DNA of 64,000 nt from an uncultured Verrucomicrobia subdivision 3 bacterium (GTDB taxonomy: Bacteria; Verrucomicrobiota; Verrucomicrobiia; Limisphaerales; UBA11358), in NCBI GenBank assembly GCA_903858275.1, contig CAIOIC010000063.1, forward strand, positions 18,363 to 82,362, in the 5' to 3' direction. The number at the start of each line of letters is the position of its first letter. Within the stretch, counting starts at the first letter, position 1. Made by a program: the position numbers and the translations under genes. Of this stretch, positions 1 to 64,000 are shown piece by piece. The notes below the pieces were generated by a model. That model worked only from the letters and a program-made list of their open reading frames with translations. It was not told the origin of the DNA and did not search any database.

Positions 1-2346
1 GCGCTGGCGGATTTAGCCGATCAAGGCAACGAAGCCATGGTGCAAAAGAAAACCACCGAAGCGCGGGCTATTTTTTCGAAGATACTCGGCACGCCCGGAG
101 TGCCGCCGTTTTGGGCCGCTTGGGCGGAATTGCGAATGGCGCAGTCATACCGGTTGGATGGAAATGATTCGTCCGCCAAAGATATTTATCGCCGCATCCA
201 AAGCCGGACCACTTATCTGGCCCACCACCGTCAGGAAGCCGCCGGGTTGTTGTCGGAAATGGAGCGCACCGCCAAAGGTTTGCCCGCCCGCGATGTGACC
301 GAGTCGCGCACCAAGCTGCCAGCCATCCAACGCTATGCGGCGGAAGTGTGGGTGGCACCCGATGGCAATGACGCCAATTCCGGTCAGCCGGCGAAACCGG
401 TGGCCACGCTTGCCCGCGCCCGCGATCTTGTGCGCGAGTTGCGCCGCAGCGCGAAGGGCCCCATCGCGGTCATCTTGAAAAACGGCGAGTATCGCGTCGA
501 TGGGACGCTGGCTTTGGGCGCCGAGGATTCCGGCGGTAAAGATGCGCCGGTGGTTTGGAAGGCGGCGGAGAGCGGCAAGGCGATTCTCTACGGAGGCATG
601 AAGCTCACGGGTTTTGTTCCGGTGCAAGATTCAGCCATTCTGGCGCGCTTGGCTCCGGAAGCGCGGGGTAAGGTTTTGATGTGTGATCTCAAGGCGCTTG
701 GCCTCCAAGACTACGGAGCTTTGGCGGTGCGCGGTTATAGTCAACCGCCTTCTCCGCCGACCGTGGAACTGTATGTGGATGGCGAGCCGCAGACGCTGGC
801 CCGCTGGCCGAATGAGGGTTTCGTGGACGCCGGCAAGCTTATCGAGCCGGGGAACATAGCCAATGGAACACCGTCGGCGTTCGAGTATTTGGACAATCGC
901 CATGCCCGCTGGATGGCAGCGGAGGATGCTTGGCTGTTTGGCTACTGGCGCTTTCTCTGGGCTGATTCCACGCTCAAAATTGGAAAGATTGATACGGCAG
1001 CCAAACGCATTGTCACCGCCAAGCCTTATGATTATGGCAAGCATGGAATGGATACCAAGCAGGGCATCAAATACTATGCATTCAATTTGCTGGAGGAACT
1101 GGACCGTCCCGGCGAATGGTATTTGGATCGTCGCACGGGAAAACTTTACCTCTGGCCCACCGGCGATGCGCAGCGGCAAAAAATTGAGCTGGGCGTGCTC
1201 AAGGTGCCGTTTCTGACGACCAAGGAAACCTCGAACCTGCGCTTGGAGGGATTGGTGTTCGACCTCGGCCGTTTTGACGGAATCCAAATCACCAAAGGCG
1301 ACAATGTCCAGATTGTCGGCTGCGAGGTGAAACGCATGGCCGGCAACGGTGTGATCATCAATGGCGGCACCCGGCACATGTTGTTGGGCTGCGACATTCA
1401 TCACACTGGCCGAAACGCAACCTCATTGGTTGGTGGAAACCGGGCGACGTTGGAGCGGGCGGATTTTCTGGTGGAAAACTGCCACCTGCACCATTTCGGG
1501 CGGATTGATCGCACTTACACGCCGGCCATCTATATCTCGGGTGTGGGCATGCGCATCGCTCACAACCTGATGAACGACGGGCCCAGTTCCTGCGTCCGGA
1601 TTGATGGCAATGACATCCTGATTGAATACAATGAAGTTCACAGCATGGTGCGCGAATCCGATGATCAAGGCGCCATGGAAAGCTTTGGCAATCCATCGTT
1701 CCGCGGCATCGTTTACCGCTTCAACCGTTTTGAAAACATTGGCAATGGCCTTGCCCTGGTCAATGGTCAGGCGGCCATCCGTTTCGATGACGTGATCAGC
1801 GGCATGGTGGTCTATGGCAACGTTTTTATCCGCGCCGCCAGCGGCCATTTCGGCGCGATCAACATCAATGGCGGACGCGACAATGTTTTCGACAACAACC
1901 TCTTCATTGATTGCAAATACGGCATCACCGGCGGCTGGCGTCACAAACACAAACACTGGCTGGACACGGAGCAAGGCCTCAAGAAAGACGCCTACCAGAC
2001 GCCGCTTTATCTCCAGCGCTATCCGGAAATGGCGAATATGCTCGATGGCAAGGGCCGCAATTTCGCCTCGCGCATGGCCTTGATTGATTCCGGCACGCCG
2101 ATTGTTCAAAAGGCGTTCTTCGACAGCCTGGCCGTGCGCAGTGAGTCCATGACCAATGCCGGCGCAAGTTTGCTGACCAAAAACTCCGACTTGCCCGGCA
2201 GTGTCGCCAGCGAACTCGGCCTGCGCCTGGGACTCCGCCCGATTCCGGTTGGCGAGATCGGGCTTTATGCGGATCGCACCCGCGCCCAATGGCCTGTGAT
2301 TTCGAAACCCATCGCGGTGCCCGATTGGCGGCAGAATGCAAAGTAA
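1..2346 (+). CDS. Right-handed parallel beta-helix protein (5' partial)
   Basis: The reading frame is open to the first base of the window, so the gene starts upstream; the ATG at 37 in the ORF track is probably internal. About 781 residues are visible. The first 90 look helical and TPR-like (alternating Ala/Leu/Arg). After VWVAPDGNDANSG comes the layout of secreted beta-helix carbohydrate-active proteins (PbH1 repeats), with repeated short turns such as LRLEGLVFDLGRFDGIQI. Such proteins are usually polysaccharide lyases or glycosidases, but no catalytic motif could be assigned. It heads a plus-strand run of sugar-metabolism genes. The beta-helix fold is well supported; the enzyme activity is not. 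Confidence 0.75.
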   Translation, partial: ALADLADQGNEAMVQKKTTEARAIFSKILGTPGVPPFWAAWAELRMAQSYRLDGNDSSAKDIYRRIQSRTTYLAHHRQEAAGLLSEMERTAKGLPARDVTESRTKLPAIQRYAAEVWVAPDGNDANSGQPAKPVATLARARDLVRELRRSAKGPIAVILKNGEYRVDGTLALGAEDSGGKDAPVVWKAAESGKAILYGGMKLTGFVPVQDSAILARLAPEARGKVLMCDLKALGLQDYGALAVRGYSQPPSPPTVELYVDGEPQTLARWPNEGFVDAGKLIEPGNIANGTPSAFEYLDNRHARWMAAEDAWLFGYWRFLWADSTLKIGKIDTAAKRIVTAKPYDYGKHGMDTKQGIKYYAFNLLEELDRPGEWYLDRRTGKLYLWPTGDAQRQKIELGVLKVPFLTTKETSNLRLEGLVFDLGRFDGIQITKGDNVQIVGCEVKRMAGNGVIINGGTRHMLLGCDIHHTGRNATSLVGGNRATLERADFLVENCHLHHFGRIDRTYTPAIYISGVGMRIAHNLMNDGPSSCVRIDGNDILIEYNEVHSMVRESDDQGAMESFGNPSFRGIVYRFNRFENIGNGLALVNGQAAIRFDDVISGMVVYGNVFIRAASGHFGAININGGRDNVFDNNLFIDCKYGITGGWRHKHKHWLDTEQGLKKDAYQTPLYLQRYPEMANMLDGKGRNFASRMALIDSGTPIVQKAFFDSLAVRSESMTNAGASLLTKNSDLPGSVASELGLRLGLRPIPVGEIGLYADRTRAQWPVISKPIAVPDWRQNAK

Positions 2347-2378
2347 TCATAAGCAGTTAATCAATTGAGAGGCAAAAA

Positions 2379-3284
2379 ATGAAACGACTGAAACTCACCG
2401 CCAATGGCCCGGAATTTTCCCGAATGGTCTATGGCACCTGGCGATTGCTCGACACCAAGCCGACGGCGCAGGAAATCAACCGCCGGCTGCACGCGTGTGT
2501 TGACCTCGGCATCACGACCATTGACACGGCGGAAATCTACGGCCTCTACGAAGTCGAATCGGCGCTGGGCGCAGCGCTGGCCTTGTCGCCCGGTTTGCGG
2601 GACAAGCTGGAAATCGTCACAAAGGCGGGGATATATGTGCCGTGCGCCTATCATCCCGAACGCCAGACGGCTCATTACAACGCCGCCGGTGCGCGGTTGG
2701 TGAAGAGCCTGGAAAAATCACTGCGCTTGCTGGGCACGGATCGGGTGGAGCTGTTTCTCGTGCATCGTCCCGACTGGCTGACGCGCGCCGACGATACGGC
2801 GGCTGGATTGAATCAGTTGTTGCGCAGCGGCAAAATTCACGCGGCCGGCGTGTCTAACTACTCGGCCTCGCAATTTGATCTGCTGACCGCGCGCATGGAA
2901 AAACCGCTGGCGACGAACCAGCTTGAATTTCATCTTCTGCATCACGATCCCATCCATGACGGCACGTTCCACCAATGCGAGAAGCAAGGCGTGTTGCCGA
3001 TGGCGTGGAGTCCGCTGGCAGGCGGACGTTTGTTCGATTCGAAAAACGCCGCCGCCCAGCGGCTCGCGCTGGCGGCGCAAAATCTCGCCGCGCGTTACGG
3101 CGGCGCGACGCTGGAACAACTCGCCTATGCATGGGTCATGGCGCATCCCAGCCGACCCTTGCCGGTCATCGGCACCAATAAGCTGGAACGAATCCAAAGT
3201 GCGGTTGAAGCGGACAAAATCACGCTGGCGCACGAAGATTGGTATGCCCTGTGGGAAGCCGCGCAAGGACGGCGGGTGCCGTGA
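2379..3284 (+). CDS. Aldo/keto reductase family oxidoreductase
   Basis: 301 residues, the usual size for a single-domain NADP-dependent aldo/keto reductase. The family tetrad is visible: Asp and Tyr in DTAEIYG near residue 50, Lys in VTKAG near 83 and His in LVHRPDW near 125. The C-terminal coenzyme region (PVIGTNKLERI) is also present. Overall it resembles the YdhF-like group. There is no signal peptide, so it should be cytoplasmic, unlike most of its neighbours. A GAGAGG ribosome binding site lies just before the ATG. It probably reduces a sugar aldehyde or ketone released by the surrounding locus; the substrate is unknown. Confidence 0.9.
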   Translation: MKRLKLTANGPEFSRMVYGTWRLLDTKPTAQEINRRLHACVDLGITTIDTAEIYGLYEVESALGAALALSPGLRDKLEIVTKAGIYVPCAYHPERQTAHYNAAGARLVKSLEKSLRLLGTDRVELFLVHRPDWLTRADDTAAGLNQLLRSGKIHAAGVSNYSASQFDLLTARMEKPLATNQLEFHLLHHDPIHDGTFHQCEKQGVLPMAWSPLAGGRLFDSKNAAAQRLALAAQNLAARYGGATLEQLAYAWVMAHPSRPLPVIGTNKLERIQSAVEADKITLAHEDWYALWEAAQGRRVP

Positions 3285-3447
3285 ACATTTTTTAATTCAT
3301 CCATGCGAACGTTGGAAATTGTTTGACTCGGTAAAACTTAAAAATCACTCTGTCGCCTTAACCAATGACAAACCCTGTGCCGAACCGCATATAGTTAACT
3401 TTCTAAAATAACCAAACTCCCAAACCACCACTCGCAACAAAATAAAT

Positions 3448-4911
3448 ATGAATCAAAATACCATCAACCGTCGCAACTTCCTCAAAACCGCTTCGCTGGC
3501 CACCGGCGCGGTGGTTTTCGGCGTGCCGGCGCTGCTGCGCGGCCAAAACCTCAACAGCAAACTGAACATCGCCATCATCGGCGCCGGCGGCAAAGGTGCG
3601 AGCGATACCGTTTGCTGCTCCACCGAGAACATCGTGGCTTTATGCGACGTGGATGGCGGCATTCTGGCTAAGCAGCTTGAGAAATATCCCGGCGCCAAGG
3701 GTTTTCAGGATTTCCGCAAGATGTTCAGCGAATTGGGCAAGGGCATTGATGCCGTTGACATCGCCACCCCGGATCATTTCCACGGCATCGCCGCTGCCCA
3801 TGCCATGCGCCAGGGCAAACATGTTTACTGCCAGAAACCCTTGGTGCAGACGATTCACGAAGCGCGTTACCTGCGCGATCTTGCCCGGAAAACGGGCCTC
3901 GTTACCCAGATGGGCAACCAGGGCAGTGCCGCCGATGGATTGCGCCGCGCGGTTGAGTGCATCCAGGCAGGCATCATCGGCAAGGTGAGTGAGGTTCACG
4001 TCTGGACCAATCGCCCGGTCTGGCCGCAAGGCATGAACCGCCCCGAAGGTTCCGATCCCGTGCCGGAAAATCTTAACTGGGATATCTGGCTTGGCCCCGC
4101 CCCGGTGCGGCCATTCAAGAGTGGCGTCTATCACGGTTTCAAATGGCGTGGCTGGCAGGATTTCGGCACCGGTGCGCTGGGCGATATGGCCTGCCACACC
4201 GTCAACATGCCGTTCCGTGCGCTTCAGCTGGGTCATCCGAAGGAAATCTCATCAGAGGCTTTCGGCGTGATGAACAAAGAAACGTATCCTATCGGGTCGA
4301 AAATTCATTTTAAATTCCCGGCGCGTTCGAATAAGGGAAACAAGTCTTCCGATTCCCCGGTCTCGCTCTGGTGGTATGACGGCGGGCAGGTTGATGCCAC
4401 TAAGCCCAACGGCCACGATTTCAGCAACAAGCCGCCGAAAGAACTGCTCAAAGACATTGAGGTTTTTCGCGGTGAAGTTCCCAACAGCGCCTGCCTCATC
4501 GTCGGCGAAAACGGCACCATCTTTTCACCGGATGACTATGGCCAGCAGTTTTTTGTGAAGCTGAAAAATGATGAAAAATATGTCAGTTACTCAAAACATC
4601 CCGAAGTTGAAAAGATTCCGCAGACCATTGAGCGCAATCAGTTTAAACCGGATGCAACCAGCAAAGGGTCGGGCGACGACTTGCGCCACCACATGGAGTG
4701 GATCAATGCCATCAAAGCCAATAAGCCTCAGAATTGTTATTCACGGTTTGAAATTGCCGCGCAGCTTACGGAAATCATGTTGCTCGGTTGCGTCGCGCTC
4801 CAGGTCGGCAAGAAACTCGACTGGGATGGGGAGAAGATGAAAGCCAAGAACTGCCCGGAGGCCGCACCGTTTATCAAACGCAACAACCGCGCGGGCTGGG
4901 CAATGGCTTAA
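3448..4911 (+). CDS. Tat-exported Gfo/Idh/MocA family oxidoreductase
   Basis: 487 residues. The N-terminus has a twin-arginine signal (RRNFLKTASLATG) followed by a Rossmann segment (NIAIIGAGGKGA) and the Gfo/Idh/MocA signature with the EKP-like motif as CQKPL. The C-terminal alpha/beta domain is complete. Tat export implies that the folded protein, with bound nicotinamide cofactor, works in the periplasm. Proteins of this kind found beside DUF1080 proteins oxidise glycosides at C3 to 3-keto-glycosides, and the next gene here is a DUF1080 protein 12 bp downstream. The substrate is unknown. It is one of three such oxidoreductases in the locus. Confidence 0.9.
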   Translation: MNQNTINRRNFLKTASLATGAVVFGVPALLRGQNLNSKLNIAIIGAGGKGASDTVCCSTENIVALCDVDGGILAKQLEKYPGAKGFQDFRKMFSELGKGIDAVDIATPDHFHGIAAAHAMRQGKHVYCQKPLVQTIHEARYLRDLARKTGLVTQMGNQGSAADGLRRAVECIQAGIIGKVSEVHVWTNRPVWPQGMNRPEGSDPVPENLNWDIWLGPAPVRPFKSGVYHGFKWRGWQDFGTGALGDMACHTVNMPFRALQLGHPKEISSEAFGVMNKETYPIGSKIHFKFPARSNKGNKSSDSPVSLWWYDGGQVDATKPNGHDFSNKPPKELLKDIEVFRGEVPNSACLIVGENGTIFSPDDYGQQFFVKLKNDEKYVSYSKHPEVEKIPQTIERNQFKPDATSKGSGDDLRHHMEWINAIKANKPQNCYSRFEIAAQLTEIMLLGCVALQVGKKLDWDGEKMKAKNCPEAAPFIKRNNRAGWAMA

Positions 4912-4923
4912 AACATCGGTGCC

Positions 4924-5934
4924 ATGATTAAATTCGTTGCGAAATTGACCGTGGCCGTTCTGTTCGCCGCCGGCACTGCGCTGGCGGCGGACAGCGTGAC
5001 GCCTTTTGTCGGCAACTGGGCGCTCATTTTGCCCGGCAATGTTCCCGGGTGGCTGGGTATCGCTCCCAAAGGCGATCAGCTCGAAGGCTCCATGCTGTGG
5101 GGTTGGTCCAGTCCCTTCCCGGTGGAGCAGGTTGCCGTGAAAGGGCAGGTGCTGGCTTTCACCCGCATCCGCACCGTGCCGCGCAAGGACGAAACCGGCA
5201 AAGTCATCCGGACCGATCGGCTGGCCGACACGTTCACCGGCACTGTCGAAGGGGACGCAATCAAAGTCACCCTCCTTCGCTCGCACGACAACGACGCCGG
5301 TGTGGACAAGCAGGAATTTGCCGGCAAGCGCATTCCGCCCGTGCCGCCCGCGCCCAATTTGGCGAAGGTGAAATTTGGCGATGCCATCCCGCTTTTCAAC
5401 GGCAAGGATTTGACCGGCTGGCGATTGCTTAATCCGAAAGCACCGAATGGCTGGAGCGCCGAGGGGGGCATTTTGGTGAATCGCGCACCGCAGGAAGAGG
5501 GTAAACCGCACAAGAATTATGGCAACCTGCGCACCGACCGGGAATTTGAAGACTTCAATCTGACCTTGGAGGCGCGGGTGCCCAAGGATGGCAACAGTGG
5601 CGTTTACCTGCGCGGCTTATATGAGATTCAGGTGATGGACAGTTTCGGTAAGCCTCTTGATCCGCATAACATGGGCGCTCTTTACGGACGCATCCAGCCC
5701 GCTGTGAGCGCCGAGAAACCCGTCGGCGAATGGCAGACCCTTGACATCACCCTTGTGGCGCGGCATCTGACCGTGGTGCTAAACGGCAGGAAAATCATCA
5801 ACAATCAACCTGTGCTGGGCATCACCGGCGGCGCCCTGACCGCAGATGAATTCAAGCCGGGGCCGATTTATCTGCAAGGCGATCACACCGGCATTGAATA
5901 TCGCAACCTCGTTTTGCGACCCGTCGCAAAATAA
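4924..5934 (+). CDS. DUF1080 (3-keto-disaccharide hydrolase family) secreted protein
   Basis: 336 residues with a Sec signal peptide ending near GTALA-ADS. Residues 25-135 form an extra N-terminal beta domain. From about residue 155 (IPLFNGKDLTGWRLL) to the end is a classic DUF1080 concanavalin-like fold, with GVYLRGLYEIQVMDS and EWQTLDITLVARHLTV. Pfam names this family 3-keto-disaccharide hydrolase after enzymes that cleave C3-oxidised glycosides. The position directly after a Gfo/Idh/MocA oxidoreductase fits that pathway. Function is inferred from family and context; no catalytic residues were assigned. Confidence 0.85.
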   Translation: MIKFVAKLTVAVLFAAGTALAADSVTPFVGNWALILPGNVPGWLGIAPKGDQLEGSMLWGWSSPFPVEQVAVKGQVLAFTRIRTVPRKDETGKVIRTDRLADTFTGTVEGDAIKVTLLRSHDNDAGVDKQEFAGKRIPPVPPAPNLAKVKFGDAIPLFNGKDLTGWRLLNPKAPNGWSAEGGILVNRAPQEEGKPHKNYGNLRTDREFEDFNLTLEARVPKDGNSGVYLRGLYEIQVMDSFGKPLDPHNMGALYGRIQPAVSAEKPVGEWQTLDITLVARHLTVVLNGRKIINNQPVLGITGGALTADEFKPGPIYLQGDHTGIEYRNLVLRPVAK

Positions 5935-5964
5935 GGATTTCAATCCAATAACCACGGGAGTTAA

Positions 5965-6615
5965 TTGCTTCGCCCAATCTTGTCAAAGAAATCACCGAAC
6001 CCCGGAATTGTCTCCGATTTTGCCAGCTGTGACGTCGGGTCGCCTGCGTTGACTGGTTCAGCCAGGCCAGTCGGACAAGGCTGGGACATCGTTGCCGGCG
6101 GAGCGGATATCTGGGAAAAAGCTGATCAGTTTCATTTCGTTTACAAATCCTTTTCGGGCGACTTCGACCTTGCCATCCGGGCTGAAAGTTTTGCGCCCGC
6201 CCATCTGTATTCCAAGGCCGGAATCATGGTTCGGGAAAGCCTGAAGACCGACAGTGCGCACCTGATGTTTCTGGTTTTTGCGAACAATGCGCCGCGAAAC
6301 AACAATCTGGGCGCATATGAAATGCAGTTCCGTGCGACTGCCGGCGATGAGTGTCGGGCGATTTATCCCGCCCAACTGCCGCCCGCGCCGCCGGAATTTC
6401 CCGCCGCCTTTCCCGATTCATGGTTGCGGGTCAAGCGGTCCGGCAACCGGTTTTTTGCGTTCGCTTCCACCGATGGCAAAACCTGGAAGTTGTATACGCA
6501 GCCCGTTCTGGCATTGGCCCGCTCCGTATTGGTTGGGCCGGCGCTGACCTCGCATGAACCGTTGACCGCAGCCAAGGTTGCGTTTCGCGATTATGCCGAG
6601 TTTGCCCAAGCCTGA
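5965..6615 (+). CDS. DUF1349-like concanavalin-fold protein
   Basis: 216 residues starting from TTG, the first possible start after an in-frame TAA; GGGAG lies 4 nt upstream. No ATG gives a complete domain. Segments such as WEKADQFHFVYKSFSGDFD, SKAGIMVRESL and WLRVKRSGNRFFAFASTDG are typical of DUF1349-like beta-sandwich proteins that often accompany glycoside hydrolases. There is no clear signal peptide, which is odd for this family, so the N-terminus may be truncated or mis-started. Its role in the locus, perhaps carbohydrate binding, is an inference. Confidence 0.7.
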   Translation: MLRPILSKKSPNPGIVSDFASCDVGSPALTGSARPVGQGWDIVAGGADIWEKADQFHFVYKSFSGDFDLAIRAESFAPAHLYSKAGIMVRESLKTDSAHLMFLVFANNAPRNNNLGAYEMQFRATAGDECRAIYPAQLPPAPPEFPAAFPDSWLRVKRSGNRFFAFASTDGKTWKLYTQPVLALARSVLVGPALTSHEPLTAAKVAFRDYAEFAQA

Positions 6616-6678
6616 GGAATTGATTATATTTTGCCATATTTCAAACCCCCAACGATACCAGCATTGAATTTATCCATT

Positions 6679-7542
6679 ATGAAATCCACCAACCAGATCA
6701 TTAAACCGTTGCTGCTTTTCGCGGCGACCATCATCGCCGCCGGCAGTCTTAAGGCTGAACCGCTTTTCCCCCAGGCTCCGGGCATGTGTTCCTACACTCA
6801 TCGCGAGCAGTTCAAGAAAGACGTGCCCGCCACGCTGGACGCCATCAAGGCGCTCGGCATCACGGATATGGAATTTTCCAACCTCTTCGGCAAAACGGCG
6901 GCGGAATTGCGGCAATTGCTCGACGCGCGCGGGATGGTCTGCACGTCCTTTGGCGTGAATTATGACGATTTGGTAAAAAAAACTGATGTGGTCGCCGGCA
7001 ACGCCAAGGCCCTCGGTGCAAAATTTGTCCGCGTGGCGTGGTTGCCGAGCCGCCAGCCGTTCACGTTGGAACTGGCCAAACAAACTGCCGCCGAGTTCAA
7101 CCGCATCGGCAAACAATTGCGCGAACAACACGGCCTGACGTTCTGCTACCACAACCACGGCTACGAATTTGTGAAACAGGACAATGGCACGCTGTTCGAT
7201 GTGCTGGTGGCGGAAACCAATCCGCAGGATGTGAGCTTTGAACTTGATATTTTGTGGGCGCACCACCCCGGAGCAAATCCCGCCGCGCTGCTGGCGAAGC
7301 ATGGTTCGCGTTTCAAGCTGATGCATTTGAAAGATCTCAGGCAGGGCGTGAAAGGCGACTTGAGCGGCAAGACCGCCGTGGAAAACGACGTGGCGCTGGG
7401 CACAGGCCAGATTGATATCCCGGCGGTGCTGAAGGCCGCCCAAAAAGCCGGCGTGCTGCATTACTACATTGAAGACGAAAGCCCGAGCATCGCCACACAA
7501 GTGCCGCAGACCATTGCTTATCTGAAAAGCCTGAAGAACTGA
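6679..7542 (+). CDS. Secreted sugar phosphate isomerase/epimerase-like TIM-barrel protein
   Basis: The track begins at a TTG (6631); I prefer the ATG at 6679, which gives 287 residues and a good signal peptide (LLLFAATIIAAGSLKA). The rest is a xylose-isomerase-like TIM barrel, with metal-site-like motifs CYHNHGYEF, FELDILWAHHPG and LMHLKDLRQG and a C-terminal YYIEDESP. Exported members of this family occur with Gfo/Idh/MocA and DUF1080 proteins in 3-keto-glycoside loci, where they act on keto-sugars. It lies between DUF1080/DUF1349 genes and a second oxidoreductase, so the same role is likely here. Confidence 0.85.
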   Translation: MKSTNQIIKPLLLFAATIIAAGSLKAEPLFPQAPGMCSYTHREQFKKDVPATLDAIKALGITDMEFSNLFGKTAAELRQLLDARGMVCTSFGVNYDDLVKKTDVVAGNAKALGAKFVRVAWLPSRQPFTLELAKQTAAEFNRIGKQLREQHGLTFCYHNHGYEFVKQDNGTLFDVLVAETNPQDVSFELDILWAHHPGANPAALLAKHGSRFKLMHLKDLRQGVKGDLSGKTAVENDVALGTGQIDIPAVLKAAQKAGVLHYYIEDESPSIATQVPQTIAYLKSLKN

Positions 7543-7565
7543 CAACCTCCAACGCAAAATTGACC

Positions 7566-8927
7566 ATGAAACAAAAAATCTCCCGTCGCCAGTTTGTCGC
7601 CTCATCCCTCACCATCGGGGCCGCCGCCGCGCTGATGCCGCGCACGTTTTTGCGGGCCGCAGCATCTCCCGCCAACAAAGTTGTGCTCGCCGTCGCGGGG
7701 GTCCGCACGGGCGCGCCCGGCAGCAGCGGACGCGGCATCGAACTCATCAATAAATTTTCCGCGCTGCCCGGGGTGGAGTTCAAGTATGTGATTGATGTGG
7801 ATTGCCGCTATCTTTCCCCTGCCGCCGACATCACGGAAAAGAAGCAGGGCAAAGCCCCGCAGCAGGAAACGGATTTTCGCCGGGTGTTGGAAGACAAGGA
7901 CGTGGACGGGCTGCTCATCACCACGCCGGACCACTGGCATGCGCCCATGGCGATTCTTGCCGCCAAAGCCGGCAAACACGTCTACGTCGAGAAGCCCTGC
8001 AGCCACAATCCGCGCGAAGGCGAAATCCTGGTCGAGGTCGCCAAAAAATATAAGCGGCTGGTGCAGATGGGCAGCCAGCGCCGCTCCATCGCCAACGTCC
8101 AGCAGATGTGCCGGGAAATTCAGGAGGGATTGATTGGAAAGCTTTTCCTTGCGCAATGCTTTTACGCCCGCCGCCGTCCGTCCATCGGCTTTGGCAAAGT
8201 CGTCAAGCCGCCGGCCGATTTGGACTGGGACTTGTGGCAGGGGCCGGCTCCGCGCACGGAATACCGCGATAACCTTCATCCCTACAACTGGCATTGGTTC
8301 TGGCGCTGGGGCACCGGCGAAGCCCTCAACAACGGCGTGCATCTGCTCGACGTCGCGCGCTGGGCGATGGGTGTGACCTTCCCGACCAAGGTCAGTTCTT
8401 TCGGTGGCCGCTGGCACGATGTGGGCCTCGATGATTGGGAAGCCCCGGACACGCAGGAAATCCAGCTGGAATTCGGTCCCGGCAAGGGCATCTCGTGGTT
8501 TGGCCGCTCCTGCAGCACCTATGGCGCGCCCGGCTACAAATCGAACGGCATCGTGTTCTACGGCAGCAAAGGAACGATCGATTACGACGGCAGCGGCACT
8601 TACACGGTCTATGATCTGGACAATAAACCGGTCAAAAAAGTCGGCGAAGATCCCGGTAAAAAATCGAATCTGGCCAACGGCGCGGATCCGGGTCTCAATG
8701 ACAATCATGCGCTGAACTTTGTCGAATCCATTCGCGGTAATGCGAAGTTGAACGCCCCGATTGATCAGGGACACAACAGCACCTTGCTCGCCCAACTCGG
8801 CAACATCGCCCAGCGCGTAGGCCACAGTCTGCGCACGGATCCGACCAACGGACACATTCTCGACGACCGGAAGGCCGCCGCCTTGTGGACGCGTGAATAT
8901 GCGTCTGGCTGGAAGCCGACCGTTTAA
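7566..8927 (+). CDS. Tat-exported Gfo/Idh/MocA family oxidoreductase
   Basis: 453 residues from ATG 7566 (the track's TTG at 7560 adds only two residues). The Tat signal is SRRQFVASSLTIGAAAALM. A Rossmann-like N-terminal domain follows, with the conserved VDGLLITTPDHWHAPM and VEKPCSHN, where EKP is the family motif, then the C-terminal oxidoreductase domain. It lies 23 bp after the TIM-barrel gene, consistent with cotranscription. It is clearly diverged from the oxidoreductase at 3448, so the two may oxidise different glycosides or work as a pair. Substrate unknown. Confidence 0.9.
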   Translation: MKQKISRRQFVASSLTIGAAAALMPRTFLRAAASPANKVVLAVAGVRTGAPGSSGRGIELINKFSALPGVEFKYVIDVDCRYLSPAADITEKKQGKAPQQETDFRRVLEDKDVDGLLITTPDHWHAPMAILAAKAGKHVYVEKPCSHNPREGEILVEVAKKYKRLVQMGSQRRSIANVQQMCREIQEGLIGKLFLAQCFYARRRPSIGFGKVVKPPADLDWDLWQGPAPRTEYRDNLHPYNWHWFWRWGTGEALNNGVHLLDVARWAMGVTFPTKVSSFGGRWHDVGLDDWEAPDTQEIQLEFGPGKGISWFGRSCSTYGAPGYKSNGIVFYGSKGTIDYDGSGTYTVYDLDNKPVKKVGEDPGKKSNLANGADPGLNDNHALNFVESIRGNAKLNAPIDQGHNSTLLAQLGNIAQRVGHSLRTDPTNGHILDDRKAAALWTREYASGWKPTV

Positions 8928-8986
8928 TTCTTGAACTTTCGCCAACGCGAAATGCTGGAAGCAAAACGACTTGTTTTTGATGCCCC

Positions 8987-10399
8987 GTGAATAATCAAAC
9001 GCGACGCTCATTTCTTAAAACCGCTGTCGGCGGCAGTTTGGGATTAGCCTGCTTGCCAGCCATTTTGCCCGCGCGGCTGCTGGGTGCGGACGCGCCAAGC
9101 AAGAAAATACAGGTCGCCCAAATCGGCTGTGGCCGCATGGGGCGCAGCGACTTGAGAAACACCATGTCCGAGCCGCTTGCGCGCGTGGTGGCGGTCTGCG
9201 ATCTGGATTCCAAGCGTCTCGCCGCCGGCAAGAAACTGGCGGAGGATTTTTACGCCAACCAGGGCGAATCCGGCGTGACGGTGAAGGCTTTTCACAATTA
9301 TCGCGATGTGCTGGCGTCGCCGGAAATTGATGCGGTGGTCATCACGGTTCCGGATCATTCGCACGCGCTGGTGGCGATTGAGGCGGCCATCGCCGGCAAG
9401 CATGTTTATCTGGAGAAACCGGTGACCTACACCATTGCCGAGGCCATCGCGCTGCGCAAAGTGGTGGAGTCCACGCGGATTATCTTGCAGACCGGCTCGC
9501 AGCAGCGCTCCGTGCGTCCGTGGGCCAGCTTCCGCCCGGCCAGTGAGGCGGTGCGCAATGGCCGTATCGGCCAGCTGCGCACCATCAAAATCGGCATCAG
9601 CATTGACAAGCCATTCGGGATAAAACCCGCGCCCATGAGCGTGCCGGAAAATCTGGATTACGAACGCTGGCTTGGTTCCGCACCGGAGCGGCCCTACATG
9701 GAAGGCCGTGTGCATCCGCAAAACAGTTTGAATGGCCGCCCCGGCTGGATCACCACGGAAGAATTCGGGCTGGGCATGATCACCAACTGGGGCGCCCATC
9801 ATCTGGATATCGCGCATTGGGCGATGGCGCAGGAATGCGGTGGACCGCTGACGGTGGAGGCCAGGGCAGCTTACCCCAAAAATGATCTGATGACTTCGCA
9901 CGAGAATTATCACGTTGAAATGCTGTATCCGGGAAAGGTCAAAGTGATTTTCGATCATAAGTTCCCCAAGGGGCTGCGCTTTGAAGGGGATGAGGGCTGG
10001 GTGTTTTGCACGCGCAGCGATGAGACGGAAGTTGTCTATAAGAAAGATGGCCAGTTAGATCGTGCGGCGATGCAGTCGCTGCAGGCGAGCAACCCCGGGA
10101 TTCTTTCGCCGCTGGGTGAAAAGGCCAGGCGTTGGATGCCGAGCAAATCGCACTTTGGCAACTGGCTGGAGAGCATTGTGGCTAATCAGCAGCCTATTGC
10201 GCCGATCCAGCAATCCGCCCGCACGCTGGAAGGCTGCTGTGCGGCTTGGATTGGTATGAAACTGAAGCGAAAATTGAATTGGGATGCCGCCACGGAAATG
10301 TTCATTGGCGATGACGCGGCGAACGCGCTGCGCGAACGCAAAGCCCGCAAGCCGGAATATGATTATATTCTGGCGATGAAACGCGCCGGCATTGTGTAA
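8987..10399 (+). CDS. Tat-exported Gfo/Idh/MocA family oxidoreductase (GTG start)
   Basis: 470 residues starting at GTG 8987; the nearby ATG at 8980 is out of frame and stops after four codons. The Tat signal is TRRSFLKTAVGGSLGL. The Rossmann motif (VAQIGCGRMGRSD), AVVITVPDHSHALVA and LEKPVTY identify the family. It is the third exported oxidoreductase in the locus. The ribosome binding site is weak, which may mean low expression or translation linked to the preceding message. The last 60 residues end in RKARKPEYDYILAMK, common in verrucomicrobial homologues. Periplasmic sugar oxidation is inferred. Confidence 0.9.
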   Translation: MNNQTRRSFLKTAVGGSLGLACLPAILPARLLGADAPSKKIQVAQIGCGRMGRSDLRNTMSEPLARVVAVCDLDSKRLAAGKKLAEDFYANQGESGVTVKAFHNYRDVLASPEIDAVVITVPDHSHALVAIEAAIAGKHVYLEKPVTYTIAEAIALRKVVESTRIILQTGSQQRSVRPWASFRPASEAVRNGRIGQLRTIKIGISIDKPFGIKPAPMSVPENLDYERWLGSAPERPYMEGRVHPQNSLNGRPGWITTEEFGLGMITNWGAHHLDIAHWAMAQECGGPLTVEARAAYPKNDLMTSHENYHVEMLYPGKVKVIFDHKFPKGLRFEGDEGWVFCTRSDETEVVYKKDGQLDRAAMQSLQASNPGILSPLGEKARRWMPSKSHFGNWLESIVANQQPIAPIQQSARTLEGCCAAWIGMKLKRKLNWDAATEMFIGDDAANALRERKARKPEYDYILAMKRAGIV

Positions 10400-10458
10400 T
10401 CCGAATTTTTCGAGGGATCCGAACTCCTTAGCGGGCAAATAACTTTAGAAAATTTAAA

Positions 10459-12531
10459 ATGAAAACTATTACCGCCGTCTTGTTTTTAACACTGGCTTCC
10501 TTCTGTCCGATGACGCCGGCTCAAGCGGGACCGGAAAGCGCCACTGGACACGCCGAATTCAAAACCTGCCAGGCGCGCTGGACGGAGAACGAACTGGTCG
10601 TCGGCAACTCGCACTTTGAGCGCATCTGGCGGATCAAGGACGGCTTGCTGACGGCCGTCTCCTTCCGCGATCTGGATGCCAAAATCGAATGGCTGGCCGG
10701 ACCGGCGAAACAACCCGCACCGCTGCCGGAGGGAACGAAGATCAGCGGAAAGCGCACTGTAACTGTGACAACGCGCAGTGGGCGGTTGAGTCCCGTGGAA
10801 GAAGAATCGCTGGTGGTGGAAATGAAAACGGACGGTGTCCCCGCATTGTCGTATCGCTTTCAGATTTTTCCCGCCGCCCATGGCGTGCAGATGCAATTCA
10901 GATCGGACGCACCATCGGCGGCGGCCAAGCCAGCGGGAACATCCGCCAAGCCGGAAGCTTCCACCGGCGTTGAGACTAATCCAGCAAACACGGACAGCAA
11001 GGCGGCGGGCGATTCGCTGGAAGATTTGATGCTGGCTCCGCAGCATCTGCGGTTCACGCAGGTGACCTTGCGCGATCAGACCGATGACCATAACGAGCTG
11101 GTGTTTGAAAACGAATGGCTGCTGTCGCCCAATGAAAGAGTAGTGCGCTTGCCGGGCAACATTTTCTTCGTTGAGGACACCTTGACGGGGGCGGGGCTTT
11201 TATTTTTGAAGCAAGCGCCATTGCCACACGCGCGGCCGGTCAAATCCGAGTGGGATGCGGATATGTCCGGCTCGACGCGCCGGCTGCGGTTTTCCGGGCA
11301 GGGATATCCATTTGTGTTGCTGGCCTATTCCGGCGGACGCAGCGGGCGCATCGAGGCGTTGCAGACCTACCAGCGGCAACTGCGCAAATACGATCCGCAG
11401 CGCGATGCGATGTTTCTCAGCAACACCTGGGGCGACCGCTCGCGCGATGCGCGCATCAACGCGGCTTTCATTCTCAAGGAGATCGAGGCCGGGGCGCGGC
11501 TGGGCGTGGATGTCGTCCAGATTGATGATGGCTGGCAGAAAGGGCGCACGGCCAATTCCGCTTTTGGCCAGGGTGTCTGGAATGGCTACTGGGCCTCGGA
11601 TCCGGAATTTTGGAAGCCGCATCCGCAACGCTTTCCCAACGGGCTGGCGCCAATTGTCGCGGCGGCGCGCGCGAAGCACATGAAATTTGGCCTCTGGTTT
11701 GCGCCCGATTCCAGCGAAGAGGCGGCAAATTGGAATCGCGACGCCGGGATGATTCTGGATCTGCACAAAAACGGAGGTATTGATTACATTAAAATTGATT
11801 CGGTGAAATCTGTTTCCGTGGGCACCGAAGCGAACCTGCGGAAATTTTACGACCGGGTGCTGCAAGAGTCGGCGGGCAAAGTGGTGTTTGATATTGATGC
11901 CACGGCAGAAATACGGCCCACGTATTTGGGCTTGCCTGATGTCGGCCCCATTTTTGTGGAGAATCGCTATACGGATTGGCATCGCTACTGGCCGCACTTG
12001 ACGCTGCGCAATTTATGGAAGCTGTCACAGTATGTGGACCCGTTGCGGATGCGGATGGAATTCCTCAACAACACGCGCAGCACCAACCAATATCCCAAAG
12101 ACCCCCTGGCCCCGGCGCATTATTCGCCCGACGCACTGTTTGCGACGGTGATGTTCGCGAATCCGTTGGGGTGGTTTGAAGTGTCGAACTTGCCGGAGGA
12201 TTACATCAAATCGGTTTCCAAACTGGTGGCGGTCTGGAAGCGCGAACGCAGCCAGCTATTTTCGGGGCACATTCTTCCCATCGGCTCGGCTCCGGATGGC
12301 GTGAGCTGGACCGGTTTTGCCTCTGTGAATGAGAATCATCGCAGCGGCTACTTGCTGCTGTTTCGGGAGCTGAATGAGCAATCCACCTGGGCGCTGGATT
12401 TGCCGTTCTTTGACAAGGGCTCCCATAAAGTCACGGTGCTGGCCGGCAATGGCAGCGCCAAGTTGTCTGGTCAAAAATTGACCGCCACCATACCGCAGAC
12501 GCTCCAATATCTGTGGCTGAAAATTGACTAA
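10459..12531 (+). CDS. GH36-type alpha-galactosidase (secreted)
   Basis: 690 residues with a signal peptide ending near TPAQA-GPE. The N-terminal half is a beta-sandwich with a low-complexity Ala/Lys/Ser insert near residues 150-190. The (beta/alpha)8 barrel carries GVDVVQIDDGWQ, MKFGLWFAPDSS and IDYIKIDSVKS; the Asp of YIKID (about 447) matches the GH36 nucleophile. A C-terminal beta domain follows. The likely role is release of alpha-galactosyl residues from a plant or algal glycan in the periplasm or outside the cell. The acid/base residue was not assigned. It fits well among the sugar-oxidising and esterase genes. Confidence 0.85.
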   Translation: MKTITAVLFLTLASFCPMTPAQAGPESATGHAEFKTCQARWTENELVVGNSHFERIWRIKDGLLTAVSFRDLDAKIEWLAGPAKQPAPLPEGTKISGKRTVTVTTRSGRLSPVEEESLVVEMKTDGVPALSYRFQIFPAAHGVQMQFRSDAPSAAAKPAGTSAKPEASTGVETNPANTDSKAAGDSLEDLMLAPQHLRFTQVTLRDQTDDHNELVFENEWLLSPNERVVRLPGNIFFVEDTLTGAGLLFLKQAPLPHARPVKSEWDADMSGSTRRLRFSGQGYPFVLLAYSGGRSGRIEALQTYQRQLRKYDPQRDAMFLSNTWGDRSRDARINAAFILKEIEAGARLGVDVVQIDDGWQKGRTANSAFGQGVWNGYWASDPEFWKPHPQRFPNGLAPIVAAARAKHMKFGLWFAPDSSEEAANWNRDAGMILDLHKNGGIDYIKIDSVKSVSVGTEANLRKFYDRVLQESAGKVVFDIDATAEIRPTYLGLPDVGPIFVENRYTDWHRYWPHLTLRNLWKLSQYVDPLRMRMEFLNNTRSTNQYPKDPLAPAHYSPDALFATVMFANPLGWFEVSNLPEDYIKSVSKLVAVWKRERSQLFSGHILPIGSAPDGVSWTGFASVNENHRSGYLLLFRELNEQSTWALDLPFFDKGSHKVTVLAGNGSAKLSGQKLTATIPQTLQYLWLKID

Positions 12532-12594
12532 ATAACGCCGGATGTTTCAAAACAACCAAATCTCGGCGCTAAGAACCACATTAGAATTAAGACC

Positions 12595-13905
12595 ATGAAC
12601 AAACATGTCAGCCTTGTAATCGTTGGTTTGGTCTTGTTCGGCACGATTCGACTCAGCGCATTCGCCCAAAAAGTGCCGCCGAACACCGACGAGGCAAAGG
12701 TGGGTGATTATGTACTGCCGGAGCTGTTGCGGTGTGGGAGCGGCCAGACGGTCAATAAGGTAGATGCATGGCGCAAAATTCGGCGGCCGGAAATTCTGGA
12801 TGCTTTCTCCGCGCAGGTTTATGGGCGGACGCCAAAGATACCGGTTCACTTGCGCGCCGAAGTGACGGCGACCTGCACCAATGCCGTGGGCGGTTTGGCT
12901 ACACGCACGCTCATCACGCTGCATTTGTTCAACGATCCCGATGCGCCCAAAATCCAATTGATGCTGTATGTGCCCAACGCCGCCCGCAAGCCGGTTCCCG
13001 TTTTTCTGGGGCTGAATTATTTTGGTCTGGCCAGCGTGGAAGCCGATCCGACCTTGCCGCTGACGGAACAGTGGATGCGTGATGATAAAACCAAAGGCAT
13101 CATCAACCATCGCGCCACCGAGGCAACGCGCGGTTCTCATGCCACACGTTGGCCGCTGGAGCTGGCCTTGCGCCGGGGCTACGGGGTTGCCACCTATTAT
13201 TATGGCGATCTTGAACCAGACCACGCTGAAGGCTGGCGCGCGGGGCTGCGGGGATATTTACAGAAGCAAGCGGGTCGGACCGAGGCGGCTCCCGATGAAT
13301 GGGGTGCCATCGGCGTGTGGGCATGGGGCTTGAGCCGGGCGATGGATTATCTCGCGACCAATCCGGCGGTGGATGCGAAACGGGTGGTGGTGTTTGGTCA
13401 TTCCCGGCATGGCAAAACGGCGCTGTGGGCGGGAGCGCAGGACGAGCGTTTTGCCGCCGTCATTTCCAACAACAGCGGCGAAAGCGGCGCGGCGCTGGCC
13501 CGCCGTGACTTCGGCGAAACCATCGCGGATTCGGTGCGGGCATTTGGTTTTTGGTATTGTGAAAACTACCGCCGCTACGCCGGCCATGCCGCGGAGCTGC
13601 CCGTTGATCAGCACATGCTGCTGGCGCTTTCCGCCCCGCGTCCGCTTTACGTTGCCAGTGCCACGGAAGACCTTTGGGCGGACCCGCGCGGAGAATTTCT
13701 CAGCGCGGTTCATGCGGCCCCGGCGTATCGGCTTTTCGGGCTGGAGGGTTTGGGAACCAGCGAAATGCCGCCGCCGGAACATCCGGTGGGCCAGCGCATC
13801 GGCTACCACCTGCGCACCGGCAAGCACGACATCACCGCCTACGATTGGGAGCAATATCTCAACTTCGCCGACCGTGAACTGAAGCTAAACCACAAAGTGA
13901 AATGA
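12595..13905 (+). CDS. CE15-like glucuronoyl esterase / alpha/beta hydrolase
   Basis: 436 residues with a signal peptide (VGLVLFGTIRLSAFA). The nucleophile elbow VFGHSRHGKTALWAGA (Ser about 269) is the bacterial version of the CE15 GCSRxGK motif, and ISNNSGESGAAL follows it. A likely acid is in SATEDLWADPRGE and the His in RTGKHDITAYDW. CE15 enzymes cleave the ester between glucuronic acid on xylan and lignin alcohols. The role would be removal of ester-linked groups so that the glycosidases of this locus can act. It lies 3 bp before the next gene, so the two are very probably cotranscribed. Confidence 0.85.
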   Translation: MNKHVSLVIVGLVLFGTIRLSAFAQKVPPNTDEAKVGDYVLPELLRCGSGQTVNKVDAWRKIRRPEILDAFSAQVYGRTPKIPVHLRAEVTATCTNAVGGLATRTLITLHLFNDPDAPKIQLMLYVPNAARKPVPVFLGLNYFGLASVEADPTLPLTEQWMRDDKTKGIINHRATEATRGSHATRWPLELALRRGYGVATYYYGDLEPDHAEGWRAGLRGYLQKQAGRTEAAPDEWGAIGVWAWGLSRAMDYLATNPAVDAKRVVVFGHSRHGKTALWAGAQDERFAAVISNNSGESGAALARRDFGETIADSVRAFGFWYCENYRRYAGHAAELPVDQHMLLALSAPRPLYVASATEDLWADPRGEFLSAVHAAPAYRLFGLEGLGTSEMPPPEHPVGQRIGYHLRTGKHDITAYDWEQYLNFADRELKLNHKVK

Positions 13906-13908
13906 AAC

Positions 13909-15141
13909 ATGAAAACCACCCGCCGTAAATTACTGGGAGACTCGCTCCGTTTTGGCATCCTGGCCAGCCTGTTTGGAGCCGTGGCAGGCAAAGTGGGCGC
14001 GGCTGAAACGGCCTCGCCAACGGCCGCCCGAGCGACCGTCAATGACTGGCATGCGGAATTGACCAAGCGGATTGCTGCCCTGGATGCGCGCGGCGGCGGA
14101 ACGCTGGAATTGGGCGACGGGATCTATGAAATTTCCCAGACGCTAAACCTGCCGCGCTCGGTCAGCCTGGTGATGACTCCGAACGCGGTCATCCGGGCCA
14201 AGCCGAATTTTCAGGGCGACGCGGTCATCGTGAAGGGCAAGGGTGGGGGAGCCTATTCCAAATTTTCCGCCACCGCCGGCTGGATTCGCGGCGGCGTGAT
14301 TGATGGCAACCGCCAGCGGCTGACGGGCATCAAGGTGGACGATTTGCACCGGATGGAAATCGCTGATTTGTCGGTGTTGAACGCGTTGCAGAAAGGGGTG
14401 CATCTCCTCAAGGGTGGCAATGAAACCAATCTCACGCGCGTCCGCTGCGACGTGGATATGGGCACCCGCTGCGCGCCGGACAGCATCGGCGTTCATATCC
14501 AGCGCACCGACTGCAAGGTCAGCAACCTCCACGTCATCGGCTATGAAACCGGCGTGCGCAGCGATGCGGGGAGCAACTGGTTCAATCAGGTGCATGTCTG
14601 GAACTGGGAAGTCTCGCAGGGGCCGATGAAATATTGTTTCCATTGCAACGGCGGCAACAATTGTTTCAGCCAGTGCTACGCGGACTCGCCGACCATCGCC
14701 GGTTTTTATGTCACGGCTCCGCAGCAGGCGGTGATGCAATGCCGTGTGTATTTCAGCCGCTGGGCGTCGGACAATACCGGCGCGGGATTCCTCATCACCG
14801 AGAAGGGGCGGCACGGAAGCTATCTCGGTAATGCGCTCTTCGCGGACAAGGAACACCGGCTGGCCAAGGCCTTTGACGGCGATCTGGAAGGCGCCTGCAT
14901 CCTCGGCACCAGCACCCGCAACGTGGTCGGCGGTCTTGAGAACCGCATTCCTTCGGGCAGTTCTGCCGAGCAGCCTGCATTGAATCTGCCCGGCAGCGGC
15001 GTTCGCCTCACGCGCCAGATTGCCAGTCCCTTGCCCGCGCAGGGTGAATTGGGTGAAATGCGCTGGGTGGATGACGGCAAAGTCTCGGCGCTTTGGATCA
15101 AGACCACGACCGGATGGAAGAAATCACAATTAACCGCGTGA
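13909..15141 (+). CDS. Pectate-lyase-superfamily beta-helix protein
   Basis: 410 residues. The N-terminus has a twin-arginine-like signal (TRRKLLGDSLRFGILASL). The body is a right-handed beta-helix of the pectate-lyase/GH28-like superfamily: GGGTLELGDGIYEISQTL opens the helix, and short Gly/Asn-rich turns such as GVHLLKGGNETNLTRV and CFHCNGGNNCFSQCY repeat through it. No canonical GH28 Asp triad could be placed, so the activity is unassigned. It starts 3 bp after the CE15-like gene, which suggests both act on the same polymer. Confidence 0.75.
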   Translation: MKTTRRKLLGDSLRFGILASLFGAVAGKVGAAETASPTAARATVNDWHAELTKRIAALDARGGGTLELGDGIYEISQTLNLPRSVSLVMTPNAVIRAKPNFQGDAVIVKGKGGGAYSKFSATAGWIRGGVIDGNRQRLTGIKVDDLHRMEIADLSVLNALQKGVHLLKGGNETNLTRVRCDVDMGTRCAPDSIGVHIQRTDCKVSNLHVIGYETGVRSDAGSNWFNQVHVWNWEVSQGPMKYCFHCNGGNNCFSQCYADSPTIAGFYVTAPQQAVMQCRVYFSRWASDNTGAGFLITEKGRHGSYLGNALFADKEHRLAKAFDGDLEGACILGTSTRNVVGGLENRIPSGSSAEQPALNLPGSGVRLTRQIASPLPAQGELGEMRWVDDGKVSALWIKTTTGWKKSQLTA

Positions 15142-15176
15142 CGAACAAATAGTTGATTGCCGAAAAAATTTGCGCC

Positions 15177-16430
15177 ATGAAACCGAACCGATTTATCCGC
15201 CCCATCATCGCCGTAGTTTTTCTGAGCTTGGCGGCATTCGCTTGGGCCGCCGAAAAACCCGTTTTAGTGACCGTAGCAAAGGCTGCTGCACAAGCGCCCG
15301 TTTGGGACATGTCCGTTTTGTCGCGGATGCCGGAAGTATTTCCATCGCCGGAAATCCGCTCAACCAACGGGCAGATTCAGGCGCTCTTTTTCGCCGGACC
15401 GGATTATCACGGCCAGCCCACCCGGATTTTTGCGTGGCTGGGCAAGCCCAAGCTGCCGCCCGGCCAGAAAGCGCCGGGGATGGTGCTGATTCACGGCGGT
15501 GGCGGCACGTCGTTTGAATCCTGGGTCAAGTTCTGGGTGGATCGCGGCTATGCGGCCATTGCGATGGACACTTGCGGTGCCTTGCCGGTGCCGCCGAATG
15601 CCAAGCCGCGACCACGGCACGAGCACGGCGGGCCGCCGGGCTGGGGCGGATTCGACCAGCTTCAGGAACCGCTGACGGACCAGTGGACTTACCACGCGGT
15701 CAGCGCGGCGGTTCTTGCGCACTCGCTGCTGCGGAATCAGCCCGAAGTGGATGCCAGCCGCATCGGGGTTACGGGCATTTCCTGGGGCGGTTATCTCACC
15801 AGCATCGTGGCCGGGGTGGATCCGCGGTTGAAATTTGCCGTGCCGGTTTATGGCTGCGGCGACTATCGGGAAACCATCTTTGGAGTTGACCGGTTGAGCA
15901 AGCTTCCTCCCGAACAATCCGCGCAATGGTATCAGCACTGGGAACCGACTCTTTACCTGCCACATGCTCACATTCCCATGCTGTGGGTCAACGGGTCCAA
16001 TGACCATTTTTTCTGGCCGCCGGCCTGGCAAAACAGCTACCGGCAAATCCCTGCGGCGCAGCGCACACTGGCTTTGCGGCTGCGCATGCCGCATGGACAA
16101 GGGCAGGGCGAAAGCGCGCCGGAGATCACCGCCTTTGCCGACAGCATCGTGCGCGGCGGCGAACCGCTGGCGGTGATTCTGGGCCAGAAGTTGGTAAACG
16201 GCCTGCTGACGGTTCACTACCGCAGTGCGCGGTCCATTGTCCGGGCGGAACTCAACTATACCACCGACGCGCAAAGCCCCTGGGAAAAGCGGGAATGGAA
16301 AACCGTTCCCGCCAGTGTGCAGGCGGGGGTCGCCACCGCCAGATTGCCGGACGAGACAAAGCTATATTTTGCCAACCTGATTGACGACCGCGGATGCGTT
16401 GTCAGCACCGAGCATGAATTAATCCACTAG
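15177..16430 (+). CDS. Secreted alpha/beta hydrolase (acetylxylan-esterase/prolyl-oligopeptidase-like)
   Basis: 417 residues from ATG 15177; the upstream TTG in the track lacks support. The signal peptide is IIAVVFLSLAAFAWA. The catalytic elbow is GVTGISWGGYLTS (Ser about 205). The likely acid is in WVNGSNDHFFWP and the His in RMPHGQGQG. Alpha/beta hydrolases of this kind deacetylate sugars or cleave esters. It is the last gene of the plus-strand sugar locus. Its stop codon falls inside a 17-bp segment that recurs upstream of the third prepilin gene. Confidence 0.8.
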   Translation: MKPNRFIRPIIAVVFLSLAAFAWAAEKPVLVTVAKAAAQAPVWDMSVLSRMPEVFPSPEIRSTNGQIQALFFAGPDYHGQPTRIFAWLGKPKLPPGQKAPGMVLIHGGGGTSFESWVKFWVDRGYAAIAMDTCGALPVPPNAKPRPRHEHGGPPGWGGFDQLQEPLTDQWTYHAVSAAVLAHSLLRNQPEVDASRIGVTGISWGGYLTSIVAGVDPRLKFAVPVYGCGDYRETIFGVDRLSKLPPEQSAQWYQHWEPTLYLPHAHIPMLWVNGSNDHFFWPPAWQNSYRQIPAAQRTLALRLRMPHGQGQGESAPEITAFADSIVRGGEPLAVILGQKLVNGLLTVHYRSARSIVRAELNYTTDAQSPWEKREWKTVPASVQAGVATARLPDETKLYFANLIDDRGCVVSTEHELIH

Positions 16431-16453
16431 ACTTTTTTGGCAAAAAAATTAAA
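16424..16453 (+). repeat. Upstream segment duplicated before prepilin genes, copy 1
   Basis: CCACTAGACTTTTTTGG at 16424-16440 is repeated exactly at 18378-18394, and the next 30 bases of both copies still match at about two thirds of positions. Each copy lies roughly 50-65 bp before a prepilin-like gene. This suggests that the duplicated unit included the promoter region. The copy starts inside the 3' end of the hydrolase gene. Confidence 0.7.
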
Positions 16454-16488
16454 TTTCCAGCCAGCAAAGCGATTTCCCGATAATACCC

Positions 16489-17271
16489 ATGCCAGCCAAT
16501 CGTTTATTCAAAAGGGTAAACCCAAGCCTTGCTTTCACTCTGATTGAGTTGCTGGTGGTGATCGCCATCATTGCGATTCTGGCGGCGATGCTCCTGCCGG
16601 CTTTGGCCAAGGCCAAAGAGAAGGCCATGGCCGCCTCCTGCCTCAGCAACATGAAACAAATGGGCGTGGCCATCCATTTGTATGCTGCGGACAATGACGA
16701 CCATGTGCCCGGTCCGATCGGGGGCTTGGGGAAGAATTCAGTGACATTGGCTTATTATCCTAACCCGGATGCTTATGCTGGCTACCGGATTACTGACACC
16801 AACCGGTTTGGATATTTCATAGGGAAATACGTCGGCCAGCCGGAACTGACGACCACAGCCCAGACCAACGTGGTCAAAAACCTGGTCTGCCCCGCCAACA
16901 AAATGAAGTGGGGGAGCGAGAAATATTCCGATTATTCCAGCATCAGCTACCAGTTTGAGCAGGGCGCATATAAGTTTGTGGGAAACACTAATACCATTTA
17001 TCCATTTGGAACCTACTACAACGCTGCCGCTAATTTCCCCAATCAAGCACCAATCAAATCAACATGGATTTCACAATTTACTGGCGGCTGGACCCCTGCA
17101 ACGTTGCGGGCCTTATACGACAACTATGACAACGATGTGCCGGAACCCCACGGCAAAACCAGTGCCGGCTGTCCGATCAGCGAGCTGAAATTTGACGGTC
17201 ACGTCAAAACCAGCTATGTTCTAAGGATTGGCGGCGTCAGCACGAATGTGATTGGCTATAAAGATCCTTAG
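16489..17271 (+). CDS. Prepilin-like protein, mosaic family member 1
   Basis: 260 residues. A short basic leader is followed by [19 protein letters not shown], the type IV prepilin/pseudopilin N-methylation signal; the residue before Phe is Ala rather than the usual Gly. The hydrophobic helix anchors the protein in the inner membrane or a pseudopilus. The C-terminal globular domain ends with [13 protein letters not shown], a common ending in this verrucomicrobial family. It is nearly identical to the genes at 18441 and 19313 at both ends, but differs in the middle (about residues 155-200). Function unknown; secretion pseudopilus subunits are one option. Confidence 0.85.
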
Positions 17272-17314
17272 TCGGCAGATGCGGTAAAATTATAATTTTT
17301 GATTCAAAAGAAAC

Positions 17315-18151
17315 ATGCTTATGAAAAATTGTCATATGAATAAATTCACCCGTCGTCATGCCTTCACCCTGATTGAATTGCTGGTGGTCATCGCCATCAT
17401 AGCGATTCTGGCGGCGATGCTCCTGCCGGCCCTGGCTGCCGCAAAAACGAAAGCGAGTAAAATTTCCTGCGTCAACAGCCTCAAGCAGACGGGCTTGGCT
17501 TTGCATATTTATTGCGGGGATCACGACGATCGATTGCCCACCTGCGGCATATATAAAATGGGCGATGGCAATGTGCCTTATAACGCCAATTATGTTTACC
17601 CCTCTTATAAACTTAACCACGAATCTACCAACTACCTGCAGTATTTTCTCGGATTTTCCATGAAAATGCCCGAACTCACCTCAACCTCACAAACCAATAC
17701 GATTAAAATGTTGGAATGTGCGGGCATGCGCAGCGCCATTGGGAATTATAACCCGTTCGGCACCCCCAGTTATTATGTGAATAACAGCAAGGGCAATTAC
17801 GATGTAATCACCGCGAATAATTCTTGGGGGTTAACTAATTCTGGAATTCCTTTTGGCGTCACGCCCAGTTCATCCGGTTATTCATCGGGTTACAGCCCCT
17901 GCAATTCCATGAAGTTAAGCCAGATCAAAAAGCCTTCTTTTGCTTGTGCGGTATATGATTATGCAAACTTTAATGCCACCGTTCAAAAACCAAAACTTCA
18001 TGGATTGACCTCTCAGGGTGAGCCGATGAATGATTTGAAGTTTGATGGCCATGTTAGAACCGACTATGTGACCAATCGCAGTGGTTCGGTCAATAGTTCC
18101 GGTCAAACTGTTTATTATGCTCCAACGCTGGTTGGTTTCTACGAGCCATAA
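17315..18151 (+). CDS. Prepilin-like protein, diverged member 2
   Basis: 278 residues from ATG 17315; an in-frame ATG at 17336 ([10 protein letters not shown]) gives a leader length closer to its paralogues and may be the true start. It has the same [19 protein letters not shown] signal. Beyond residue 50 it is clearly different from the other three: the middle and C-terminus are Asn/Ser/Tyr-rich, ending [13 protein letters not shown]. Its upstream spacer resembles the spacer before the gene at 19313, which places it in the same duplication history. Function unknown. Confidence 0.82.
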
Positions 18152-18440
18152 AGCTGAAGGGCTGTTACCGCGAACTGCTGACCCAACGCGGTTTCATTTT
18201 GTTATCTAGGCATATTTTTGACGCAATGGATTTTCGTGATGCAGGCCGTCTGGCTTCGTTGCTCTTCGGTGAAGACCCATGATGGTATCATCCCTCGTCG
18301 CGCCTTGCCGGCCAGCCTTCAGTACGATAACAACACTCCTCGGAATTTTCAGACAGGCTCTAAGGCGTGAGGTGAAACCACTAGACTTTTTTGGGAATAG
18401 AACTATATTACCACCCAACAAATCCAGATTTTTGTATTTA
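18152..18440. other. Intergenic segment with possible mobile-repeat remnant
   Basis: 289 bp between prepilin genes 2 and 3. About 18205-18370 is GC-rich, unlike the AT-rich spacers of the other prepilin genes, and on the minus strand it begins with GAGCCTGTCTGAAAATTCC, which looks like the end of an insertion-sequence-like or MITE-like element. There is no convincing protein. The last 60 bp are the duplicated upstream segment. The mobile origin is a suspicion only. Confidence 0.3.
18378..18407 (+). repeat. Upstream segment duplicated before prepilin genes, copy 2
   Basis: Second copy of the segment at 16424, with an exact 17-bp core and a diverged tail. It ends about 35 bp before the ATG of prepilin gene 3. 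Conservation of a non-coding stretch in both copies suggests promoter or leader function. Confidence 0.7.
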
Positions 18441-19265
18441 ATGAAAACTCATCCTTTTTTCAAAAAACACAATTTCCGCCATGCCTTCACCCTGATTGAG
18501 TTGCTGGTGGTGATCGCCATCATTGCGATTCTGGCGGCGATGCTCCTGCCGGCTTTGGCCAAGGCCAAAGAGAAGGCCATGGCCGCCTCCTGCCTCAGCA
18601 ACATGAAACAGATGGGCGTGGCCATCCATTTGTATGCCGGGGATAATGATGACCGCGTCCCCGGGCCAATCAGCTTCGCCAGTCAAAATACCACGACGAT
18701 GGCCTGGGGTATAAACCCGGACGCCTACGCTGGCTACCGAATGAATGACACCAACCGGTTTGGATATTTCTTGGGGAAATACGTCGGCCAGCCGGAACTG
18801 ACGACCACAACCCTGACCAACGTGGTCAAAAATTTGGTCTGCCCCGCCAACAAAATGAAGTGGGGGAGCGAGAAATATTCCGATTATTCCAGCGTCAGCT
18901 ATCAGTTTGAACAAGGGGGCTATCAGACTGGCAGCACCAGCTCTAACAATTATCCTTTTGGAACTTACGCCCACGCTGCCTCCGGTTTTCCTCTTCAGCC
19001 CCCGATTAGATTGGCATGGATTCCGCTGATGAGATTTTATGAGCAACTTAGCGGGCCTACGGGGCCTTGGACTCCAACTTACTGCAAGCCGTCAACGTTG
19101 AGGGCGTTATACGACAACTATGACAACGATGTGCTGGAACCCCACGGCAAGACCAGTGCCGGATGCCCGATCAGCGAGCTGAAATTCGACGGCCATGTCA
19201 AAACCAGCTATGTCTTAAGACGTGTGGGTATCAGCACAAATTATATTGGCAACAAAGATCCCTAG
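18441..19265 (+). CDS. Prepilin-like protein, mosaic family member 3
   Basis: 274 residues from ATG 18441. The track start at 18279 adds a non-conserved extension through the intergenic repeat and is rejected. The leader [13 protein letters not shown] is followed by the standard hydrophobic helix. DNA for residues about 12-60 is almost identical to genes 1 and 4, as is the C-terminal third ([19 protein letters not shown] onward). The middle (about residues 155-215) differs from gene 1 and is partly shared with gene 4 ([14 protein letters not shown]). Probably a surface or periplasmic pseudopilin-like protein; function unknown. Confidence 0.85.
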
Positions 19266-19312
19266 TCGGTACTGCGGTAAAACACTATTTTTCGGTTAAA
19301 ATACATGCGCTT

Positions 19313-20137
19313 ATGAATAAATATCATCTCTTTAAAAAATTTAGCTCCCGCCGTGCCTTCACCCTGATTGAGTTGCTGGTGGTCATCGCCATCATTGCGA
19401 TTCTGGCGGCGATGCTCCTGCCGGCTTTGGCCAAGGCCAAAGAGAAGGCCATGGCCGCCTCCTGCCTCAGCAACATGAAACAAATGGGCGTGGCCATTCA
19501 TATGTATGCCGGTGACAATGATGACCGGATTCCTGGTCCGGTCGGGTTCCCCAGTCAAAATACCACGACGATGGCGTGGGGCATGAACCCGGACATCTAC
19601 GCTGGCTACCGAATGAATGACACCAACCGGTTTGGGTATTACTTGGGGAAATACGTCGGCCAGCCGGAATTAACGACCACAACCCTGACCAACGTGGTCA
19701 AAAATTTGGTCTGCCCCGCCAACAAAATGAAGTGGGGGAGCGAGAAATATTCCGATTATTGGAGCGTCAGCTACCAGTTTGAAACTAGCAAAAACACCCT
19801 TGGGGACAGCACAAATTCAGTTTTTACTTTTGGATCTTACGCCCACGCTGCCTCTGGTTTTCCTCTTCAGCCCCCGATCAAATTGGCATGGATTTCGCAA
19901 TTGCAATTGTGGGAACAGCTTAGTGGCCCTACGGGGCCTTGGACTAAAAATTTCTGGAAGCCGTCAACGTTGAGGGCGTTATACGACAACTATGACAACG
20001 ATGTGCTGGAACCCCACGGCAAGACCAGTGCCGGATGCCCGGTCAGCGAGCTGAAATTCGACGGCCATGTCAAAACCAGCTACGTATTAAGACGTGTGGG
20101 CATCAGCACAAATTATATTGGCAACAAAGATCCCTAG
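19313..20137 (+). CDS. Prepilin-like protein, mosaic family member 4
   Basis: 274 residues from ATG 19313; the track start at 19163 runs back into the previous gene in another frame. Leader [14 protein letters not shown]. It is nearly identical to gene 3 except for a variable stretch after SVSYQFE and around the segment before STLRALYDN. The spacer before it resembles the spacer between genes 1 and 2 (shared GCGGTAAAA and CTTATGAA). It is followed by a strong terminator, so it closes the prepilin array. Confidence 0.85.
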
Positions 20138-20160
20138 CCGGCACTGCAATTCATTTGAAC

Positions 20161-20193
20161 AACTGGTGGAGCTTCGGCTTCACCAGTTTTTTT
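20161..20193 (+). terminator. Rho-independent terminator after the prepilin array
   Basis: ACTGGTGGAGC, a TTCG tetraloop and GCTTCACCAGT form an 11-bp stem with one G-U pair, followed directly by seven T residues. It lies 24 bp after the stop codon of prepilin gene 4 and points in the same direction. Confidence 0.9.
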
Positions 20194-20316
20194 ATCCGGC
20201 AGTTTTACTTTCCTGTGCCGCCTGAACTTCGCCTGGTGGCTGCGCTTTATCTTAATACGACCTTACAAATTTGACTCGCCCGCATTCGTGGATAGACTCA
20301 CCGCGTTTATTGATAC

Positions 20317-21567
20317 ATGAATCGCAAACCCTCCATGCTGGTCGTTTTCCTGACCGTCTTCATTGACCTCATCGGCTTCGGCATCGTCGTGCCGCTGGTT
20401 CCCATGTATAGCCGGCATTACGGCGCCAGCGGCTGGCTCATCGGCACCATCATTGCCTCGTTTTCAGCGATGCAATTCATCTTCTCGCCCATCTGGGGCA
20501 AGCTGTCCGACCGGCACGGCCGCCGCCCGATTCTGCTCATCAGCACGGCCGGGGCGGCTTTGTCCTATGTGCTGTTTGCCATCGGCTCCGGCTTTGAAAA
20601 TCATGCGCTTGCCATCGGCTCGCTGCTGGTTTCCCGCATCTTTGCCGGCGCGTGCGGCGGCAACATCACCGTCGCTCAGGCTTACATCGCCGACATCACG
20701 CCGCCGGAGAACCGTTCCAAGCGCATGGGCTTGATCGGCATGGCCTTCGGCCTCGGCTTCATCTTCGGCCCCGCCATCAGCGGCATTGCCCTGAAATTCG
20801 GCGGCGCCACCGCGCCCGGCTGGGCGGCGGCGGCCTTGTGCGCGCTGAATTTCTTCCTGGCCTACTTCATCCTGGCCGAGAGCCTCAAGCCGGATTCCAC
20901 CCAAGCCGCCAGCCGCCCGCATCTGGATCAATGGCGGCATACCCTGGCGCAACCCAAGATTGGACTGCTCGTCCTGATCTTCTTCCTCGCCACCTTCGCC
21001 TTCAGTTGTTTTGAAAGCACCCTGCCGCTGCTGGTCAGCGACAGTTTTAATCTCGGCATTACCATGGACGAAACCATGCCCGCAACGACGGTCATTTCGC
21101 TGTTCGTTTTTTGCGGAATCATCGGCGCGATTATTCAAGGCGGCCTGATCGGGCGGCTGGTGAAAATGCTGGGCGAACCCAAATTGATTGCGTTGAGCCT
21201 GCTGCTGACCGGCATCGCGCTGGGCGTGCTGCCCTTCATCAAGGGCGAAGGCCCGCTGAAATGGTCGTCTGTCCTGCACGCCGCCGACGGCCCGTGGATC
21301 AAAATGCTGCTGGCGCTGGCCTTGCTTGCCATCGGCTCCGCCCTCACCCGGGCGCCGTTGTTTGGGCTGCTGTCCAACCTTGCGCCGGCGAGCGAGCAGG
21401 GGGCCACCATCGGCATCGCGCAAAGCGCCGGCGCCCTGGCGCGCATCGTGGGGCCGATCTTTGCCGCGTCGCTTTACTTTCATTCAGCGTCGCTGACCTA
21501 CGTCATCTGCGGAGTCATTTCGCTCATAGCCGCGCTGCTGGCCGCGCTGCGCCTGACGAAAAAATAA
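20317..21567 (+). CDS. MFS transporter, TetA-like drug:proton antiporter family
   Basis: 416 residues with about 12 hydrophobic segments. The first helix (VVFLTVFIDLIGFGIVVPLVP) and the loop 2-3 motif GKLSDRHGRRPILL are typical of the DHA1/TetA branch of the major facilitator superfamily. The second conserved motif, GLGFIFGPAISG, is in helix 5. Length and topology are complete. It is an inner-membrane efflux carrier; the substrate cannot be read from the sequence. It stands alone between the prepilin terminator and convergent operons. A degenerate direct repeat 49 bp upstream is mentioned under rejected items. Confidence 0.9.
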   Translation: MNRKPSMLVVFLTVFIDLIGFGIVVPLVPMYSRHYGASGWLIGTIIASFSAMQFIFSPIWGKLSDRHGRRPILLISTAGAALSYVLFAIGSGFENHALAIGSLLVSRIFAGACGGNITVAQAYIADITPPENRSKRMGLIGMAFGLGFIFGPAISGIALKFGGATAPGWAAAALCALNFFLAYFILAESLKPDSTQAASRPHLDQWRHTLAQPKIGLLVLIFFLATFAFSCFESTLPLLVSDSFNLGITMDETMPATTVISLFVFCGIIGAIIQGGLIGRLVKMLGEPKLIALSLLLTGIALGVLPFIKGEGPLKWSSVLHAADGPWIKMLLALALLAIGSALTRAPLFGLLSNLAPASEQGATIGIAQSAGALARIVGPIFAASLYFHSASLTYVICGVISLIAALLAALRLTKK

Positions 21568-21598
21568 ATTTGAAGCTGCGGGTGCTTTGAAAAAGAGA

Positions 21599-21643
21599 GC
21601 GGCGAACTGGCTTTTTCACACCCGATTTTCGCCAATTCGCCGC
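21599..21643 (-). terminator. Inverted repeat between convergent genes, probable terminator
   Basis: GCGGCGAACTGGC and GCCAATTCGCCGC form a 13-bp stem with one G-U pair and a loop of about 19 nt. On the minus strand the stem is followed by TCTCTTTTTC, so it could end the HupE operon. The loop is long, which lowers confidence. Confidence 0.45.
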
Positions 21644-21683
21644 CTTGCCGTTCACGAGAACGGAAGCTCTGCTTAATGCCGTC

Positions 21684-22850
21684 TCACCTTGAAAATAACT
21701 GTTCGTGCATTGCCACCATCAGGTAATAAGTCCCGCCACCGGCGATGACTCCCGAACCGCAGCGGAGCCAAAGGGCGGAGAGGCCATTATTCCATTTGAG
21801 CCGGCTTAATTTCAGAAGACCGAACCAGGGCAGCACGACCGCTTGGTGGCCGATTTCCACGCCCAGACTGAAGGCGCCGAGGGCAATCCAGATACCCGCA
21901 GGCGGCAGCCCCGCCATGGCGTCCAGCAGCCCGCCGGCAAAGCCGAGTCCATGAATCAGCCCGAAGCCAAACGCCACCGCGAGGCGGGCGGGGGAATGGG
22001 CGCGATCGGGCCGGAAAATATTTTCCACCGCCACAAATACGATGCTCAACGCGATGACCGGCTCGACGACGAACGGCGGCAGCCGGAAGATGTCAAAAAC
22101 CGACAATGCCAGCGTCAAGGTGTGAGCCGCAGTGAACGCGGCGATGACCTTGAACATTTCCATAAAGTTTCGGGTGGCCAGCACGAGCGCCGCAATGAAT
22201 AGCAGGTGATCGTAGCCGGCAAGGATGTGCCGGATGCCGTGCCAAAGGTAGTCGCCGAACGTGCGCCAGCGGCCGTTTGCGAGCGGCGGATTTTGGGCGG
22301 CGGAAATCGCCGGCCAGCCCGTGGCGACGCTCACGGGCTGCTGGCTCGGCAGCAGCCAGGCATTGACCGAATCAGGTTCCCGGCCTTTCATCCGCAAGAC
22401 GTAATTCACGCTCCAGGCCGCGCCGGCCGCATAAGGCCATTCCTTGAGCATGGCCTGGTAAAACGTCAGTTCTGCCGGCGGCAAACCGGTCAGCGGATAT
22501 TCAATTTCATATTGGTAAAAAGTGTTTTCCGCCTCATCCAATTTTTGCGGCGGCGTCAGGCCGATCACTTGGCCGGCGAGCCTGTTGGTGCCGGCGTAAA
22601 TGACGAGGTGCTTCAGCACATAATCGCGATGCCGGTCCGCCGCCGCCTTCAAAACCTTCGCCTCCTCTCCGGCGAACGAACTCGGGGCGACATTTTGGGC
22701 CACCATGATTTCCCGGAGCGAAACCTCCGCCGCCACATGCACGCGCCCGGTTTCAACCTGCGCCCACAGCGGGTTCTGCAGTATCGGATGCGCATTCGCT
22801 GCGAGGCAGACGACGAGCGATAGGAGGCAAACTGTAAATCGTGAAGGCAT
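21684..22850 (-). CDS. HupE/UreJ-like membrane protein
   Basis: 388 residues from ATG 22850 (the track uses a TTG two codons earlier). A signal peptide ends at CLAANA-HPI. An exported domain of about 180 residues follows, then several transmembrane helices. The helix motif GIRHILAGYDHLLFIAALV and later AHTLTLAL and GLIHGLGFAGG are HupE/UreJ_2 hallmarks; the His residues are likely metal ligands. HupE and UreJ are thought to carry nickel or cobalt. The start lies 2 bp after the stop of the YHYH-PEBP gene, so the two are translationally coupled. Metal transport is the leading guess. Confidence 0.85.
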   Translation of the reverse strand: MPSRFTVCLLSLVVCLAANAHPILQNPLWAQVETGRVHVAAEVSLREIMVAQNVAPSSFAGEEAKVLKAAADRHRDYVLKHLVIYAGTNRLAGQVIGLTPPQKLDEAENTFYQYEIEYPLTGLPPAELTFYQAMLKEWPYAAGAAWSVNYVLRMKGREPDSVNAWLLPSQQPVSVATGWPAISAAQNPPLANGRWRTFGDYLWHGIRHILAGYDHLLFIAALVLATRNFMEMFKVIAAFTAAHTLTLALSVFDIFRLPPFVVEPVIALSIVFVAVENIFRPDRAHSPARLAVAFGFGLIHGLGFAGGLLDAMAGLPPAGIWIALGAFSLGVEIGHQAVVLPWFGLLKLSRLKWNNGLSALWLRCGSGVIAGGGTYYLMVAMHEQLFSR

Positions 22851-22852
22851 GA

Positions 22853-24571
22853 TCAAGAACCCGGGCTTCGCGTGTAAGTCACGTTCAACTCCGCGCTGTC
22901 GAGAATCAAATCCTTGATCGCAGTGAGCAGCGCCTCGCGCGTCACTTCGCGCGGTGACTGGCTTAGCGCGGGCAGGGCAGAGAGCGCATAGACATGGATG
23001 GTGTAAGTCTTCAGTCCCGGACCCTGAGAGTGTGGCGGTTCATAGCCAAGCTGGCCCCTGAAACTTGGCCCAAACTGACCGATGCCGCGCGCGTTCTTTG
23101 GCAGGCTCTTCATGGTTGGCGGAATATTCCACAGCGTCCAGTAACACTTCATAACATTTCCCGGCGCAAGGTGATCCATGACGAGCGCGAAACTTTTTGT
23201 GCCCGTTGGTGCGCCTTTCCATTCAAGCGGCAGGCTGGCGCCCGCGCCGTCGCCGGTGAATTCTAAGGGCAACGCGCCGCCGTTTTGCATCACGGGGCTC
23301 GTCAGTATGAAATTTCCGCTGCGCTTCGGGGTGAGAATCAATGGCGGTGCGCTGGTCGCGGTTTCACGGGGTTGCTGTGGGTTAGAAGCTTCGGGCTGCG
23401 GGCGGTTTCCATCGCGGCGCGGACGTTCGGGCGGAGCGCTATTTACTCGCTCACGCGGTGAACCATCACCACCGCCGCGTCGCGAGCGGGAGTTGTAAGC
23501 TTCTTCCCGCGTCGTTCCATCCGCACTTTGGAACTGAAACTTCCAGGTGCCGTCGCCGGCAGTTGAGTAGTTCACGCCGCCGGGCTGGCCATTCACAGAA
23601 TACTTGAGGGAAAAAGTCTTTTCATCGGGCGAGTTGGTAAAACCGGTGATCTTCGCGCCGCGCAATGGCGGTTGATCCTGTCGCACCGGCTGCGCGCGTG
23701 GTTGCGGATCAACCTGCTGCTGCGCTTCGGTGACTTCGCCGTGAAAGCCGCCGTTGACGTAGGGGTATTTCGTCGAGGCGTGATAGTGATAGCCCAGCGC
23801 GGCGGTCGTATGCCCATTGAAGGCGTCGAGCCCGGCCGGCGGTGATCCGTCCGGTTCCGTCAGCCCGAAAATCGGATATCCGTCGAGCGCATAGGCGATG
23901 GGCAATGCCTTGCCGACGATGCTTTGCAGATGCAGCGGCGCGGCATGGTAGTGATAATCATCCGCCCGACCGCAGTGGCCGCCCCATTGGTCCAGCTCGC
24001 CGATTTGAGCGGAGATTTCGCCGCGATTGTTTTGCGGGTTAAAGATCGGAATGCCGTTGGCGGCGATGGCAATGGCCCCGCGCAGGAAATGATTTTTGAT
24101 CGTCTGGGGCGAGGCGGCGGGAACCGGCGCGAGCGGCAGCCGCCACGCGTTGTCGCCGGAATACGGCTGCGGCAACGGCACCTGCTGCTGCCACGCGGTA
24201 ATGCCGACCATCATGTTGTGGGCGGGCAGGCCGCCGCTTTCGATGTAGAGAAAGGAATTATCCCAGCGCACCTTCACGCGCGGTGCAAACGCCTCGAACG
24301 CGTTCGCCTGTATGGGTTTTCGGTCGCTCGCGGCTGAACCGGCGGCTTGAATCCGGCTTGGGCGCGGGTCGGCTTGAGCCAGGAGAAACCAATTCGGCGC
24401 GGCGGTTTCCGGCGGACGCACCGACCGGTCGTAATGCGGATGGGCCGGATCGCCCGTCAAGTCATGCGCCGAGGCGACCTCCACCAGCGCGGGCAGCAGC
24501 CAGATGGCGAAGGCAATAACGGGCCGGAACCCGATGCCTCTGCTGGTCTTGTTTTTAATATTCACTTTCAT
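22853..24571 (-). CDS. YHYH domain - PEBP domain fusion protein (exported)
   Basis: 572 residues with an N-terminal signal/anchor (PVIAFAIWLLPALVEVASA). The YHYH domain spans about residues 90-285, with GGHCGRADDYHYHAA near 204 and a second YHYH near 264. A Pro/Arg-rich linker leads to a C-terminal PEBP/Raf-kinase-inhibitor-like domain (about 420-570) with LPLEFTGDG, APTGTKSFALVMDH and EPPHSQGPG. YHYH domains have no established function; their His/Tyr pattern suggests metal binding. First gene of a two-gene operon with the HupE-like gene, and preceded by the shared 19-bp operator exactly 21 nt before the ATG. Its PEBP domain is paralogous to the one at 37556. Confidence 0.9.
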   Translation of the reverse strand: MKVNIKNKTSRGIGFRPVIAFAIWLLPALVEVASAHDLTGDPAHPHYDRSVRPPETAAPNWFLLAQADPRPSRIQAAGSAASDRKPIQANAFEAFAPRVKVRWDNSFLYIESGGLPAHNMMVGITAWQQQVPLPQPYSGDNAWRLPLAPVPAASPQTIKNHFLRGAIAIAANGIPIFNPQNNRGEISAQIGELDQWGGHCGRADDYHYHAAPLHLQSIVGKALPIAYALDGYPIFGLTEPDGSPPAGLDAFNGHTTAALGYHYHASTKYPYVNGGFHGEVTEAQQQVDPQPRAQPVRQDQPPLRGAKITGFTNSPDEKTFSLKYSVNGQPGGVNYSTAGDGTWKFQFQSADGTTREEAYNSRSRRGGGDGSPRERVNSAPPERPRRDGNRPQPEASNPQQPRETATSAPPLILTPKRSGNFILTSPVMQNGGALPLEFTGDGAGASLPLEWKGAPTGTKSFALVMDHLAPGNVMKCYWTLWNIPPTMKSLPKNARGIGQFGPSFRGQLGYEPPHSQGPGLKTYTIHVYALSALPALSQSPREVTREALLTAIKDLILDSAELNVTYTRSPGS

Positions 24572-24592
24572 AATGGCAAGCTACGGCAATTC

Positions 24593-24611
24593 ACCTTAAG
24601 ACAGGATTAAG
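24593..24611 (-). promoter_or_regulatory. Direct-repeat operator site O1 (OmpR/PhoB-like spacing)
   Basis: Read on the minus strand the site is CTTAATCCTGTCTTAAGGT: two CTTAA half-sites with an 11-bp period. It ends 21 nt before the ATG of the YHYH-PEBP gene. The same pattern occurs at 30304, 39386 and 39440. A weak -10-like GTAGCT lies about 7 nt before the ATG. Confidence 0.75.
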
Positions 24612-24709
24612 AATTAACGTTAGCCAGCCGCCGGCCTTATAAGATTCAGCATATAATTCACCCCGTCCGGAGCTCGTCGCATTGCCAGGTGAGCTCAGGA
24701 ACGGTGCCG

Positions 24710-26656
24710 TTACTTGGTGGTGGTGGTGCAGATCGGATCAACCACCACGGCGGCGGATTTCTGCACCGCCAATGCCGCGGGCGTGTTGCCGGGCAGGTCG
24801 GAGTTGACCGGCATTTTCACGCGGTAGAATCCGGGGGACCGGGCGAGTCGTCCGGGATCCGTTTCCACAAAACTCGCCAGCGAGCCGGGACTGGTCACCG
24901 TGGTGACATCGCTCCAACTGGGGTTGGCGAGGTTGGTGGCAAATTGGAGGGCGTAGGTCGTGCCCGCGGTGGCTTTGAAACTGATGGTGGCGTTCGTTGC
25001 GCCCAGCCGGGTGAAATTGGTGATGATCAGGTTCTCGGTCTGATTGTTCACCACAATGAACTGCCCCATCATGCCGCCATCCTCGTGGTTCAGAAAATGG
25101 CAGTGAAACATGAACGGGTTCGAGCCGCTCGCGAAGTCATCAAACTTGGCGATGACGCTCACCGACTCCGTGCGCGGCACATAGACGGTGTCTTTCCAGC
25201 CGGATTCGTAGGGGGCGTTGGTGCCGGTCGTCGTGACCTGCGTGCCGCTGCGGGCAACGATGTAGAATTTCACATCGTGGAGGTGCAGGGAGTGGCTGAA
25301 CACGTTCCCGGCGGCGATGGTCCACATTTGCGTGCTGTTCAGGGGAATCGTGAAATTGTTTGAATAAGCGCTATACGTCTTGTTGTTGAAACTGAACCCC
25401 GGGGTGGCGCCGTTGCCGCCGGTCACGGTGATGGTGTTCGTGCTCGAGGCGTCGGAGCGTTTCCAATACGTGTTCGTGATCAGCGTCAGCGGCAGGTTGG
25501 TGATGGCATTGGCCGTCCGGTTGGTGCCGACGATGATGTGCAACAGGGTGAAGTTCGTGTGGTTCAGCCAGCCCGTGTTTTCCGGTCCGTCCGCGCCGTT
25601 CGGGACGCGCGCTTCCGCTTCCACGCCGGGGAACCCGGCTTCCGGTCCCGGCGTCGGTTGAAGCAACCCGCTGATTTCGCCATTGAACGCCTTCAAGTCC
25701 ACCGCCGACCCGGGCGGATTGGTGGTGAGATTCAGCAGAATCTCCACACGTTCGCCGACCATCATCTTCACGCGCGTCACCGGCACGGGGGCGTTTAACA
25801 GCCCCTGGTCGTTGCCGATGACGTAATAGAGGACATTCGTGGCGGCAGTGACGCCGTTGCTGAAGCCGAGGTTGTAGCCGCGCTGGATTTCTCCGTTGAG
25901 CAGGCGCAGGCGCACCATCTGCGGCGGCAGCACGATTTGCGCATTGTAGGTGCCATTCACCAGGGCGATGTCGCCGTAGTTGTCCCGCGAAGAAGTGCTG
26001 CCGTCGCTCTGGGTATATTGGCCGACGGCGAATTGGTTTCCGGGCTTGATGCCGTTGAAGGTGTTCGTGAGGAAACGGCGGCTCGTCAGTGCCAGTGGAA
26101 GGTCGTCCACGCCGTAAGTGCGCGGCACCGGCAGCGACGCTTCCGCCGCGTCCTTGACGATGATGAATCCCCCGGCTCCATAAGTGAGCTGGCTTTGCGT
26201 GGTCATGTGCAGATGCGGATGATACCAGTAGGTCGCCGCACTGTTGAGCATAGTAAAGGAAGGGGACCATACGGCATTCGTGGCGATCGGTTGATGCGGC
26301 CCGCCATCCATGATTGCGGGAATATGCAGTCCATGCCAATGCACCGTGGTGGCATCGGGCAGGTTGTTCGTCACGTTGAGCTGGACGTAATCGCTGTTGC
26401 TCATGATGAGCGTCGGCCCCCAGAACGGCATCCCGTTGTAGCCATAAGTGACCGTCGGTGCGCCGTTCGAGTAGATGCTCAGCGGCGGATTGGTGACGGT
26501 CCAGAACTGTTTGTTCGTCTGGCTCAACCAGAGATTAAATGTCGTGCCGGTGAGTGCCGGTGGAATGGTGAGGTCATTATAAACGACCGCGGAATTGCCG
26601 CTGGCCGCCATGAAGAGCAGGGCAACGCAGCTAAACTTTGTTTTGATGAATCTCAT
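24710..26656 (-). CDS. Multicopper oxidase (exported)
   Basis: 648 residues from ATG 26656, chosen because it gives a proper signal peptide (KFSCVALLFMAASGNSA); an in-frame ATG at 26680 is an alternative, and the longer track start overlaps the upstream gene. Copper ligands of all four motifs are visible: HWHGLH (about 108), YHPHLH (about 147), HSLHLHD (about 455) and HCHFLNHEDGGMM (about 516, type 1 site with Met axial ligand). The last 100 residues are a beta domain ending FYRVKMPV. It follows the SUMF1-arylsulfotransferase gene by 59 bp and is probably cotranscribed. It oxidises phenols, metals or similar substrates; which one is unknown. Confidence 0.92.
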   Translation of the reverse strand: MRFIKTKFSCVALLFMAASGNSAVVYNDLTIPPALTGTTFNLWLSQTNKQFWTVTNPPLSIYSNGAPTVTYGYNGMPFWGPTLIMSNSDYVQLNVTNNLPDATTVHWHGLHIPAIMDGGPHQPIATNAVWSPSFTMLNSAATYWYHPHLHMTTQSQLTYGAGGFIIVKDAAEASLPVPRTYGVDDLPLALTSRRFLTNTFNGIKPGNQFAVGQYTQSDGSTSSRDNYGDIALVNGTYNAQIVLPPQMVRLRLLNGEIQRGYNLGFSNGVTAATNVLYYVIGNDQGLLNAPVPVTRVKMMVGERVEILLNLTTNPPGSAVDLKAFNGEISGLLQPTPGPEAGFPGVEAEARVPNGADGPENTGWLNHTNFTLLHIIVGTNRTANAITNLPLTLITNTYWKRSDASSTNTITVTGGNGATPGFSFNNKTYSAYSNNFTIPLNSTQMWTIAAGNVFSHSLHLHDVKFYIVARSGTQVTTTGTNAPYESGWKDTVYVPRTESVSVIAKFDDFASGSNPFMFHCHFLNHEDGGMMGQFIVVNNQTENLIITNFTRLGATNATISFKATAGTTYALQFATNLANPSWSDVTTVTSPGSLASFVETDPGRLARSPGFYRVKMPVNSDLPGNTPAALAVQKSAAVVVDPICTTTTK

Positions 26657-26715
26657 TGTAATTTTCTTCAGCCATATCATCTCAACTGGAACCTCAAGGA
26701 GCGATGAAGGTGTGA

Positions 26716-29700
26716 TTATCGCGTTGCCTTGATCCGGTAGAACAGGTTCGAGCCACCATTGGCCCCCGTATGGATAAAATTGTTGGTGATGCTCGTCGGC
26801 GGGTTGTTCGTGGAAATGGTGGTCCACTGATTAGTGGTAAGCGAGGGGGAACATTCCAGATACTGCCAGGCGTTGTTGCCGCCGATCCAGGTGAGATTCA
26901 CATTGCCGCCGGTCACTTGCAGCTTGGTGATGGCCAGCCGCGAGGCGGCATTCGTGGGATTCAGGTCGGCAAGGTAGTTTTGCAGCGTGGTGTTGCCGTT
27001 GGTATTGATGAGTTTTGCCACGGCCGCCAGCGTGGGGTCGAAGCCGTAGGCGATGGCCCAGCCATCGGGGATGCCGTTATTCGCGGACGACCACGCCGTC
27101 GGGTCGATGCCGAGTTGGTATTCCAGCAAATCGGAAAGCCCGTCGCCATCATGGTCACTGGTGGCGGTGACCGCGGAAAGATTTCCGAAATGGGAGCGGG
27201 TCCAAATGTCGGGCAAGCCAAGTCCGACCGTGTCGGTCGCGGCACCAGTGTATGTCTCGATCGTTCCGCGAGGCGTGAGGTCTTTGCCCGCAAAACCGGA
27301 AAAGCTGGCCGGATAGCGATGGACTTTGAAGACTTCATTCATCGTTTGCAGCGGAAAGTTGATGTTGCTGTTCGGGTCAAACGGGACGGTGCTGCCCTGC
27401 GCGTATGGCGTTGCGGCTGACGGATTGACGTATTGCCAGACTGTCTGGCGGTTGGTCGTGACTTCAAAGAGCGTGCCCCGGATGCCGAAGGTGATGAGCG
27501 TGTTGCCGTTCAGCTCGCGCTCCACGCCGCCAATGTCCGCGCCGTAGAAATTGGTGGCGGGGCTGTTGGTATAGACCCAAAAGTAATTCGTGGGGCCGAA
27601 ATAGACATTGCTCGCACCGGCATAGAAGCCGTTGGCGTTCACCGGTGGAACAATTTCGTCAATGGACGTGTAACAGGCGGAAGCCGGACTGACACGGCCA
27701 ATGCCGTTGTCGTGGATCAGAATGTGGCCCGCGCCGGGGCAGTTCGTCGGAATCCAGACCGCGCAGTGCTGCTGCCAGAGCATTTCTTTGTGGGTGGCGT
27801 CGGTGAGATTGCAGATGGCCGGATTACCCCAACGATAGAGCAGGTCGCCGCCCTTGCCGTATTTACCCCCAGTATGTCCGGCAGCCTGGATGGTCGTGGT
27901 GCTGTGGTCAATGACCCAGACTTCGGATTGGTTGCGGGAGCTGATAAGGATTTGGTCGAATTGCGGGTTGTAATCAATCCCGTTGAAGTGATTCCAGAAC
28001 TGCTGGAGATTGCCGGCATTGGCGTTGATGAGTTCGACGTGATTGCTGACCACGCCGTAGTTTGCCTTTGTCGCATCGTAATCCTGGATGAGATGATCCA
28101 TGACATGCCATTCCCAGACAATCGTCCCGTTGGTGGTGCCGTCCTTCCGGTCGGGCCGGACTTCGATGATGTAATCCGGCAGCGCAAAACCGCCATTTGT
28201 CCTGACGCTGATTTCGGTTTGCGCATTGGTCTTGAATCCGGCGGCCAGGAGATTCGCGAGGTAAATCTTCTCGCAGGCAATCATGAGCACATTGCCATTG
28301 GGCAACTGTGCGAGGTCGTGGTGGGTCATTTGGTTTGTGGTATTCAGCTCGAAGCACCAGATCAGGTTGTTTTGCCAGTCCCGTTCCTCCAGCCGGCCGC
28401 CTTCGCCGCCGCCGGTGTTCAGCTTGGACTGGTTTCCCACGGAACACGTGCGCAGCAGATGGCCTTCCGGCGTCAGATACTCCGCCCGCCCCGGATTATA
28501 GGAACTGGTCCACCGGTGGACATACTGGCCGCTGTTGTTCAGCAGATAGGTGTTGTTGCCCTGCATCGGCGACATCAGCGTGTAGCCGGGACTGGCATTG
28601 GTGGTGTTGAGGAACAGGCCGATCGTCTGCGTGATCTTTTCCGGCCGCATCACCCGAAAACCGGTCTGGCTCCACTGGCCGTTCGGATCGCCCGGGGGAC
28701 CGCCACCGAGGAAATACGACGGGTCACGGTTTGATACGCGGGCATGTCCGTAGTCGTAGTCGCTCGCGGAATTGCCGTTCCACCAGGTGCCGCCGCGCAG
28801 GCAGCGATAGGCCACTGCGCCGGGCGCGCTGTTGCTGGGGAAAAGATCCGCTTGCGCATAGGTCGGCCCGGGCGGATTCGTGACGATGTTATTGTTCGTG
28901 CAATAGGCATAGTAGGTGTTCATATACCAGTCGTTGCACCATTCCCAGACGTTGCCGCCCATGTCGTAAAGCCCGTAGGGATTCGACCCGTCGCTGGTCT
29001 GATAAGTGAGCTGGCTGCCCGGCCAATTGTAGTCCGACTTCAACCGCAGCGCGCCGTTGTAGAAGCCGACGGGCGTCGTGCAGGGATAATCATTGGTGGA
29101 TTCAAACGGGTCATAGGAATTTTCCCAGTTGGCGAACGTGCCATTGGCGTTGGTGTTCATGCCCCAGGGGAACATGACGTAAGGATTCGTCTGCCCGCCG
29201 TGTGCGGCGTATTCCCACTCCGCCTCGGTCGGCAGGCGGAATCCGTTCTTGGAAAAATCCACGTCGCCGTTCGTGACGTTGTAGCACGAATCGAAACCGC
29301 CTTGCTGACTGAGCCAGTTACAATACGCGATGGCGCCGAACCAGCGCACGCTTGTGACCGGATGCAGATCGCGGCTGTTCAGGACGGTGAAGGAATTATT
29401 CTGAAACTGGATGCGGCTCGAAGACGAGGCGTCATGCGTGTAGAAGAAAACATTCGTGCCGCCAACGGCATAAACGATGTTGGTGCGGACTTCAATCGAT
29501 CCATTCGTCAGCGCACTGTTCAGATAGTCGCAATACTCGCGGCAGGTGGCCAGCGTCGTGGCCATGTAAAGCGGCGAGATGTAAACGTTGTGAACCGGCT
29601 CTTCGTCCGTGTAGTGCTTGAGGTCTATGTAGCCGAACTGGTCGCCCATCAGAAAGTTGCCGCCGGGAATCCGGACGTATTGAGCGCTAAATGGGATGAT

Positions 29701-30282
29701 GACGTTCGATGTGCCAAACGTGACCGTGAGCGTGATCTGGTCGAGCCAGATACGGGCATTCGCCTGCCCGCTGGCGAACTGGAATTGCAAGAACAGGTTG
29801 CTGACTAGATCGGCGGGCTGAAGCACGTAAGTGTAATTGCGCCAGGTGTGATTCGTGCCGTTGGTCTCGGCCAGCCGCGTCGTGAAGCCGGCGCCGTTGT
29901 TGAGCAGCATTGCCCAGCCGTTATTGTTGGTCAACCCGGCGGCGTTGAGGTAAAAACTGAGCGTGCCGCTGTTGCCGCGCGCATTAATGCCTGCCGCCGT
30001 CGTGATGGAACTGTCGGCCAGATTGGTCGTGCCCATCTTGAACGACATCCCGTTGGTATTGCCGCTACCGTAGTTGGCGTTGGTGTTTTGCTCGAAAGGA
30101 TTACTGACGCTGTAAGCGAGACTCCACGGATAATTGCAGCCAGTCCCCGTCCACGGTTTCAGGGTGTTCGTCCCCATGGTTTCCGAAAACACCACCAGAT
30201 TGGTGGTTGCGGCCGCGGCGCGCCACACCCCGATTGCGCCCAATACCAGTGCCGCCAAGGCGATATGAAGGCATCTGCTCAT
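26716..30282 (-). CDS. SUMF1-like / arylsulfotransferase-like fusion protein (exported)
   Basis: 1188 residues with a signal peptide (LVLGAIGVWRAAAA). In order: a beta-sandwich (about 30-190), a SUMF1/formylglycine-enzyme-like domain (about 205-545, YVRIPGGNFLMGD to GFRVMRP), an arylsulfotransferase-like beta-propeller (about 555-1000, with GGGEGGRLEERDW, THHDLAQLPNGN and PGAGHILIHDNG), a short DGDGLSD-type linker and a terminal beta domain ending LFYRIKATR. The catalytic cysteines of true formylglycine enzymes are missing (RGGTWWNGNSASD), so this domain is structural or binding. The two halves correspond to adjacent separate genes at 37556 and 35808. First gene of an operon with the multicopper oxidase and preceded by operator O2. 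Confidence 0.9.
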   Translation of the reverse strand: MSRCLHIALAALVLGAIGVWRAAAATTNLVVFSETMGTNTLKPWTGTGCNYPWSLAYSVSNPFEQNTNANYGSGNTNGMSFKMGTTNLADSSITTAAGINARGNSGTLSFYLNAAGLTNNNGWAMLLNNGAGFTTRLAETNGTNHTWRNYTYVLQPADLVSNLFLQFQFASGQANARIWLDQITLTVTFGTSNVIIPFSAQYVRIPGGNFLMGDQFGYIDLKHYTDEEPVHNVYISPLYMATTLATCREYCDYLNSALTNGSIEVRTNIVYAVGGTNVFFYTHDASSSSRIQFQNNSFTVLNSRDLHPVTSVRWFGAIAYCNWLSQQGGFDSCYNVTNGDVDFSKNGFRLPTEAEWEYAAHGGQTNPYVMFPWGMNTNANGTFANWENSYDPFESTNDYPCTTPVGFYNGALRLKSDYNWPGSQLTYQTSDGSNPYGLYDMGGNVWEWCNDWYMNTYYAYCTNNNIVTNPPGPTYAQADLFPSNSAPGAVAYRCLRGGTWWNGNSASDYDYGHARVSNRDPSYFLGGGPPGDPNGQWSQTGFRVMRPEKITQTIGLFLNTTNASPGYTLMSPMQGNNTYLLNNSGQYVHRWTSSYNPGRAEYLTPEGHLLRTCSVGNQSKLNTGGGEGGRLEERDWQNNLIWCFELNTTNQMTHHDLAQLPNGNVLMIACEKIYLANLLAAGFKTNAQTEISVRTNGGFALPDYIIEVRPDRKDGTTNGTIVWEWHVMDHLIQDYDATKANYGVVSNHVELINANAGNLQQFWNHFNGIDYNPQFDQILISSRNQSEVWVIDHSTTTIQAAGHTGGKYGKGGDLLYRWGNPAICNLTDATHKEMLWQQHCAVWIPTNCPGAGHILIHDNGIGRVSPASACYTSIDEIVPPVNANGFYAGASNVYFGPTNYFWVYTNSPATNFYGADIGGVERELNGNTLITFGIRGTLFEVTTNRQTVWQYVNPSAATPYAQGSTVPFDPNSNINFPLQTMNEVFKVHRYPASFSGFAGKDLTPRGTIETYTGAATDTVGLGLPDIWTRSHFGNLSAVTATSDHDGDGLSDLLEYQLGIDPTAWSSANNGIPDGWAIAYGFDPTLAAVAKLINTNGNTTLQNYLADLNPTNAASRLAITKLQVTGGNVNLTWIGGNNAWQYLECSPSLTTNQWTTISTNNPPTSITNNFIHTGANGGSNLFYRIKATR

Positions 30283-30303
30283 AACCCCAATATGACCAAA
30301 GTA

Positions 30304-30322
30304 ACCTTAAGATAGCATTAAG
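30304..30322 (-). promoter_or_regulatory. Direct-repeat operator site O2
   Basis: On the minus strand it reads CTTAATGCTATCTTAAGGT, with half-sites 11 bp apart. It ends 21 nt before the ATG of the SUMF1-arylsulfotransferase gene. A -10-like CATATT (30289-30294) lies 11 nt after the second half-site and 6 nt before the ATG, which would place the transcript start at or near the start codon. Confidence 0.78.
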
Positions 30323-30443
30323 TGGAAACACGTTAACGTCTCACTATGATTCGGGAGGGAGTATTTGAATGTGTTTAATTGATGGCTCGTCAATCGCTGG
30401 ACGCGTTCGGCATTGCTTGATTCATCGTCTGGAATGATTGATT

Positions 30444-31760
30444 TTACCCGCCCCGCACCAGCCGCACGAAATTGCCAATGTGAATGGCATCGCCTTGCGG
30501 TCCGCGCCCGCGGGGAAACATATTGGGGTCGCCTGATTTGGGGTCGCTCCGCTGGGCGCCCGCGCCATGGACATCCACGAGATGATATTCACCGCTGCCG
30601 CGGTCGCTGCTGCCGGCTTCGGGCGGTCCGCGCCTTTCGGGCGGGCCGCCCGCCATGCTCCGCGCGGACATCCAGCCGGCGGCGCGGCCAAATGAAATGT
30701 AAACCGCCGCCCCGCCGCCGATAAAACTGGCATGAGTCGTTCCCGTCCAATAAAACGGAAAATCAGCCTGTCCAGCCTCGTTGGCGATTTGCATGCAATG
30801 GAACAGCGGATCGATCGCCGCCGACCGGCTCGTGTCTGGCGAGCGGGAATAATCCACGATGCTCTGCAATTCCTTGGCGTTGGGCATGCGCCAGTCGTTG
30901 TGGCCCAGGAAGTTTTCCGCGTTCTTCTGCTGCACCCACGCCAGCGCATCCTGCCAGTTCATGCCCCGACCGCTGTCTGATTTGGACCACATCAGGCCGC
31001 TGGCGTTGTCGGTGATGATGCCGTTCTGGCTGCCTTGAAAGATGTTTTTGCCGTAGGCCGGATTGCCGCGCACGCACAGCGCAAAAAAAGTTTTTTCCAT
31101 CCCGCCGCCCGGCATGAACAAATCGTAGCCCTTGATGCGTCCATCGGCGAAATTGACGCCAAAAAGTTTATCGAAGCCGCGCGCGCCCTTGCCGACATAT
31201 TTGGTGCTGGAGGCATATTGCGAATCAATGGTGCGTTCGCCCGCGCGCGTATCGCCATAGGCAAATTTGAAAAACCTCGTGTCAATAAATGGCTTCATTC
31301 GGGCGGCATCAGAACTTGGCCCGCTGGGATCCATCCCGCTGAAAATAATGAGCGAATACAACTCTTTGATGGTTGGCAGTCGCCAATCATTATAACCGCC
31401 GAACCTGGCTGCGTTAAGTTTCGCGGGAAGCGCTTGAGCTTGGGTCAAAGTCAATTTGTCGGCGCGATTAAGAATGCCATTGCCGTCGGTGTCCGGGCTG
31501 CGCTGCCAGGTTAAGCCGGTGACGTTATCCAAAACGGTTAAACCATCGGCGCTCAAAGTATAATTGGGCGGATGAAGGTGAAACTGCGCGTCCTGCCCAT
31601 AAAAAGCTTCTCCTTTTTTCGGGGGCGCAATTTCGCTGCGATTGTCGTAACACTTCAGCTGGGCGGTATCTACGACTGGGTAGGGTGGCAATGCAAATAG
31701 ATGCGTCTGGCAAACAAGCCAGAATATTAAGAAAAATGGGGATGGAATTTTAATATCCAT
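30444..31760 (-). CDS. DUF1566 (Lcl C-terminal-like) repeat protein, exported
   Basis: 438 residues with a signal peptide (FFLIFWLVCQTHLFA). Two DUF1566 units are visible: one around TGLTWQRSPDTDGNG...GGYNDWRLPTIKELYSL (about 80-140), the second around SGLMWSKSDSGRGMNW...GHNDWRMPNAKELQSI (about 265-320). This fold is C-type-lectin-like and related to the SUMF1 fold, so it may bind ligands on the surface. A Gly/Pro/Arg-rich insert sits near residue 375. Last gene of the long minus-strand operon that starts at 39364, lying 14 bp after the metallophosphoesterase gene. Function unknown. Confidence 0.82.
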   Translation of the reverse strand: MDIKIPSPFFLIFWLVCQTHLFALPPYPVVDTAQLKCYDNRSEIAPPKKGEAFYGQDAQFHLHPPNYTLSADGLTVLDNVTGLTWQRSPDTDGNGILNRADKLTLTQAQALPAKLNAARFGGYNDWRLPTIKELYSLIIFSGMDPSGPSSDAARMKPFIDTRFFKFAYGDTRAGERTIDSQYASSTKYVGKGARGFDKLFGVNFADGRIKGYDLFMPGGGMEKTFFALCVRGNPAYGKNIFQGSQNGIITDNASGLMWSKSDSGRGMNWQDALAWVQQKNAENFLGHNDWRMPNAKELQSIVDYSRSPDTSRSAAIDPLFHCMQIANEAGQADFPFYWTGTTHASFIGGGAAVYISFGRAAGWMSARSMAGGPPERRGPPEAGSSDRGSGEYHLVDVHGAGAQRSDPKSGDPNMFPRGRGPQGDAIHIGNFVRLVRGG

Positions 31761-31774
31761 GATGTTTTGAGCCG

Positions 31775-32794
31775 TTATTTCGGAGTAATTTCATACGAAT
31801 GCGCAAGGATTTCTTTGGTTTGAATTATGTCAGCCACGCCTAACTTGACATATTCCACCTTCGCCTTGTCCGCCGTAACCGTAACGCGCAGATAGCCTGA
31901 ACTGCCGAGAATGACGCCGCGCTGGTAGCCGTAATCCGCCGCACTGCGCGTGCTGCCGTTCGGATCGCCGGGTTGTGGAGCCTCCTGATAGACGATGCCG
32001 TCCAAGTCCTGTTTCGCATAGAGGTGATCGTGACCGTGAAAGACTGCCGCGACGTGATTCTGCAAGAGTAGTTGATGAATCGGCGCAGCCCAACCGGGAC
32101 GATGCCGCGCGAACCCGTCCGCTCCGTCGGCATTTTTGCCGCCCCATTCGTAAAACGCCGCGCCTTCCACGCCGCCGCGGCCTTGGCGGTCCGCCCCGCC
32201 CACAAGGTGGTGGATGAAAACAAACTTAAACTTCGCACGGCTTGTTTCGAGCGTGCGTTTGAGCCAATCGTATTGCTCTTTGCCCAGCGTGCGATGCCAG
32301 TTGTCGTCGTTGCGCCGGGCGCGGGGCGTGAACCAGAACGGGTCGAGCGCGATGAACAGCGTGTTATTCGTCTCCCACGCGTAGTAATTGCGACCATCCG
32401 GCGCGAGTGGCTCGGGAAAATATTTCACCCGCATCGCGCGTGACCACATTGCCAGGCTGTTTGTCGTGCCGTCGAGGTAACGCCCGCTCTCGCCGTCGTG
32501 ATTGCCGATGACGAGATGCAACGGTGCGCCGAGCAGATTGAAGTAGCGGCGCTGGTCGAGGTATTGCTGCGCAGCCACCGCGCGGTTCGTCAGCTTCTCG
32601 GACATGAACGTGTCGCCAAGATCAATATGGAACAACGGCTTGTCTGCCGCCGCCCGTTTCAACGTGCGCTGATAAAACTCGCGGTCGGTGTGGTCGTCAA
32701 GATGCGAATCTGCGGTGATGGTGAAGACGAACGGGTTTTCCGCCAGCGCGATGCCGGCGGTGAAAACAAGTCCGAGCGCTGATAAGAATTTCAT
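31775..32794 (-). CDS. Exported calcineurin-like metallophosphoesterase
   Basis: 339 residues with a signal peptide (ALGLVFTAGIALA). All metal motifs of the calcineurin-like family are present: ITADSHLDD, DLGDTF, VIGNHDGES, FIHHLVGG and HGHDHLY. The start codon overlaps the stop of the sulfatase gene by 4 nt (ATGA), so the two are translationally coupled. It hydrolyses a phosphate ester or phosphodiester in the periplasm; the substrate is unknown. Coupling to a sulfatase suggests that both trim charged groups from the same material. Confidence 0.88.
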   Translation of the reverse strand: MKFLSALGLVFTAGIALAENPFVFTITADSHLDDHTDREFYQRTLKRAAADKPLFHIDLGDTFMSEKLTNRAVAAQQYLDQRRYFNLLGAPLHLVIGNHDGESGRYLDGTTNSLAMWSRAMRVKYFPEPLAPDGRNYYAWETNNTLFIALDPFWFTPRARRNDDNWHRTLGKEQYDWLKRTLETSRAKFKFVFIHHLVGGADRQGRGGVEGAAFYEWGGKNADGADGFARHRPGWAAPIHQLLLQNHVAAVFHGHDHLYAKQDLDGIVYQEAPQPGDPNGSTRSAADYGYQRGVILGSSGYLRVTVTADKAKVEYVKLGVADIIQTKEILAHSYEITPK

Positions 32795-34155
32795 GGGTTG
32801 GCCTTTCGCTTGCCGCCACCGCCTCGCTTCACTTCCACGGGCTTTGAAGGGTCGTAATTGGGGTTGGGCTTCGGTAATTGCGCGTTCATTGCGGCGAGGT
32901 ATTGCGCCAGCCGCTGGCTCAACTCTTTCGCCTTATCCGGCATTTGCGCCGCGAGGTCGCGCCGCTCGCCCGGGTCTTTGGTGACGTCGAAAAGCTTCAG
33001 CTCGCCCGTCTCATAAGCGTGGATCAATTTTAAATCACCCAGATAAATCGCCGCCGCCGGGCCTTGGGCATCCTTGTCGTAATGCGGGAAGTTGACGACA
33101 AACGCCTCGCGCGGGCGCTTCACGGTGCCGACACCTTCGCTTTTCAGCACGCCGGCAAAACTTCCGCCTTCAATGCTTGCCGGCAAAAGTTCGCGCACTC
33201 CAGCCAATTCAGCAAAGGTAGGAAACAGATCCGTCGCACTCACGCGCACGTGCGAACACACATATGGCTTCACGCCCGGACCGGCGACAATGAACGGCAC
33301 GCGCAAGCCGCCTTCCCACACTGTGCCTTTGCCGCCGGTGAGCGGGGGATTTCGTCCCGGAGTGCCGTGGTCGGTCGTGTAAACAATATAAGTGTTGGCT
33401 TTCAATCCCAGTCGGGCGACGGCATCAAGCAGCTGACCTAGCGTCTGATCGACAATCATAGTTTCATCGTCCGTCGGTTCAGGACGGCGCGGCGGCCCGC
33501 CTTTCTCTGCCTGATTCGGATAATGCGAGAGCTGGAGATAGAACGCTTTGCCCGCTTTAACCTGTCGCTCCATGAAATCAATTCCTTTGGCCGTCATCGC
33601 GAGCGCCTGTTTCGGGTTTGGCGCTGCAACGTTATCCGGTCCGCCGTTTCCGGTGGCCCCGTCGCTTTCATCAAAGCCGTGCTGGCTCGGACTCACCCGC
33701 CCGACGTGCCATTTGCCGAAGTGCGCCGTCGCATAGCCCGCCCGCTTTAGAATTTCTGCAACCGTTGTTTCCGCCGCCGGCAATTCCATCAGCGCGCTTG
33801 GTGTGATGACTCGGCCATTGGCTTCGCCGGAGCTGTCGCGTTTGCCTTCGTTCACAAACGTCATGTGCAATTGCGCTGGGCTTTTGCCGGTGAACAACGC
33901 CGCCCGCGACGGCGTGCAACGCGGTGAAGCGGCATAGCCATCCGAGAAACGCATCCCCGCCGCCGCGAGCCGCTCCAGGTTTGGCGTCCGGATGCCGGTG
34001 CCTTTGGATGCGGGATTGCGGTCGTCCATTTGCACCGAGGAACTGGTCCAGCCTGCGCCTTCGCCGAGCACGACGATGAAGTTGGGTTGCTTTTCCGCAG
34101 CGAAGAGATGCGTTGAAAGCCACGCGGCGCTGAAAATGCTAAACAATCTTTTCAT
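32791..34155 (-). CDS. Formylglycine-type sulfatase with altered metal-site residues
   Basis: 454 residues with a signal peptide (FSAAWLSTHLFAA). The sulfatase signature is present: RCTPSRAALFTGK, where the Cys of CTPSR (about 80) is the residue converted to formylglycine, and HFGKWHVG further on. The first metal-binding pair, usually DD in LADDLGW, is replaced in NFIVVLGEGAGW, and the second site reads TTDHGTP rather than the usual DN. It may be a divergent subfamily or have altered metal use. The C-terminus is basic. Its neighbours are an arylsulfotransferase-like gene upstream and the coupled phosphoesterase downstream. Confidence 0.88.
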   Translation of the reverse strand: MKRLFSIFSAAWLSTHLFAAEKQPNFIVVLGEGAGWTSSSVQMDDRNPASKGTGIRTPNLERLAAAGMRFSDGYAASPRCTPSRAALFTGKSPAQLHMTFVNEGKRDSSGEANGRVITPSALMELPAAETTVAEILKRAGYATAHFGKWHVGRVSPSQHGFDESDGATGNGGPDNVAAPNPKQALAMTAKGIDFMERQVKAGKAFYLQLSHYPNQAEKGGPPRRPEPTDDETMIVDQTLGQLLDAVARLGLKANTYIVYTTDHGTPGRNPPLTGGKGTVWEGGLRVPFIVAGPGVKPYVCSHVRVSATDLFPTFAELAGVRELLPASIEGGSFAGVLKSEGVGTVKRPREAFVVNFPHYDKDAQGPAAAIYLGDLKLIHAYETGELKLFDVTKDPGERRDLAAQMPDKAKELSQRLAQYLAAMNAQLPKPNPNYDPSKPVEVKRGGGGKRKANP

Positions 34156-34207
34156 TGATTTTCAGATTATGCGGAAAAGTATGACGTGTTGGCGAGTTCA
34201 TCCAGTT

Positions 34208-35797
34208 TCAATTGGCGTCGCGTTTTTGATTATCCTTGTCTTGGTCGCGTCTGCCGCCTCGGCTACCTTGGCCATTGCCTTTCCCTTGAGGCCGATCGCC
34301 CGGCGGACGTTTGCGATAGGAATCAATGCCTTTCTCAGTCCGCTCGGTGATGGTGCCATTGGGGGTCAGGTCGCGACCTTTGAAGGCCGGATGGTCGAAG
34401 GGATAACGGAAGGCTCGGAACGCAGAGTTCACCATCGGCAATGCATCGCCGAGGACTTTCACCGCGCCGTCGCGTGTGACGGGGTTGATGTATTCCCAAA
34501 CCAGTTTGCCGTCGGAAGTCACCTCGAAGAAATGGCCCTCCGTGTCGGAGCAGATGAAGGTGTTGCCGTTTGGCAGCCGTTGGCCGCTGGAACCTATGTG
34601 ACTGAAGAATCCGTGGCTGTTGACGGAGCGATAGCTCCAGACGATCTGCTTCGAGATCTGGCGCGGCTCGTTGTGGGTGTCGTGGTCGTAGGTCTCACGC
34701 CGGTAGCCGGCCGCGGGCGGGTTGACATACTTGCCGGTGTCGCGTCCGGTGGCGTCGAGGAACGGATTGATTTCCAGAATCGATGAGCCGGGCGTGCGCT
34801 GGTAGAGATATTGGCCGTTGTTGAAGACCATGAGATGTCCCGCACCGGGCAGGCCCGATGGAATCCATGATGCGTCGTGCGAGCCCCCCATCTGTTTGTG
34901 GCCGGAAGTGGCGGAGTCCCAGTTATCCAAGACGTGAGGCGGGTCGCCCTGCGCGTAGCGGGCGGGGTCGCCGAAGCGATAGAGAAAATCTCCCGCCGGG
35001 CTGGCAGCTTTGGCGATGCTGGATTTAGCGTCGCCAGCAATAAATGTCCCGTCGTGGTCAATGACGTAAAGTTCGCCCTGCACGGAATTGATGACGAGAT
35101 GGCCCGACGTCGCGTTGTAATCGAGCGAATTGCAGTGCAGCCAGTCGCGCTTCAGCGGCTTGCCAGGCATGTTGATGTTGATACGCCCCGGATAGTCAGC
35201 GATGGTTTTGCCTGTGCCAACGTAGTTGGGCTTGGTCGCATCAGTGTTCTGCACCACGTGGTCGAAGAAACACCATTCCCAGATCACGTTGCCTTGCATA
35301 TCCACTTCGACTATGGCGTCCATTTGTCCTTCATCGCGATTCGAAAGTTTCTTCGGATCTGCTCCGGCGGCGATTGCCTGTTCGGTAGATATGGATTTGT
35401 TGGCGATGTAGAGCGTGGTCGGTGCATTAAGCTTCTTGTTGAAGATGCGCACCCAATCATGATGCGGTGCGTAACCGGCGCGTTTCTCAGTGTATTCCCA
35501 AACCGTCTTGCCGTCCCAGTCCACCTCCTTGAAACCTTGGAACCCGCTGGGGTCGTCTTTGCCGGCGTCCAGGATGTTGCCGTTGTCGAGCAAGTGCGGA
35601 TTCGTGCCGACGGGCCAGGTGTGAACCACGCGGCCTTGCAGGTCGAGCAGGAAGGTCCGGTTGCCGACGCCGAAGAGCGTGTAGCCGCCGAAGGCGTTCG
35701 TCGGGTTGCAATAAAGCAGCTCCGTGGGTCCTTGCAATCGCTCGTAGGCGAAGGCTGAAGTGGTGACTAGTGCGAAAAGGATGAGGATGTGTTTCAT
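34208..35797 (-). CDS. Arylsulfotransferase-like beta-propeller protein (exported)
   Basis: 529 residues from ATG 35797, which gives the signal peptide HILILFALVTTSAFA; the longer track start lies in the previous gene. The body is an arylsulfotransferase (ASST, Arylsulfotran_2-like) beta-propeller with repeats such as GRVVHTWPVG, GKTVWEYTEKR, YAPHHDWVRIF, NVIWEWCFFDHVVQN and LPGAGHLMVFNNG. ASST enzymes move sulfate between phenols through a His; which His would act here was not determined. The C-terminus is a basic, Gly/Arg/Asp-rich tail. It lies 10 bp after the paralogous gene at 35808 and 52 bp before the sulfatase. Confidence 0.88.
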   Translation of the reverse strand: MKHILILFALVTTSAFAYERLQGPTELLYCNPTNAFGGYTLFGVGNRTFLLDLQGRVVHTWPVGTNPHLLDNGNILDAGKDDPSGFQGFKEVDWDGKTVWEYTEKRAGYAPHHDWVRIFNKKLNAPTTLYIANKSISTEQAIAAGADPKKLSNRDEGQMDAIVEVDMQGNVIWEWCFFDHVVQNTDATKPNYVGTGKTIADYPGRININMPGKPLKRDWLHCNSLDYNATSGHLVINSVQGELYVIDHDGTFIAGDAKSSIAKAASPAGDFLYRFGDPARYAQGDPPHVLDNWDSATSGHKQMGGSHDASWIPSGLPGAGHLMVFNNGQYLYQRTPGSSILEINPFLDATGRDTGKYVNPPAAGYRRETYDHDTHNEPRQISKQIVWSYRSVNSHGFFSHIGSSGQRLPNGNTFICSDTEGHFFEVTSDGKLVWEYINPVTRDGAVKVLGDALPMVNSAFRAFRYPFDHPAFKGRDLTPNGTITERTEKGIDSYRKRPPGDRPQGKGNGQGSRGGRRDQDKDNQKRDAN

Positions 35798-35807
35798 GGC
35801 TGGTGTC

Positions 35808-37508
35808 TCATTTGTCTGTTGGTTGGCCATCACGAGGCGGGCGATTCTCACGGTTGCCGCCGCTTTGACCGTCTTGTCCCCTCTTTCCACCGCCACCACC
35901 GCCGGGTCCACGGTCGGTGCGTTGCGCTTCGGTCATGAGGTGGAGGCCGGTTTTACCCTTCTGCGAGGTCGGCAGTTCAATGACGCCTTTCGGTGTCAGG
36001 TCGCGCCCGGCTAAGCCGGGATAGGTGGGCTCGTAGCGGTGAACCTTGAACACGGCGTTCCATAAGTGGCCGCGCATGTCTTTGCCGGGCAGCTCGCCTT
36101 GGGCGAGAATCCCGCCGCGCACCATCGGGTTCACATATTGCCAGACCATTTCGCCGGTGGGCGTGACCTCAAACAGGTTGCCGACGATGCCGCCGCAGAT
36201 GAGCGTATTGCCGTTGGGCAACCGGTGCGCCCCGGATATTTCGGCGGAAAAGAAGTCCGTGCGATTCTTTGCTTCGTAGTGCCACACGGGTTTCTCCGGG
36301 CCGTAGGCTTTGCCGGGTTGGAGGATGTAGCGGCCGCTGGCATCCATCGGCAGCACGATTTCTTCCACGCTCGACCAGCCGCGATCGTAGCCGTTATTGA
36401 AGATCGTCATGTGACCGGCCCCGGGATAGCCGTCAGGAATCCACTGGGCGTCGTGCTGCTGGACGAGTTGCTTGTCTTGCAGCGTGCCGCGCTTGTAAGC
36501 CGCCGGATTGCCCCAGCGATAGATCAGGTCGCCGCCTTTGCCTTGCTTGCCGCCCGCATGGCTGGCTGCTTCTTTGGTGGTGGTGCTGTGGTCGATGATC
36601 CAAACCTCGTTGCAACCCCGAACACTGATGGCGATCTGGTCGAGTTTCGGGTTGTAATCGAACGAATTCATGTGGTTCCAGAATGCAGGCGTGGCGCGAC
36701 CGTTGCAGGATACGCTTACCAGCTCCGGATGCGCCGCCACGTCGCCATAGTTGGGCTTGGTGCGGTCGAAGTCTTGAATCAGGTGATCCCAGACGTGCCA
36801 TTCCCAGACGATGCGGCCGCCTTTGGGCTTGATCGGCTCAATCTCGACCAGGGCGTCGGGCACCAGATATTCATCGCGCATAAGACTGACATCAAAACCG
36901 GCCGCCACCGCTTGCTCGCGGGTTTTACGTTCGACCATGAGGGCAAGAATATTGCCGTTGGGCAGGGGTTTGAGGTCATGATGCAACTGGTAGTCGCGCG
37001 TGGCGTGGTCAAACTCCCAAACCAGATTGCCATCCCAGTCATACTCTTCAATGCGACCGCCTTCGCCGCCACCGGTGCCGCCCTGCACCCGGAGCATGCA
37101 GGCGCGGATCATGTGTCCGTTTGGCAGCAGATGCACGACCTGACCGGGTTCGTAGGCGCTCTTCCAGGAATGAACAACTTGCCCGTCGTTCTTCATCAGG
37201 TAGGTCATCATGTTGTGCTTGGGCGCGAACAAGGTGTAGCCGTCGTAGGCCTTGGGAGAATTGAGGAATAGACCGACGGTCTGACCCGGATTGGGCGAAA
37301 CGGGTGTTTTGTTCTCCGGCATCTCGTGCCGCCCGCCGCCGCCCCCGCTGCCTTCGCGACTGCGACCCTGGCCCTGTCCACCGGGCTGACGTGGACGGTC
37401 ATTGGGTTGTTCTTGCGCCAGGGTGACCTGTATTGCCGCCACCATCAGCAACAAGCCGAAGAGGACATTCCGGGTTGAATGACTTGTGGATTCGTTTTCT
37501 TTTTTCAT
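35808..37508 (-). CDS. Arylsulfotransferase-like beta-propeller protein (exported)
   Basis: 566 residues with a signal peptide (LFGLLLMVAAIQVTLA), then a Gly/Arg/Gln-rich low-complexity stretch (about 35-65). The propeller starts at VGLFLNSPKAYDGYTLFAP and includes GGGEGGRIEEYDWDGN, LHHDLKPLPNGNILAL and YPGAGHMTIFNNG. It is closer to the arylsulfotransferase half of the 1188-residue fusion at 26716 than to the next gene. The tail is again Gly/Gln/Arg-rich. Second gene of the operon starting at 39364. It may transfer sulfate or only bind a ligand; the activity is unproven. Confidence 0.88.
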   Translation of the reverse strand: MKKENESTSHSTRNVLFGLLLMVAAIQVTLAQEQPNDRPRQPGGQGQGRSREGSGGGGGRHEMPENKTPVSPNPGQTVGLFLNSPKAYDGYTLFAPKHNMMTYLMKNDGQVVHSWKSAYEPGQVVHLLPNGHMIRACMLRVQGGTGGGEGGRIEEYDWDGNLVWEFDHATRDYQLHHDLKPLPNGNILALMVERKTREQAVAAGFDVSLMRDEYLVPDALVEIEPIKPKGGRIVWEWHVWDHLIQDFDRTKPNYGDVAAHPELVSVSCNGRATPAFWNHMNSFDYNPKLDQIAISVRGCNEVWIIDHSTTTKEAASHAGGKQGKGGDLIYRWGNPAAYKRGTLQDKQLVQQHDAQWIPDGYPGAGHMTIFNNGYDRGWSSVEEIVLPMDASGRYILQPGKAYGPEKPVWHYEAKNRTDFFSAEISGAHRLPNGNTLICGGIVGNLFEVTPTGEMVWQYVNPMVRGGILAQGELPGKDMRGHLWNAVFKVHRYEPTYPGLAGRDLTPKGVIELPTSQKGKTGLHLMTEAQRTDRGPGGGGGGKRGQDGQSGGNRENRPPRDGQPTDK

Positions 37509-37555
37509 AGCAAAATAGATTTTTAAGAGGTTGGTTGGCTCACTAAAACATTGGT

Positions 37556-39364
37556 TTATTGACCGGGAGTTGGACGGCGCTTCTCGGGTTGCCCGTCAGC
37601 ACCCGAACCATCGGGACGATTTCGTGACGAGCCAGTGTCAGGGTTCCGGTCATCGCCGCTGCCGGAACGCGTGTAAACCACGCTCAGTCCCGCAGTGGCA
37701 AGGATCTTGTCTTTCATGGCGGCGAGCAAAACTTCACGGTTCACTTCAGCGGGCGAAACCGTGATTTGGGGCGGCGCTGACAGGGCATAAACCGTGTAGA
37801 TATAGGTCTTGGCTCCCGGTCCTTTGGAATGAGGTGGCGCGTATTCCCGGCGGCGGTTGACGCTGTTGTTTCCCAACGTCCCCACGCCTTTCACGTTCTT
37901 GGGAAGACTTTGGACGGTGGCCGGTAGGTCGTAGAGGATCCAATACCACTTGGTCTGGTCGGGGGCTTCGTGGTGCATGATGATGGCGTAGCTCTTGGTC
38001 TCCGTCGGCGCGCCCGTCCATTTGAGCGGGAGGGTGGCGCTCGTGCCATCGCCGGTAAATTCGATTGGCAGCGCCCCGCCATCCTTTACCTCGGAACTGC
38101 TCAGAACAAACGATGTGGACTTTTTCTGCACGATTCCACCAGCGTCATTGCGAGTTGAAGATTGTGCACGCTCACCGCCTGGCCCCCCGCGCCGGTCGAT
38201 CTCAGGTTTGGGTCGGCGACTTCCTCCGGAGGCGCCTCCCGCCCCGCTATCGCGACCGGGGATATGTTGGACCGGGGTCGGTTTGATGACAGGCCTGCTC
38301 TCGGTATTGACCGGCAGCACGACCCGGAAGCCGAGATGGTAGTAGGGATGATCCGGATCCTGCGGGCCGCGGTAATAGGACGGGTTGCGGTTCGACACAC
38401 GGCCGTGACCGTTCTCTCCGTTATACCAGTTGCCGCCACGCATGCCGCGATATGGCTTGCCGTCCTGCACCAGACTGCCGCTCGCCGGACCGGGCGGATT
38501 CTCGGCAGGGCTGTAGGCATAGTAATCGCGCCCATACCAGTCGTTGATGAACTGCCAGACGTTGCCGCTCATGTCATAGAAGCCGTAGCCATTCGCGCCA
38601 TTCGAGGTTTGGAAAGTTTCCTGGGTGCCGGGCCAGCCGAAGTCGGACTTTTTGTGCAACTGTCCATTGAAGAATCCAACGGGCGTCGTCCACGGTATCG
38701 GGCCGGCGCGAAAGGGATTCTTTGATTCCGGCCAGTTGGCCTTGGTGGGATCCGCTTCATTGGCCCACGGGAAATTCCAATAAGGGCTCAGCTGTCCACC
38801 GCGGGCGGCATATTCCCATTCAGCTTCGGTTGGCAAACGGAATCCGCTCTTATTGAAATCGCACTCCCAAGTCGTCGTGTTGTAGCAAAGCGGTTTGCCC
38901 CGCTGCGCACTGAGCCAGTTGCAGTAAGCCGCCGCGCCCGGCCAGCGGATGCAGATCATGGGATGCTGCTCTTTCTTGTCCAGCACCGAAAATGCCTTGC
39001 CACCCCAACCAATCCGACTGTAAGGCGACATCGTGCGCGTCTCGCACAGCAACTCCTTCCCGCCGACAAGATACACGCCGCCGTCGCGAACTTCGATTTG
39101 CTTCGCCGTGAGCGCGGAATTCAAGAACTCGCAATACTCCTTCGTGGTCACGGTATAGATGCCCATGTAGAACGCATCCAGTCGCACCGTATGGATGGGG
39201 GTTTCGTCGCCGCCATGCTTGGGATCCACAAACCCGTGGTGGTCGCCCATCTCGAACTTGCCCGAAGGAATCAGTGTTAATTCGGGAATGGATTGTTGTG
39301 CTTGGAGTAACGTTGTAAAACGGGTTGCGGCCAGCAATGCAATAATCCATTTCATGGTTTTCAT
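37556..39364 (-). CDS. SUMF1-like - PEBP fusion protein (exported)
   Basis: 602 residues from ATG 39364; the track's TTG at 39382 lies in the promoter. The signal peptide is WIIALLAATRFTTLLQA. A SUMF1-like domain covers about 30-350 (LTLIPSGKFEMGDHHG to LGFRVVLPV) and lacks the formylglycine-enzyme cysteines (RGGNWYNGENGHG). A low-complexity Gly/Arg linker leads to a PEBP domain (about 415-565) with LPIEFTGDGTSATLPLKW and APPHSKGPG, much like that of the YHYH fusion at 22853. The tail is Asp/Arg/Pro-rich. First gene of the operon running to 30444, preceded by operator O3, and divergent from the two-component genes. Confidence 0.9.
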   Translation of the reverse strand: MKTMKWIIALLAATRFTTLLQAQQSIPELTLIPSGKFEMGDHHGFVDPKHGGDETPIHTVRLDAFYMGIYTVTTKEYCEFLNSALTAKQIEVRDGGVYLVGGKELLCETRTMSPYSRIGWGGKAFSVLDKKEQHPMICIRWPGAAAYCNWLSAQRGKPLCYNTTTWECDFNKSGFRLPTEAEWEYAARGGQLSPYWNFPWANEADPTKANWPESKNPFRAGPIPWTTPVGFFNGQLHKKSDFGWPGTQETFQTSNGANGYGFYDMSGNVWQFINDWYGRDYYAYSPAENPPGPASGSLVQDGKPYRGMRGGNWYNGENGHGRVSNRNPSYYRGPQDPDHPYYHLGFRVVLPVNTESRPVIKPTPVQHIPGRDSGAGGASGGSRRPKPEIDRRGGPGGERAQSSTRNDAGGIVQKKSTSFVLSSSEVKDGGALPIEFTGDGTSATLPLKWTGAPTETKSYAIIMHHEAPDQTKWYWILYDLPATVQSLPKNVKGVGTLGNNSVNRRREYAPPHSKGPGAKTYIYTVYALSAPPQITVSPAEVNREVLLAAMKDKILATAGLSVVYTRSGSGDDRNPDTGSSRNRPDGSGADGQPEKRRPTPGQ

Positions 39365-39385
39365 AATGCAACTATGACGCAATAA

Positions 39386-39404
39386 ACCTTAAGTTCGGAT
39401 GAAG
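39386..39404 (-). promoter_or_regulatory. Direct-repeat operator site O3
   Basis: Minus strand CTTCATCCGAACTTAAGGT, half-sites 11 bp apart, ending 21 nt before the ATG of the SUMF1-PEBP gene. A -10-like CATAGT (39371-39376) sits 6 nt before the ATG, the same layout as at O2. Confidence 0.78.
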
Positions 39405-39439
39405 AATAAAAGTTTTTTCCACGCGGTTTGATAGTCGGT

Positions 39440-39458
39440 CTTCATTCTGGCTTAAGGT
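39440..39458 (+). promoter_or_regulatory. Direct-repeat operator site O4 upstream of the two-component system
   Basis: Plus strand CTTCATTCTGGCTTAAGGT, with the same 11-bp period as O1-O3 and the closest match to O3, which lies 35 bp away on the other strand. It ends 53 nt before the response-regulator ATG. Its location suggests autoregulation of the two-component genes. Confidence 0.75.
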
Positions 39459-39511
39459 TGATTCTGCGAGAGTGACGCCGGCGAAAAATAGTGATAAAAG
39501 AACACAGCATC

Positions 39512-40162
39512 ATGAGAATCCTGATTGTTGAAGACGAGCCGGACTTGCTCACAAGTCTCGCTCAGGCTTTGCGGGAGGAAGGCTATGCCGTGGACACCGC
39601 CAATAACGGCAACGACGGCTTGTTCAACGCCGAAGGCACGGATTATGACGCCATCGTGCTTGATGTCATGTTGCCGGGCATGGACGGCTGGGAAATCCTC
39701 CGGCGACTTCGCAAAACAAAAAAAACTCCCGTGCTCATGCTCACCGCGCGCGATCAGACGCGCGATCGCGTGAAAGGGCTGGATTCCGGCGCGGATGATT
39801 ACGTGGTAAAGCCGTTTGATTTGGAAGAGGTTTTCGCCCGGCTTCGCGCCATCATCCGCCGCAGCGCGAACCAGACAACCAACCTGATAGAAATCGGCGA
39901 GGTGACGATTAATACCGCCGCCCGTAATGTTTTGCTCAAAGGCAAGCCGGTCGAACTCACGGCCCGCGAATATTCGTTGGTGGAATTTCTCGCCGTCCAC
40001 CGCGGCGAAGTCGTCACGCGCACGCAGCTTTACGAGCATCTGTTCGATGAGAATGAAAGCTCGATGTCCAATCTGCTGGATGTTCACGTCTCCAACGTCC
40101 GCAAAAAACTGGGCGCTGATTTCATCGCCACGCGCCGCGGTCACGGTTATTGCATCGCGTGA
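39512..40162 (+). CDS. OmpR-family response regulator
   Basis: 216 residues from ATG 39512 (RILIVEDEP); the upstream GTG of the track is less likely. The receiver has the acidic pair ED, phospho-acceptor Asp about 51 in VLDVMLPGMDG, Thr in LMLTARD and Lys in VVKPFDL. The C-terminal winged helix (about 125-216) has ELTAREYSLVEFLAVHRGEV and HVSNVRKKLG. It resembles CusR-like regulators. OmpR-type winged helices bind direct repeats about 11 bp apart, matching O1-O4. The kinase gene starts 1 bp after its stop. Confidence 0.95.
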   Translation: MRILIVEDEPDLLTSLAQALREEGYAVDTANNGNDGLFNAEGTDYDAIVLDVMLPGMDGWEILRRLRKTKKTPVLMLTARDQTRDRVKGLDSGADDYVVKPFDLEEVFARLRAIIRRSANQTTNLIEIGEVTINTAARNVLLKGKPVELTAREYSLVEFLAVHRGEVVTRTQLYEHLFDENESSMSNLLDVHVSNVRKKLGADFIATRRGHGYCIA

Positions 40163-40163
40163 C

Positions 40164-41675
40164 ATGAAAATCTTCAAGTCCATCAAGTGGCGGTTGCAAA
40201 TCTGGTACGGGCTCATCCTGGTGGCCGTTTTGATTGGTTTTGGCCTGACCTCCTTCCAACTGGAGCGCAACCGGCAATTCCGCCGGATTGACGAAGAATT
40301 ACAGCGGCGTTTTTCAGCGATTACGATGGCGGTTCGGCCGCCGCCCAATCGCGGTCCCAATGCGAACCGCCAGTCGCCTGACCGGCCGTTGCGAATTCAG
40401 CGCCCGGAAGACTCGCCAACTCTAAATGGCGGGTGGCTTCAGTCCGAACTCCATCTGCCTCCGCAAGTGCTGGCGCTGTTCGATTCCGGCGATCGGAATA
40501 AATTCTTTTACAGCATCGAATTTCGGGACGGCCGGGACCCTGTGCGATCGACCAATGCGCCGATTCAATTGATGGAGATCAGAGATTTTCCACCCGGCGC
40601 TCCGCCCGCTGAAGCTGGCCGTCCCCCGGATGTGCGTCCGAAGCTACTGCAGCCGGCGACCCCTCAAACCAGCGGAATGATTCGTGAAATCGTCCAAAAA
40701 ATGCCGCAAGGCATGGATACGGTGGTGCGCGTCGGATGCTCGATCGCTACGGAATTGAAAGAACTTCAAATCACCGCCCTGAAACTGGCCGGCGTTGGCG
40801 GCGTGGTTTTAATCTTTGGCCTCGCGGGCGGTTGGTGGCTGGTGGGGCGTGCGCTCAAGCCGGTCACCATCATCAGCACCACAGCCGCAAAAATATCTGC
40901 CGGCGATCTATCTCAGCGTATTGATATGGCCGAAGCCGAAAGCGAACTGGGTCAGCTTGCCGCCGTTTTGAACTCCACCTTCGCGCGCTTGGAATCAGCT
41001 TTTGCGCAGCAGCGGCAATTTGCCTCCGACGCCGCGCACGAGTTGCGGACGCCCGTGTCTGTCATTCTCACCCAGACGCAGGCCGCGCTCGCCCGCGAGC
41101 GGGATGCGGCCAGTTACCTGCAAACCGTTGAAGCCTGCCAGCGTGCCGCCCAGCGGATGCGGAAACTCATTGAAACCTTGTTGGAACTCGCGCGGTTCGA
41201 CGCCGGGCAGGAAGTTTTGAAGCGATTGACGTTCGATTTTTCCCAAACCATCGCCGGCTGTGCCGATTGGGTGCGGCCGCTGGCGGAAGATCGCGGGGTG
41301 AAAATCATTTCCGAATTGTCGCCGCTGGAAATCACCGGGGACCCCGAGCGGCTGGAGCAAGTGGTGGCCAATCTGCTGACGAATGCCATCCAATACAATC
41401 AGCCCGCCGGTGAAGTGAGGCTGAAGTTGGAAGCCGACAACGGACTGGCGGTTTTGACGATTGCCGACACCGGGCAGGGGATTGCGCCGGACGATTTGCC
41501 GCGGGTATTCGAAAGATTTTATCGCGGTGACAAATCCCGCACCGGCGGCGGCAGTGCCGGCTTGGGGCTTTCGATTTGCAAATCCATCATCGAAGCACAC
41601 GGCGGAACGATTGAGGTGATGAGCGGGCAAAATATCGGAACCACTTTCACTGTCAGGCTGCCTAAACAATCCTAG
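40164..41675 (+). CDS. Membrane sensor histidine kinase
   Basis: 503 residues from ATG 40164; the track start inside the regulator gene is in another frame. Transmembrane helix 1 is about residues 11-30, the periplasmic sensor about 31-210 (Pro/Arg-rich near 55-75), helix 2 about 212-232 and HAMP after ALKPV. HisKA has His about 292 in SDAAHELRTPVSV; the ATPase domain has NLLTNAIQYNQ, IADTGQGIAPDD and GLGLSICKSI. It resembles heavy-metal sensor kinases such as CusS in its core, but its sensor is unlike any I recognise. Its stop codon shares the CTAG with the convergent hemW stop. Confidence 0.95.
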   Translation: MKIFKSIKWRLQIWYGLILVAVLIGFGLTSFQLERNRQFRRIDEELQRRFSAITMAVRPPPNRGPNANRQSPDRPLRIQRPEDSPTLNGGWLQSELHLPPQVLALFDSGDRNKFFYSIEFRDGRDPVRSTNAPIQLMEIRDFPPGAPPAEAGRPPDVRPKLLQPATPQTSGMIREIVQKMPQGMDTVVRVGCSIATELKELQITALKLAGVGGVVLIFGLAGGWWLVGRALKPVTIISTTAAKISAGDLSQRIDMAEAESELGQLAAVLNSTFARLESAFAQQRQFASDAAHELRTPVSVILTQTQAALARERDAASYLQTVEACQRAAQRMRKLIETLLELARFDAGQEVLKRLTFDFSQTIAGCADWVRPLAEDRGVKIISELSPLEITGDPERLEQVVANLLTNAIQYNQPAGEVRLKLEADNGLAVLTIADTGQGIAPDDLPRVFERFYRGDKSRTGGGSAGLGLSICKSIIEAHGGTIEVMSGQNIGTTFTVRLPKQS

Positions 41676-42892
41676 CGCAAAAATAATTCCGCCGCCGCAT
41701 CGGCAAACCGCAGGCCGGCCCGGGTAAGCCGAAAACCGCCGTCCTCTGATTTTCCCCAGCCGCGTTCTTCCAGCTGCTTCATTTCCGCGTTCCATTCCTG
41801 ACGGAGATCAAAGCTGGTTACGTGCTGGAAATGGGTGAATGACCACCCGGCATTCATGCGCAAGCCGAACGCGGCAATCTCGCCTGCCCGGCGCAGCGGG
41901 GGCAGTTCTTCGCTGGATTCAATGGCCCGCTTGCCTTTTTCCAACTGCTCGCAATAAAGCGGCGTGTTCGCCCAGTTCTTCGTCCGCACGCCGCGCACAT
42001 ATCCCGTCGCGCTGGGGCCGAGTCCGTGATAGGAACCGCCTTGCCAATAGTTCACGTTGTGCCGGCAGGCGCGGCTGGGAATTATTACGGGCTTCCCCTT
42101 GTCCCGGCTTTCTCCCCCGGTGGGGGAGAAGGTGCCCGCAGGGCGGTTGCGGGGGATATTGCGCGCAAAATTGGCGATTTCATATTGATAAAACCCAGCG
42201 CCGGTGGCGCAGAAAATTAATTTCTCATACATCGCGCAGGCGAGCTCCTCATCCACGGAAAATTCGCCCGCCTTGAGCTGGTCAAACAGCGGCGTGTCGT
42301 CTTCATAAATCACTTCGTAGCTCGACAGGTGTTCGCTCTGCATCGCCATGGCTTCATTTAGGGTTGCGCGCCAGATCTCCATCGTCTGCGTCGGGATGGC
42401 GAACATGAGGTCCAGGTTCACGTTGTCAAAACCGGCTTTTCGCAGGGTGTCGTATGATTTAAAAACCATTTCCCGCGAGTGGATGCGCCCGAGGCGGTCG
42501 AGCAGTTTTTCGTCGAGCGATTGCACGCCCATCGAGATGCGGTTGACGCCGAAGTCGCGCAGCAGTTTGGATTTGTCGGCGGAGACGGTGGCCGGATTGC
42601 TTTCGATGGTGAATTCCTCCGCGCCCAGCAGGTTCAGTCTTTCCATCGCCCGCAGAATGGTTTCCCATTGGCGCAAATTCAGCAGCGATGGCGTCCCGCC
42701 GCCGAAGAAAATAGTTTTTGGCTTGAGGTCGGGCGCGACCATTTCCAGTTCGCGGACCAGGGCGGCAACATAGCGGTTGATGAGTTCGCCGGAGGAAGCT
42801 TCAGAATAAAACGCGCAGTATTCGCATTTCTGCGCGCAAAACGGGACATGGACATAAAGGCTGCCGACGGGAGCCGAAAAAGAATCCAGCAT
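41672..42892 (-). CDS. hemW: Radical SAM heme chaperone HemW (with in-frame repeat insertion)
   Basis: 406 residues. The radical SAM cluster motif is CAQKCEYCAFYS (CxxxCxxC, residues about 18-25), followed by FFGGGTPSLL and RISMGVQSLDE. HemW delivers heme to respiratory enzymes and is often misnamed coproporphyrinogen oxidase. Between YEIANFAR and CRHNVNYWQGG, where homologues have about four residues, there are 31 residues coded by a palindromic repeat-like segment (42068-42160). The frame is kept, so the protein may still fold with an extra loop. It is convergent with the kinase gene and shares its CTAG stop. Confidence 0.92.
   Translation of the reverse strand: MLDSFSAPVGSLYVHVPFCAQKCEYCAFYSEASSGELINRYVAALVRELEMVAPDLKPKTIFFGGGTPSLLNLRQWETILRAMERLNLLGAEEFTIESNPATVSADKSKLLRDFGVNRISMGVQSLDEKLLDRLGRIHSREMVFKSYDTLRKAGFDNVNLDLMFAIPTQTMEIWRATLNEAMAMQSEHLSSYEVIYEDDTPLFDQLKAGEFSVDEELACAMYEKLIFCATGAGFYQYEIANFARNIPRNRPAGTFSPTGGESRDKGKPVIIPSRACRHNVNYWQGGSYHGLGPSATGYVRGVRTKNWANTPLYCEQLEKGKRAIESSEELPPLRRAGEIAAFGLRMNAGWSFTHFQHVTSFDLRQEWNAEMKQLEERGWGKSEDGGFRLTRAGLRFADAAAELFLR
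42068..42160. repeat. Palindromic repeat-like insertion inside hemW
   Basis: 93 bp (31 codons) with no counterpart expected in HemW. It contains the perfect inverted repeat TTCTCCCCC-GGT-GGGGGAGAA (42110-42130) and GC-rich flanks of the kind seen in intergenic repeats. The length is a multiple of three and no stop is introduced. Confidence 0.7.
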
Positions 42893-42942
42893 GGCTTCAG
42901 CTTAACGGAGCCACGGGTGGATGCGAACGAAATTCGCCGCGG

Positions 42943-43152
42943 TCAGGCGGGATTGAGGCGCTGAACGTTCTGGGCTTTCAACCCTTTGTCGCTGGGCGTG
43001 ATCTCAAAGGTGACTGCGTCTCCCTCATTCAAGGTTTTATAACCTTCGCCCAGGATGGAGGTGTGATGAACAAAGACATCCTGCCCGGATTCCTCGGCGA
43101 TAAAGCCGAAGCCTTTTTTATTATCGAACCACTTCACTTTGCCACTGGCCAT
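42943..43152 (-). CDS. Cold-shock-domain protein
   Basis: 69 residues, the standard CspA length. RNP1-like KGFGFIAEE and RNP2-like DVFVHHTSI motifs of the single-strand nucleic-acid-binding OB fold are present. It acts as an RNA chaperone. AGGAG lies just before the ATG. A sigma70-like promoter 107 nt upstream gives a long leader, as is common in cold-shock genes. Located between hemW and the receiver-like gene, transcribed on its own. Confidence 0.95.
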   Translation of the reverse strand: MASGKVKWFDNKKGFGFIAEESGQDVFVHHTSILGEGYKTLNEGDAVTFEITPSDKGLKAQNVQRLNPA

Positions 43153-43258
43153 AACGACTCCTGATTTGCGAGGCGAGCCAAAAGCAAAAAAGACACGGCC
43201 AATGTTAGTCGTGCCGGTAATTCACTTTTTCAAAATGCTCATGCCTCAATTCGAATCA

Positions 43259-43287
43259 ACACTAAATAGATTTAATAATTTGGTCAA
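43259..43287 (-). promoter_or_regulatory. Putative sigma70 promoter of the cold-shock gene
   Basis: On the minus strand TTGACC, a 17-bp spacer and TAGTGT. It would give a leader of about 100 nt before the cold-shock ATG. Confidence 0.5.
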
Positions 43288-43301
43288 GTTGAACTTGTGG
43301 A

Positions 43302-43673
43302 TCAATCCAATCGCAGCGCCTGCTCCAAAAGCGGCTCCAGATGCCCGCTCAAAGCGGTTTCTCCGACCACCAGGTTGGCCCCGGCTTTTTGTGCGAGCGC
43401 CAGGAGTCCCGCTTTCTTATCTGGCGCAAAAGCGATGATGGGCAGGTGCTTGGTGTGGTCGTCGGCCTTGATCTTTTCAATGGCCCCGCAAATTTCACCG
43501 GGGGCGTCGAGATCCACGAACAGCACGAGCGGCGATTCCCGTCGCGCAGTCACGGCCAGCAGGGCGGGGTTGCTGATGGTAAGAACCCGATAATGCAAGT
43601 CCTGCAGCCGGTTCACCAGCTGGCTGCCGGGCATGAGCCGTTCATAGAAAACAATCGCCAGCGGTTGCAGCAT
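43302..43673 (-). CDS. Degenerate receiver-like protein downstream of gltD
   Basis: 123 residues from ATG 43673; the longer track start overlaps gltD. The pattern LVLFVDLDAPGEICGAIEKI, LPIIAFAPDKK and AGANLVVGE follows the beta/alpha order of response-regulator receivers, with an Asp near the usual phosphorylation place. The N-terminal acidic pair is missing and there is no output domain. It starts 8 bp after the gltD stop, so it is cotranscribed with glutamate synthase. It may be a small regulatory protein; no function can be assigned. Confidence 0.7.
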   Translation of the reverse strand: MLQPLAIVFYERLMPGSQLVNRLQDLHYRVLTISNPALLAVTARRESPLVLFVDLDAPGEICGAIEKIKADDHTKHLPIIAFAPDKKAGLLALAQKAGANLVVGETALSGHLEPLLEQALRLD

Positions 43674-43681
43674 AACCCCGC

Positions 43682-45166
43682 TTACGGCAGATCGGTCTTG
43701 CCCATCAGGAAACGGTCGCATTCGCGCGCCGCTCCGCGGCCTTCGTTGAAGGCCCAGACGACGAGGCTCTGGCCGCGACGGCAGTCGCCGCAGACAAACA
43801 CGCCTTTCACGTTGGTGGTGTATTTCTCGAACTCGGCCTTCGCGTTGGAGCGGGCATCGCGTTCAAGATTGAGCGCTTCGAGCAAGGGTTGTTCAGGCCC
43901 GAGAAAGCCCATGGCCAGCAGCACCAGTTCGGCGGGGATTGCTTTTTCGCTGCCGGGAACATTCTTCGGCGCGAACTGGCCTTTGTCGTTCTTGGTCCAC
44001 TCCACTTTCACCGTGTGGACAGCTTTGACATTGCCGTTGGCATCCCCTTCAAACTTCGTGGCGGTGGTGAGATAAATGCGCGGGTCGGCGCCAAACTTTG
44101 CCGCGGCTTCTTCCTGGCCGTAGTCCACCTTGAGCGTCTTGGGCCATTCCGGCCACGGATTATCTTTGGCACGTTCCAGTGGCGGCTGGGGCAGAATTTC
44201 CACCTGCACGACGCTCTTGCAGCCGTGGCGAAGGGATGTGCCTACGCAGTCGGTGCCGGTGTCGCCACCGCCGATGACCACTACGTTTTTGCCGTCGGCC
44301 GTGATTTGCGTGCCGGGCTTGATGTCATCGAGCAGATTCTTGGTGTTGGCGGTGAGAAATTCCATCGCGAGATGAATCCCTTTGAGTTGGCGTCCTTCAA
44401 TCGGCAAATCGCGGCCCTGGGTGGCGCCGGTGGCGATGATGACGGCGTCGAATTCTTTCTGCAACTTCTCGACCGGATAATTTTTTCCGATCTCGGTGTT
44501 GCAGATAAATTTCACGCCTTCTTTTTCTAGCAGATCAAGGCGGCGCTGGACGACTTCCTTCTTGTCGAGCTTCATGTTGGGGATGCCATACATGAGCAAA
44601 CCACCGGGGCGATCCGCGCGTTCATAAACGGTGACCGTGTGGCCGGCTTTATTTAATTGCGCAGCCGCCGAAAGTCCGGCGGGACCGGAGCCGACGACGG
44701 CAACTTTCTTGCCGGTGCGCTTCGCCGGCGGTTCGGGAACCACCCAGCCCTGCGCCCAGCCGTGGTCAATGATGCTGACTTCGTTGTTCTTGATCGTGAC
44801 CGGCGGATCATTGATGCCGAGCACGCAGGAACCTTCGCACGGGGCGGGACAGACGCGGCCGGTGAATTCCGGGAAGTTGTTGGTCTTGTGCAGGCGATCC
44901 AGCGCTTCGCGCCAGAGCCCGCGAAATACGAGGTCGTTCCATTCGGGAATAAGGTTGTGGATCGGGCAGCCGCTGGCCATGCCGCTGACGAGCTGGCCCG
45001 TGTGGCAGAACGGAATGCCGCAATCCATGCAGCGCGCGCCTTGCTTCTTAAGCTCGGCGTCGGGCAGGTGTAGGTGAATCTCTTTCCAGTCGGCGAGCCG
45101 CTCAAGGGCAGGGCGATCCTGCGGCAGTTGGCGCTGGAACTCTAAAAATCCGGTTGGTTTTCCCAT
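43682..45166 (-). CDS. gltD: Glutamate synthase small subunit
   Basis: 494 residues. The N-terminal iron-sulfur region has [22 protein letters not shown] and CPAPCEGSC. The FAD motif is [15 protein letters not shown] and the NADPH motif is [11 protein letters not shown]. The subunit passes electrons from NADPH to the large subunit, which makes glutamate from glutamine and 2-oxoglutarate. It follows gltB by 36 bp. Full length for the family. Confidence 0.97.
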
Positions 45167-45202
45167 CTTCGGTTTGTTTTATGGATTAAAGTTTCGGGTT
45201 GA

Positions 45203-48200
45203 TCAGTGGCCGCCCTTTACGTTCTCTTCGAATGCGGCCATGATGGCGTCGTCGCCGCTCAAGCCTTGCGATTGGACCCTTTTGAGCGATGCGAGCACGC
45301 GGGCGTAGTCTTGCGGCAGCACCTTGACGAACTTCGTCACATAATTTTTCCAGTCCGCAAGAATTTTTGCCGCGCGTTCGCTTTGCGTGTAGGTCTGATG
45401 CCGCTGGATGAGCTTCCACAGCTCCTCAATCTCGTTGGCTTCGGTCAGTTTTTCCAGCGAAACCAGCTCCATATTGCAGCGGGTCTTGAAATCGCCCGCT
45501 TCGTCCAAAACGTAAGCCACGCCGCCGCTCATGCCGGCGGCGAAGTTGCGGCCCGATTTACCCAGCACCACCACGCGTCCGCCGGTCATGTATTCGCAGC
45601 CGTGGTCGCCGATGGCTTCCACCACCGCGTCCACGCCGGAGTTGCGGACGGCAAACCGTTCGCCGGCCATGCCGCGCACAAAAATCTCGCCGGCGGTTGC
45701 CCCGTAAAGCGCCACGTTGCCGATGATGATGTTGTCTTCCGCAACAAACGTGGAACCCTTCGGCGGATAAACGATGAGCTTGCCGCCGCTGAGACCCTTG
45801 CCGAAATAATCGTTGGCATCGCCTTCGAGCTCGTGGGTCATGCCCTTGGGCATGAACGCGCCGAAGCTCTGTCCGGCGCTGCCGTTGAATTTCAGATGCA
45901 CGGTGTCTTCGGGCAGGCCTTGGATGCCGTATTTCTTGGTGATTTCGCTGCCGACGATGGTGCCGACGACGCGGTTCACGTTGATGATGGTCAGTTCGGC
46001 CCGCACTTTTTCGCCGCGCTCAATGGCGGGTTTGCAGAGTTCGAGCAGTTTGGTGATGTCGAGCGATTTTTCCAAACCGTGATCCTGCGCCTGCTGGCGG
46101 AAGCGGCCGACTTCGGGCCCGGCTTCCGGTTGGTGCAGCATCGGCGTGAGATCGATGCCGCTGGCTTTCCAGTGCTCAATCGCTTTCCACGGTGCCAGTT
46201 TGTCGGTGCGGCCGATCATGTCTTCCAGTTTGCGGAAGCCGAGCTTGGCCATGATTTCGCGAAGTTCCTGCGCCACAAAGCGCATGTAATTAACGACGTG
46301 ATCCGGATCGCCGGTGAAACGCTTGCGCAAGCGCGGGTCCTGCGTGGCCACGCCCACGGGACAGGTGTTTTGATGGCAGACGCGCATCATGATGCAGCCC
46401 ATGACGACCAGCGGGGCGGTCGCAAATCCGAATTCTTCCGCCCCTAGCAGTGCCGCCACGGCGACGTCGCGGCCGGTCTTCAATTGGCCGTCGGTTTCGA
46501 CATAGATGCGGCTGCGGAGATTGTTCAATACGAGCGTCTGGTGGGTTTCGGCCACGCCGAGTTCCCACGGGCCGCCCGCGTGCTTGATGGACGAGAGCGG
46601 CGAAGCGCCCGTGCCGCCATCGTGGCCGGAAATGAGCACCACGTCCGCATGCGCCTTGGCGACGCCGGCCGCCACTGTGCCGACGCCGACCTCGGCGACG
46701 AGCTTGACACTGATGCGCGCATTCCGGTTGGCGTTCTTTAAATCGTGGATCAATTCCGACAAGTCCTCGATGGAATAAATGTCGTGGTGCGGCGGCGGGG
46801 AAATGAGTCCCACCCCGGCGGTGGTGCCGCGCGTTTTGGCCACCCACGGATAAACTTTTTTGCCGGGCAGTTCGCCGCCTTCGCCGGGCTTCGCGCCCTG
46901 CGCCATCTTGATCTGGATTTCCTTGGCGTTGACTAGATAGTGGCTGGTGACCCCGAAGCGGCCGGATGCGACCTGTTTGATGGCGGAATTCTTTGAGTCG
47001 CCTTTTTCATTCGTCCAGGTGTAGCGCTCGGCATCTTCGCCGCCTTCGCCGGTGTTGGATTTGCCGCCGAGGCGGTTCATGGCGATGGCCAGCGTTTCGT
47101 GCGCCTCTTGCGAAATGGAGCCGTAGCTCATCGCGCCGGTCTTGAAACGCTTGACGAGGCTTTCCACCGATTCCACCTCATCCAGTGACAACGGCTTCTC
47201 CGCCGGCTTGAAGTCGAGCAGCCCGCGCAACGTGCAAAGATTGGTTGCCTGATTATTGATCAGCTCCGCGAACTCACGGTAAATCTTCTCGCTGCCGAGG
47301 CGGCAGGCGGTTTGCAGCTTGTGGATTGTCTGCGGGTTGAACAGGTGATGTTCGCCGCCGTCGCGCCATTGATACTGGCCGCCGGCATCGAGTTCGGCGT
47401 TGACCGGCACCGGCGGGAAAGCGCGACGATGACGCGCGAGCGCTTCTTCGGCAACGACATTCAAACCGGCGCCTTGAATCCGCGTCGGCGTCCAGGTGAA
47501 ATACTTGTCCACGATATCGCTGCTGAGACCGACGGCTTCAAAAATTTGCGCGCCGCGGTAGCTCTGCACCGTCGAGATGCCCATCTTGGCCATCGTCTTG
47601 ACGACGCCTTTGATGGCCGCCTTGATGAAGTTCTTGATGGCTTTTTTGTGGTCGGTGTTGGTCAGCGAGCCTTCATGGATAAGGTCATCAATGGATTCGT
47701 AAGCCAGGTAGGGATTGATGGCGCTGCAACCGTAGCCGATGAGCAATGCAAAATGATGCACTTCGCGCGGCTCGCCGGATTCCAGCACCAAACCCATGCG
47801 GCCACGCGTGCCGGAGCGGATGAGGTGATGGTGCAATCCCGCCGTGGCGAGCAGGGCCGGGATGGGCGCGTTTTGGGCATCCACATTGCGGTCCGAAAGG
47901 ATGATGACATTCGCGCCGTCCTTGATGGCTTGATCAGCAGCGGCAAACACTTTTTCCAGCGCTGCTTCCATGCCATTCGCACCTTCGCTGGCCTTGAACA
48001 GAATGGGCAGCGTTGCCGATTTGAAGCCGGGCTGATTGACCTGGCGCAATTTTTCCAGTTGCTCGTTGGTCAGAATCGGCTGATCCAGCCGGATGAGCGC
48101 GCAGCTTTCCGCGCCCGGACTTAACAAGTCGCCGCGCGAACCAACCATCGTGTGGGTGGCGGTGATGATTTCCTCGCGAATCGGGTCAATCGGCGGGTTC

Positions 48201-49813
48201 GTGACCTGTGCGAACAGCTGCTTGAAATAACTGTAAAGCAACTGCGGCTTGTTTGAGAGCACCGCCAAAGGCGTGTCGGTTCCCATCGAGCCAAGCGGTT
48301 GAATGCCGGTAGTCGCCATCGGGCCGACGATGAAACGCAAGTCTTCAAACGTGTAGCCAAAGGCCTGCTGGTCTTGCAGCACTTTCCGATGCGGCACTTC
48401 CGTCGGCAATTTCGGCTCCGGCAGGTTTTCGAGCAGCAGATGATGCTTGTCCAGCCATTCGCGATACGGATGAGCGGTGGCGTATTTTCGCTTTAGCTCT
48501 TCGTCGGCGATGATCCGGCCTTGTTCCGTGTCCACGAGGAACATTCTCCCGGGCTGTAAGCGGCCTTTAACCGCGACGCGCTCCGGCGCAATCGGCAGCA
48601 CCCCGGCTTCCGATGCCATGATGACCACATCATCCTTCGTGACGTAATAGCGCGACGGGCGGAGACCGTTGCGGTCCAGGCAGGCGCCGATGCGGATGCC
48701 GTCCGTGAACGCCATTGAAGCCGGGCCGTCCCACGGTTCGATGAGGCAGGAATGATATTCGTAGAATGCCTTGCGGTCGGCATCCATGCTCTCGTGATTT
48801 TCCCACGGCTCGGGAATCATCATCATCATCGTGTGCGGCAATTCGCGGCCCGCCATGACCAGCAGCTCGACGCAGTTGTCAAATTGGGCGGAATCGCTGC
48901 CGTCGGTGTTGATGACGGGAACGACTTTCTTGATGTCGTCTCCGAGCGTGGCGGATTTGAAATTCGCCTGCGCCGCCTTCATCCAATTGACATTGCCGCG
49001 CAGGGTGTTGATTTCGCCGTTGTGGGCGATGTAGCGGTTGGGATGCGCGCGGTCCCAGCTCGGGAAAGTGTTCGTTGAGAAGCGGGAGTGCACCAGCGCC
49101 ATCGCCGTGGTGACGGCGGGATTGCGCAGGTCGGGATAGTATTTCTCCACCTGCTCGGACATCAGCATGCCCTTGTAGATCAGCGTGCGCGCCGACAGGC
49201 TGGAAACGTAAAAATATTTTCCGCCCGCAAAAGAAGTGCCGTAACGAATGCGCTGCTCCGCCAGTTTGCGGATGACAAACAGTTTGCGCTCGAATGCGGC
49301 TTCATCTTTCAACGCGGCATTGCGCCCGACAAACAACTGGGCCATGAATGGCTCCGCCGCCACCGCCGTCTTGCCGAGCGATGAATTATCCGTGGGCACA
49401 TCCCGCCAGCCGAGCAGCGTCTGGCCTTCGGCGGCAATAATTTTGCCAAGTTCGGCCTTGATGGCTTCACGTTCCGCCGCAACTTTCGGAAGAAACATCA
49501 TGCCCACGCCGTATTGGCCCACGGCGGGAAGGTTGAATCCGAGCCGGGTCGATTCCGTCGCGAAAAAATCATGCGGCACCTGGATGAGAATGCCGGCCCC
49601 GTCGCCGGTGTTGGCTTCGCAACCGCACGCGCCGCGATGGTCGAGGTTGACAAGGATTTGAAGCGCGTCCGACACCAGTTGGTGGGATTTCTTGCCCTTC
49701 ATGTTGACGACGAAGCCCAGTCCGCACGCATCGTGCTCAAACTGGGGGTCGTAAAGGCCTTGTTTCGGCGGTGCGCCCAAGCGCGCCGTGGCGGTGTCAT
49801 TAGCTTTCTGCAT
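45203..49813 (-). CDS. gltB: Glutamate synthase large subunit
   Basis: 1536 residues. A propeptide of about 30 residues precedes [11 protein letters not shown], whose Cys becomes the N-terminal nucleophile of the glutaminase domain after cleavage. The central and FMN-binding domains follow ([15 protein letters not shown]), then the 3Fe-4S cysteines in [16 protein letters not shown]. The C-terminal beta-helix is intact. It makes glutamate together with gltD. A hairpin sits about 15 nt upstream of the start codon. Confidence 0.97.
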
Positions 49814-49828
49814 TTGTATTCGGGTGTA

Positions 49829-49862
49829 CGCGGAACGGATAAGTCCGCGTTCCGTTATTTTT
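49829..49862 (-). other. Hairpin in the gltB leader
   Basis: On the minus strand CGGAACG and CGTTCCG pair around a 10-nt loop, close to the gltB start. An A/T-rich stretch lies on its upstream side. It could affect ribosome access or be an attenuator remnant. The rest of 49814-50029 shows no gene. Confidence 0.3.
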
Positions 49863-50029
49863 TACTCAATTATTACAACTGCGCAATCATTGTTTTCAAA
49901 TTTTGTGATGATTTTTGCATAAGAAACCTGTGAAAATCGCGGCGGCGGATTAGTGGGGAATTTTGTCTGCATTAGCCGGCATCAGTTTGTGTTGATAATC
50001 GCGCTAAAAACAGGCATTAAAACGCGCGC

Positions 50030-50308
50030 ATGAAACACAATTCTTATTTTGAAGGCAAAGTCCAGAGTCTCGCGGTGGGCACCACCGACGGCCCCGCCAC
50101 CGTTGGCGTGATTGAACCCGGTCAATACAGCTTCGGCACCGACTGCATCGAGCACATGCACATCGTGGCCGGCAACCTCAAGGCCAAGCTCCCCGGCGGC
50201 GAATGGCAGAGCTACGGTCAGGGCCAGTTTTTTATCGTGCCCAAAGGTGTGAAGTTCGAGGTCGAAGCGGCTTCGGATGTCGCCTATCTGTGCTTCTACA
50301 AACGCTAA
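50030..50308 (+). CDS. ppnP: Pyrimidine/purine nucleoside phosphorylase PpnP
   Basis: 92 residues, full length for the YaiE/DUF1255 family. The cupin-like pattern includes GVIEPGQYSFGTD, MHIVAGNLKAKLPGG and FIVPKGVKFEVE. The enzyme splits nucleosides with phosphate in the cytoplasm. It is a single gene followed by a strong terminator. Confidence 0.92.
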   Translation: MKHNSYFEGKVQSLAVGTTDGPATVGVIEPGQYSFGTDCIEHMHIVAGNLKAKLPGGEWQSYGQGQFFIVPKGVKFEVEAASDVAYLCFYKR

Positions 50309-50328
50309 GACTGAATGCCAATTCCACC

Positions 50329-50365
50329 AAACCGCCGGATGAAAATGATTTCATCCGGCGGTTTT
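50329..50365 (+). terminator. Rho-independent terminator of ppnP
   Basis: ACCGCCGGATGAAA and TTTCATCCGGCGGT form a perfect 14-bp stem with an ATGA loop and a following TTT run. It lies 20 nt after the ppnP stop. Confidence 0.9.
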
Positions 50366-50368
50366 ACT

Positions 50369-50455
50369 TTTGGTGGGGCGCGCGTCCCCGCGAGCCGCGT
50401 ATTCAATGGTGGCCGTCTGCGAAGGCCGGCTCGTCAGGAGCCTCGCCCCACCAAA
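50369..50455. repeat. Palindromic intergenic repeat element
   Basis: The ends TTTGGTGGGGCG and CGCCCCACCAAA are inverted repeats, and the inner arms (CGCGAGCCG / CGGCTCGTC) also pair imperfectly. The left 26 bp match 24 of 26 positions within bioA at 57096. It is located between the ppnP terminator and mnmA. Confidence 0.75.
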
Positions 50456-50509
50456 CAGTGCCGCAAACGCATTTTACACCTTGCCGATTGCTGATATATT
50501 GAACGCCTT

Positions 50510-51595
50510 GTGAGCGGCCAGAAAAAAACGCGCGTCGTCTGCGGCATGAGCGGTGGGGTGGATTCCTCCGCCACCGCTGCCTTGCTCATCGAGCAGGGCT
50601 ACGACGTCATCGGCATCACGCTCAAGCTCTGGCCGCAGGACTGCGTGAACCGCGCCGAGGACAAATGTTGCGGGCCGCAGGCCGTCACCGATGCGCGCTC
50701 CGTATGTCACAAGCTCGAGGTGCCGTATTATCTCGTGGACGAATCGGCGGATTTCCAGAAGCACGTCATCCAATATTTCGCGGACGAATACAAGGCTGGC
50801 CGCACGCCCAATCCGTGCGTGATGTGCAACCAGAATTTGAAATTCGGCCGGCTCATTGACCGCGCGGATCAACTCGGCGCGGAGTTCATCGCCACCGGCC
50901 ATTTCGCGCGCGTGGAAAAGAGCGCCGACGGCTCCCGCTGGCTGCTCAAGCGCGGCAAAGATTCGCGGAAGGACCAAAGTTATTTTCTCTTCTCGCTCCG
51001 GCAGAACCAGCTTGCGCGCACCTTGTTTCCGCTCGGTGAAAAAACCAAGAGCGACACGCGCGAAGTGGCGCGACAATGCCAGCTCAAGACCGCCGATAAG
51101 GAGGAGAGCATGGAAATCTGTTTCGTGCCGGACAACAACTACGGCGGCTTTCTCCAGCAAGCCAACCTCGTTCGAAAACATCGCGGCGAGATTGTGGACG
51201 TGCACGGCCGCGTCCTCGGCCATCACGACGGCATTGAATTTTATACCATCGGCCAGCGCAAGGGACTGGGCATCACCACGCCCAAGCCCGTCTATGTGGT
51301 GGAATTGGACGCGGCCAGCAACCGCGTGATGGTGGGCGATGAAGCCGCGCTCGACCGCGATGAATTTGTCGCCGACCGTTGCAACTGGCATCCATTTGAT
51401 TTCCTCACCGCGCCCATCGAAGTGACGGCCAAGATTCGCTACAACCATCCCGGCGCGTCGGCCACGGTCACGCCGCTGGACGGCAATCGGGTGAAAGTAA
51501 AACTGCATTCGCCCGCCCGCGCCATCACCCCCGGCCAGGCGGCGGTGTTTTACCAGGACGACTTGGTGGTGGGCGGCGGGTGGATTGCACGTTGA
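50510..51595 (+). CDS. mnmA: tRNA-specific 2-thiouridylase MnmA
   Basis: 361 residues from GTG 50510. The PP-loop is CGMSGGVDSSATAALL. The catalytic Cys motifs are PNPCVMCNQNLKFG and MEICFVPDNNYGGF. It thiolates U34 of Lys, Glu and Gln tRNAs. There is no strong ribosome binding site, which is unusual for an essential-type gene; the start is nevertheless fixed by the conserved N-terminus. It stands after a repeat element. Confidence 0.96.
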   Translation: MSGQKKTRVVCGMSGGVDSSATAALLIEQGYDVIGITLKLWPQDCVNRAEDKCCGPQAVTDARSVCHKLEVPYYLVDESADFQKHVIQYFADEYKAGRTPNPCVMCNQNLKFGRLIDRADQLGAEFIATGHFARVEKSADGSRWLLKRGKDSRKDQSYFLFSLRQNQLARTLFPLGEKTKSDTREVARQCQLKTADKEESMEICFVPDNNYGGFLQQANLVRKHRGEIVDVHGRVLGHHDGIEFYTIGQRKGLGITTPKPVYVVELDAASNRVMVGDEAALDRDEFVADRCNWHPFDFLTAPIEVTAKIRYNHPGASATVTPLDGNRVKVKLHSPARAITPGQAAVFYQDDLVVGGGWIAR

Positions 51596-51644
51596 TTCAT
51601 TACGGCATTTGACAGATTGCCGGACTCGGTGCATGGTTGCCCCC

Positions 51645-52193
51645 ATGAAAACCATTCTTCTTTTGCTAACTACAATAATGATTCAATCAGCCTGCCTCTC
51701 CGTTGCCGGTTCCATTTATGACATCCCGCTCAAGGATATTGACGGCAAAGATATTTCATTAAAGCCGAATGCCGGCAAGGTGCTGCTCATTGTGAATGTC
51801 GCATCCAAGTGCGGCAACACTCCCCAATACAAATCCCTGGAAGCCATCTACCAGAAATACAAAAACCAGGGATTGGTCGTGTGCGGTTTTCCCTGCAACC
51901 AGTTCGGCGCCCAGGAACCCGGCACTTCGGCGCAGATTAAAGAATTCTGCACCTCAAAATACAGCGTCACTTTTCCGATGTTTGAGAAGCTGGATGTCAA
52001 AGGCGAGCGCCGTCACCCGCTCTACACGCTGCTGGCTGGCAAAGATTCGCCGTTTCCCGGCGACGTCAAATGGAATTTTGCCAAGTTCCTGGTCGGTCGT
52101 GATGGTAAAATCCTGAACCGGTTTGACCCCAAGTTGAAACCCGATTCCGAGGAAATAACCAAAGCCATCGAAACTGCGCTGGCGGCAAAATAA
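51645..52193 (+). CDS. Exported glutathione-peroxidase-family protein
   Basis: 182 residues from ATG 51645, giving a signal peptide (LLLLTTIMIQSACLSVAGS); an internal Cys at the signal end could allow lipidation (weak lipobox). The family motifs are IVNVASKCGNTPQY, where Cys replaces selenocysteine, FPCNQFGAQEPG and VKWNFAKFLVGRDG. The enzyme reduces peroxides, probably with thioredoxin-like donors. Export is less usual for this family. Confidence 0.92.
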   Translation: MKTILLLLTTIMIQSACLSVAGSIYDIPLKDIDGKDISLKPNAGKVLLIVNVASKCGNTPQYKSLEAIYQKYKNQGLVVCGFPCNQFGAQEPGTSAQIKEFCTSKYSVTFPMFEKLDVKGERRHPLYTLLAGKDSPFPGDVKWNFAKFLVGRDGKILNRFDPKLKPDSEEITKAIETALAAK

Positions 52194-52219
52194 ATCAAAG
52201 GGACGGACGGGCAGGGGGC

Positions 52220-53740
52220 TCAATACACCTTGCGCAGGTTGGAGGGCAGAATGCCCAGCTCGTCGCGATATTTGGCGATGGTGCGCCGGGCGATATTGAT
52301 GCCTTTGTCCGTGAGCATCCTCACTGCTTCCTGGTCCGATAACGGTTTGGCGGGATTTTCATTTTTGAAGATTTCCGCCACCATGTCTTTGACGCAGGCA
52401 TTGGAAACATCCGTGCCGCTCGCGGTTTGCAAGCCGGCCGTAAAAAAGAATTTCATCTCAAACACGCCCTGCGGGGTCTCGATGAATTTGCCGGAAACGG
52501 CCCGGCTGACGGTGGTTTCGTGAACGCCGACCACTTCCGCGACCTGCGCCATGGTCATGGGCTTTAGATGGGCGACGCCTTTATCCATGAACTCGCGCTG
52601 ACGCTTGACGATTTCCTTGCCGATGTTCGCGATGGTCTGCTGCCGCTGCTGCAAACTTTTGATGAAAAACTTGCCCGTGCGGATTTTCTCGCGGATATAC
52701 TCCCGGACCTCGGCATTGTCGCCGCCTTGCGACATCAAATCCTTGTAGACATTGCTGATGCGCAAATGCGGAATCTGATCGTCGTTGGTCGTCACGGCGA
52801 AATCGTCACCAACCCGCGTGACAAAAACTTCCGGCGCGACATATTGCTCGACGGCATTCAAAAAAATTCGCCCGGGACGCGGCTCCAATTGCCCGATGCG
52901 GGCGAGCGCCAGTTGCACCTCCTCGATGCTCCGTCCGGTGCCGCGGGCGATATCGGGAATGCGCCTTTTGCCCAGCGCATCCATGAAATCGCGAATGATC
53001 AGGTATTCCAAGGTTTCCTGTTGCCCTGAGCGTTCGAGTTGCAGCATCAGACATTCCCGCAAGTCGCGCGCTCCCACGCCGGGCGGGTCGAAACTTTGGA
53101 TCACGTTCAGAACGTCGGAGATTTTATCGGCTGGCAGGTTGGTGGCGGCGGCCAGTTCATCAAGGGTCGCCTTAAGCTGTCCATAATCATCAATATTACC
53201 GATGAGCAATTCGGCAATGACCCGCTGCTCCTCATTCAAGTTGGTGTCGCGCACCTGTTCAATCAAATGCTCCGCCAGCGATGTTTCTGCGGTGAGGGAA
53301 TCAAACATGAACTGCCTCCGCTCCTCGTCCTCGGCGGTGGCGCGGATGGGGGTGTTGGTCGGTGAAAAGCGATCTCGCCATTCCTGATCGAGTTGAACCA
53401 TCCTTTCAAATTCCGCCTGAAAATTATCCGCCGCCTCGGCCGATTCGGCCGGCTTTTCGGTAGCGGAGTCGAATTGCACATCTTCCGGCGGTTCAGCCGG
53501 GTCGGCGGTTGATTCAGTTTCACCATCATCACCAGTGACTTTTTCCGATGCCTCCACTTCCGGTGCCGAGATTTCTTCCAAAACCGGATTCTGCTGCAAC
53601 TCCTGCTCAACCAGCGCCTTGAGTTCCAGCGTGGGGGCTTGAAGCAAAGCCAGCGATTGCTGGAGTTGCGGGGCAAGCACCAGCGATTGCGTCAGCCTTT
53701 GCGAAAGTTGCATTCCAAGTCCCATGTGCGTTTTTACCAT
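52220..53740 (-). CDS. rpoN: RNA polymerase sigma-54 factor
   Basis: 506 residues from ATG 53740; the track start is further upstream without support. The N-terminal activator region is Gln/Leu-rich (LSQRLTQSLVLAPQLQQSL). An acidic linker covers about 65-130. Core-binding and DNA-binding regions follow, with the RpoN box ARRTIAKYRDELGILPS at the end. It recognises -24/-12 promoters with bEBP activators. It is divergent from hpf. Confidence 0.96.
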   Translation of the reverse strand: MVKTHMGLGMQLSQRLTQSLVLAPQLQQSLALLQAPTLELKALVEQELQQNPVLEEISAPEVEASEKVTGDDGETESTADPAEPPEDVQFDSATEKPAESAEAADNFQAEFERMVQLDQEWRDRFSPTNTPIRATAEDEERRQFMFDSLTAETSLAEHLIEQVRDTNLNEEQRVIAELLIGNIDDYGQLKATLDELAAATNLPADKISDVLNVIQSFDPPGVGARDLRECLMLQLERSGQQETLEYLIIRDFMDALGKRRIPDIARGTGRSIEEVQLALARIGQLEPRPGRIFLNAVEQYVAPEVFVTRVGDDFAVTTNDDQIPHLRISNVYKDLMSQGGDNAEVREYIREKIRTGKFFIKSLQQRQQTIANIGKEIVKRQREFMDKGVAHLKPMTMAQVAEVVGVHETTVSRAVSGKFIETPQGVFEMKFFFTAGLQTASGTDVSNACVKDMVAEIFKNENPAKPLSDQEAVRMLTDKGINIARRTIAKYRDELGILPSNLRKVY

Positions 53741-53847
53741 AAACCATACCCGCCCAACCTCAAGCAAATCTGGCACGAATCTCGCTGTCAGAAGATTCGC
53801 CAAAGGAAAAACTGGATTTTATCCCAATCCAGTAGCATCTTTCAAAC

Positions 53848-54201
53848 ATGAAACTGATTCTTTCCACGCACAATGTCACGCTGACAAAAGCCATTGAAGA
53901 CCACATCGTTGCCAAGCTCGACAAGCTGGACCACATGGATCAACGGATTGTGAATGCGCGGGTCACGCTGGAGCATGATCATACCCGTATACCGGAAAAA
54001 CAGTTCAGTTGCTCGATCCAGCTGGGCGTTCGCGGACCGGATCTGTTCGCCGAAGACCGGGAGAATGATCTCTACGCCGCCATCGATCTGGTGACCAAAA
54101 AAATTGAACAGCAAATCCGCAAGCGCCACAACAAGCGGAAGGCCGTCAAACACAAAGACGGCGTCAAACTCAAACGCGCCCGGCGTGAGAGCGAAGCATG
54201 A
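53848..54201 (+). CDS. hpf: Ribosome hibernation-promoting factor, short HPF/YfiA type
   Basis: 117 residues. It has the conserved S30AE fold, with VTLTKAIEDHIVAKLDKLD and DLYAAIDLVTKKIEQQI, and a Lys/Arg-rich tail but no long C-terminal domain. It binds idle ribosomes. rpoN lies divergently; in many bacteria the two genes are neighbours. Its stop overlaps the next gene by 4 nt. Confidence 0.92.
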   Translation: MKLILSTHNVTLTKAIEDHIVAKLDKLDHMDQRIVNARVTLEHDHTRIPEKQFSCSIQLGVRGPDLFAEDRENDLYAAIDLVTKKIEQQIRKRHNKRKAVKHKDGVKLKRARRESEA

Positions 54202-55445
54202 TTCTGCGGGCCAAAATCGTATTGCCTGTCACCGCGCCGCCCATCGAGGACGGCGCGGTTTTCATTGACGGAAACTCCATCCGCGCCGTCCAGCCGTGGC
54301 GCGACCTGCGTCCGCACCTCCGCGAAAAAGCCATGGATTTGGGCGAAGTCATCCTGCTGCCCGGTCTCGTCAATGCTCATTGCCATCTGGATTACACCGA
54401 TATGGCCGGCGAACTGCCGCCGCCGAAAACTTTTACTGACTGGATTGCCGCCATCACTGCTCACAAAACGGGTTGGAGTTATTCTGATTACGCCCGTTCC
54501 TGGCTGCGCGGCGCGCAACAGCTTCTGAAATCCGGTGTCACCACCGTTGCCGATATCGAGGCCATGCCGGATCTGCTGCCGGATGTTTGGAATGCCACGC
54601 CTTTGCGGGTTTTCTCCTTTCTCGAAATGACCGGCATCCGCGCCCGACGCCAGCCGGGTGAGATATTGAATGAAGCCGTCAAAACCATTGAGTCGCTCTC
54701 GCATCCGGGCAATCACGCAGCTCTATCACCGCACGCCCCGTATTCCACCCAACCGGAGTTGCTTAAACTCACTGCCGCCATCGCCGCCAAAAGAAAATGG
54801 CGCGTCAGCATCCACGTTGCCGAATCCGAGCAGGAATTTGAGATGTTCATGCACGCTCGTGGCAAAATGTATGACTGGCTCAAACGCAATGAGCGCGATA
54901 ACGCCGACTGTGGCCACGGCTCGCCCATTGCCCATCTGGTCCGCCATAAACTCCTGGGTGAAAACGTCCTGGCCATCCACGCAAATTGTCTGGCCCACGG
55001 TGACGCGACCTTGCTCGCTAAACACCATACTCACATCGTTCACTGCCCGCGCAGCCATGATTATTTTAAGCATCCAAAATTTGAGCGCGAACGTCTCGCC
55101 AAAGCCGGCGTGAATCTTTGCCTCGGCACCGATAGCCTCGCCACCACCCGCAAAACCGGAAAACAAAAACCGGAATTGGATATGTTTGCCGAAATGCGAT
55201 TATTGGTAGATGCTGATAAATCCATCCCGCCTGCAACTATTTTGCAAATGGCCACCGTCAACGGCGCGCGTGCGCTGGGCATGGCTGGAAAAATTGGTGA
55301 GTTTTCGCCCCAAGCCCAAGCGGATCTAATTGCAATTCCATTTGGCGGAGAAAGATCGCACGTTCACGAAGCCGTGCTGGAACATGCTGGCGCAGTTGCT
55401 GCCAGTATGATTGATGGCCGATGGATTATTTCACCGCCGTCTTGA
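54198..55445 (+). CDS. Amidohydrolase-family deaminase/chlorohydrolase-like protein
   Basis: 415 residues. The metal-dependent hydrolase motifs are LPGLVNAHCHLDY (HxH), VSIHVAESEQE, LAIHANCLAHGD and LCLGTDSLATT. This pattern is that of the TRZ/ATZ/SsnA group, including aminofutalosine deaminase (MqnX) of the futalosine menaquinone route, which is one possible role. The start overlaps hpf by 4 nt (ATGA), so it is translationally coupled. Substrate unproven. Confidence 0.88.
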   Translation: MILRAKIVLPVTAPPIEDGAVFIDGNSIRAVQPWRDLRPHLREKAMDLGEVILLPGLVNAHCHLDYTDMAGELPPPKTFTDWIAAITAHKTGWSYSDYARSWLRGAQQLLKSGVTTVADIEAMPDLLPDVWNATPLRVFSFLEMTGIRARRQPGEILNEAVKTIESLSHPGNHAALSPHAPYSTQPELLKLTAAIAAKRKWRVSIHVAESEQEFEMFMHARGKMYDWLKRNERDNADCGHGSPIAHLVRHKLLGENVLAIHANCLAHGDATLLAKHHTHIVHCPRSHDYFKHPKFERERLAKAGVNLCLGTDSLATTRKTGKQKPELDMFAEMRLLVDADKSIPPATILQMATVNGARALGMAGKIGEFSPQAQADLIAIPFGGERSHVHEAVLEHAGAVAASMIDGRWIISPPS

Positions 55446-55491
55446 CACGCCTTGCTTTCCATCTTTCCCCATCTGTGTTTATCTGTGGCCA

Positions 55492-56688
55492 ATGAATTCG
55501 TTCAATTACGAATTAGACCAACGCCTCGTTGCCCTGCGCGAACAGAACCTGTTCCGTGAATTGCGGCGCGTGGATTCCCCGCAAGGAGTTCGCATCGAGT
55601 TCGGCGGCAAATCATTCTTGAATTTTTCCTCCAACGATTATCTTGGCCTTGCCAATCACCCCGCGTTGAAGGAAGCCTCAATTAATGCTGTGAAAGGATT
55701 TGGCGTCGGGGCTGGAGCATCGCGGCTCATCAGCGGCTCAATCGCGCCCTTTCACCAACTGGAGGAAGCGCTTGCCGCTTTCAAAAAAACAGATGCCGCT
55801 TTGACATTTTCCACCGGCTACGCCGCCGCCCTCGGGACAATTACCGCACTGCTTGGCAGGGATGACATCATCATTCTCGACAAATTGGTTCACGCCAGCA
55901 TCGTGGATGCTGCCAAATTGTCGGGCGCAAAGCTGCGCATCTTCGACCACAATGATTTGAATGACTTGGAGAGAATTCTGAAATGGGCGAATGAAAAATC
56001 AACTACGCGCCAATCACACGTTTTGGTGGTCACTGAAAGCATCTTTTCCATGGATGGCGAATGCGCTCCGTTGCGTGAAATCGTGGCGCTCAAGGAAAAA
56101 TATGGCGCGTGGCTCATGGTGGACGAGGCGCACGCCACCGGAATTCTCGGATGGAACGGGCGCGGGTTGTCGGATGAACTCGGCGTTAGCCAGCAAATCG
56201 AGGTAAAAATGGGCACACTCGGCAAGGCTATCGGTGCCAGCGGTGGATTCATTTGCGGCAGCCGACCGCTCGTGGATTATTTGGTAAACCGGGCCCGCAG
56301 TTTCATTTTCTCGACCGCCCCAGCACCTGCCGCCGCCGCCGCCGCGTTGGCGGGAATTCAACTGATTCAAACTAACGAAGGTGAAAATCTGCGCGCCCGG
56401 CTGCAACAACGCGTCGCTGAACTCAAATCCGCACTTCATGCTCCGCGCTCCGCAAATGAAAGCGCCATCATTCCATTGATCTTGGGCGACGAAGCCGGAG
56501 CGGTTGCCGCCGCAACCAAACTGCGGGAACAGAATATATTTGTTCCCGCCATCCGCTATCCCACCGTGGCGCGCGGCTCAGCCCGGTTGCGGATCACTTT
56601 GACGGCGGCGCATACGGTTGATGATATATCGGAACTCGTCTGGGCATTGAAGCCCATCCCGGGCTATAAATCAGGAATTGCGAAATAA
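55492..56688 (+). CDS. bioF: 8-amino-7-oxononanoate synthase
   Basis: 398 residues from ATG 55492; the longer track start overlaps the previous gene. It is a PLP-dependent alpha-oxoamine synthase with FSSNDYLGLANHP, VDEAHATGILG and the PLP lysine in KMGTLGKAIGASGGF. It joins pimeloyl thioester and alanine in biotin synthesis. The next gene, bioA, starts 3 bp later, confirming the pathway role. The short leader contains an ATCTGTGTTTATCTGTGG string that looks repeat-like. Confidence 0.93.
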   Translation: MNSFNYELDQRLVALREQNLFRELRRVDSPQGVRIEFGGKSFLNFSSNDYLGLANHPALKEASINAVKGFGVGAGASRLISGSIAPFHQLEEALAAFKKTDAALTFSTGYAAALGTITALLGRDDIIILDKLVHASIVDAAKLSGAKLRIFDHNDLNDLERILKWANEKSTTRQSHVLVVTESIFSMDGECAPLREIVALKEKYGAWLMVDEAHATGILGWNGRGLSDELGVSQQIEVKMGTLGKAIGASGGFICGSRPLVDYLVNRARSFIFSTAPAPAAAAAALAGIQLIQTNEGENLRARLQQRVAELKSALHAPRSANESAIIPLILGDEAGAVAAATKLREQNIFVPAIRYPTVARGSARLRITLTAAHTVDDISELVWALKPIPGYKSGIAK

Positions 56689-56691
56689 TAT

Positions 56692-58122
56692 ATGCACCCG
56701 CTGGCAAAGTTGGACCATCAATTCGTCTGGCACCCGTTCACGCAGATGCGCGACTGGCTGCGGGATGAGCCGATTGTCATCAGCGAAGGGCAGGGCGCGG
56801 TGCTGCGCGATGTGAAAGGGCGTGAATATCTCGATGCCAATTCCTCCATTTGGACTAATCTTCACGGCCACCAGCATCCCAAAATCAACGCCGCCGTCCG
56901 GGGGCAGTTGAATAAGATTTCCCACAGTTCCGCTCTTGGGTTTGCGAATGAACCCGCCAGCCTCCTGGCCGGGAAATTGGTCGGTGTCGCCAATTCAAAA
57001 TTGGCAAAAGTTTTTTACAGCGACGATGGCTCCACTGCGCTGGAAGTTGCCGTGAAGTTGGCTTATGAATTCACGCGGCGCACTCGCTGCAATACGGTGG
57101 GGCGAGCGTCCGCGCGAGCCGTATCCCCGCGCTTGCTTGCGCTCGACGGCGCGTATCACGGTGACACCATCGGCGCGGTTTCGCTTGGGCATATTGACTT
57201 GTTTCACAAGGCGTATGCTGGCCTGTTGTTCAAGACTGACAAGGTAATGTCGCCGTATTGCTACCGCTGTCCCTTCAACCGCGCCAAGCCGGAACGCGAT
57301 GACGCACGGAATTACCGCAAGTGCCGCTGGGAATGTGTCAGCCGGGTGGAACAGAAACTTTCTGCGCAAACGAAAAAGGGGAATCCCTATGCCGCGTTTG
57401 TTTTTGAGCCCTTGATGCAGGGTGCGGCGGGCATGATTCCGCAACCGGGCGGATGGTTGCGGCAAGTGACGGATATTGCCCGTAGTCATGGCGCGTTGCT
57501 CGTGGCGGATGAGGTGATGACCGGATTTGGTCGCACCAATTCAAAATTATCCGCTGCCGCTTCAAGATCGTCGCTGTTCGCCTGTCAGCAGGAATTGGTT
57601 CAGCCTGATTTTCTTTGCCTCGCCAAAGGTCTGACCGGCGGTTATCTGCCGATGGCGGCGACGCTGACGACGCAAAAGGTTTTCGATGCGTTCTTGGGCG
57701 GATACGAAGAATTAAAAACGTTTTTTCACGGCCATAGTTACACCGGCAACCAGCTGGGCGCTGCGGCGGCGCTGGCGAGCCTGGATATTTTGCAAAGTAA
57801 ATCGTCCGTTTCGCAGCGGGTGCGGTTGCAAAAGCAGATGCAGGATGAATTGCAAACGCTCTGGGTGCTCCCCCATATCGGCGATATCCGCCAGGTCGGG
57901 CTGGTGGCTGGCATCGAACTCGTTAAAAACTGGCGCACGCGGGAGCCGTTTGCCTTGCGCGAGCGGGCGGGCATCCGAGTGTGCGCGGCGATGTCCCGCC
58001 GCGGCGTGCTGACGCGTCCCGCGGGCAACGTCATCGTTCTGATGCCGCCTTATTGCACCACCAAAACGCAGATGCAAAAAATTGCATCTGCGTTGCGCGA
58101 GGCGGTTGCGGAAGTGTTCTAA
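56692..58122 (+). CDS. bioA: Adenosylmethionine-8-amino-7-oxononanoate aminotransferase (with in-frame repeat)
   Basis: 476 residues. It is a class III PLP aminotransferase with VWHPFTQMRDW, DGAYHGDTIGAVS, VADEVMTGFGRT and the PLP lysine in CLAKGLTGGYLP. It makes 7,8-diaminononanoate from SAM. Before the conserved AYHGDT an extra stretch (NTVGRASARAVSPR) is coded by DNA matching the intergenic repeat at 50369. A second extra stretch (NSKLSAAASRSS) follows GFGRT. The frame is kept. It follows bioF by 3 bp. Confidence 0.93.
   Translation: MHPLAKLDHQFVWHPFTQMRDWLRDEPIVISEGQGAVLRDVKGREYLDANSSIWTNLHGHQHPKINAAVRGQLNKISHSSALGFANEPASLLAGKLVGVANSKLAKVFYSDDGSTALEVAVKLAYEFTRRTRCNTVGRASARAVSPRLLALDGAYHGDTIGAVSLGHIDLFHKAYAGLLFKTDKVMSPYCYRCPFNRAKPERDDARNYRKCRWECVSRVEQKLSAQTKKGNPYAAFVFEPLMQGAAGMIPQPGGWLRQVTDIARSHGALLVADEVMTGFGRTNSKLSAAASRSSLFACQQELVQPDFLCLAKGLTGGYLPMAATLTTQKVFDAFLGGYEELKTFFHGHSYTGNQLGAAAALASLDILQSKSSVSQRVRLQKQMQDELQTLWVLPHIGDIRQVGLVAGIELVKNWRTREPFALRERAGIRVCAAMSRRGVLTRPAGNVIVLMPPYCTTKTQMQKIASALREAVAEVF
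57096..57121. repeat. Repeat-derived segment within bioA
   Basis: The 26 bp from GGTGGGGCG to GCGAGCCG match the left arm of the element at 50369 at 24 of 26 positions. Here they are read as codons for the extra residues before AYHGDT. Confidence 0.7.
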
Positions 58123-58140
58123 ATGTTTGGGCTGGGGTGA

Positions 58141-59598
58141 TTATTTTTCGCCCAGTAATTGCTTGATCTTCGGCTCCATGGCGGCGGCCCAGATTTTGTA
58201 GCCGGCTTCGTTGGGATGCAGTGCATCGGGCATGACGTCCTTGGAGATGGTTCCGTCATTTTCAATCAGTTGCGAGCCGATATCGAGGTAGAAAACATTT
58301 TTACCATCGTCGAGTCGGGCTAGCGCCTGATTGACTTGAAGATTTTTCCCGCGCTGGATGCTAAAGGTCTTGGTGCGCGGGAAAATGCCGAGCAGTAGGA
58401 TTTTTATGGACGGTTGGCGGTCGCGGATCTGCTTCACGATGGCGGTGACGCCGGCGAGTATATCTTCTTCCGGGTCGTTGCCGGAATTGTTGGTGCCGAT
58501 CATGACCACCGCGACTTTTGCCTTGATGCCGTCGAGTTGGCCTTGCTCAAAGCGCCACAGGACATGCTGGGTGCGGTCGCCACCGACGCCGAAATTAACC
58601 ACTTTGCGTTTGCCATAGTATTCCGCCCAGACATTTTTGCCGCCGCCTTCCCATCCTTGCGTGATGGAATCGCCGATGAATTCAATGTCGTATTCACCGG
58701 GAGCATCTTTGGCGCGTTGGAGAACTTGCGCCTGGCGGTTGGTGCTGGCACCCGTTCGCGGGACGGGAATGATTGCGGTATTCTGATGAATTTCCGGCGC
58801 GCCAGCGGGTGCAACCGCCGGTGGATTGGCGGCCGCCACGCTCGCTTGCGGAAGTGGTTTGAATTTGAAGCCGGGCGCAACTCGCACCAGCACTCGCAGC
58901 CGTTTTGATTCATAGGAGGCGCCGTTTTTGGCGAAGGTCCAGTCGGCATGACCTGCCGGCGCGTTGCCAATGCCAAGATCGCAGCCCGTGCCCGCCACCC
59001 AATGATTAAAGGCGAAAATGGTCTGCTTTGCATCGAAGTTGTGCACCTGCATCGACCCATAATCACCACTCGGTGTGATCACATCGCCAAAATCGAACGC
59101 TGCCGGCGAGGCGTTGGGGATATTTATCGCATTAGCTGTTCCGTAATTATTGGGCCAGAATTCGATATTACCTTTGAGCCCTTCGCCCTTAAGACCCGAA
59201 CCGGTCACAATATCCTTTACGTTTGAGAGCACCGTCAGGTTTTCAACCGGCTGTTGATAAACGGTCTTCGATTCGAAGGTGGGGACGCCGGTTTTCCGGA
59301 TGTCGTCAGTGAACGCATTCATTGAGACATAGACCCATTGCGGTTTGCCATCCTTGGAAAGCTCAAGCAGGTAGGCAACCCGATCAAAGGGTTGGGTGAT
59401 TTGCGCGCTATGGTCGGCATCGTAGGTGATTGTTTTTGCCGCCTTGCTGATGTCAAAGTCGTAAATAAGTTGGTAGCCTTTAGCTTCGGGAATGGTGGAT
59501 AAAATATCCTGACTGGAAACATTGCCGGCGGTTAGAAATAATAATCCGCCGCAAAGCAGGAACCAGAGGTGTGAATGAAGTTTGGTTGATTTATTCAT
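58141..59598 (-). CDS. SGNH/GDSL-family hydrolase with N-terminal beta domain (exported)
   Basis: 485 residues from ATG 59598, which gives a signal peptide (LWFLLCGGLLFLTAGNVSS). Residues about 30-250 are a beta-rich domain of unknown role. The hydrolase part (about 290-485) has block I GDSITQGW, block II FGVGGDRTQ, block III VVMIGTNNSG and block V DALHPNEAG, so Ser, Gly, Asn and the Asp/His pair are all there. It likely removes acyl or acetyl groups. It is convergent with bioA. Confidence 0.88.
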   Translation of the reverse strand: MNKSTKLHSHLWFLLCGGLLFLTAGNVSSQDILSTIPEAKGYQLIYDFDISKAAKTITYDADHSAQITQPFDRVAYLLELSKDGKPQWVYVSMNAFTDDIRKTGVPTFESKTVYQQPVENLTVLSNVKDIVTGSGLKGEGLKGNIEFWPNNYGTANAINIPNASPAAFDFGDVITPSGDYGSMQVHNFDAKQTIFAFNHWVAGTGCDLGIGNAPAGHADWTFAKNGASYESKRLRVLVRVAPGFKFKPLPQASVAAANPPAVAPAGAPEIHQNTAIIPVPRTGASTNRQAQVLQRAKDAPGEYDIEFIGDSITQGWEGGGKNVWAEYYGKRKVVNFGVGGDRTQHVLWRFEQGQLDGIKAKVAVVMIGTNNSGNDPEEDILAGVTAIVKQIRDRQPSIKILLLGIFPRTKTFSIQRGKNLQVNQALARLDDGKNVFYLDIGSQLIENDGTISKDVMPDALHPNEAGYKIWAAAMEPKIKQLLGEK

Positions 59599-59676
59599 GG
59601 GAGTTATGGCTTTAGCATGGTTCATGTTGTGGGAAAATGGCAATTGTTTCGTGTCAGGTCAATCTTCAATGGCCGC

Positions 59677-59706
59677 AAAAAAGCCACGGAAAATCTTCCG
59701 TGGCTT
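59677..59706 (-). terminator. Rho-independent terminator of the ribosomal-protein operon
   Basis: AAGCCACGGAA and TTCCGTGGCTT pair perfectly around AATC (11-bp stem). On the minus strand the stem is followed by a run of T residues. It lies just after rplI. Confidence 0.88.
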
Positions 59707-59729
59707 GGATTGGAAAATATCGGGTGAAA

Positions 59730-60353
59730 TTACTCGGCCTTGGCTTTTTCAGTTTTTGGTTTCTTTTCGGCCTTGGCTTTCTTCTCGGTCTTGGCCTTGA
59801 GCTCCGCGGTGGTGGGGGCGACAATGTCCCCGCGATGACCCCGCTTCTCGGTGCGCGGCTTTTCCTCAACCGTGGCGGCGACCGGCGCCGCAACCGGCGT
59901 GGTGCTTTCCACGCGAACCTTGAGCGTGCCTTTGACCTCGGCGTGCAAATTCAATTCCACTTCGTATTCGCCGATCGCGCGGATGGAGTGTTCAAGATGA
60001 ATTTTCTTTTTGTCGAGGGCGATGTCGAATTGGTGCTTCAGTTCGTCGGCAATCATGCCGGCGGTGACGGCGCCGAACAGCTTGCCCTCTTCGCCGGTCT
60101 TGACCTTGATGACGCAGATGAGCTTGGAAAGCGCCTTTGACATATCTGTCATGGTGTTCAGCTCATGCGCTTCGCGTTCGGCGCGGCGTTGCTTGAGCGC
60201 CTCCATTTGGCGGCGGTTGGATTGTGTGACGGGAATCGCGAGGCGTTGCGGGAACAGGTAGTTCCGGGCGTAGCCGGCAGCGACTTTGACCTGGTCGGAT
60301 TCACCGCCGAGGCCAACAATGTTATGCGTGAGGATGACTTCAGTTTTTGCCAT
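59730..60353 (-). CDS. rplI: 50S ribosomal protein L9 with Lys/Ala-rich tail
   Basis: 207 residues from ATG 60353; the track runs into ssb in another frame. The N-terminal domain has VILTHNIVGLGGESDQVKVAAGYARNYL-type sequence (quoted in part: VKVAAGYARNYLFPQ), and the C-terminal domain KLFGAVTAGMIADEL. Typical L9 is about 150 residues; here a repetitive Lys/Ala/Glu/Thr tail (KTEKKAKAEKKPKTEKAKAE) is added. Last gene of the prs-rplY-pth-rpsF-ssb-rplI run; a strong terminator follows. Confidence 0.95.
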   Translation of the reverse strand: MAKTEVILTHNIVGLGGESDQVKVAAGYARNYLFPQRLAIPVTQSNRRQMEALKQRRAEREAHELNTMTDMSKALSKLICVIKVKTGEEGKLFGAVTAGMIADELKHQFDIALDKKKIHLEHSIRAIGEYEVELNLHAEVKGTLKVRVESTTPVAAPVAATVEEKPRTEKRGHRGDIVAPTTAELKAKTEKKAKAEKKPKTEKAKAE

Positions 60354-60382
60354 ACAAAAAATAGGTTTGTGGATTTTAAAAA

Positions 60383-60844
60383 TCAGAACGGAACGTCGTC
60401 GCTTTCGGGCGGGCCGTCGCCTTGAACCGGTTCGGCGGCTGGAGCGTTGGGGGCAGCGGCGGGACGGGCGGCGCGCGGCGCGGGGGCAGGGGAGCCACCT
60501 TCGCCGCCAGTTGGGCTGCCGAGAAATTGAACGGTTTCGGCAATGACGCCGAGCTTGCTGCGCTTGGCTCCGGTCTGCTTGTCGTCCCACTGGTCAAGCT
60601 TGAGCCGGCCTTCAATCAAAATTGGACGACCTTTGCGCATATATTGACCGACGTTCTCCGCCGTGCGGCCAAACACATCAACGTCAACAAAAGTGACTTC
60701 TTCCTTCTTTTCCCCGGCTTCATTGGTCCAGACCCGGTTTACGGCCAGACCGATTTTGGCTATGGCCGTGCCCTTGGGGGTGTAGCGCAATTCGGGATCG
60801 CGCGTCAGGTTCCCCATTAAAATGACTTTATTGAAGCTGGCCAT
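60383..60844 (-). CDS. ssb: Single-stranded DNA-binding protein
   Basis: 153 residues. The OB-fold N-terminus has ILMGNLTRDPELRYTPKG and a C-terminal Ala/Pro/Gly linker ends in the acidic tip DDVPF that binds partner proteins. It lies 14 bp after rpsF and 29 bp before rplI. rpsR, usually found between these two, is absent. Confidence 0.96.
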   Translation of the reverse strand: MASFNKVILMGNLTRDPELRYTPKGTAIAKIGLAVNRVWTNEAGEKKEEVTFVDVDVFGRTAENVGQYMRKGRPILIEGRLKLDQWDDKQTGAKRSKLGVIAETVQFLGSPTGGEGGSPAPAPRAARPAAAPNAPAAEPVQGDGPPESDDVPF

Positions 60845-60858
60845 ATCGCCTCCAAAAA

Positions 60859-61164
60859 TTACTTCGCCGGCTTCGGTTCCGGTGCCAGGGTAAAGAGTGC
60901 CCGAAAAACTTCTTCGTTCAACGCCAGCTTGTGCTGCAGTTGCGACACGGTTGTCGGCGTGCCGGTAAAGATGATGTTGGCATAGAAACCGGAGCTGTGT
61001 TTTTTATCTGCCACGCGGGCAAACGCTTTCCGCTCCATTTTTTGCACCGTCTCAACTTTGCCGCCCGCGGCGACAATTTCGGTTGAAATTTTGTCGAGGG
61101 CGTCTTTTACGCCTTCTTCGCGTCCCGCTGTGTTCAAGATGAACAGACCTTCGTATTTTTTCAT
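60859..61164 (-). CDS. rpsF: 30S ribosomal protein S6
   Basis: 101 residues, the normal size. It has YEGLFILNTAGREEGV at the N-terminus and RKAFARVADKKHSSGFYA, both typical of S6. The start codon overlaps the pth stop by 4 nt. Confidence 0.95.
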   Translation of the reverse strand: MKKYEGLFILNTAGREEGVKDALDKISTEIVAAGGKVETVQKMERKAFARVADKKHSSGFYANIIFTGTPTTVSQLQHKLALNEEVFRALFTLAPEPKPAK

Positions 61165-61760
61165 TTTTCTTCGTTCGTGGGACTGATTGTCCCGTTAAAT
61201 TGGCTCATCGCCTTTTGTATTCCAGCCTCCAGCCAGCATTCCAGCTGGTCGGCTGCCCGTTTCAAAACTTTTTCCAACAGCGCATTTTCCTCAGCGCTAA
61301 ATTTCCCCAGCACGTGACCCGTGATCTGGCGGGCTTCATTTTTTCGCCCGATACCGATGCGCAATCTCGCGTATTCTTTTGAACCTAGATGTTCCGCCGT
61401 GGATTCCAGCCCGTGATGTCCGCCGCTGCCGCCACCGGGGCGCAATCTGATTTCACCCAGCGCCAAATCCGCGTCGTCCACCGCAATCAAAATCTTTTCA
61501 ATCGGCAACTGGTAGAACTTGACCAGCCCTCCGACCGCCTCGCCGCTCAAATTCATGAACGTCTGCGGTTCGCACAACAAAACTTTTTTTCCAGCGTGCT
61601 GGGCTTTGGCTACACGGGAAACAAACTTGCGCTCGTTTGCCCAGTTCGCCTTCCAGCGTTCCGCCAATTTTTCAACCAGCGAAAAACCGGCGTTGTGTCG
61701 CGTCTTGGCGTATTCCGCTCCGGGATTGCCAAGTCCCACAATGAGGTGCATCGGCTCCAT
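61161..61760 (-). CDS. pth: Peptidyl-tRNA hydrolase
   Basis: 199 residues (an alternative start three codons later, at 61751, gives MHLIVGLGN). The motifs are IVGLGNPGAEYAKTRHNAGF, with the catalytic His, FMNLSGEAV and AVDDADLALG. It frees tRNA from stalled peptidyl-tRNA. It lies between rplY (27 bp) and rpsF (4-nt overlap). Confidence 0.95.
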   Translation of the reverse strand: MEPMHLIVGLGNPGAEYAKTRHNAGFSLVEKLAERWKANWANERKFVSRVAKAQHAGKKVLLCEPQTFMNLSGEAVGGLVKFYQLPIEKILIAVDDADLALGEIRLRPGGGSGGHHGLESTAEHLGSKEYARLRIGIGRKNEARQITGHVLGKFSAEENALLEKVLKRAADQLECWLEAGIQKAMSQFNGTISPTNEEK

Positions 61761-61787
61761 GCGGGGCGGCGGCTTTCGCCGTGTAAA

Positions 61788-62537
61788 TTATTTCTTCTTC
61801 GCTTCGGCTTTCGCTTCCGGCTTGGCCTCGGCTTTTTTGTCGCCCGCAGCCGCTTTCGCATCGCCCTTGGCGGCAGCCGGAGCGGCGCCTTCGGCGCCTT
61901 CTTCCTTCTTCTCCTTCGTCATTTCGACGTCGCCGGCAGCGGGAACCGCGGTGGCAGCCACTTCTTCCTCGGCGCGCGGCGCGGACACAGCCACAACCGT
62001 AAGATGCTTGTCGCCCAAAATTTCAACACCCACCGGCGCGGCGATATCGCCGATATGAATGGATTTTCCAATTTCCAGCGCCGTGACATCAATGACGATC
62101 TGTTCCGGCAAATCTTTGGGCAGCGAGCGAACTTTGAGTTTGAACATGACGTGTTCCAGCGTGCCGCCGCCGGTCTTGACGCCGGCTGCTTCGCCGATGG
62201 TTTCCACCGGGACATGCACGGTGACTTTTTCGTTTGCGGCAACTTCGTGTAAATCCACATGCAGCATCTTGCCGCTGAGCGGGTGGTGCTGGATGTCCTG
62301 GACGAGCGCGAGGCGCTTGGAGCGCGCGTCTTGTTCCACGGTCAAATCCACCAGCACGTTTTCCGAGGCGGAATGGTTGATGAGTTCCGCAAGGTCGTCA
62401 TAAATCACTTCAAGGTTTTGCGGTTCGACCTGGCGGCCATAAATGGTCGCCGGCACACGGCCGGCGCGGCGGAGTTTCGTGACTTCGGCGCGTTGAACTT
62501 GCGAACGCGGATAGGCTTTTAATGCGACTGATTTCAT
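61788..62537 (-). CDS. rplY: 50S ribosomal protein L25/Ctc with Lys/Ala-rich tail
   Basis: 249 residues. It has the L25 N-terminal domain (RRAGRVPATIYG, VDLHEVAANEKVTVHVP) and the TL5/Ctc C-terminal beta domain. A low-complexity tail of about 45 residues (DKKAEAKPEAKAEAKKK) is added. This tail resembles the one on L9 in the same operon. It binds 5S rRNA. The gene starts 27 bp after prs. Confidence 0.94.
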   Translation of the reverse strand: MKSVALKAYPRSQVQRAEVTKLRRAGRVPATIYGRQVEPQNLEVIYDDLAELINHSASENVLVDLTVEQDARSKRLALVQDIQHHPLSGKMLHVDLHEVAANEKVTVHVPVETIGEAAGVKTGGGTLEHVMFKLKVRSLPKDLPEQIVIDVTALEIGKSIHIGDIAAPVGVEILGDKHLTVVAVSAPRAEEEVAATAVPAAGDVEMTKEKKEEGAEGAAPAAAKGDAKAAAGDKKAEAKPEAKAEAKKK

Positions 62538-62564
62538 TTTTTAAAATTGTGTTCTTGGTGACGC

Positions 62565-63509
62565 TTAACTGGTGCGTCCGCCCTTAAATTCAAAAAGCGA
62601 GTTCACCGACGAATTACTGTGAATCCGTTTGATGGCTTCGCCCAAAAGTCCCGCTACCGACAACGTAGTTATCTTCACGCCGTCAATCGCAGGGCGTTGG
62701 ACTGTATCAGTTGTTATCAACTCGTCAATAGCAGATTTGCGCAATCTTTCGATGCCCACGTCGTTCAGCAAGGCGTGCGAAACGCAAGCCATGATGTTTT
62801 GGGCGCCTTTTGATTTCAGCACTGCCGCCGCTGATGTCAGCGTGCCGGCGGTCTCAGTCAAGTCGTCCACCAGCAAAACATTTTTACCTTCGATTTCGCC
62901 AATCACCGCCATGCTCTCAACTTCCGTCGCGCTCTTGCGGCGTTTGGCCACGATGGCCAATTCCGCCTCCATTGTTTGCGAATATGCGTGCGCCATCTTG
63001 ATGCCGCCCGCGTCCGGGCTGACCACCACGAGGTTGGTTAGATTTTTTTTCTTCAGGTAATCATACATCACCGGCGCCGCATAAAGGTGATCCACGGGAA
63101 TGTCGAAGAAACCTTGGATTTGCTGTGCATGCAAATCCATTGTCAACACACGGCTCGTGCCCGCGGCTACGAGCAAATTCGCGACGAGCTTCGCCGTGAT
63201 GGGCACGCGCGGCTGATCCTTGCGATCCTGGCGGGCGTAACCGTAAAACGGCATGACCGCCGTGATGCGCTTGGCGCTCGCGCGACGCAATGCGTCAATC
63301 ATGATGAATAGCTCCATCAGGTTGTGATTTGTCGGCGGCGAGGTTGGCTGGATGATGAAAATATCTTCGCCTCGCACGTTCTCCTCGATTTTAACGAAAG
63401 TTTCGCCATCGGGAAACGGTGTGATGTTACACTGCCCGAGTTCGCAGCCGATGGATTTGCAGATGGCGAGGGCCAATGGATGATTTGCGGTGCCGCTGAA
63501 AATTTTCAC
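62565..63509 (-). CDS. prs: Ribose-phosphate pyrophosphokinase
   Basis: 314 residues from GTG 63509. The motifs are ITAVMPFYGYARQDRK, LTMDLHAQQIQGFFD, VVSPDAGGIKMA and the PRPP loop VLLVDDLTETAGT. It makes PRPP from ribose 5-phosphate and ATP. First gene of the minus-strand translation operon. A small terminator-like hairpin lies in its leader. Confidence 0.97.
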   Translation of the reverse strand: MKIFSGTANHPLALAICKSIGCELGQCNITPFPDGETFVKIEENVRGEDIFIIQPTSPPTNHNLMELFIMIDALRRASAKRITAVMPFYGYARQDRKDQPRVPITAKLVANLLVAAGTSRVLTMDLHAQQIQGFFDIPVDHLYAAPVMYDYLKKKNLTNLVVVSPDAGGIKMAHAYSQTMEAELAIVAKRRKSATEVESMAVIGEIEGKNVLLVDDLTETAGTLTSAAAVLKSKGAQNIMACVSHALLNDVGIERLRKSAIDELITTDTVQRPAIDGVKITTLSVAGLLGEAIKRIHSNSSVNSLFEFKGGRTS

Positions 63510-63533
63510 AGGATAAAATGCCGGTTAAAAATG

Positions 63534-63556
63534 AAAAACCCGCCGGACACGGCGGT
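63534..63556 (-). terminator. Small terminator-like hairpin in the prs leader
   Basis: On the minus strand CCGCCG and CGGCGG pair around a 4-nt loop and are followed by GTTTTTC. It could end upstream transcription or attenuate prs. Short stem, so moderate confidence. Confidence 0.45.
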
Positions 63557-63922
63557 TAAATCGTAGCTTCATCGTAACAATCAACCGCCACCGTGCAAGA
63601 TGAATCTACGCGGCAGTTTAATCTTCCTTGCTGGTAATAATTTTAAGCTGGCAGAAATAGTGTCACCGTCCTTGTTGCTGTGGTGAAAGTTCATTATCCT
63701 CGTTCAGGATCTCGCCTCGCGCTATCTTGGGTCGGCCGCCAGCCGGCGGGATGTTTAATCGCCGCCCGTCTCGAAAGACTGTTCCAGCAGCGCCCACCTC
63801 TTCGGCCTTCGCGTTAGATTGTTTTCTGCGTTTTTGCTAGCCGATTTATCTGGTGTCAATTCGTGTTAATTCGTGTCTGTTCCTGCCGGAAATCCTCTCT
63901 GTATTTTTCTTATAAAATCTTT

Positions 63923-63951
63923 TTGACAGCCGTTGGCCATCGGCGTAAAAA
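63923..63951 (+). promoter_or_regulatory. Sigma70-like promoter pointing out of the window
   Basis: TTGACA, a 17-bp spacer and TAAAAA. The GC-rich stretch after it, up to the window end, is not recognisable as a gene. The downstream target lies outside the window. Confidence 0.35.
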
Positions 63952-64000
63952 GGTTCTTGTCGACTCCATCGCGGGGCGGTGGGCGTTGGCCGGCAAAAAC

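Follow-up and report, generated by a model that had tools for sequence, protein, structure and literature searches.

A 2013 catalogue of REPs covers copies lying within genes, DNA-repair genes included, and gives Opitutus terrae as the species richest in the GTAG class; most O. terrae GTAG-20 copies carry a GTGG tag, some REP-bearing species are without RAYT genes, and the Rickettsia palindromic elements (RPE) are cited there as an older precedent (PMC3733652). GTGG tags are also carried by some REP families of Pseudomonas (PMC2817692). For Limisphaerales/Pedosphaera, no description of the GTGG-tagged family reported below was found in the open-access literature.

The window (the whole stretch of DNA that was analysed, 64,000 nt) holds one copy of this family in frame in bioA and a pair of copies between ppnP and mnmA:

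56692..58122, + strand: bioA, adenosylmethionine--8-amino-7-oxononanoate transaminase, 476 aa (TIGR00508, PDB 3dod)
57096..57121, + strand: single REP-like arm, 26 nt, in frame in bioA, read ..(T)VGRASARAV.. (identical to the consensus pattern of the genome)
57091..57126, + strand: BioA insert, residues 134–145, NTVGRASARAVS (alignment of 110 Limisphaerales/subdivision 3 BioA)
50372..50397, + strand: left arm of the intergenic head-to-head pair (ppnP/mnmA)
50427..50452, − strand: right arm of that pair, inverted and more diverged (79% complementary inverted repeat; pattern match)

The 26-mer of bioA (57096–57121) and the left arm of the pair (50372–50397) are identical at 24 of 26 positions (2 mismatches), as a first-pass annotation of this DNA had reported; no further copy was found in the 64,000-nt window at ≤3 mismatches, and 100 dinucleotide shuffles of the window gave 0 matches at the same threshold (0 expected by chance). 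The annotation had placed the intergenic element at 50369; the element is there, its unit beginning at 50372 and position 50369 belonging, as first base, to a flanking TTT. The ppnP stop is at 50309 and mnmA starts at about 50510, so the pair is intergenic, and the statement that two genes of the window carry an in-frame repeat had to be withdrawn: bioA is the only gene of the window with the GTGG-tagged 26-nt repeat in frame. Elsewhere in the window (16489–20137) four tandem genes encode related proteins whose N-termini bear a prepilin motif like that of type IV pilins; three of the four are 80–90% identical in DNA, and the G+C content is lower there (49% vs 57%).

A genome-wide search for the 26-mer, which the annotation had proposed, gave 44 matches to the consensus (≤2 mismatches) in the 3.66-Mb draft genome; the reversed pattern gave 0. 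The arm is dispersed about 50 times in this genome, most copies being intergenic (counts from the pattern search of the genome together with the extracted loci); after arms ≤100 nt apart had been merged, 36 sites were obtained, in a merging and classification of our own.

Unit anatomy was derived from 52 arms of own-genome loci. The 26-nt unit, GGTGGGGCGAGCGTCCYCGCGAGCCG, is an imperfect hairpin with sharp boundaries; positions 1–26 are approximately 85–100% conserved except position 17 (T or C), the edges at positions 1 and 26 are abrupt, and the flanks are mixed in sequence save for a pyrimidine preference immediately upstream. The predicted fold is a GTGG tag followed by GGC-GA-GCG-TCCN-CGC-GA-GCC, in which the commonest variable site, position 17, would fall in the hairpin loop. 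The tag G2-T3-G4-G5 (canonical tag GTAG) is near-invariant (kept in 47–51 of 52 copies) and the hairpin pairs are retained in 46–51 arms; the only double change at a pair (13–18, GC to CG, 3 copies) preserves the hairpin. In an alternative hairpin the pair 10–17 would be broken in about half of the copies. Copies are single or arranged as head-to-head pairs with the tags outward (spacers 19–32 nt, overall length ca. 69–82 bp), singles being as common as pairs; pair spacers are unrelated in sequence and varied in length, and target duplication in 15 pairs was 0–2 nt, not above chance. The common unit has all six frames without stop codons. In its anatomy the arm is like REP elements, with GTGG as its tag. 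Downstream of single arms at four loci (L001, L004, L013, L029) a composite was seen, the arm being followed by TCATGGCTCGTGTGACGG.CACCTTCTCCCCCTCGGGGGAGAAGGCCGGGATGAGGGGG.

BioA is otherwise an intact enzyme (NCBIfam TIGR00508, 455 bits vs cut-off 405; PDB BioA 3dod, E 8e-116); its gene starts 4 bases after a bioF-like ORF and the neighbouring genes are intact. Alignment with 110 homologues from Limisphaerales/Verrucomicrobia subdivision 3, also proposed in the annotation, displayed a clear insert boundary: NTVGRASARAVS (12 residues) stands between TRRTRC and PRLLALDGAYHGDT, where 91 of the 110 homologues have 3–4 residues, a net gain of ca. 8 residues (24–27 nt). The extra residues had been described as lying just before AYHGDT; the insert is real (residues ca. 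134–145) and is separated from that motif by eight conserved residues, PRLLALDG. It follows the helix after the GST.A.E motif of the PLP domain and precedes the strand leading to AYHGDT; in the predicted structure (mean pLDDT 70, moderately reliable) it falls between helix 116–135 and strand 147–151, a position consistent with a surface loop. Two further length-variable sites were noted in the BioA of this group: at residues ca. 101–103 (window 56992–57000) relatives have up to ca. 35 extra residues, two of them (L102 and L103) with the same VGRASARA arm near residue 102, and residues 281–293 (window 57532–57570; FGRT, NSKLSAAASRSS, LFAC) exceed the length in solved BioA by ca. 10 residues.

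Thirteen of the 36 own-genome sites are in frame, in 12 conserved genes and in five of six frames: BioA, RibD (two places), MutS, a DinG/YoaA-type helicase, a LuxE-like synthetase, squalene/phytoene synthase, a TIGR00275 flavoprotein, ArgJ, TilS, TatD, a U32/TrhP peptidase and Ogt. The translations seen are VGRASxRA, GGASVxAS, WGExPxEP, GSRGRSPH and AREDARPT; since the same arm DNA is read in differing frames, the recurring thing is the DNA and not a peptide. In alignments of RibD and MutS with solved homologues, the inserts stand opposite gaps in the homologue. The genome family, the insert boundary in BioA and these 11 further genes uphold the earlier suggestion of a repeat family tolerant of coding insertion. 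Open frames running across the arm at L002, L008/L024, L019 and L196 were upstream or spurious ORFs without family support and were not counted as coding; a "second insert" of ArgJ (GTGARPAALPG) occurs throughout the genus and was therefore not taken for a recent insertion. MutS (L016) also contains an in-frame segment, SPPRSGGEGRGE, resembling the TCATGGCTCGTGTGACGG.CACCTTCTCCCCCTCGGGGGAGAAGGCCGGGATGAGGGGG repeat.

Among 36 genomes of the genus the arm count ranged from 0 to 132 per genome (reversed control: 0 in every one); beyond the genus the arm is seldom seen, one family (G045, 24 matches) being the exception. The relatives richest in the arm were G022 (132 arms), G035 and G003. Gaps in copy number between close species fit mobile repeats and, together with presence or absence at orthologous loops, speak indirectly for the word "active" that the annotation had applied to the family. 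As to a plasmid source, the 82-nt paired element had no match in 72,556 plasmid records.

The same arm occupies the BioA loop in four other homologues, single in L032, L034/L061 and L069 and paired in L102. The loop of L036 (L036 1501–3015) holds an unrelated complete palindrome, TTGGAGTTCAAGC..GCTAAAGCGTGGACTCCAA, its sister L076 having a short loop (branch support 99), and that of L059/L103 a third insert type, AGCGCGGGCAG..CTGCCCGC. The interdomain linker of RibD reads ..GIEVVHGIL.. in about a dozen relatives, is replaced by the GTGG-tagged arm in the own genome, in the closest relative (G016) and in several more, and is elsewhere of the SAGILPAS..RRQDAGAPGA type, the RRHVGALKSGD type or others; further families of palindromic or repeat-like sequence, RARHSVRAV..RRARSDAP among them, are read in frame in relatives at L238 and L239 and at L243/L245 (RibD linker). 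In three genomes (own, G016, G062) the ArgJ loop carries the GTGG-tagged arm; elsewhere two or more different types of insert were seen in it. The inserts in the BioA, RibD and ArgJ loops are thus unrelated from one relative to another, and some relatives have no insert there. We tentatively propose, as a possibility somewhat short of even, that in this genus a small set of exposed loops (helix–strand loop of BioA, RibD linker, ArgJ) is entered again and again by several unrelated families of palindromes, so that REP-like elements would be a standing source of in-frame protein segments at reusable hotspots; the near-constant length of the BioA insert would then reflect a target or length constraint.

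The alternative to such recurrent insertion is that BioA gained the insert once, in an early ancestor of the group, and that vertical descent was followed by loss or decay in most lineages; we consider this rather unlikely. The BioA and ArgJ inserts are common to the window genome and G016, which a supported branch joins for BioA (SH-aLRT 97 and 96), so that the BioA insert is shared by descent; the measured segment is exactly 30 residues long in 16 of the 20 long BioA versions, VGRASSRA may have decayed into TRAKQKSARAAK and KQPASKSARGPQ, and a tree with all repeat-bearing BioA rows forced together was not rejected (AU p 0.22 without L102, 0.10 with L102). The tree tests favoured neither one entry of the arm into BioA nor several. 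However, unrelated inserts at one place are more than one shared ancient event can explain: the palindrome of L036 beside its short-looped sister, the element of L059/L103 and the paired form of L102 all sit in this loop, RibD and ArgJ repeat the multi-family pattern, and the arms of the window, G016 and L069 are still 0–2 bases from the present-day consensus. Many 12-residue versions of the BioA loop are without recognisable repeat sequence; an old BioA length variant may later have been overwritten by the repeat. An origin of the match in codon use, or in constraint on a peptide Gly-Arg-Ala-Ser-Ala-Arg-Ala, rather than in a repeat has a negligible probability in our estimate, common as Arg/Ala/Ser-rich loops are in this GC-rich protein family. 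The annotation had named common codon use, with BioA homologues lacking any insert boundary, as the outcome that would overturn its reading; instead the boundary is present, the 44 genomic matches (0 reversed) lie mostly outside the peptide context, and the 26 nt are read in five frames in different proteins. With the empty shuffles, the reversed control and the differing frames, a chance or codon-use origin was rejected.

The architecture of the pairs, with inverted 25–26-nt arms around a 19–32-nt spacer (69–82 bp overall), would suit a MITE: a DNA transposon shortened by deletion, with its terminal inverted repeats and a target-site duplication, that depends on a DDE transposase for its movement. 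This origin is improbable and was rejected: target-site duplications are absent from the 15 pairs, the spacers are unrelated and of varied length, single arms are as common as pairs, and the arm is itself an imperfect hairpin.

Very probably, then, the arm belongs to a REP-like family that is mobilised in trans and is tolerated in BioA as an in-frame loop insertion, near-neutral rather than useful; mobility, the transposase and near-neutrality are the parts of this reading that we infer. The 26-nt hairpin would have spread through the genome as singles and head-to-head pairs, presumably in single-stranded form and through an HUH transposase acting in trans (Y1, TnpA-REP/RAYT-type), for which GGTGGGGCGAGCGTCCTCGCGAGCCG is a candidate single-stranded substrate. 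Landing would be random, and the only copies to survive would be those that are intergenic or in frame in an exposed loop; since the common unit is stop-free in six frames, an in-frame copy in an exposed loop can survive, and where the net length is divisible by three the arm would persist as a short extra loop. In bioA, landing in the helix–strand loop would have added the ca. 8 residues. Of a Y1 transposase, the own genome yielded no more than a single fragment of 54 positions; relatives have many Y1 transposases, and at 50 of their Y1_Tnp loci (30 best and 20 further) no arm closely flanked the gene, the nearest lying ca. 0.6–1.2 kb away. The arm insertion is known here from comparison of relatives rather than from the empty site of a near-identical strain.

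These results show that short palindromes often insert in frame in free-living Verrucomicrobia, and that this is no peculiarity of Rickettsia or Opitutus. Loops that are orthologous but differ in having an insert (BioA, RibD, ArgJ) allow direct measurement of its cost or benefit, and in annotation and protein-family work peptides such as VGRASSRA, GSRGRSPH, AREDARPT and GGASVLAS are to be expected in ordinary enzymes.

Compared by description, O. terrae GTAG-20 is alike in being an imperfect hairpin of 20–40 nt with a 4-base unpaired end tag, in occurring in many copies as singles and head-to-head dimers, and in having copies in frame in DNA-repair and other housekeeping genes, some of which are hit twice; it differs in belonging to another order of Verrucomicrobia, the arm here being uniformly GTGG-tagged and no adjacent RAYT gene having been found here. 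Judged by the features of the GTAG superfamily, the arm is a dispersed 20–40-nt palindrome occurring as singles and inverted dimers; its GTGG tag is accepted for O. terrae GTAG-20 but departs from the canonical GTAG, and no RAYT gene flanked by the arm was found in the own genome or at the 50 Y1_Tnp loci of relatives. REPINs/BIMEs (RAYT, Pseudomonas/Escherichia) are likewise inverted pairs of tagged hairpins without target duplication, but they are almost wholly intergenic and usually have a dedicated RAYT, whereas only a transposase fragment was found here. RPE, likened by description, are palindromes in frame in conserved genes, in more than one frame, as added surface segments, and in-frame presence in an ORF with an insert boundary was found here in BioA, RibD, ArgJ and MutS; unlike the 26-nt GTGG hairpin, they come from an intracellular alphaproteobacterium and RPE-1 is longer. 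The phenomenon is known from a few bacteria, and loops holding several unrelated repeat families in different species are its notable part here.
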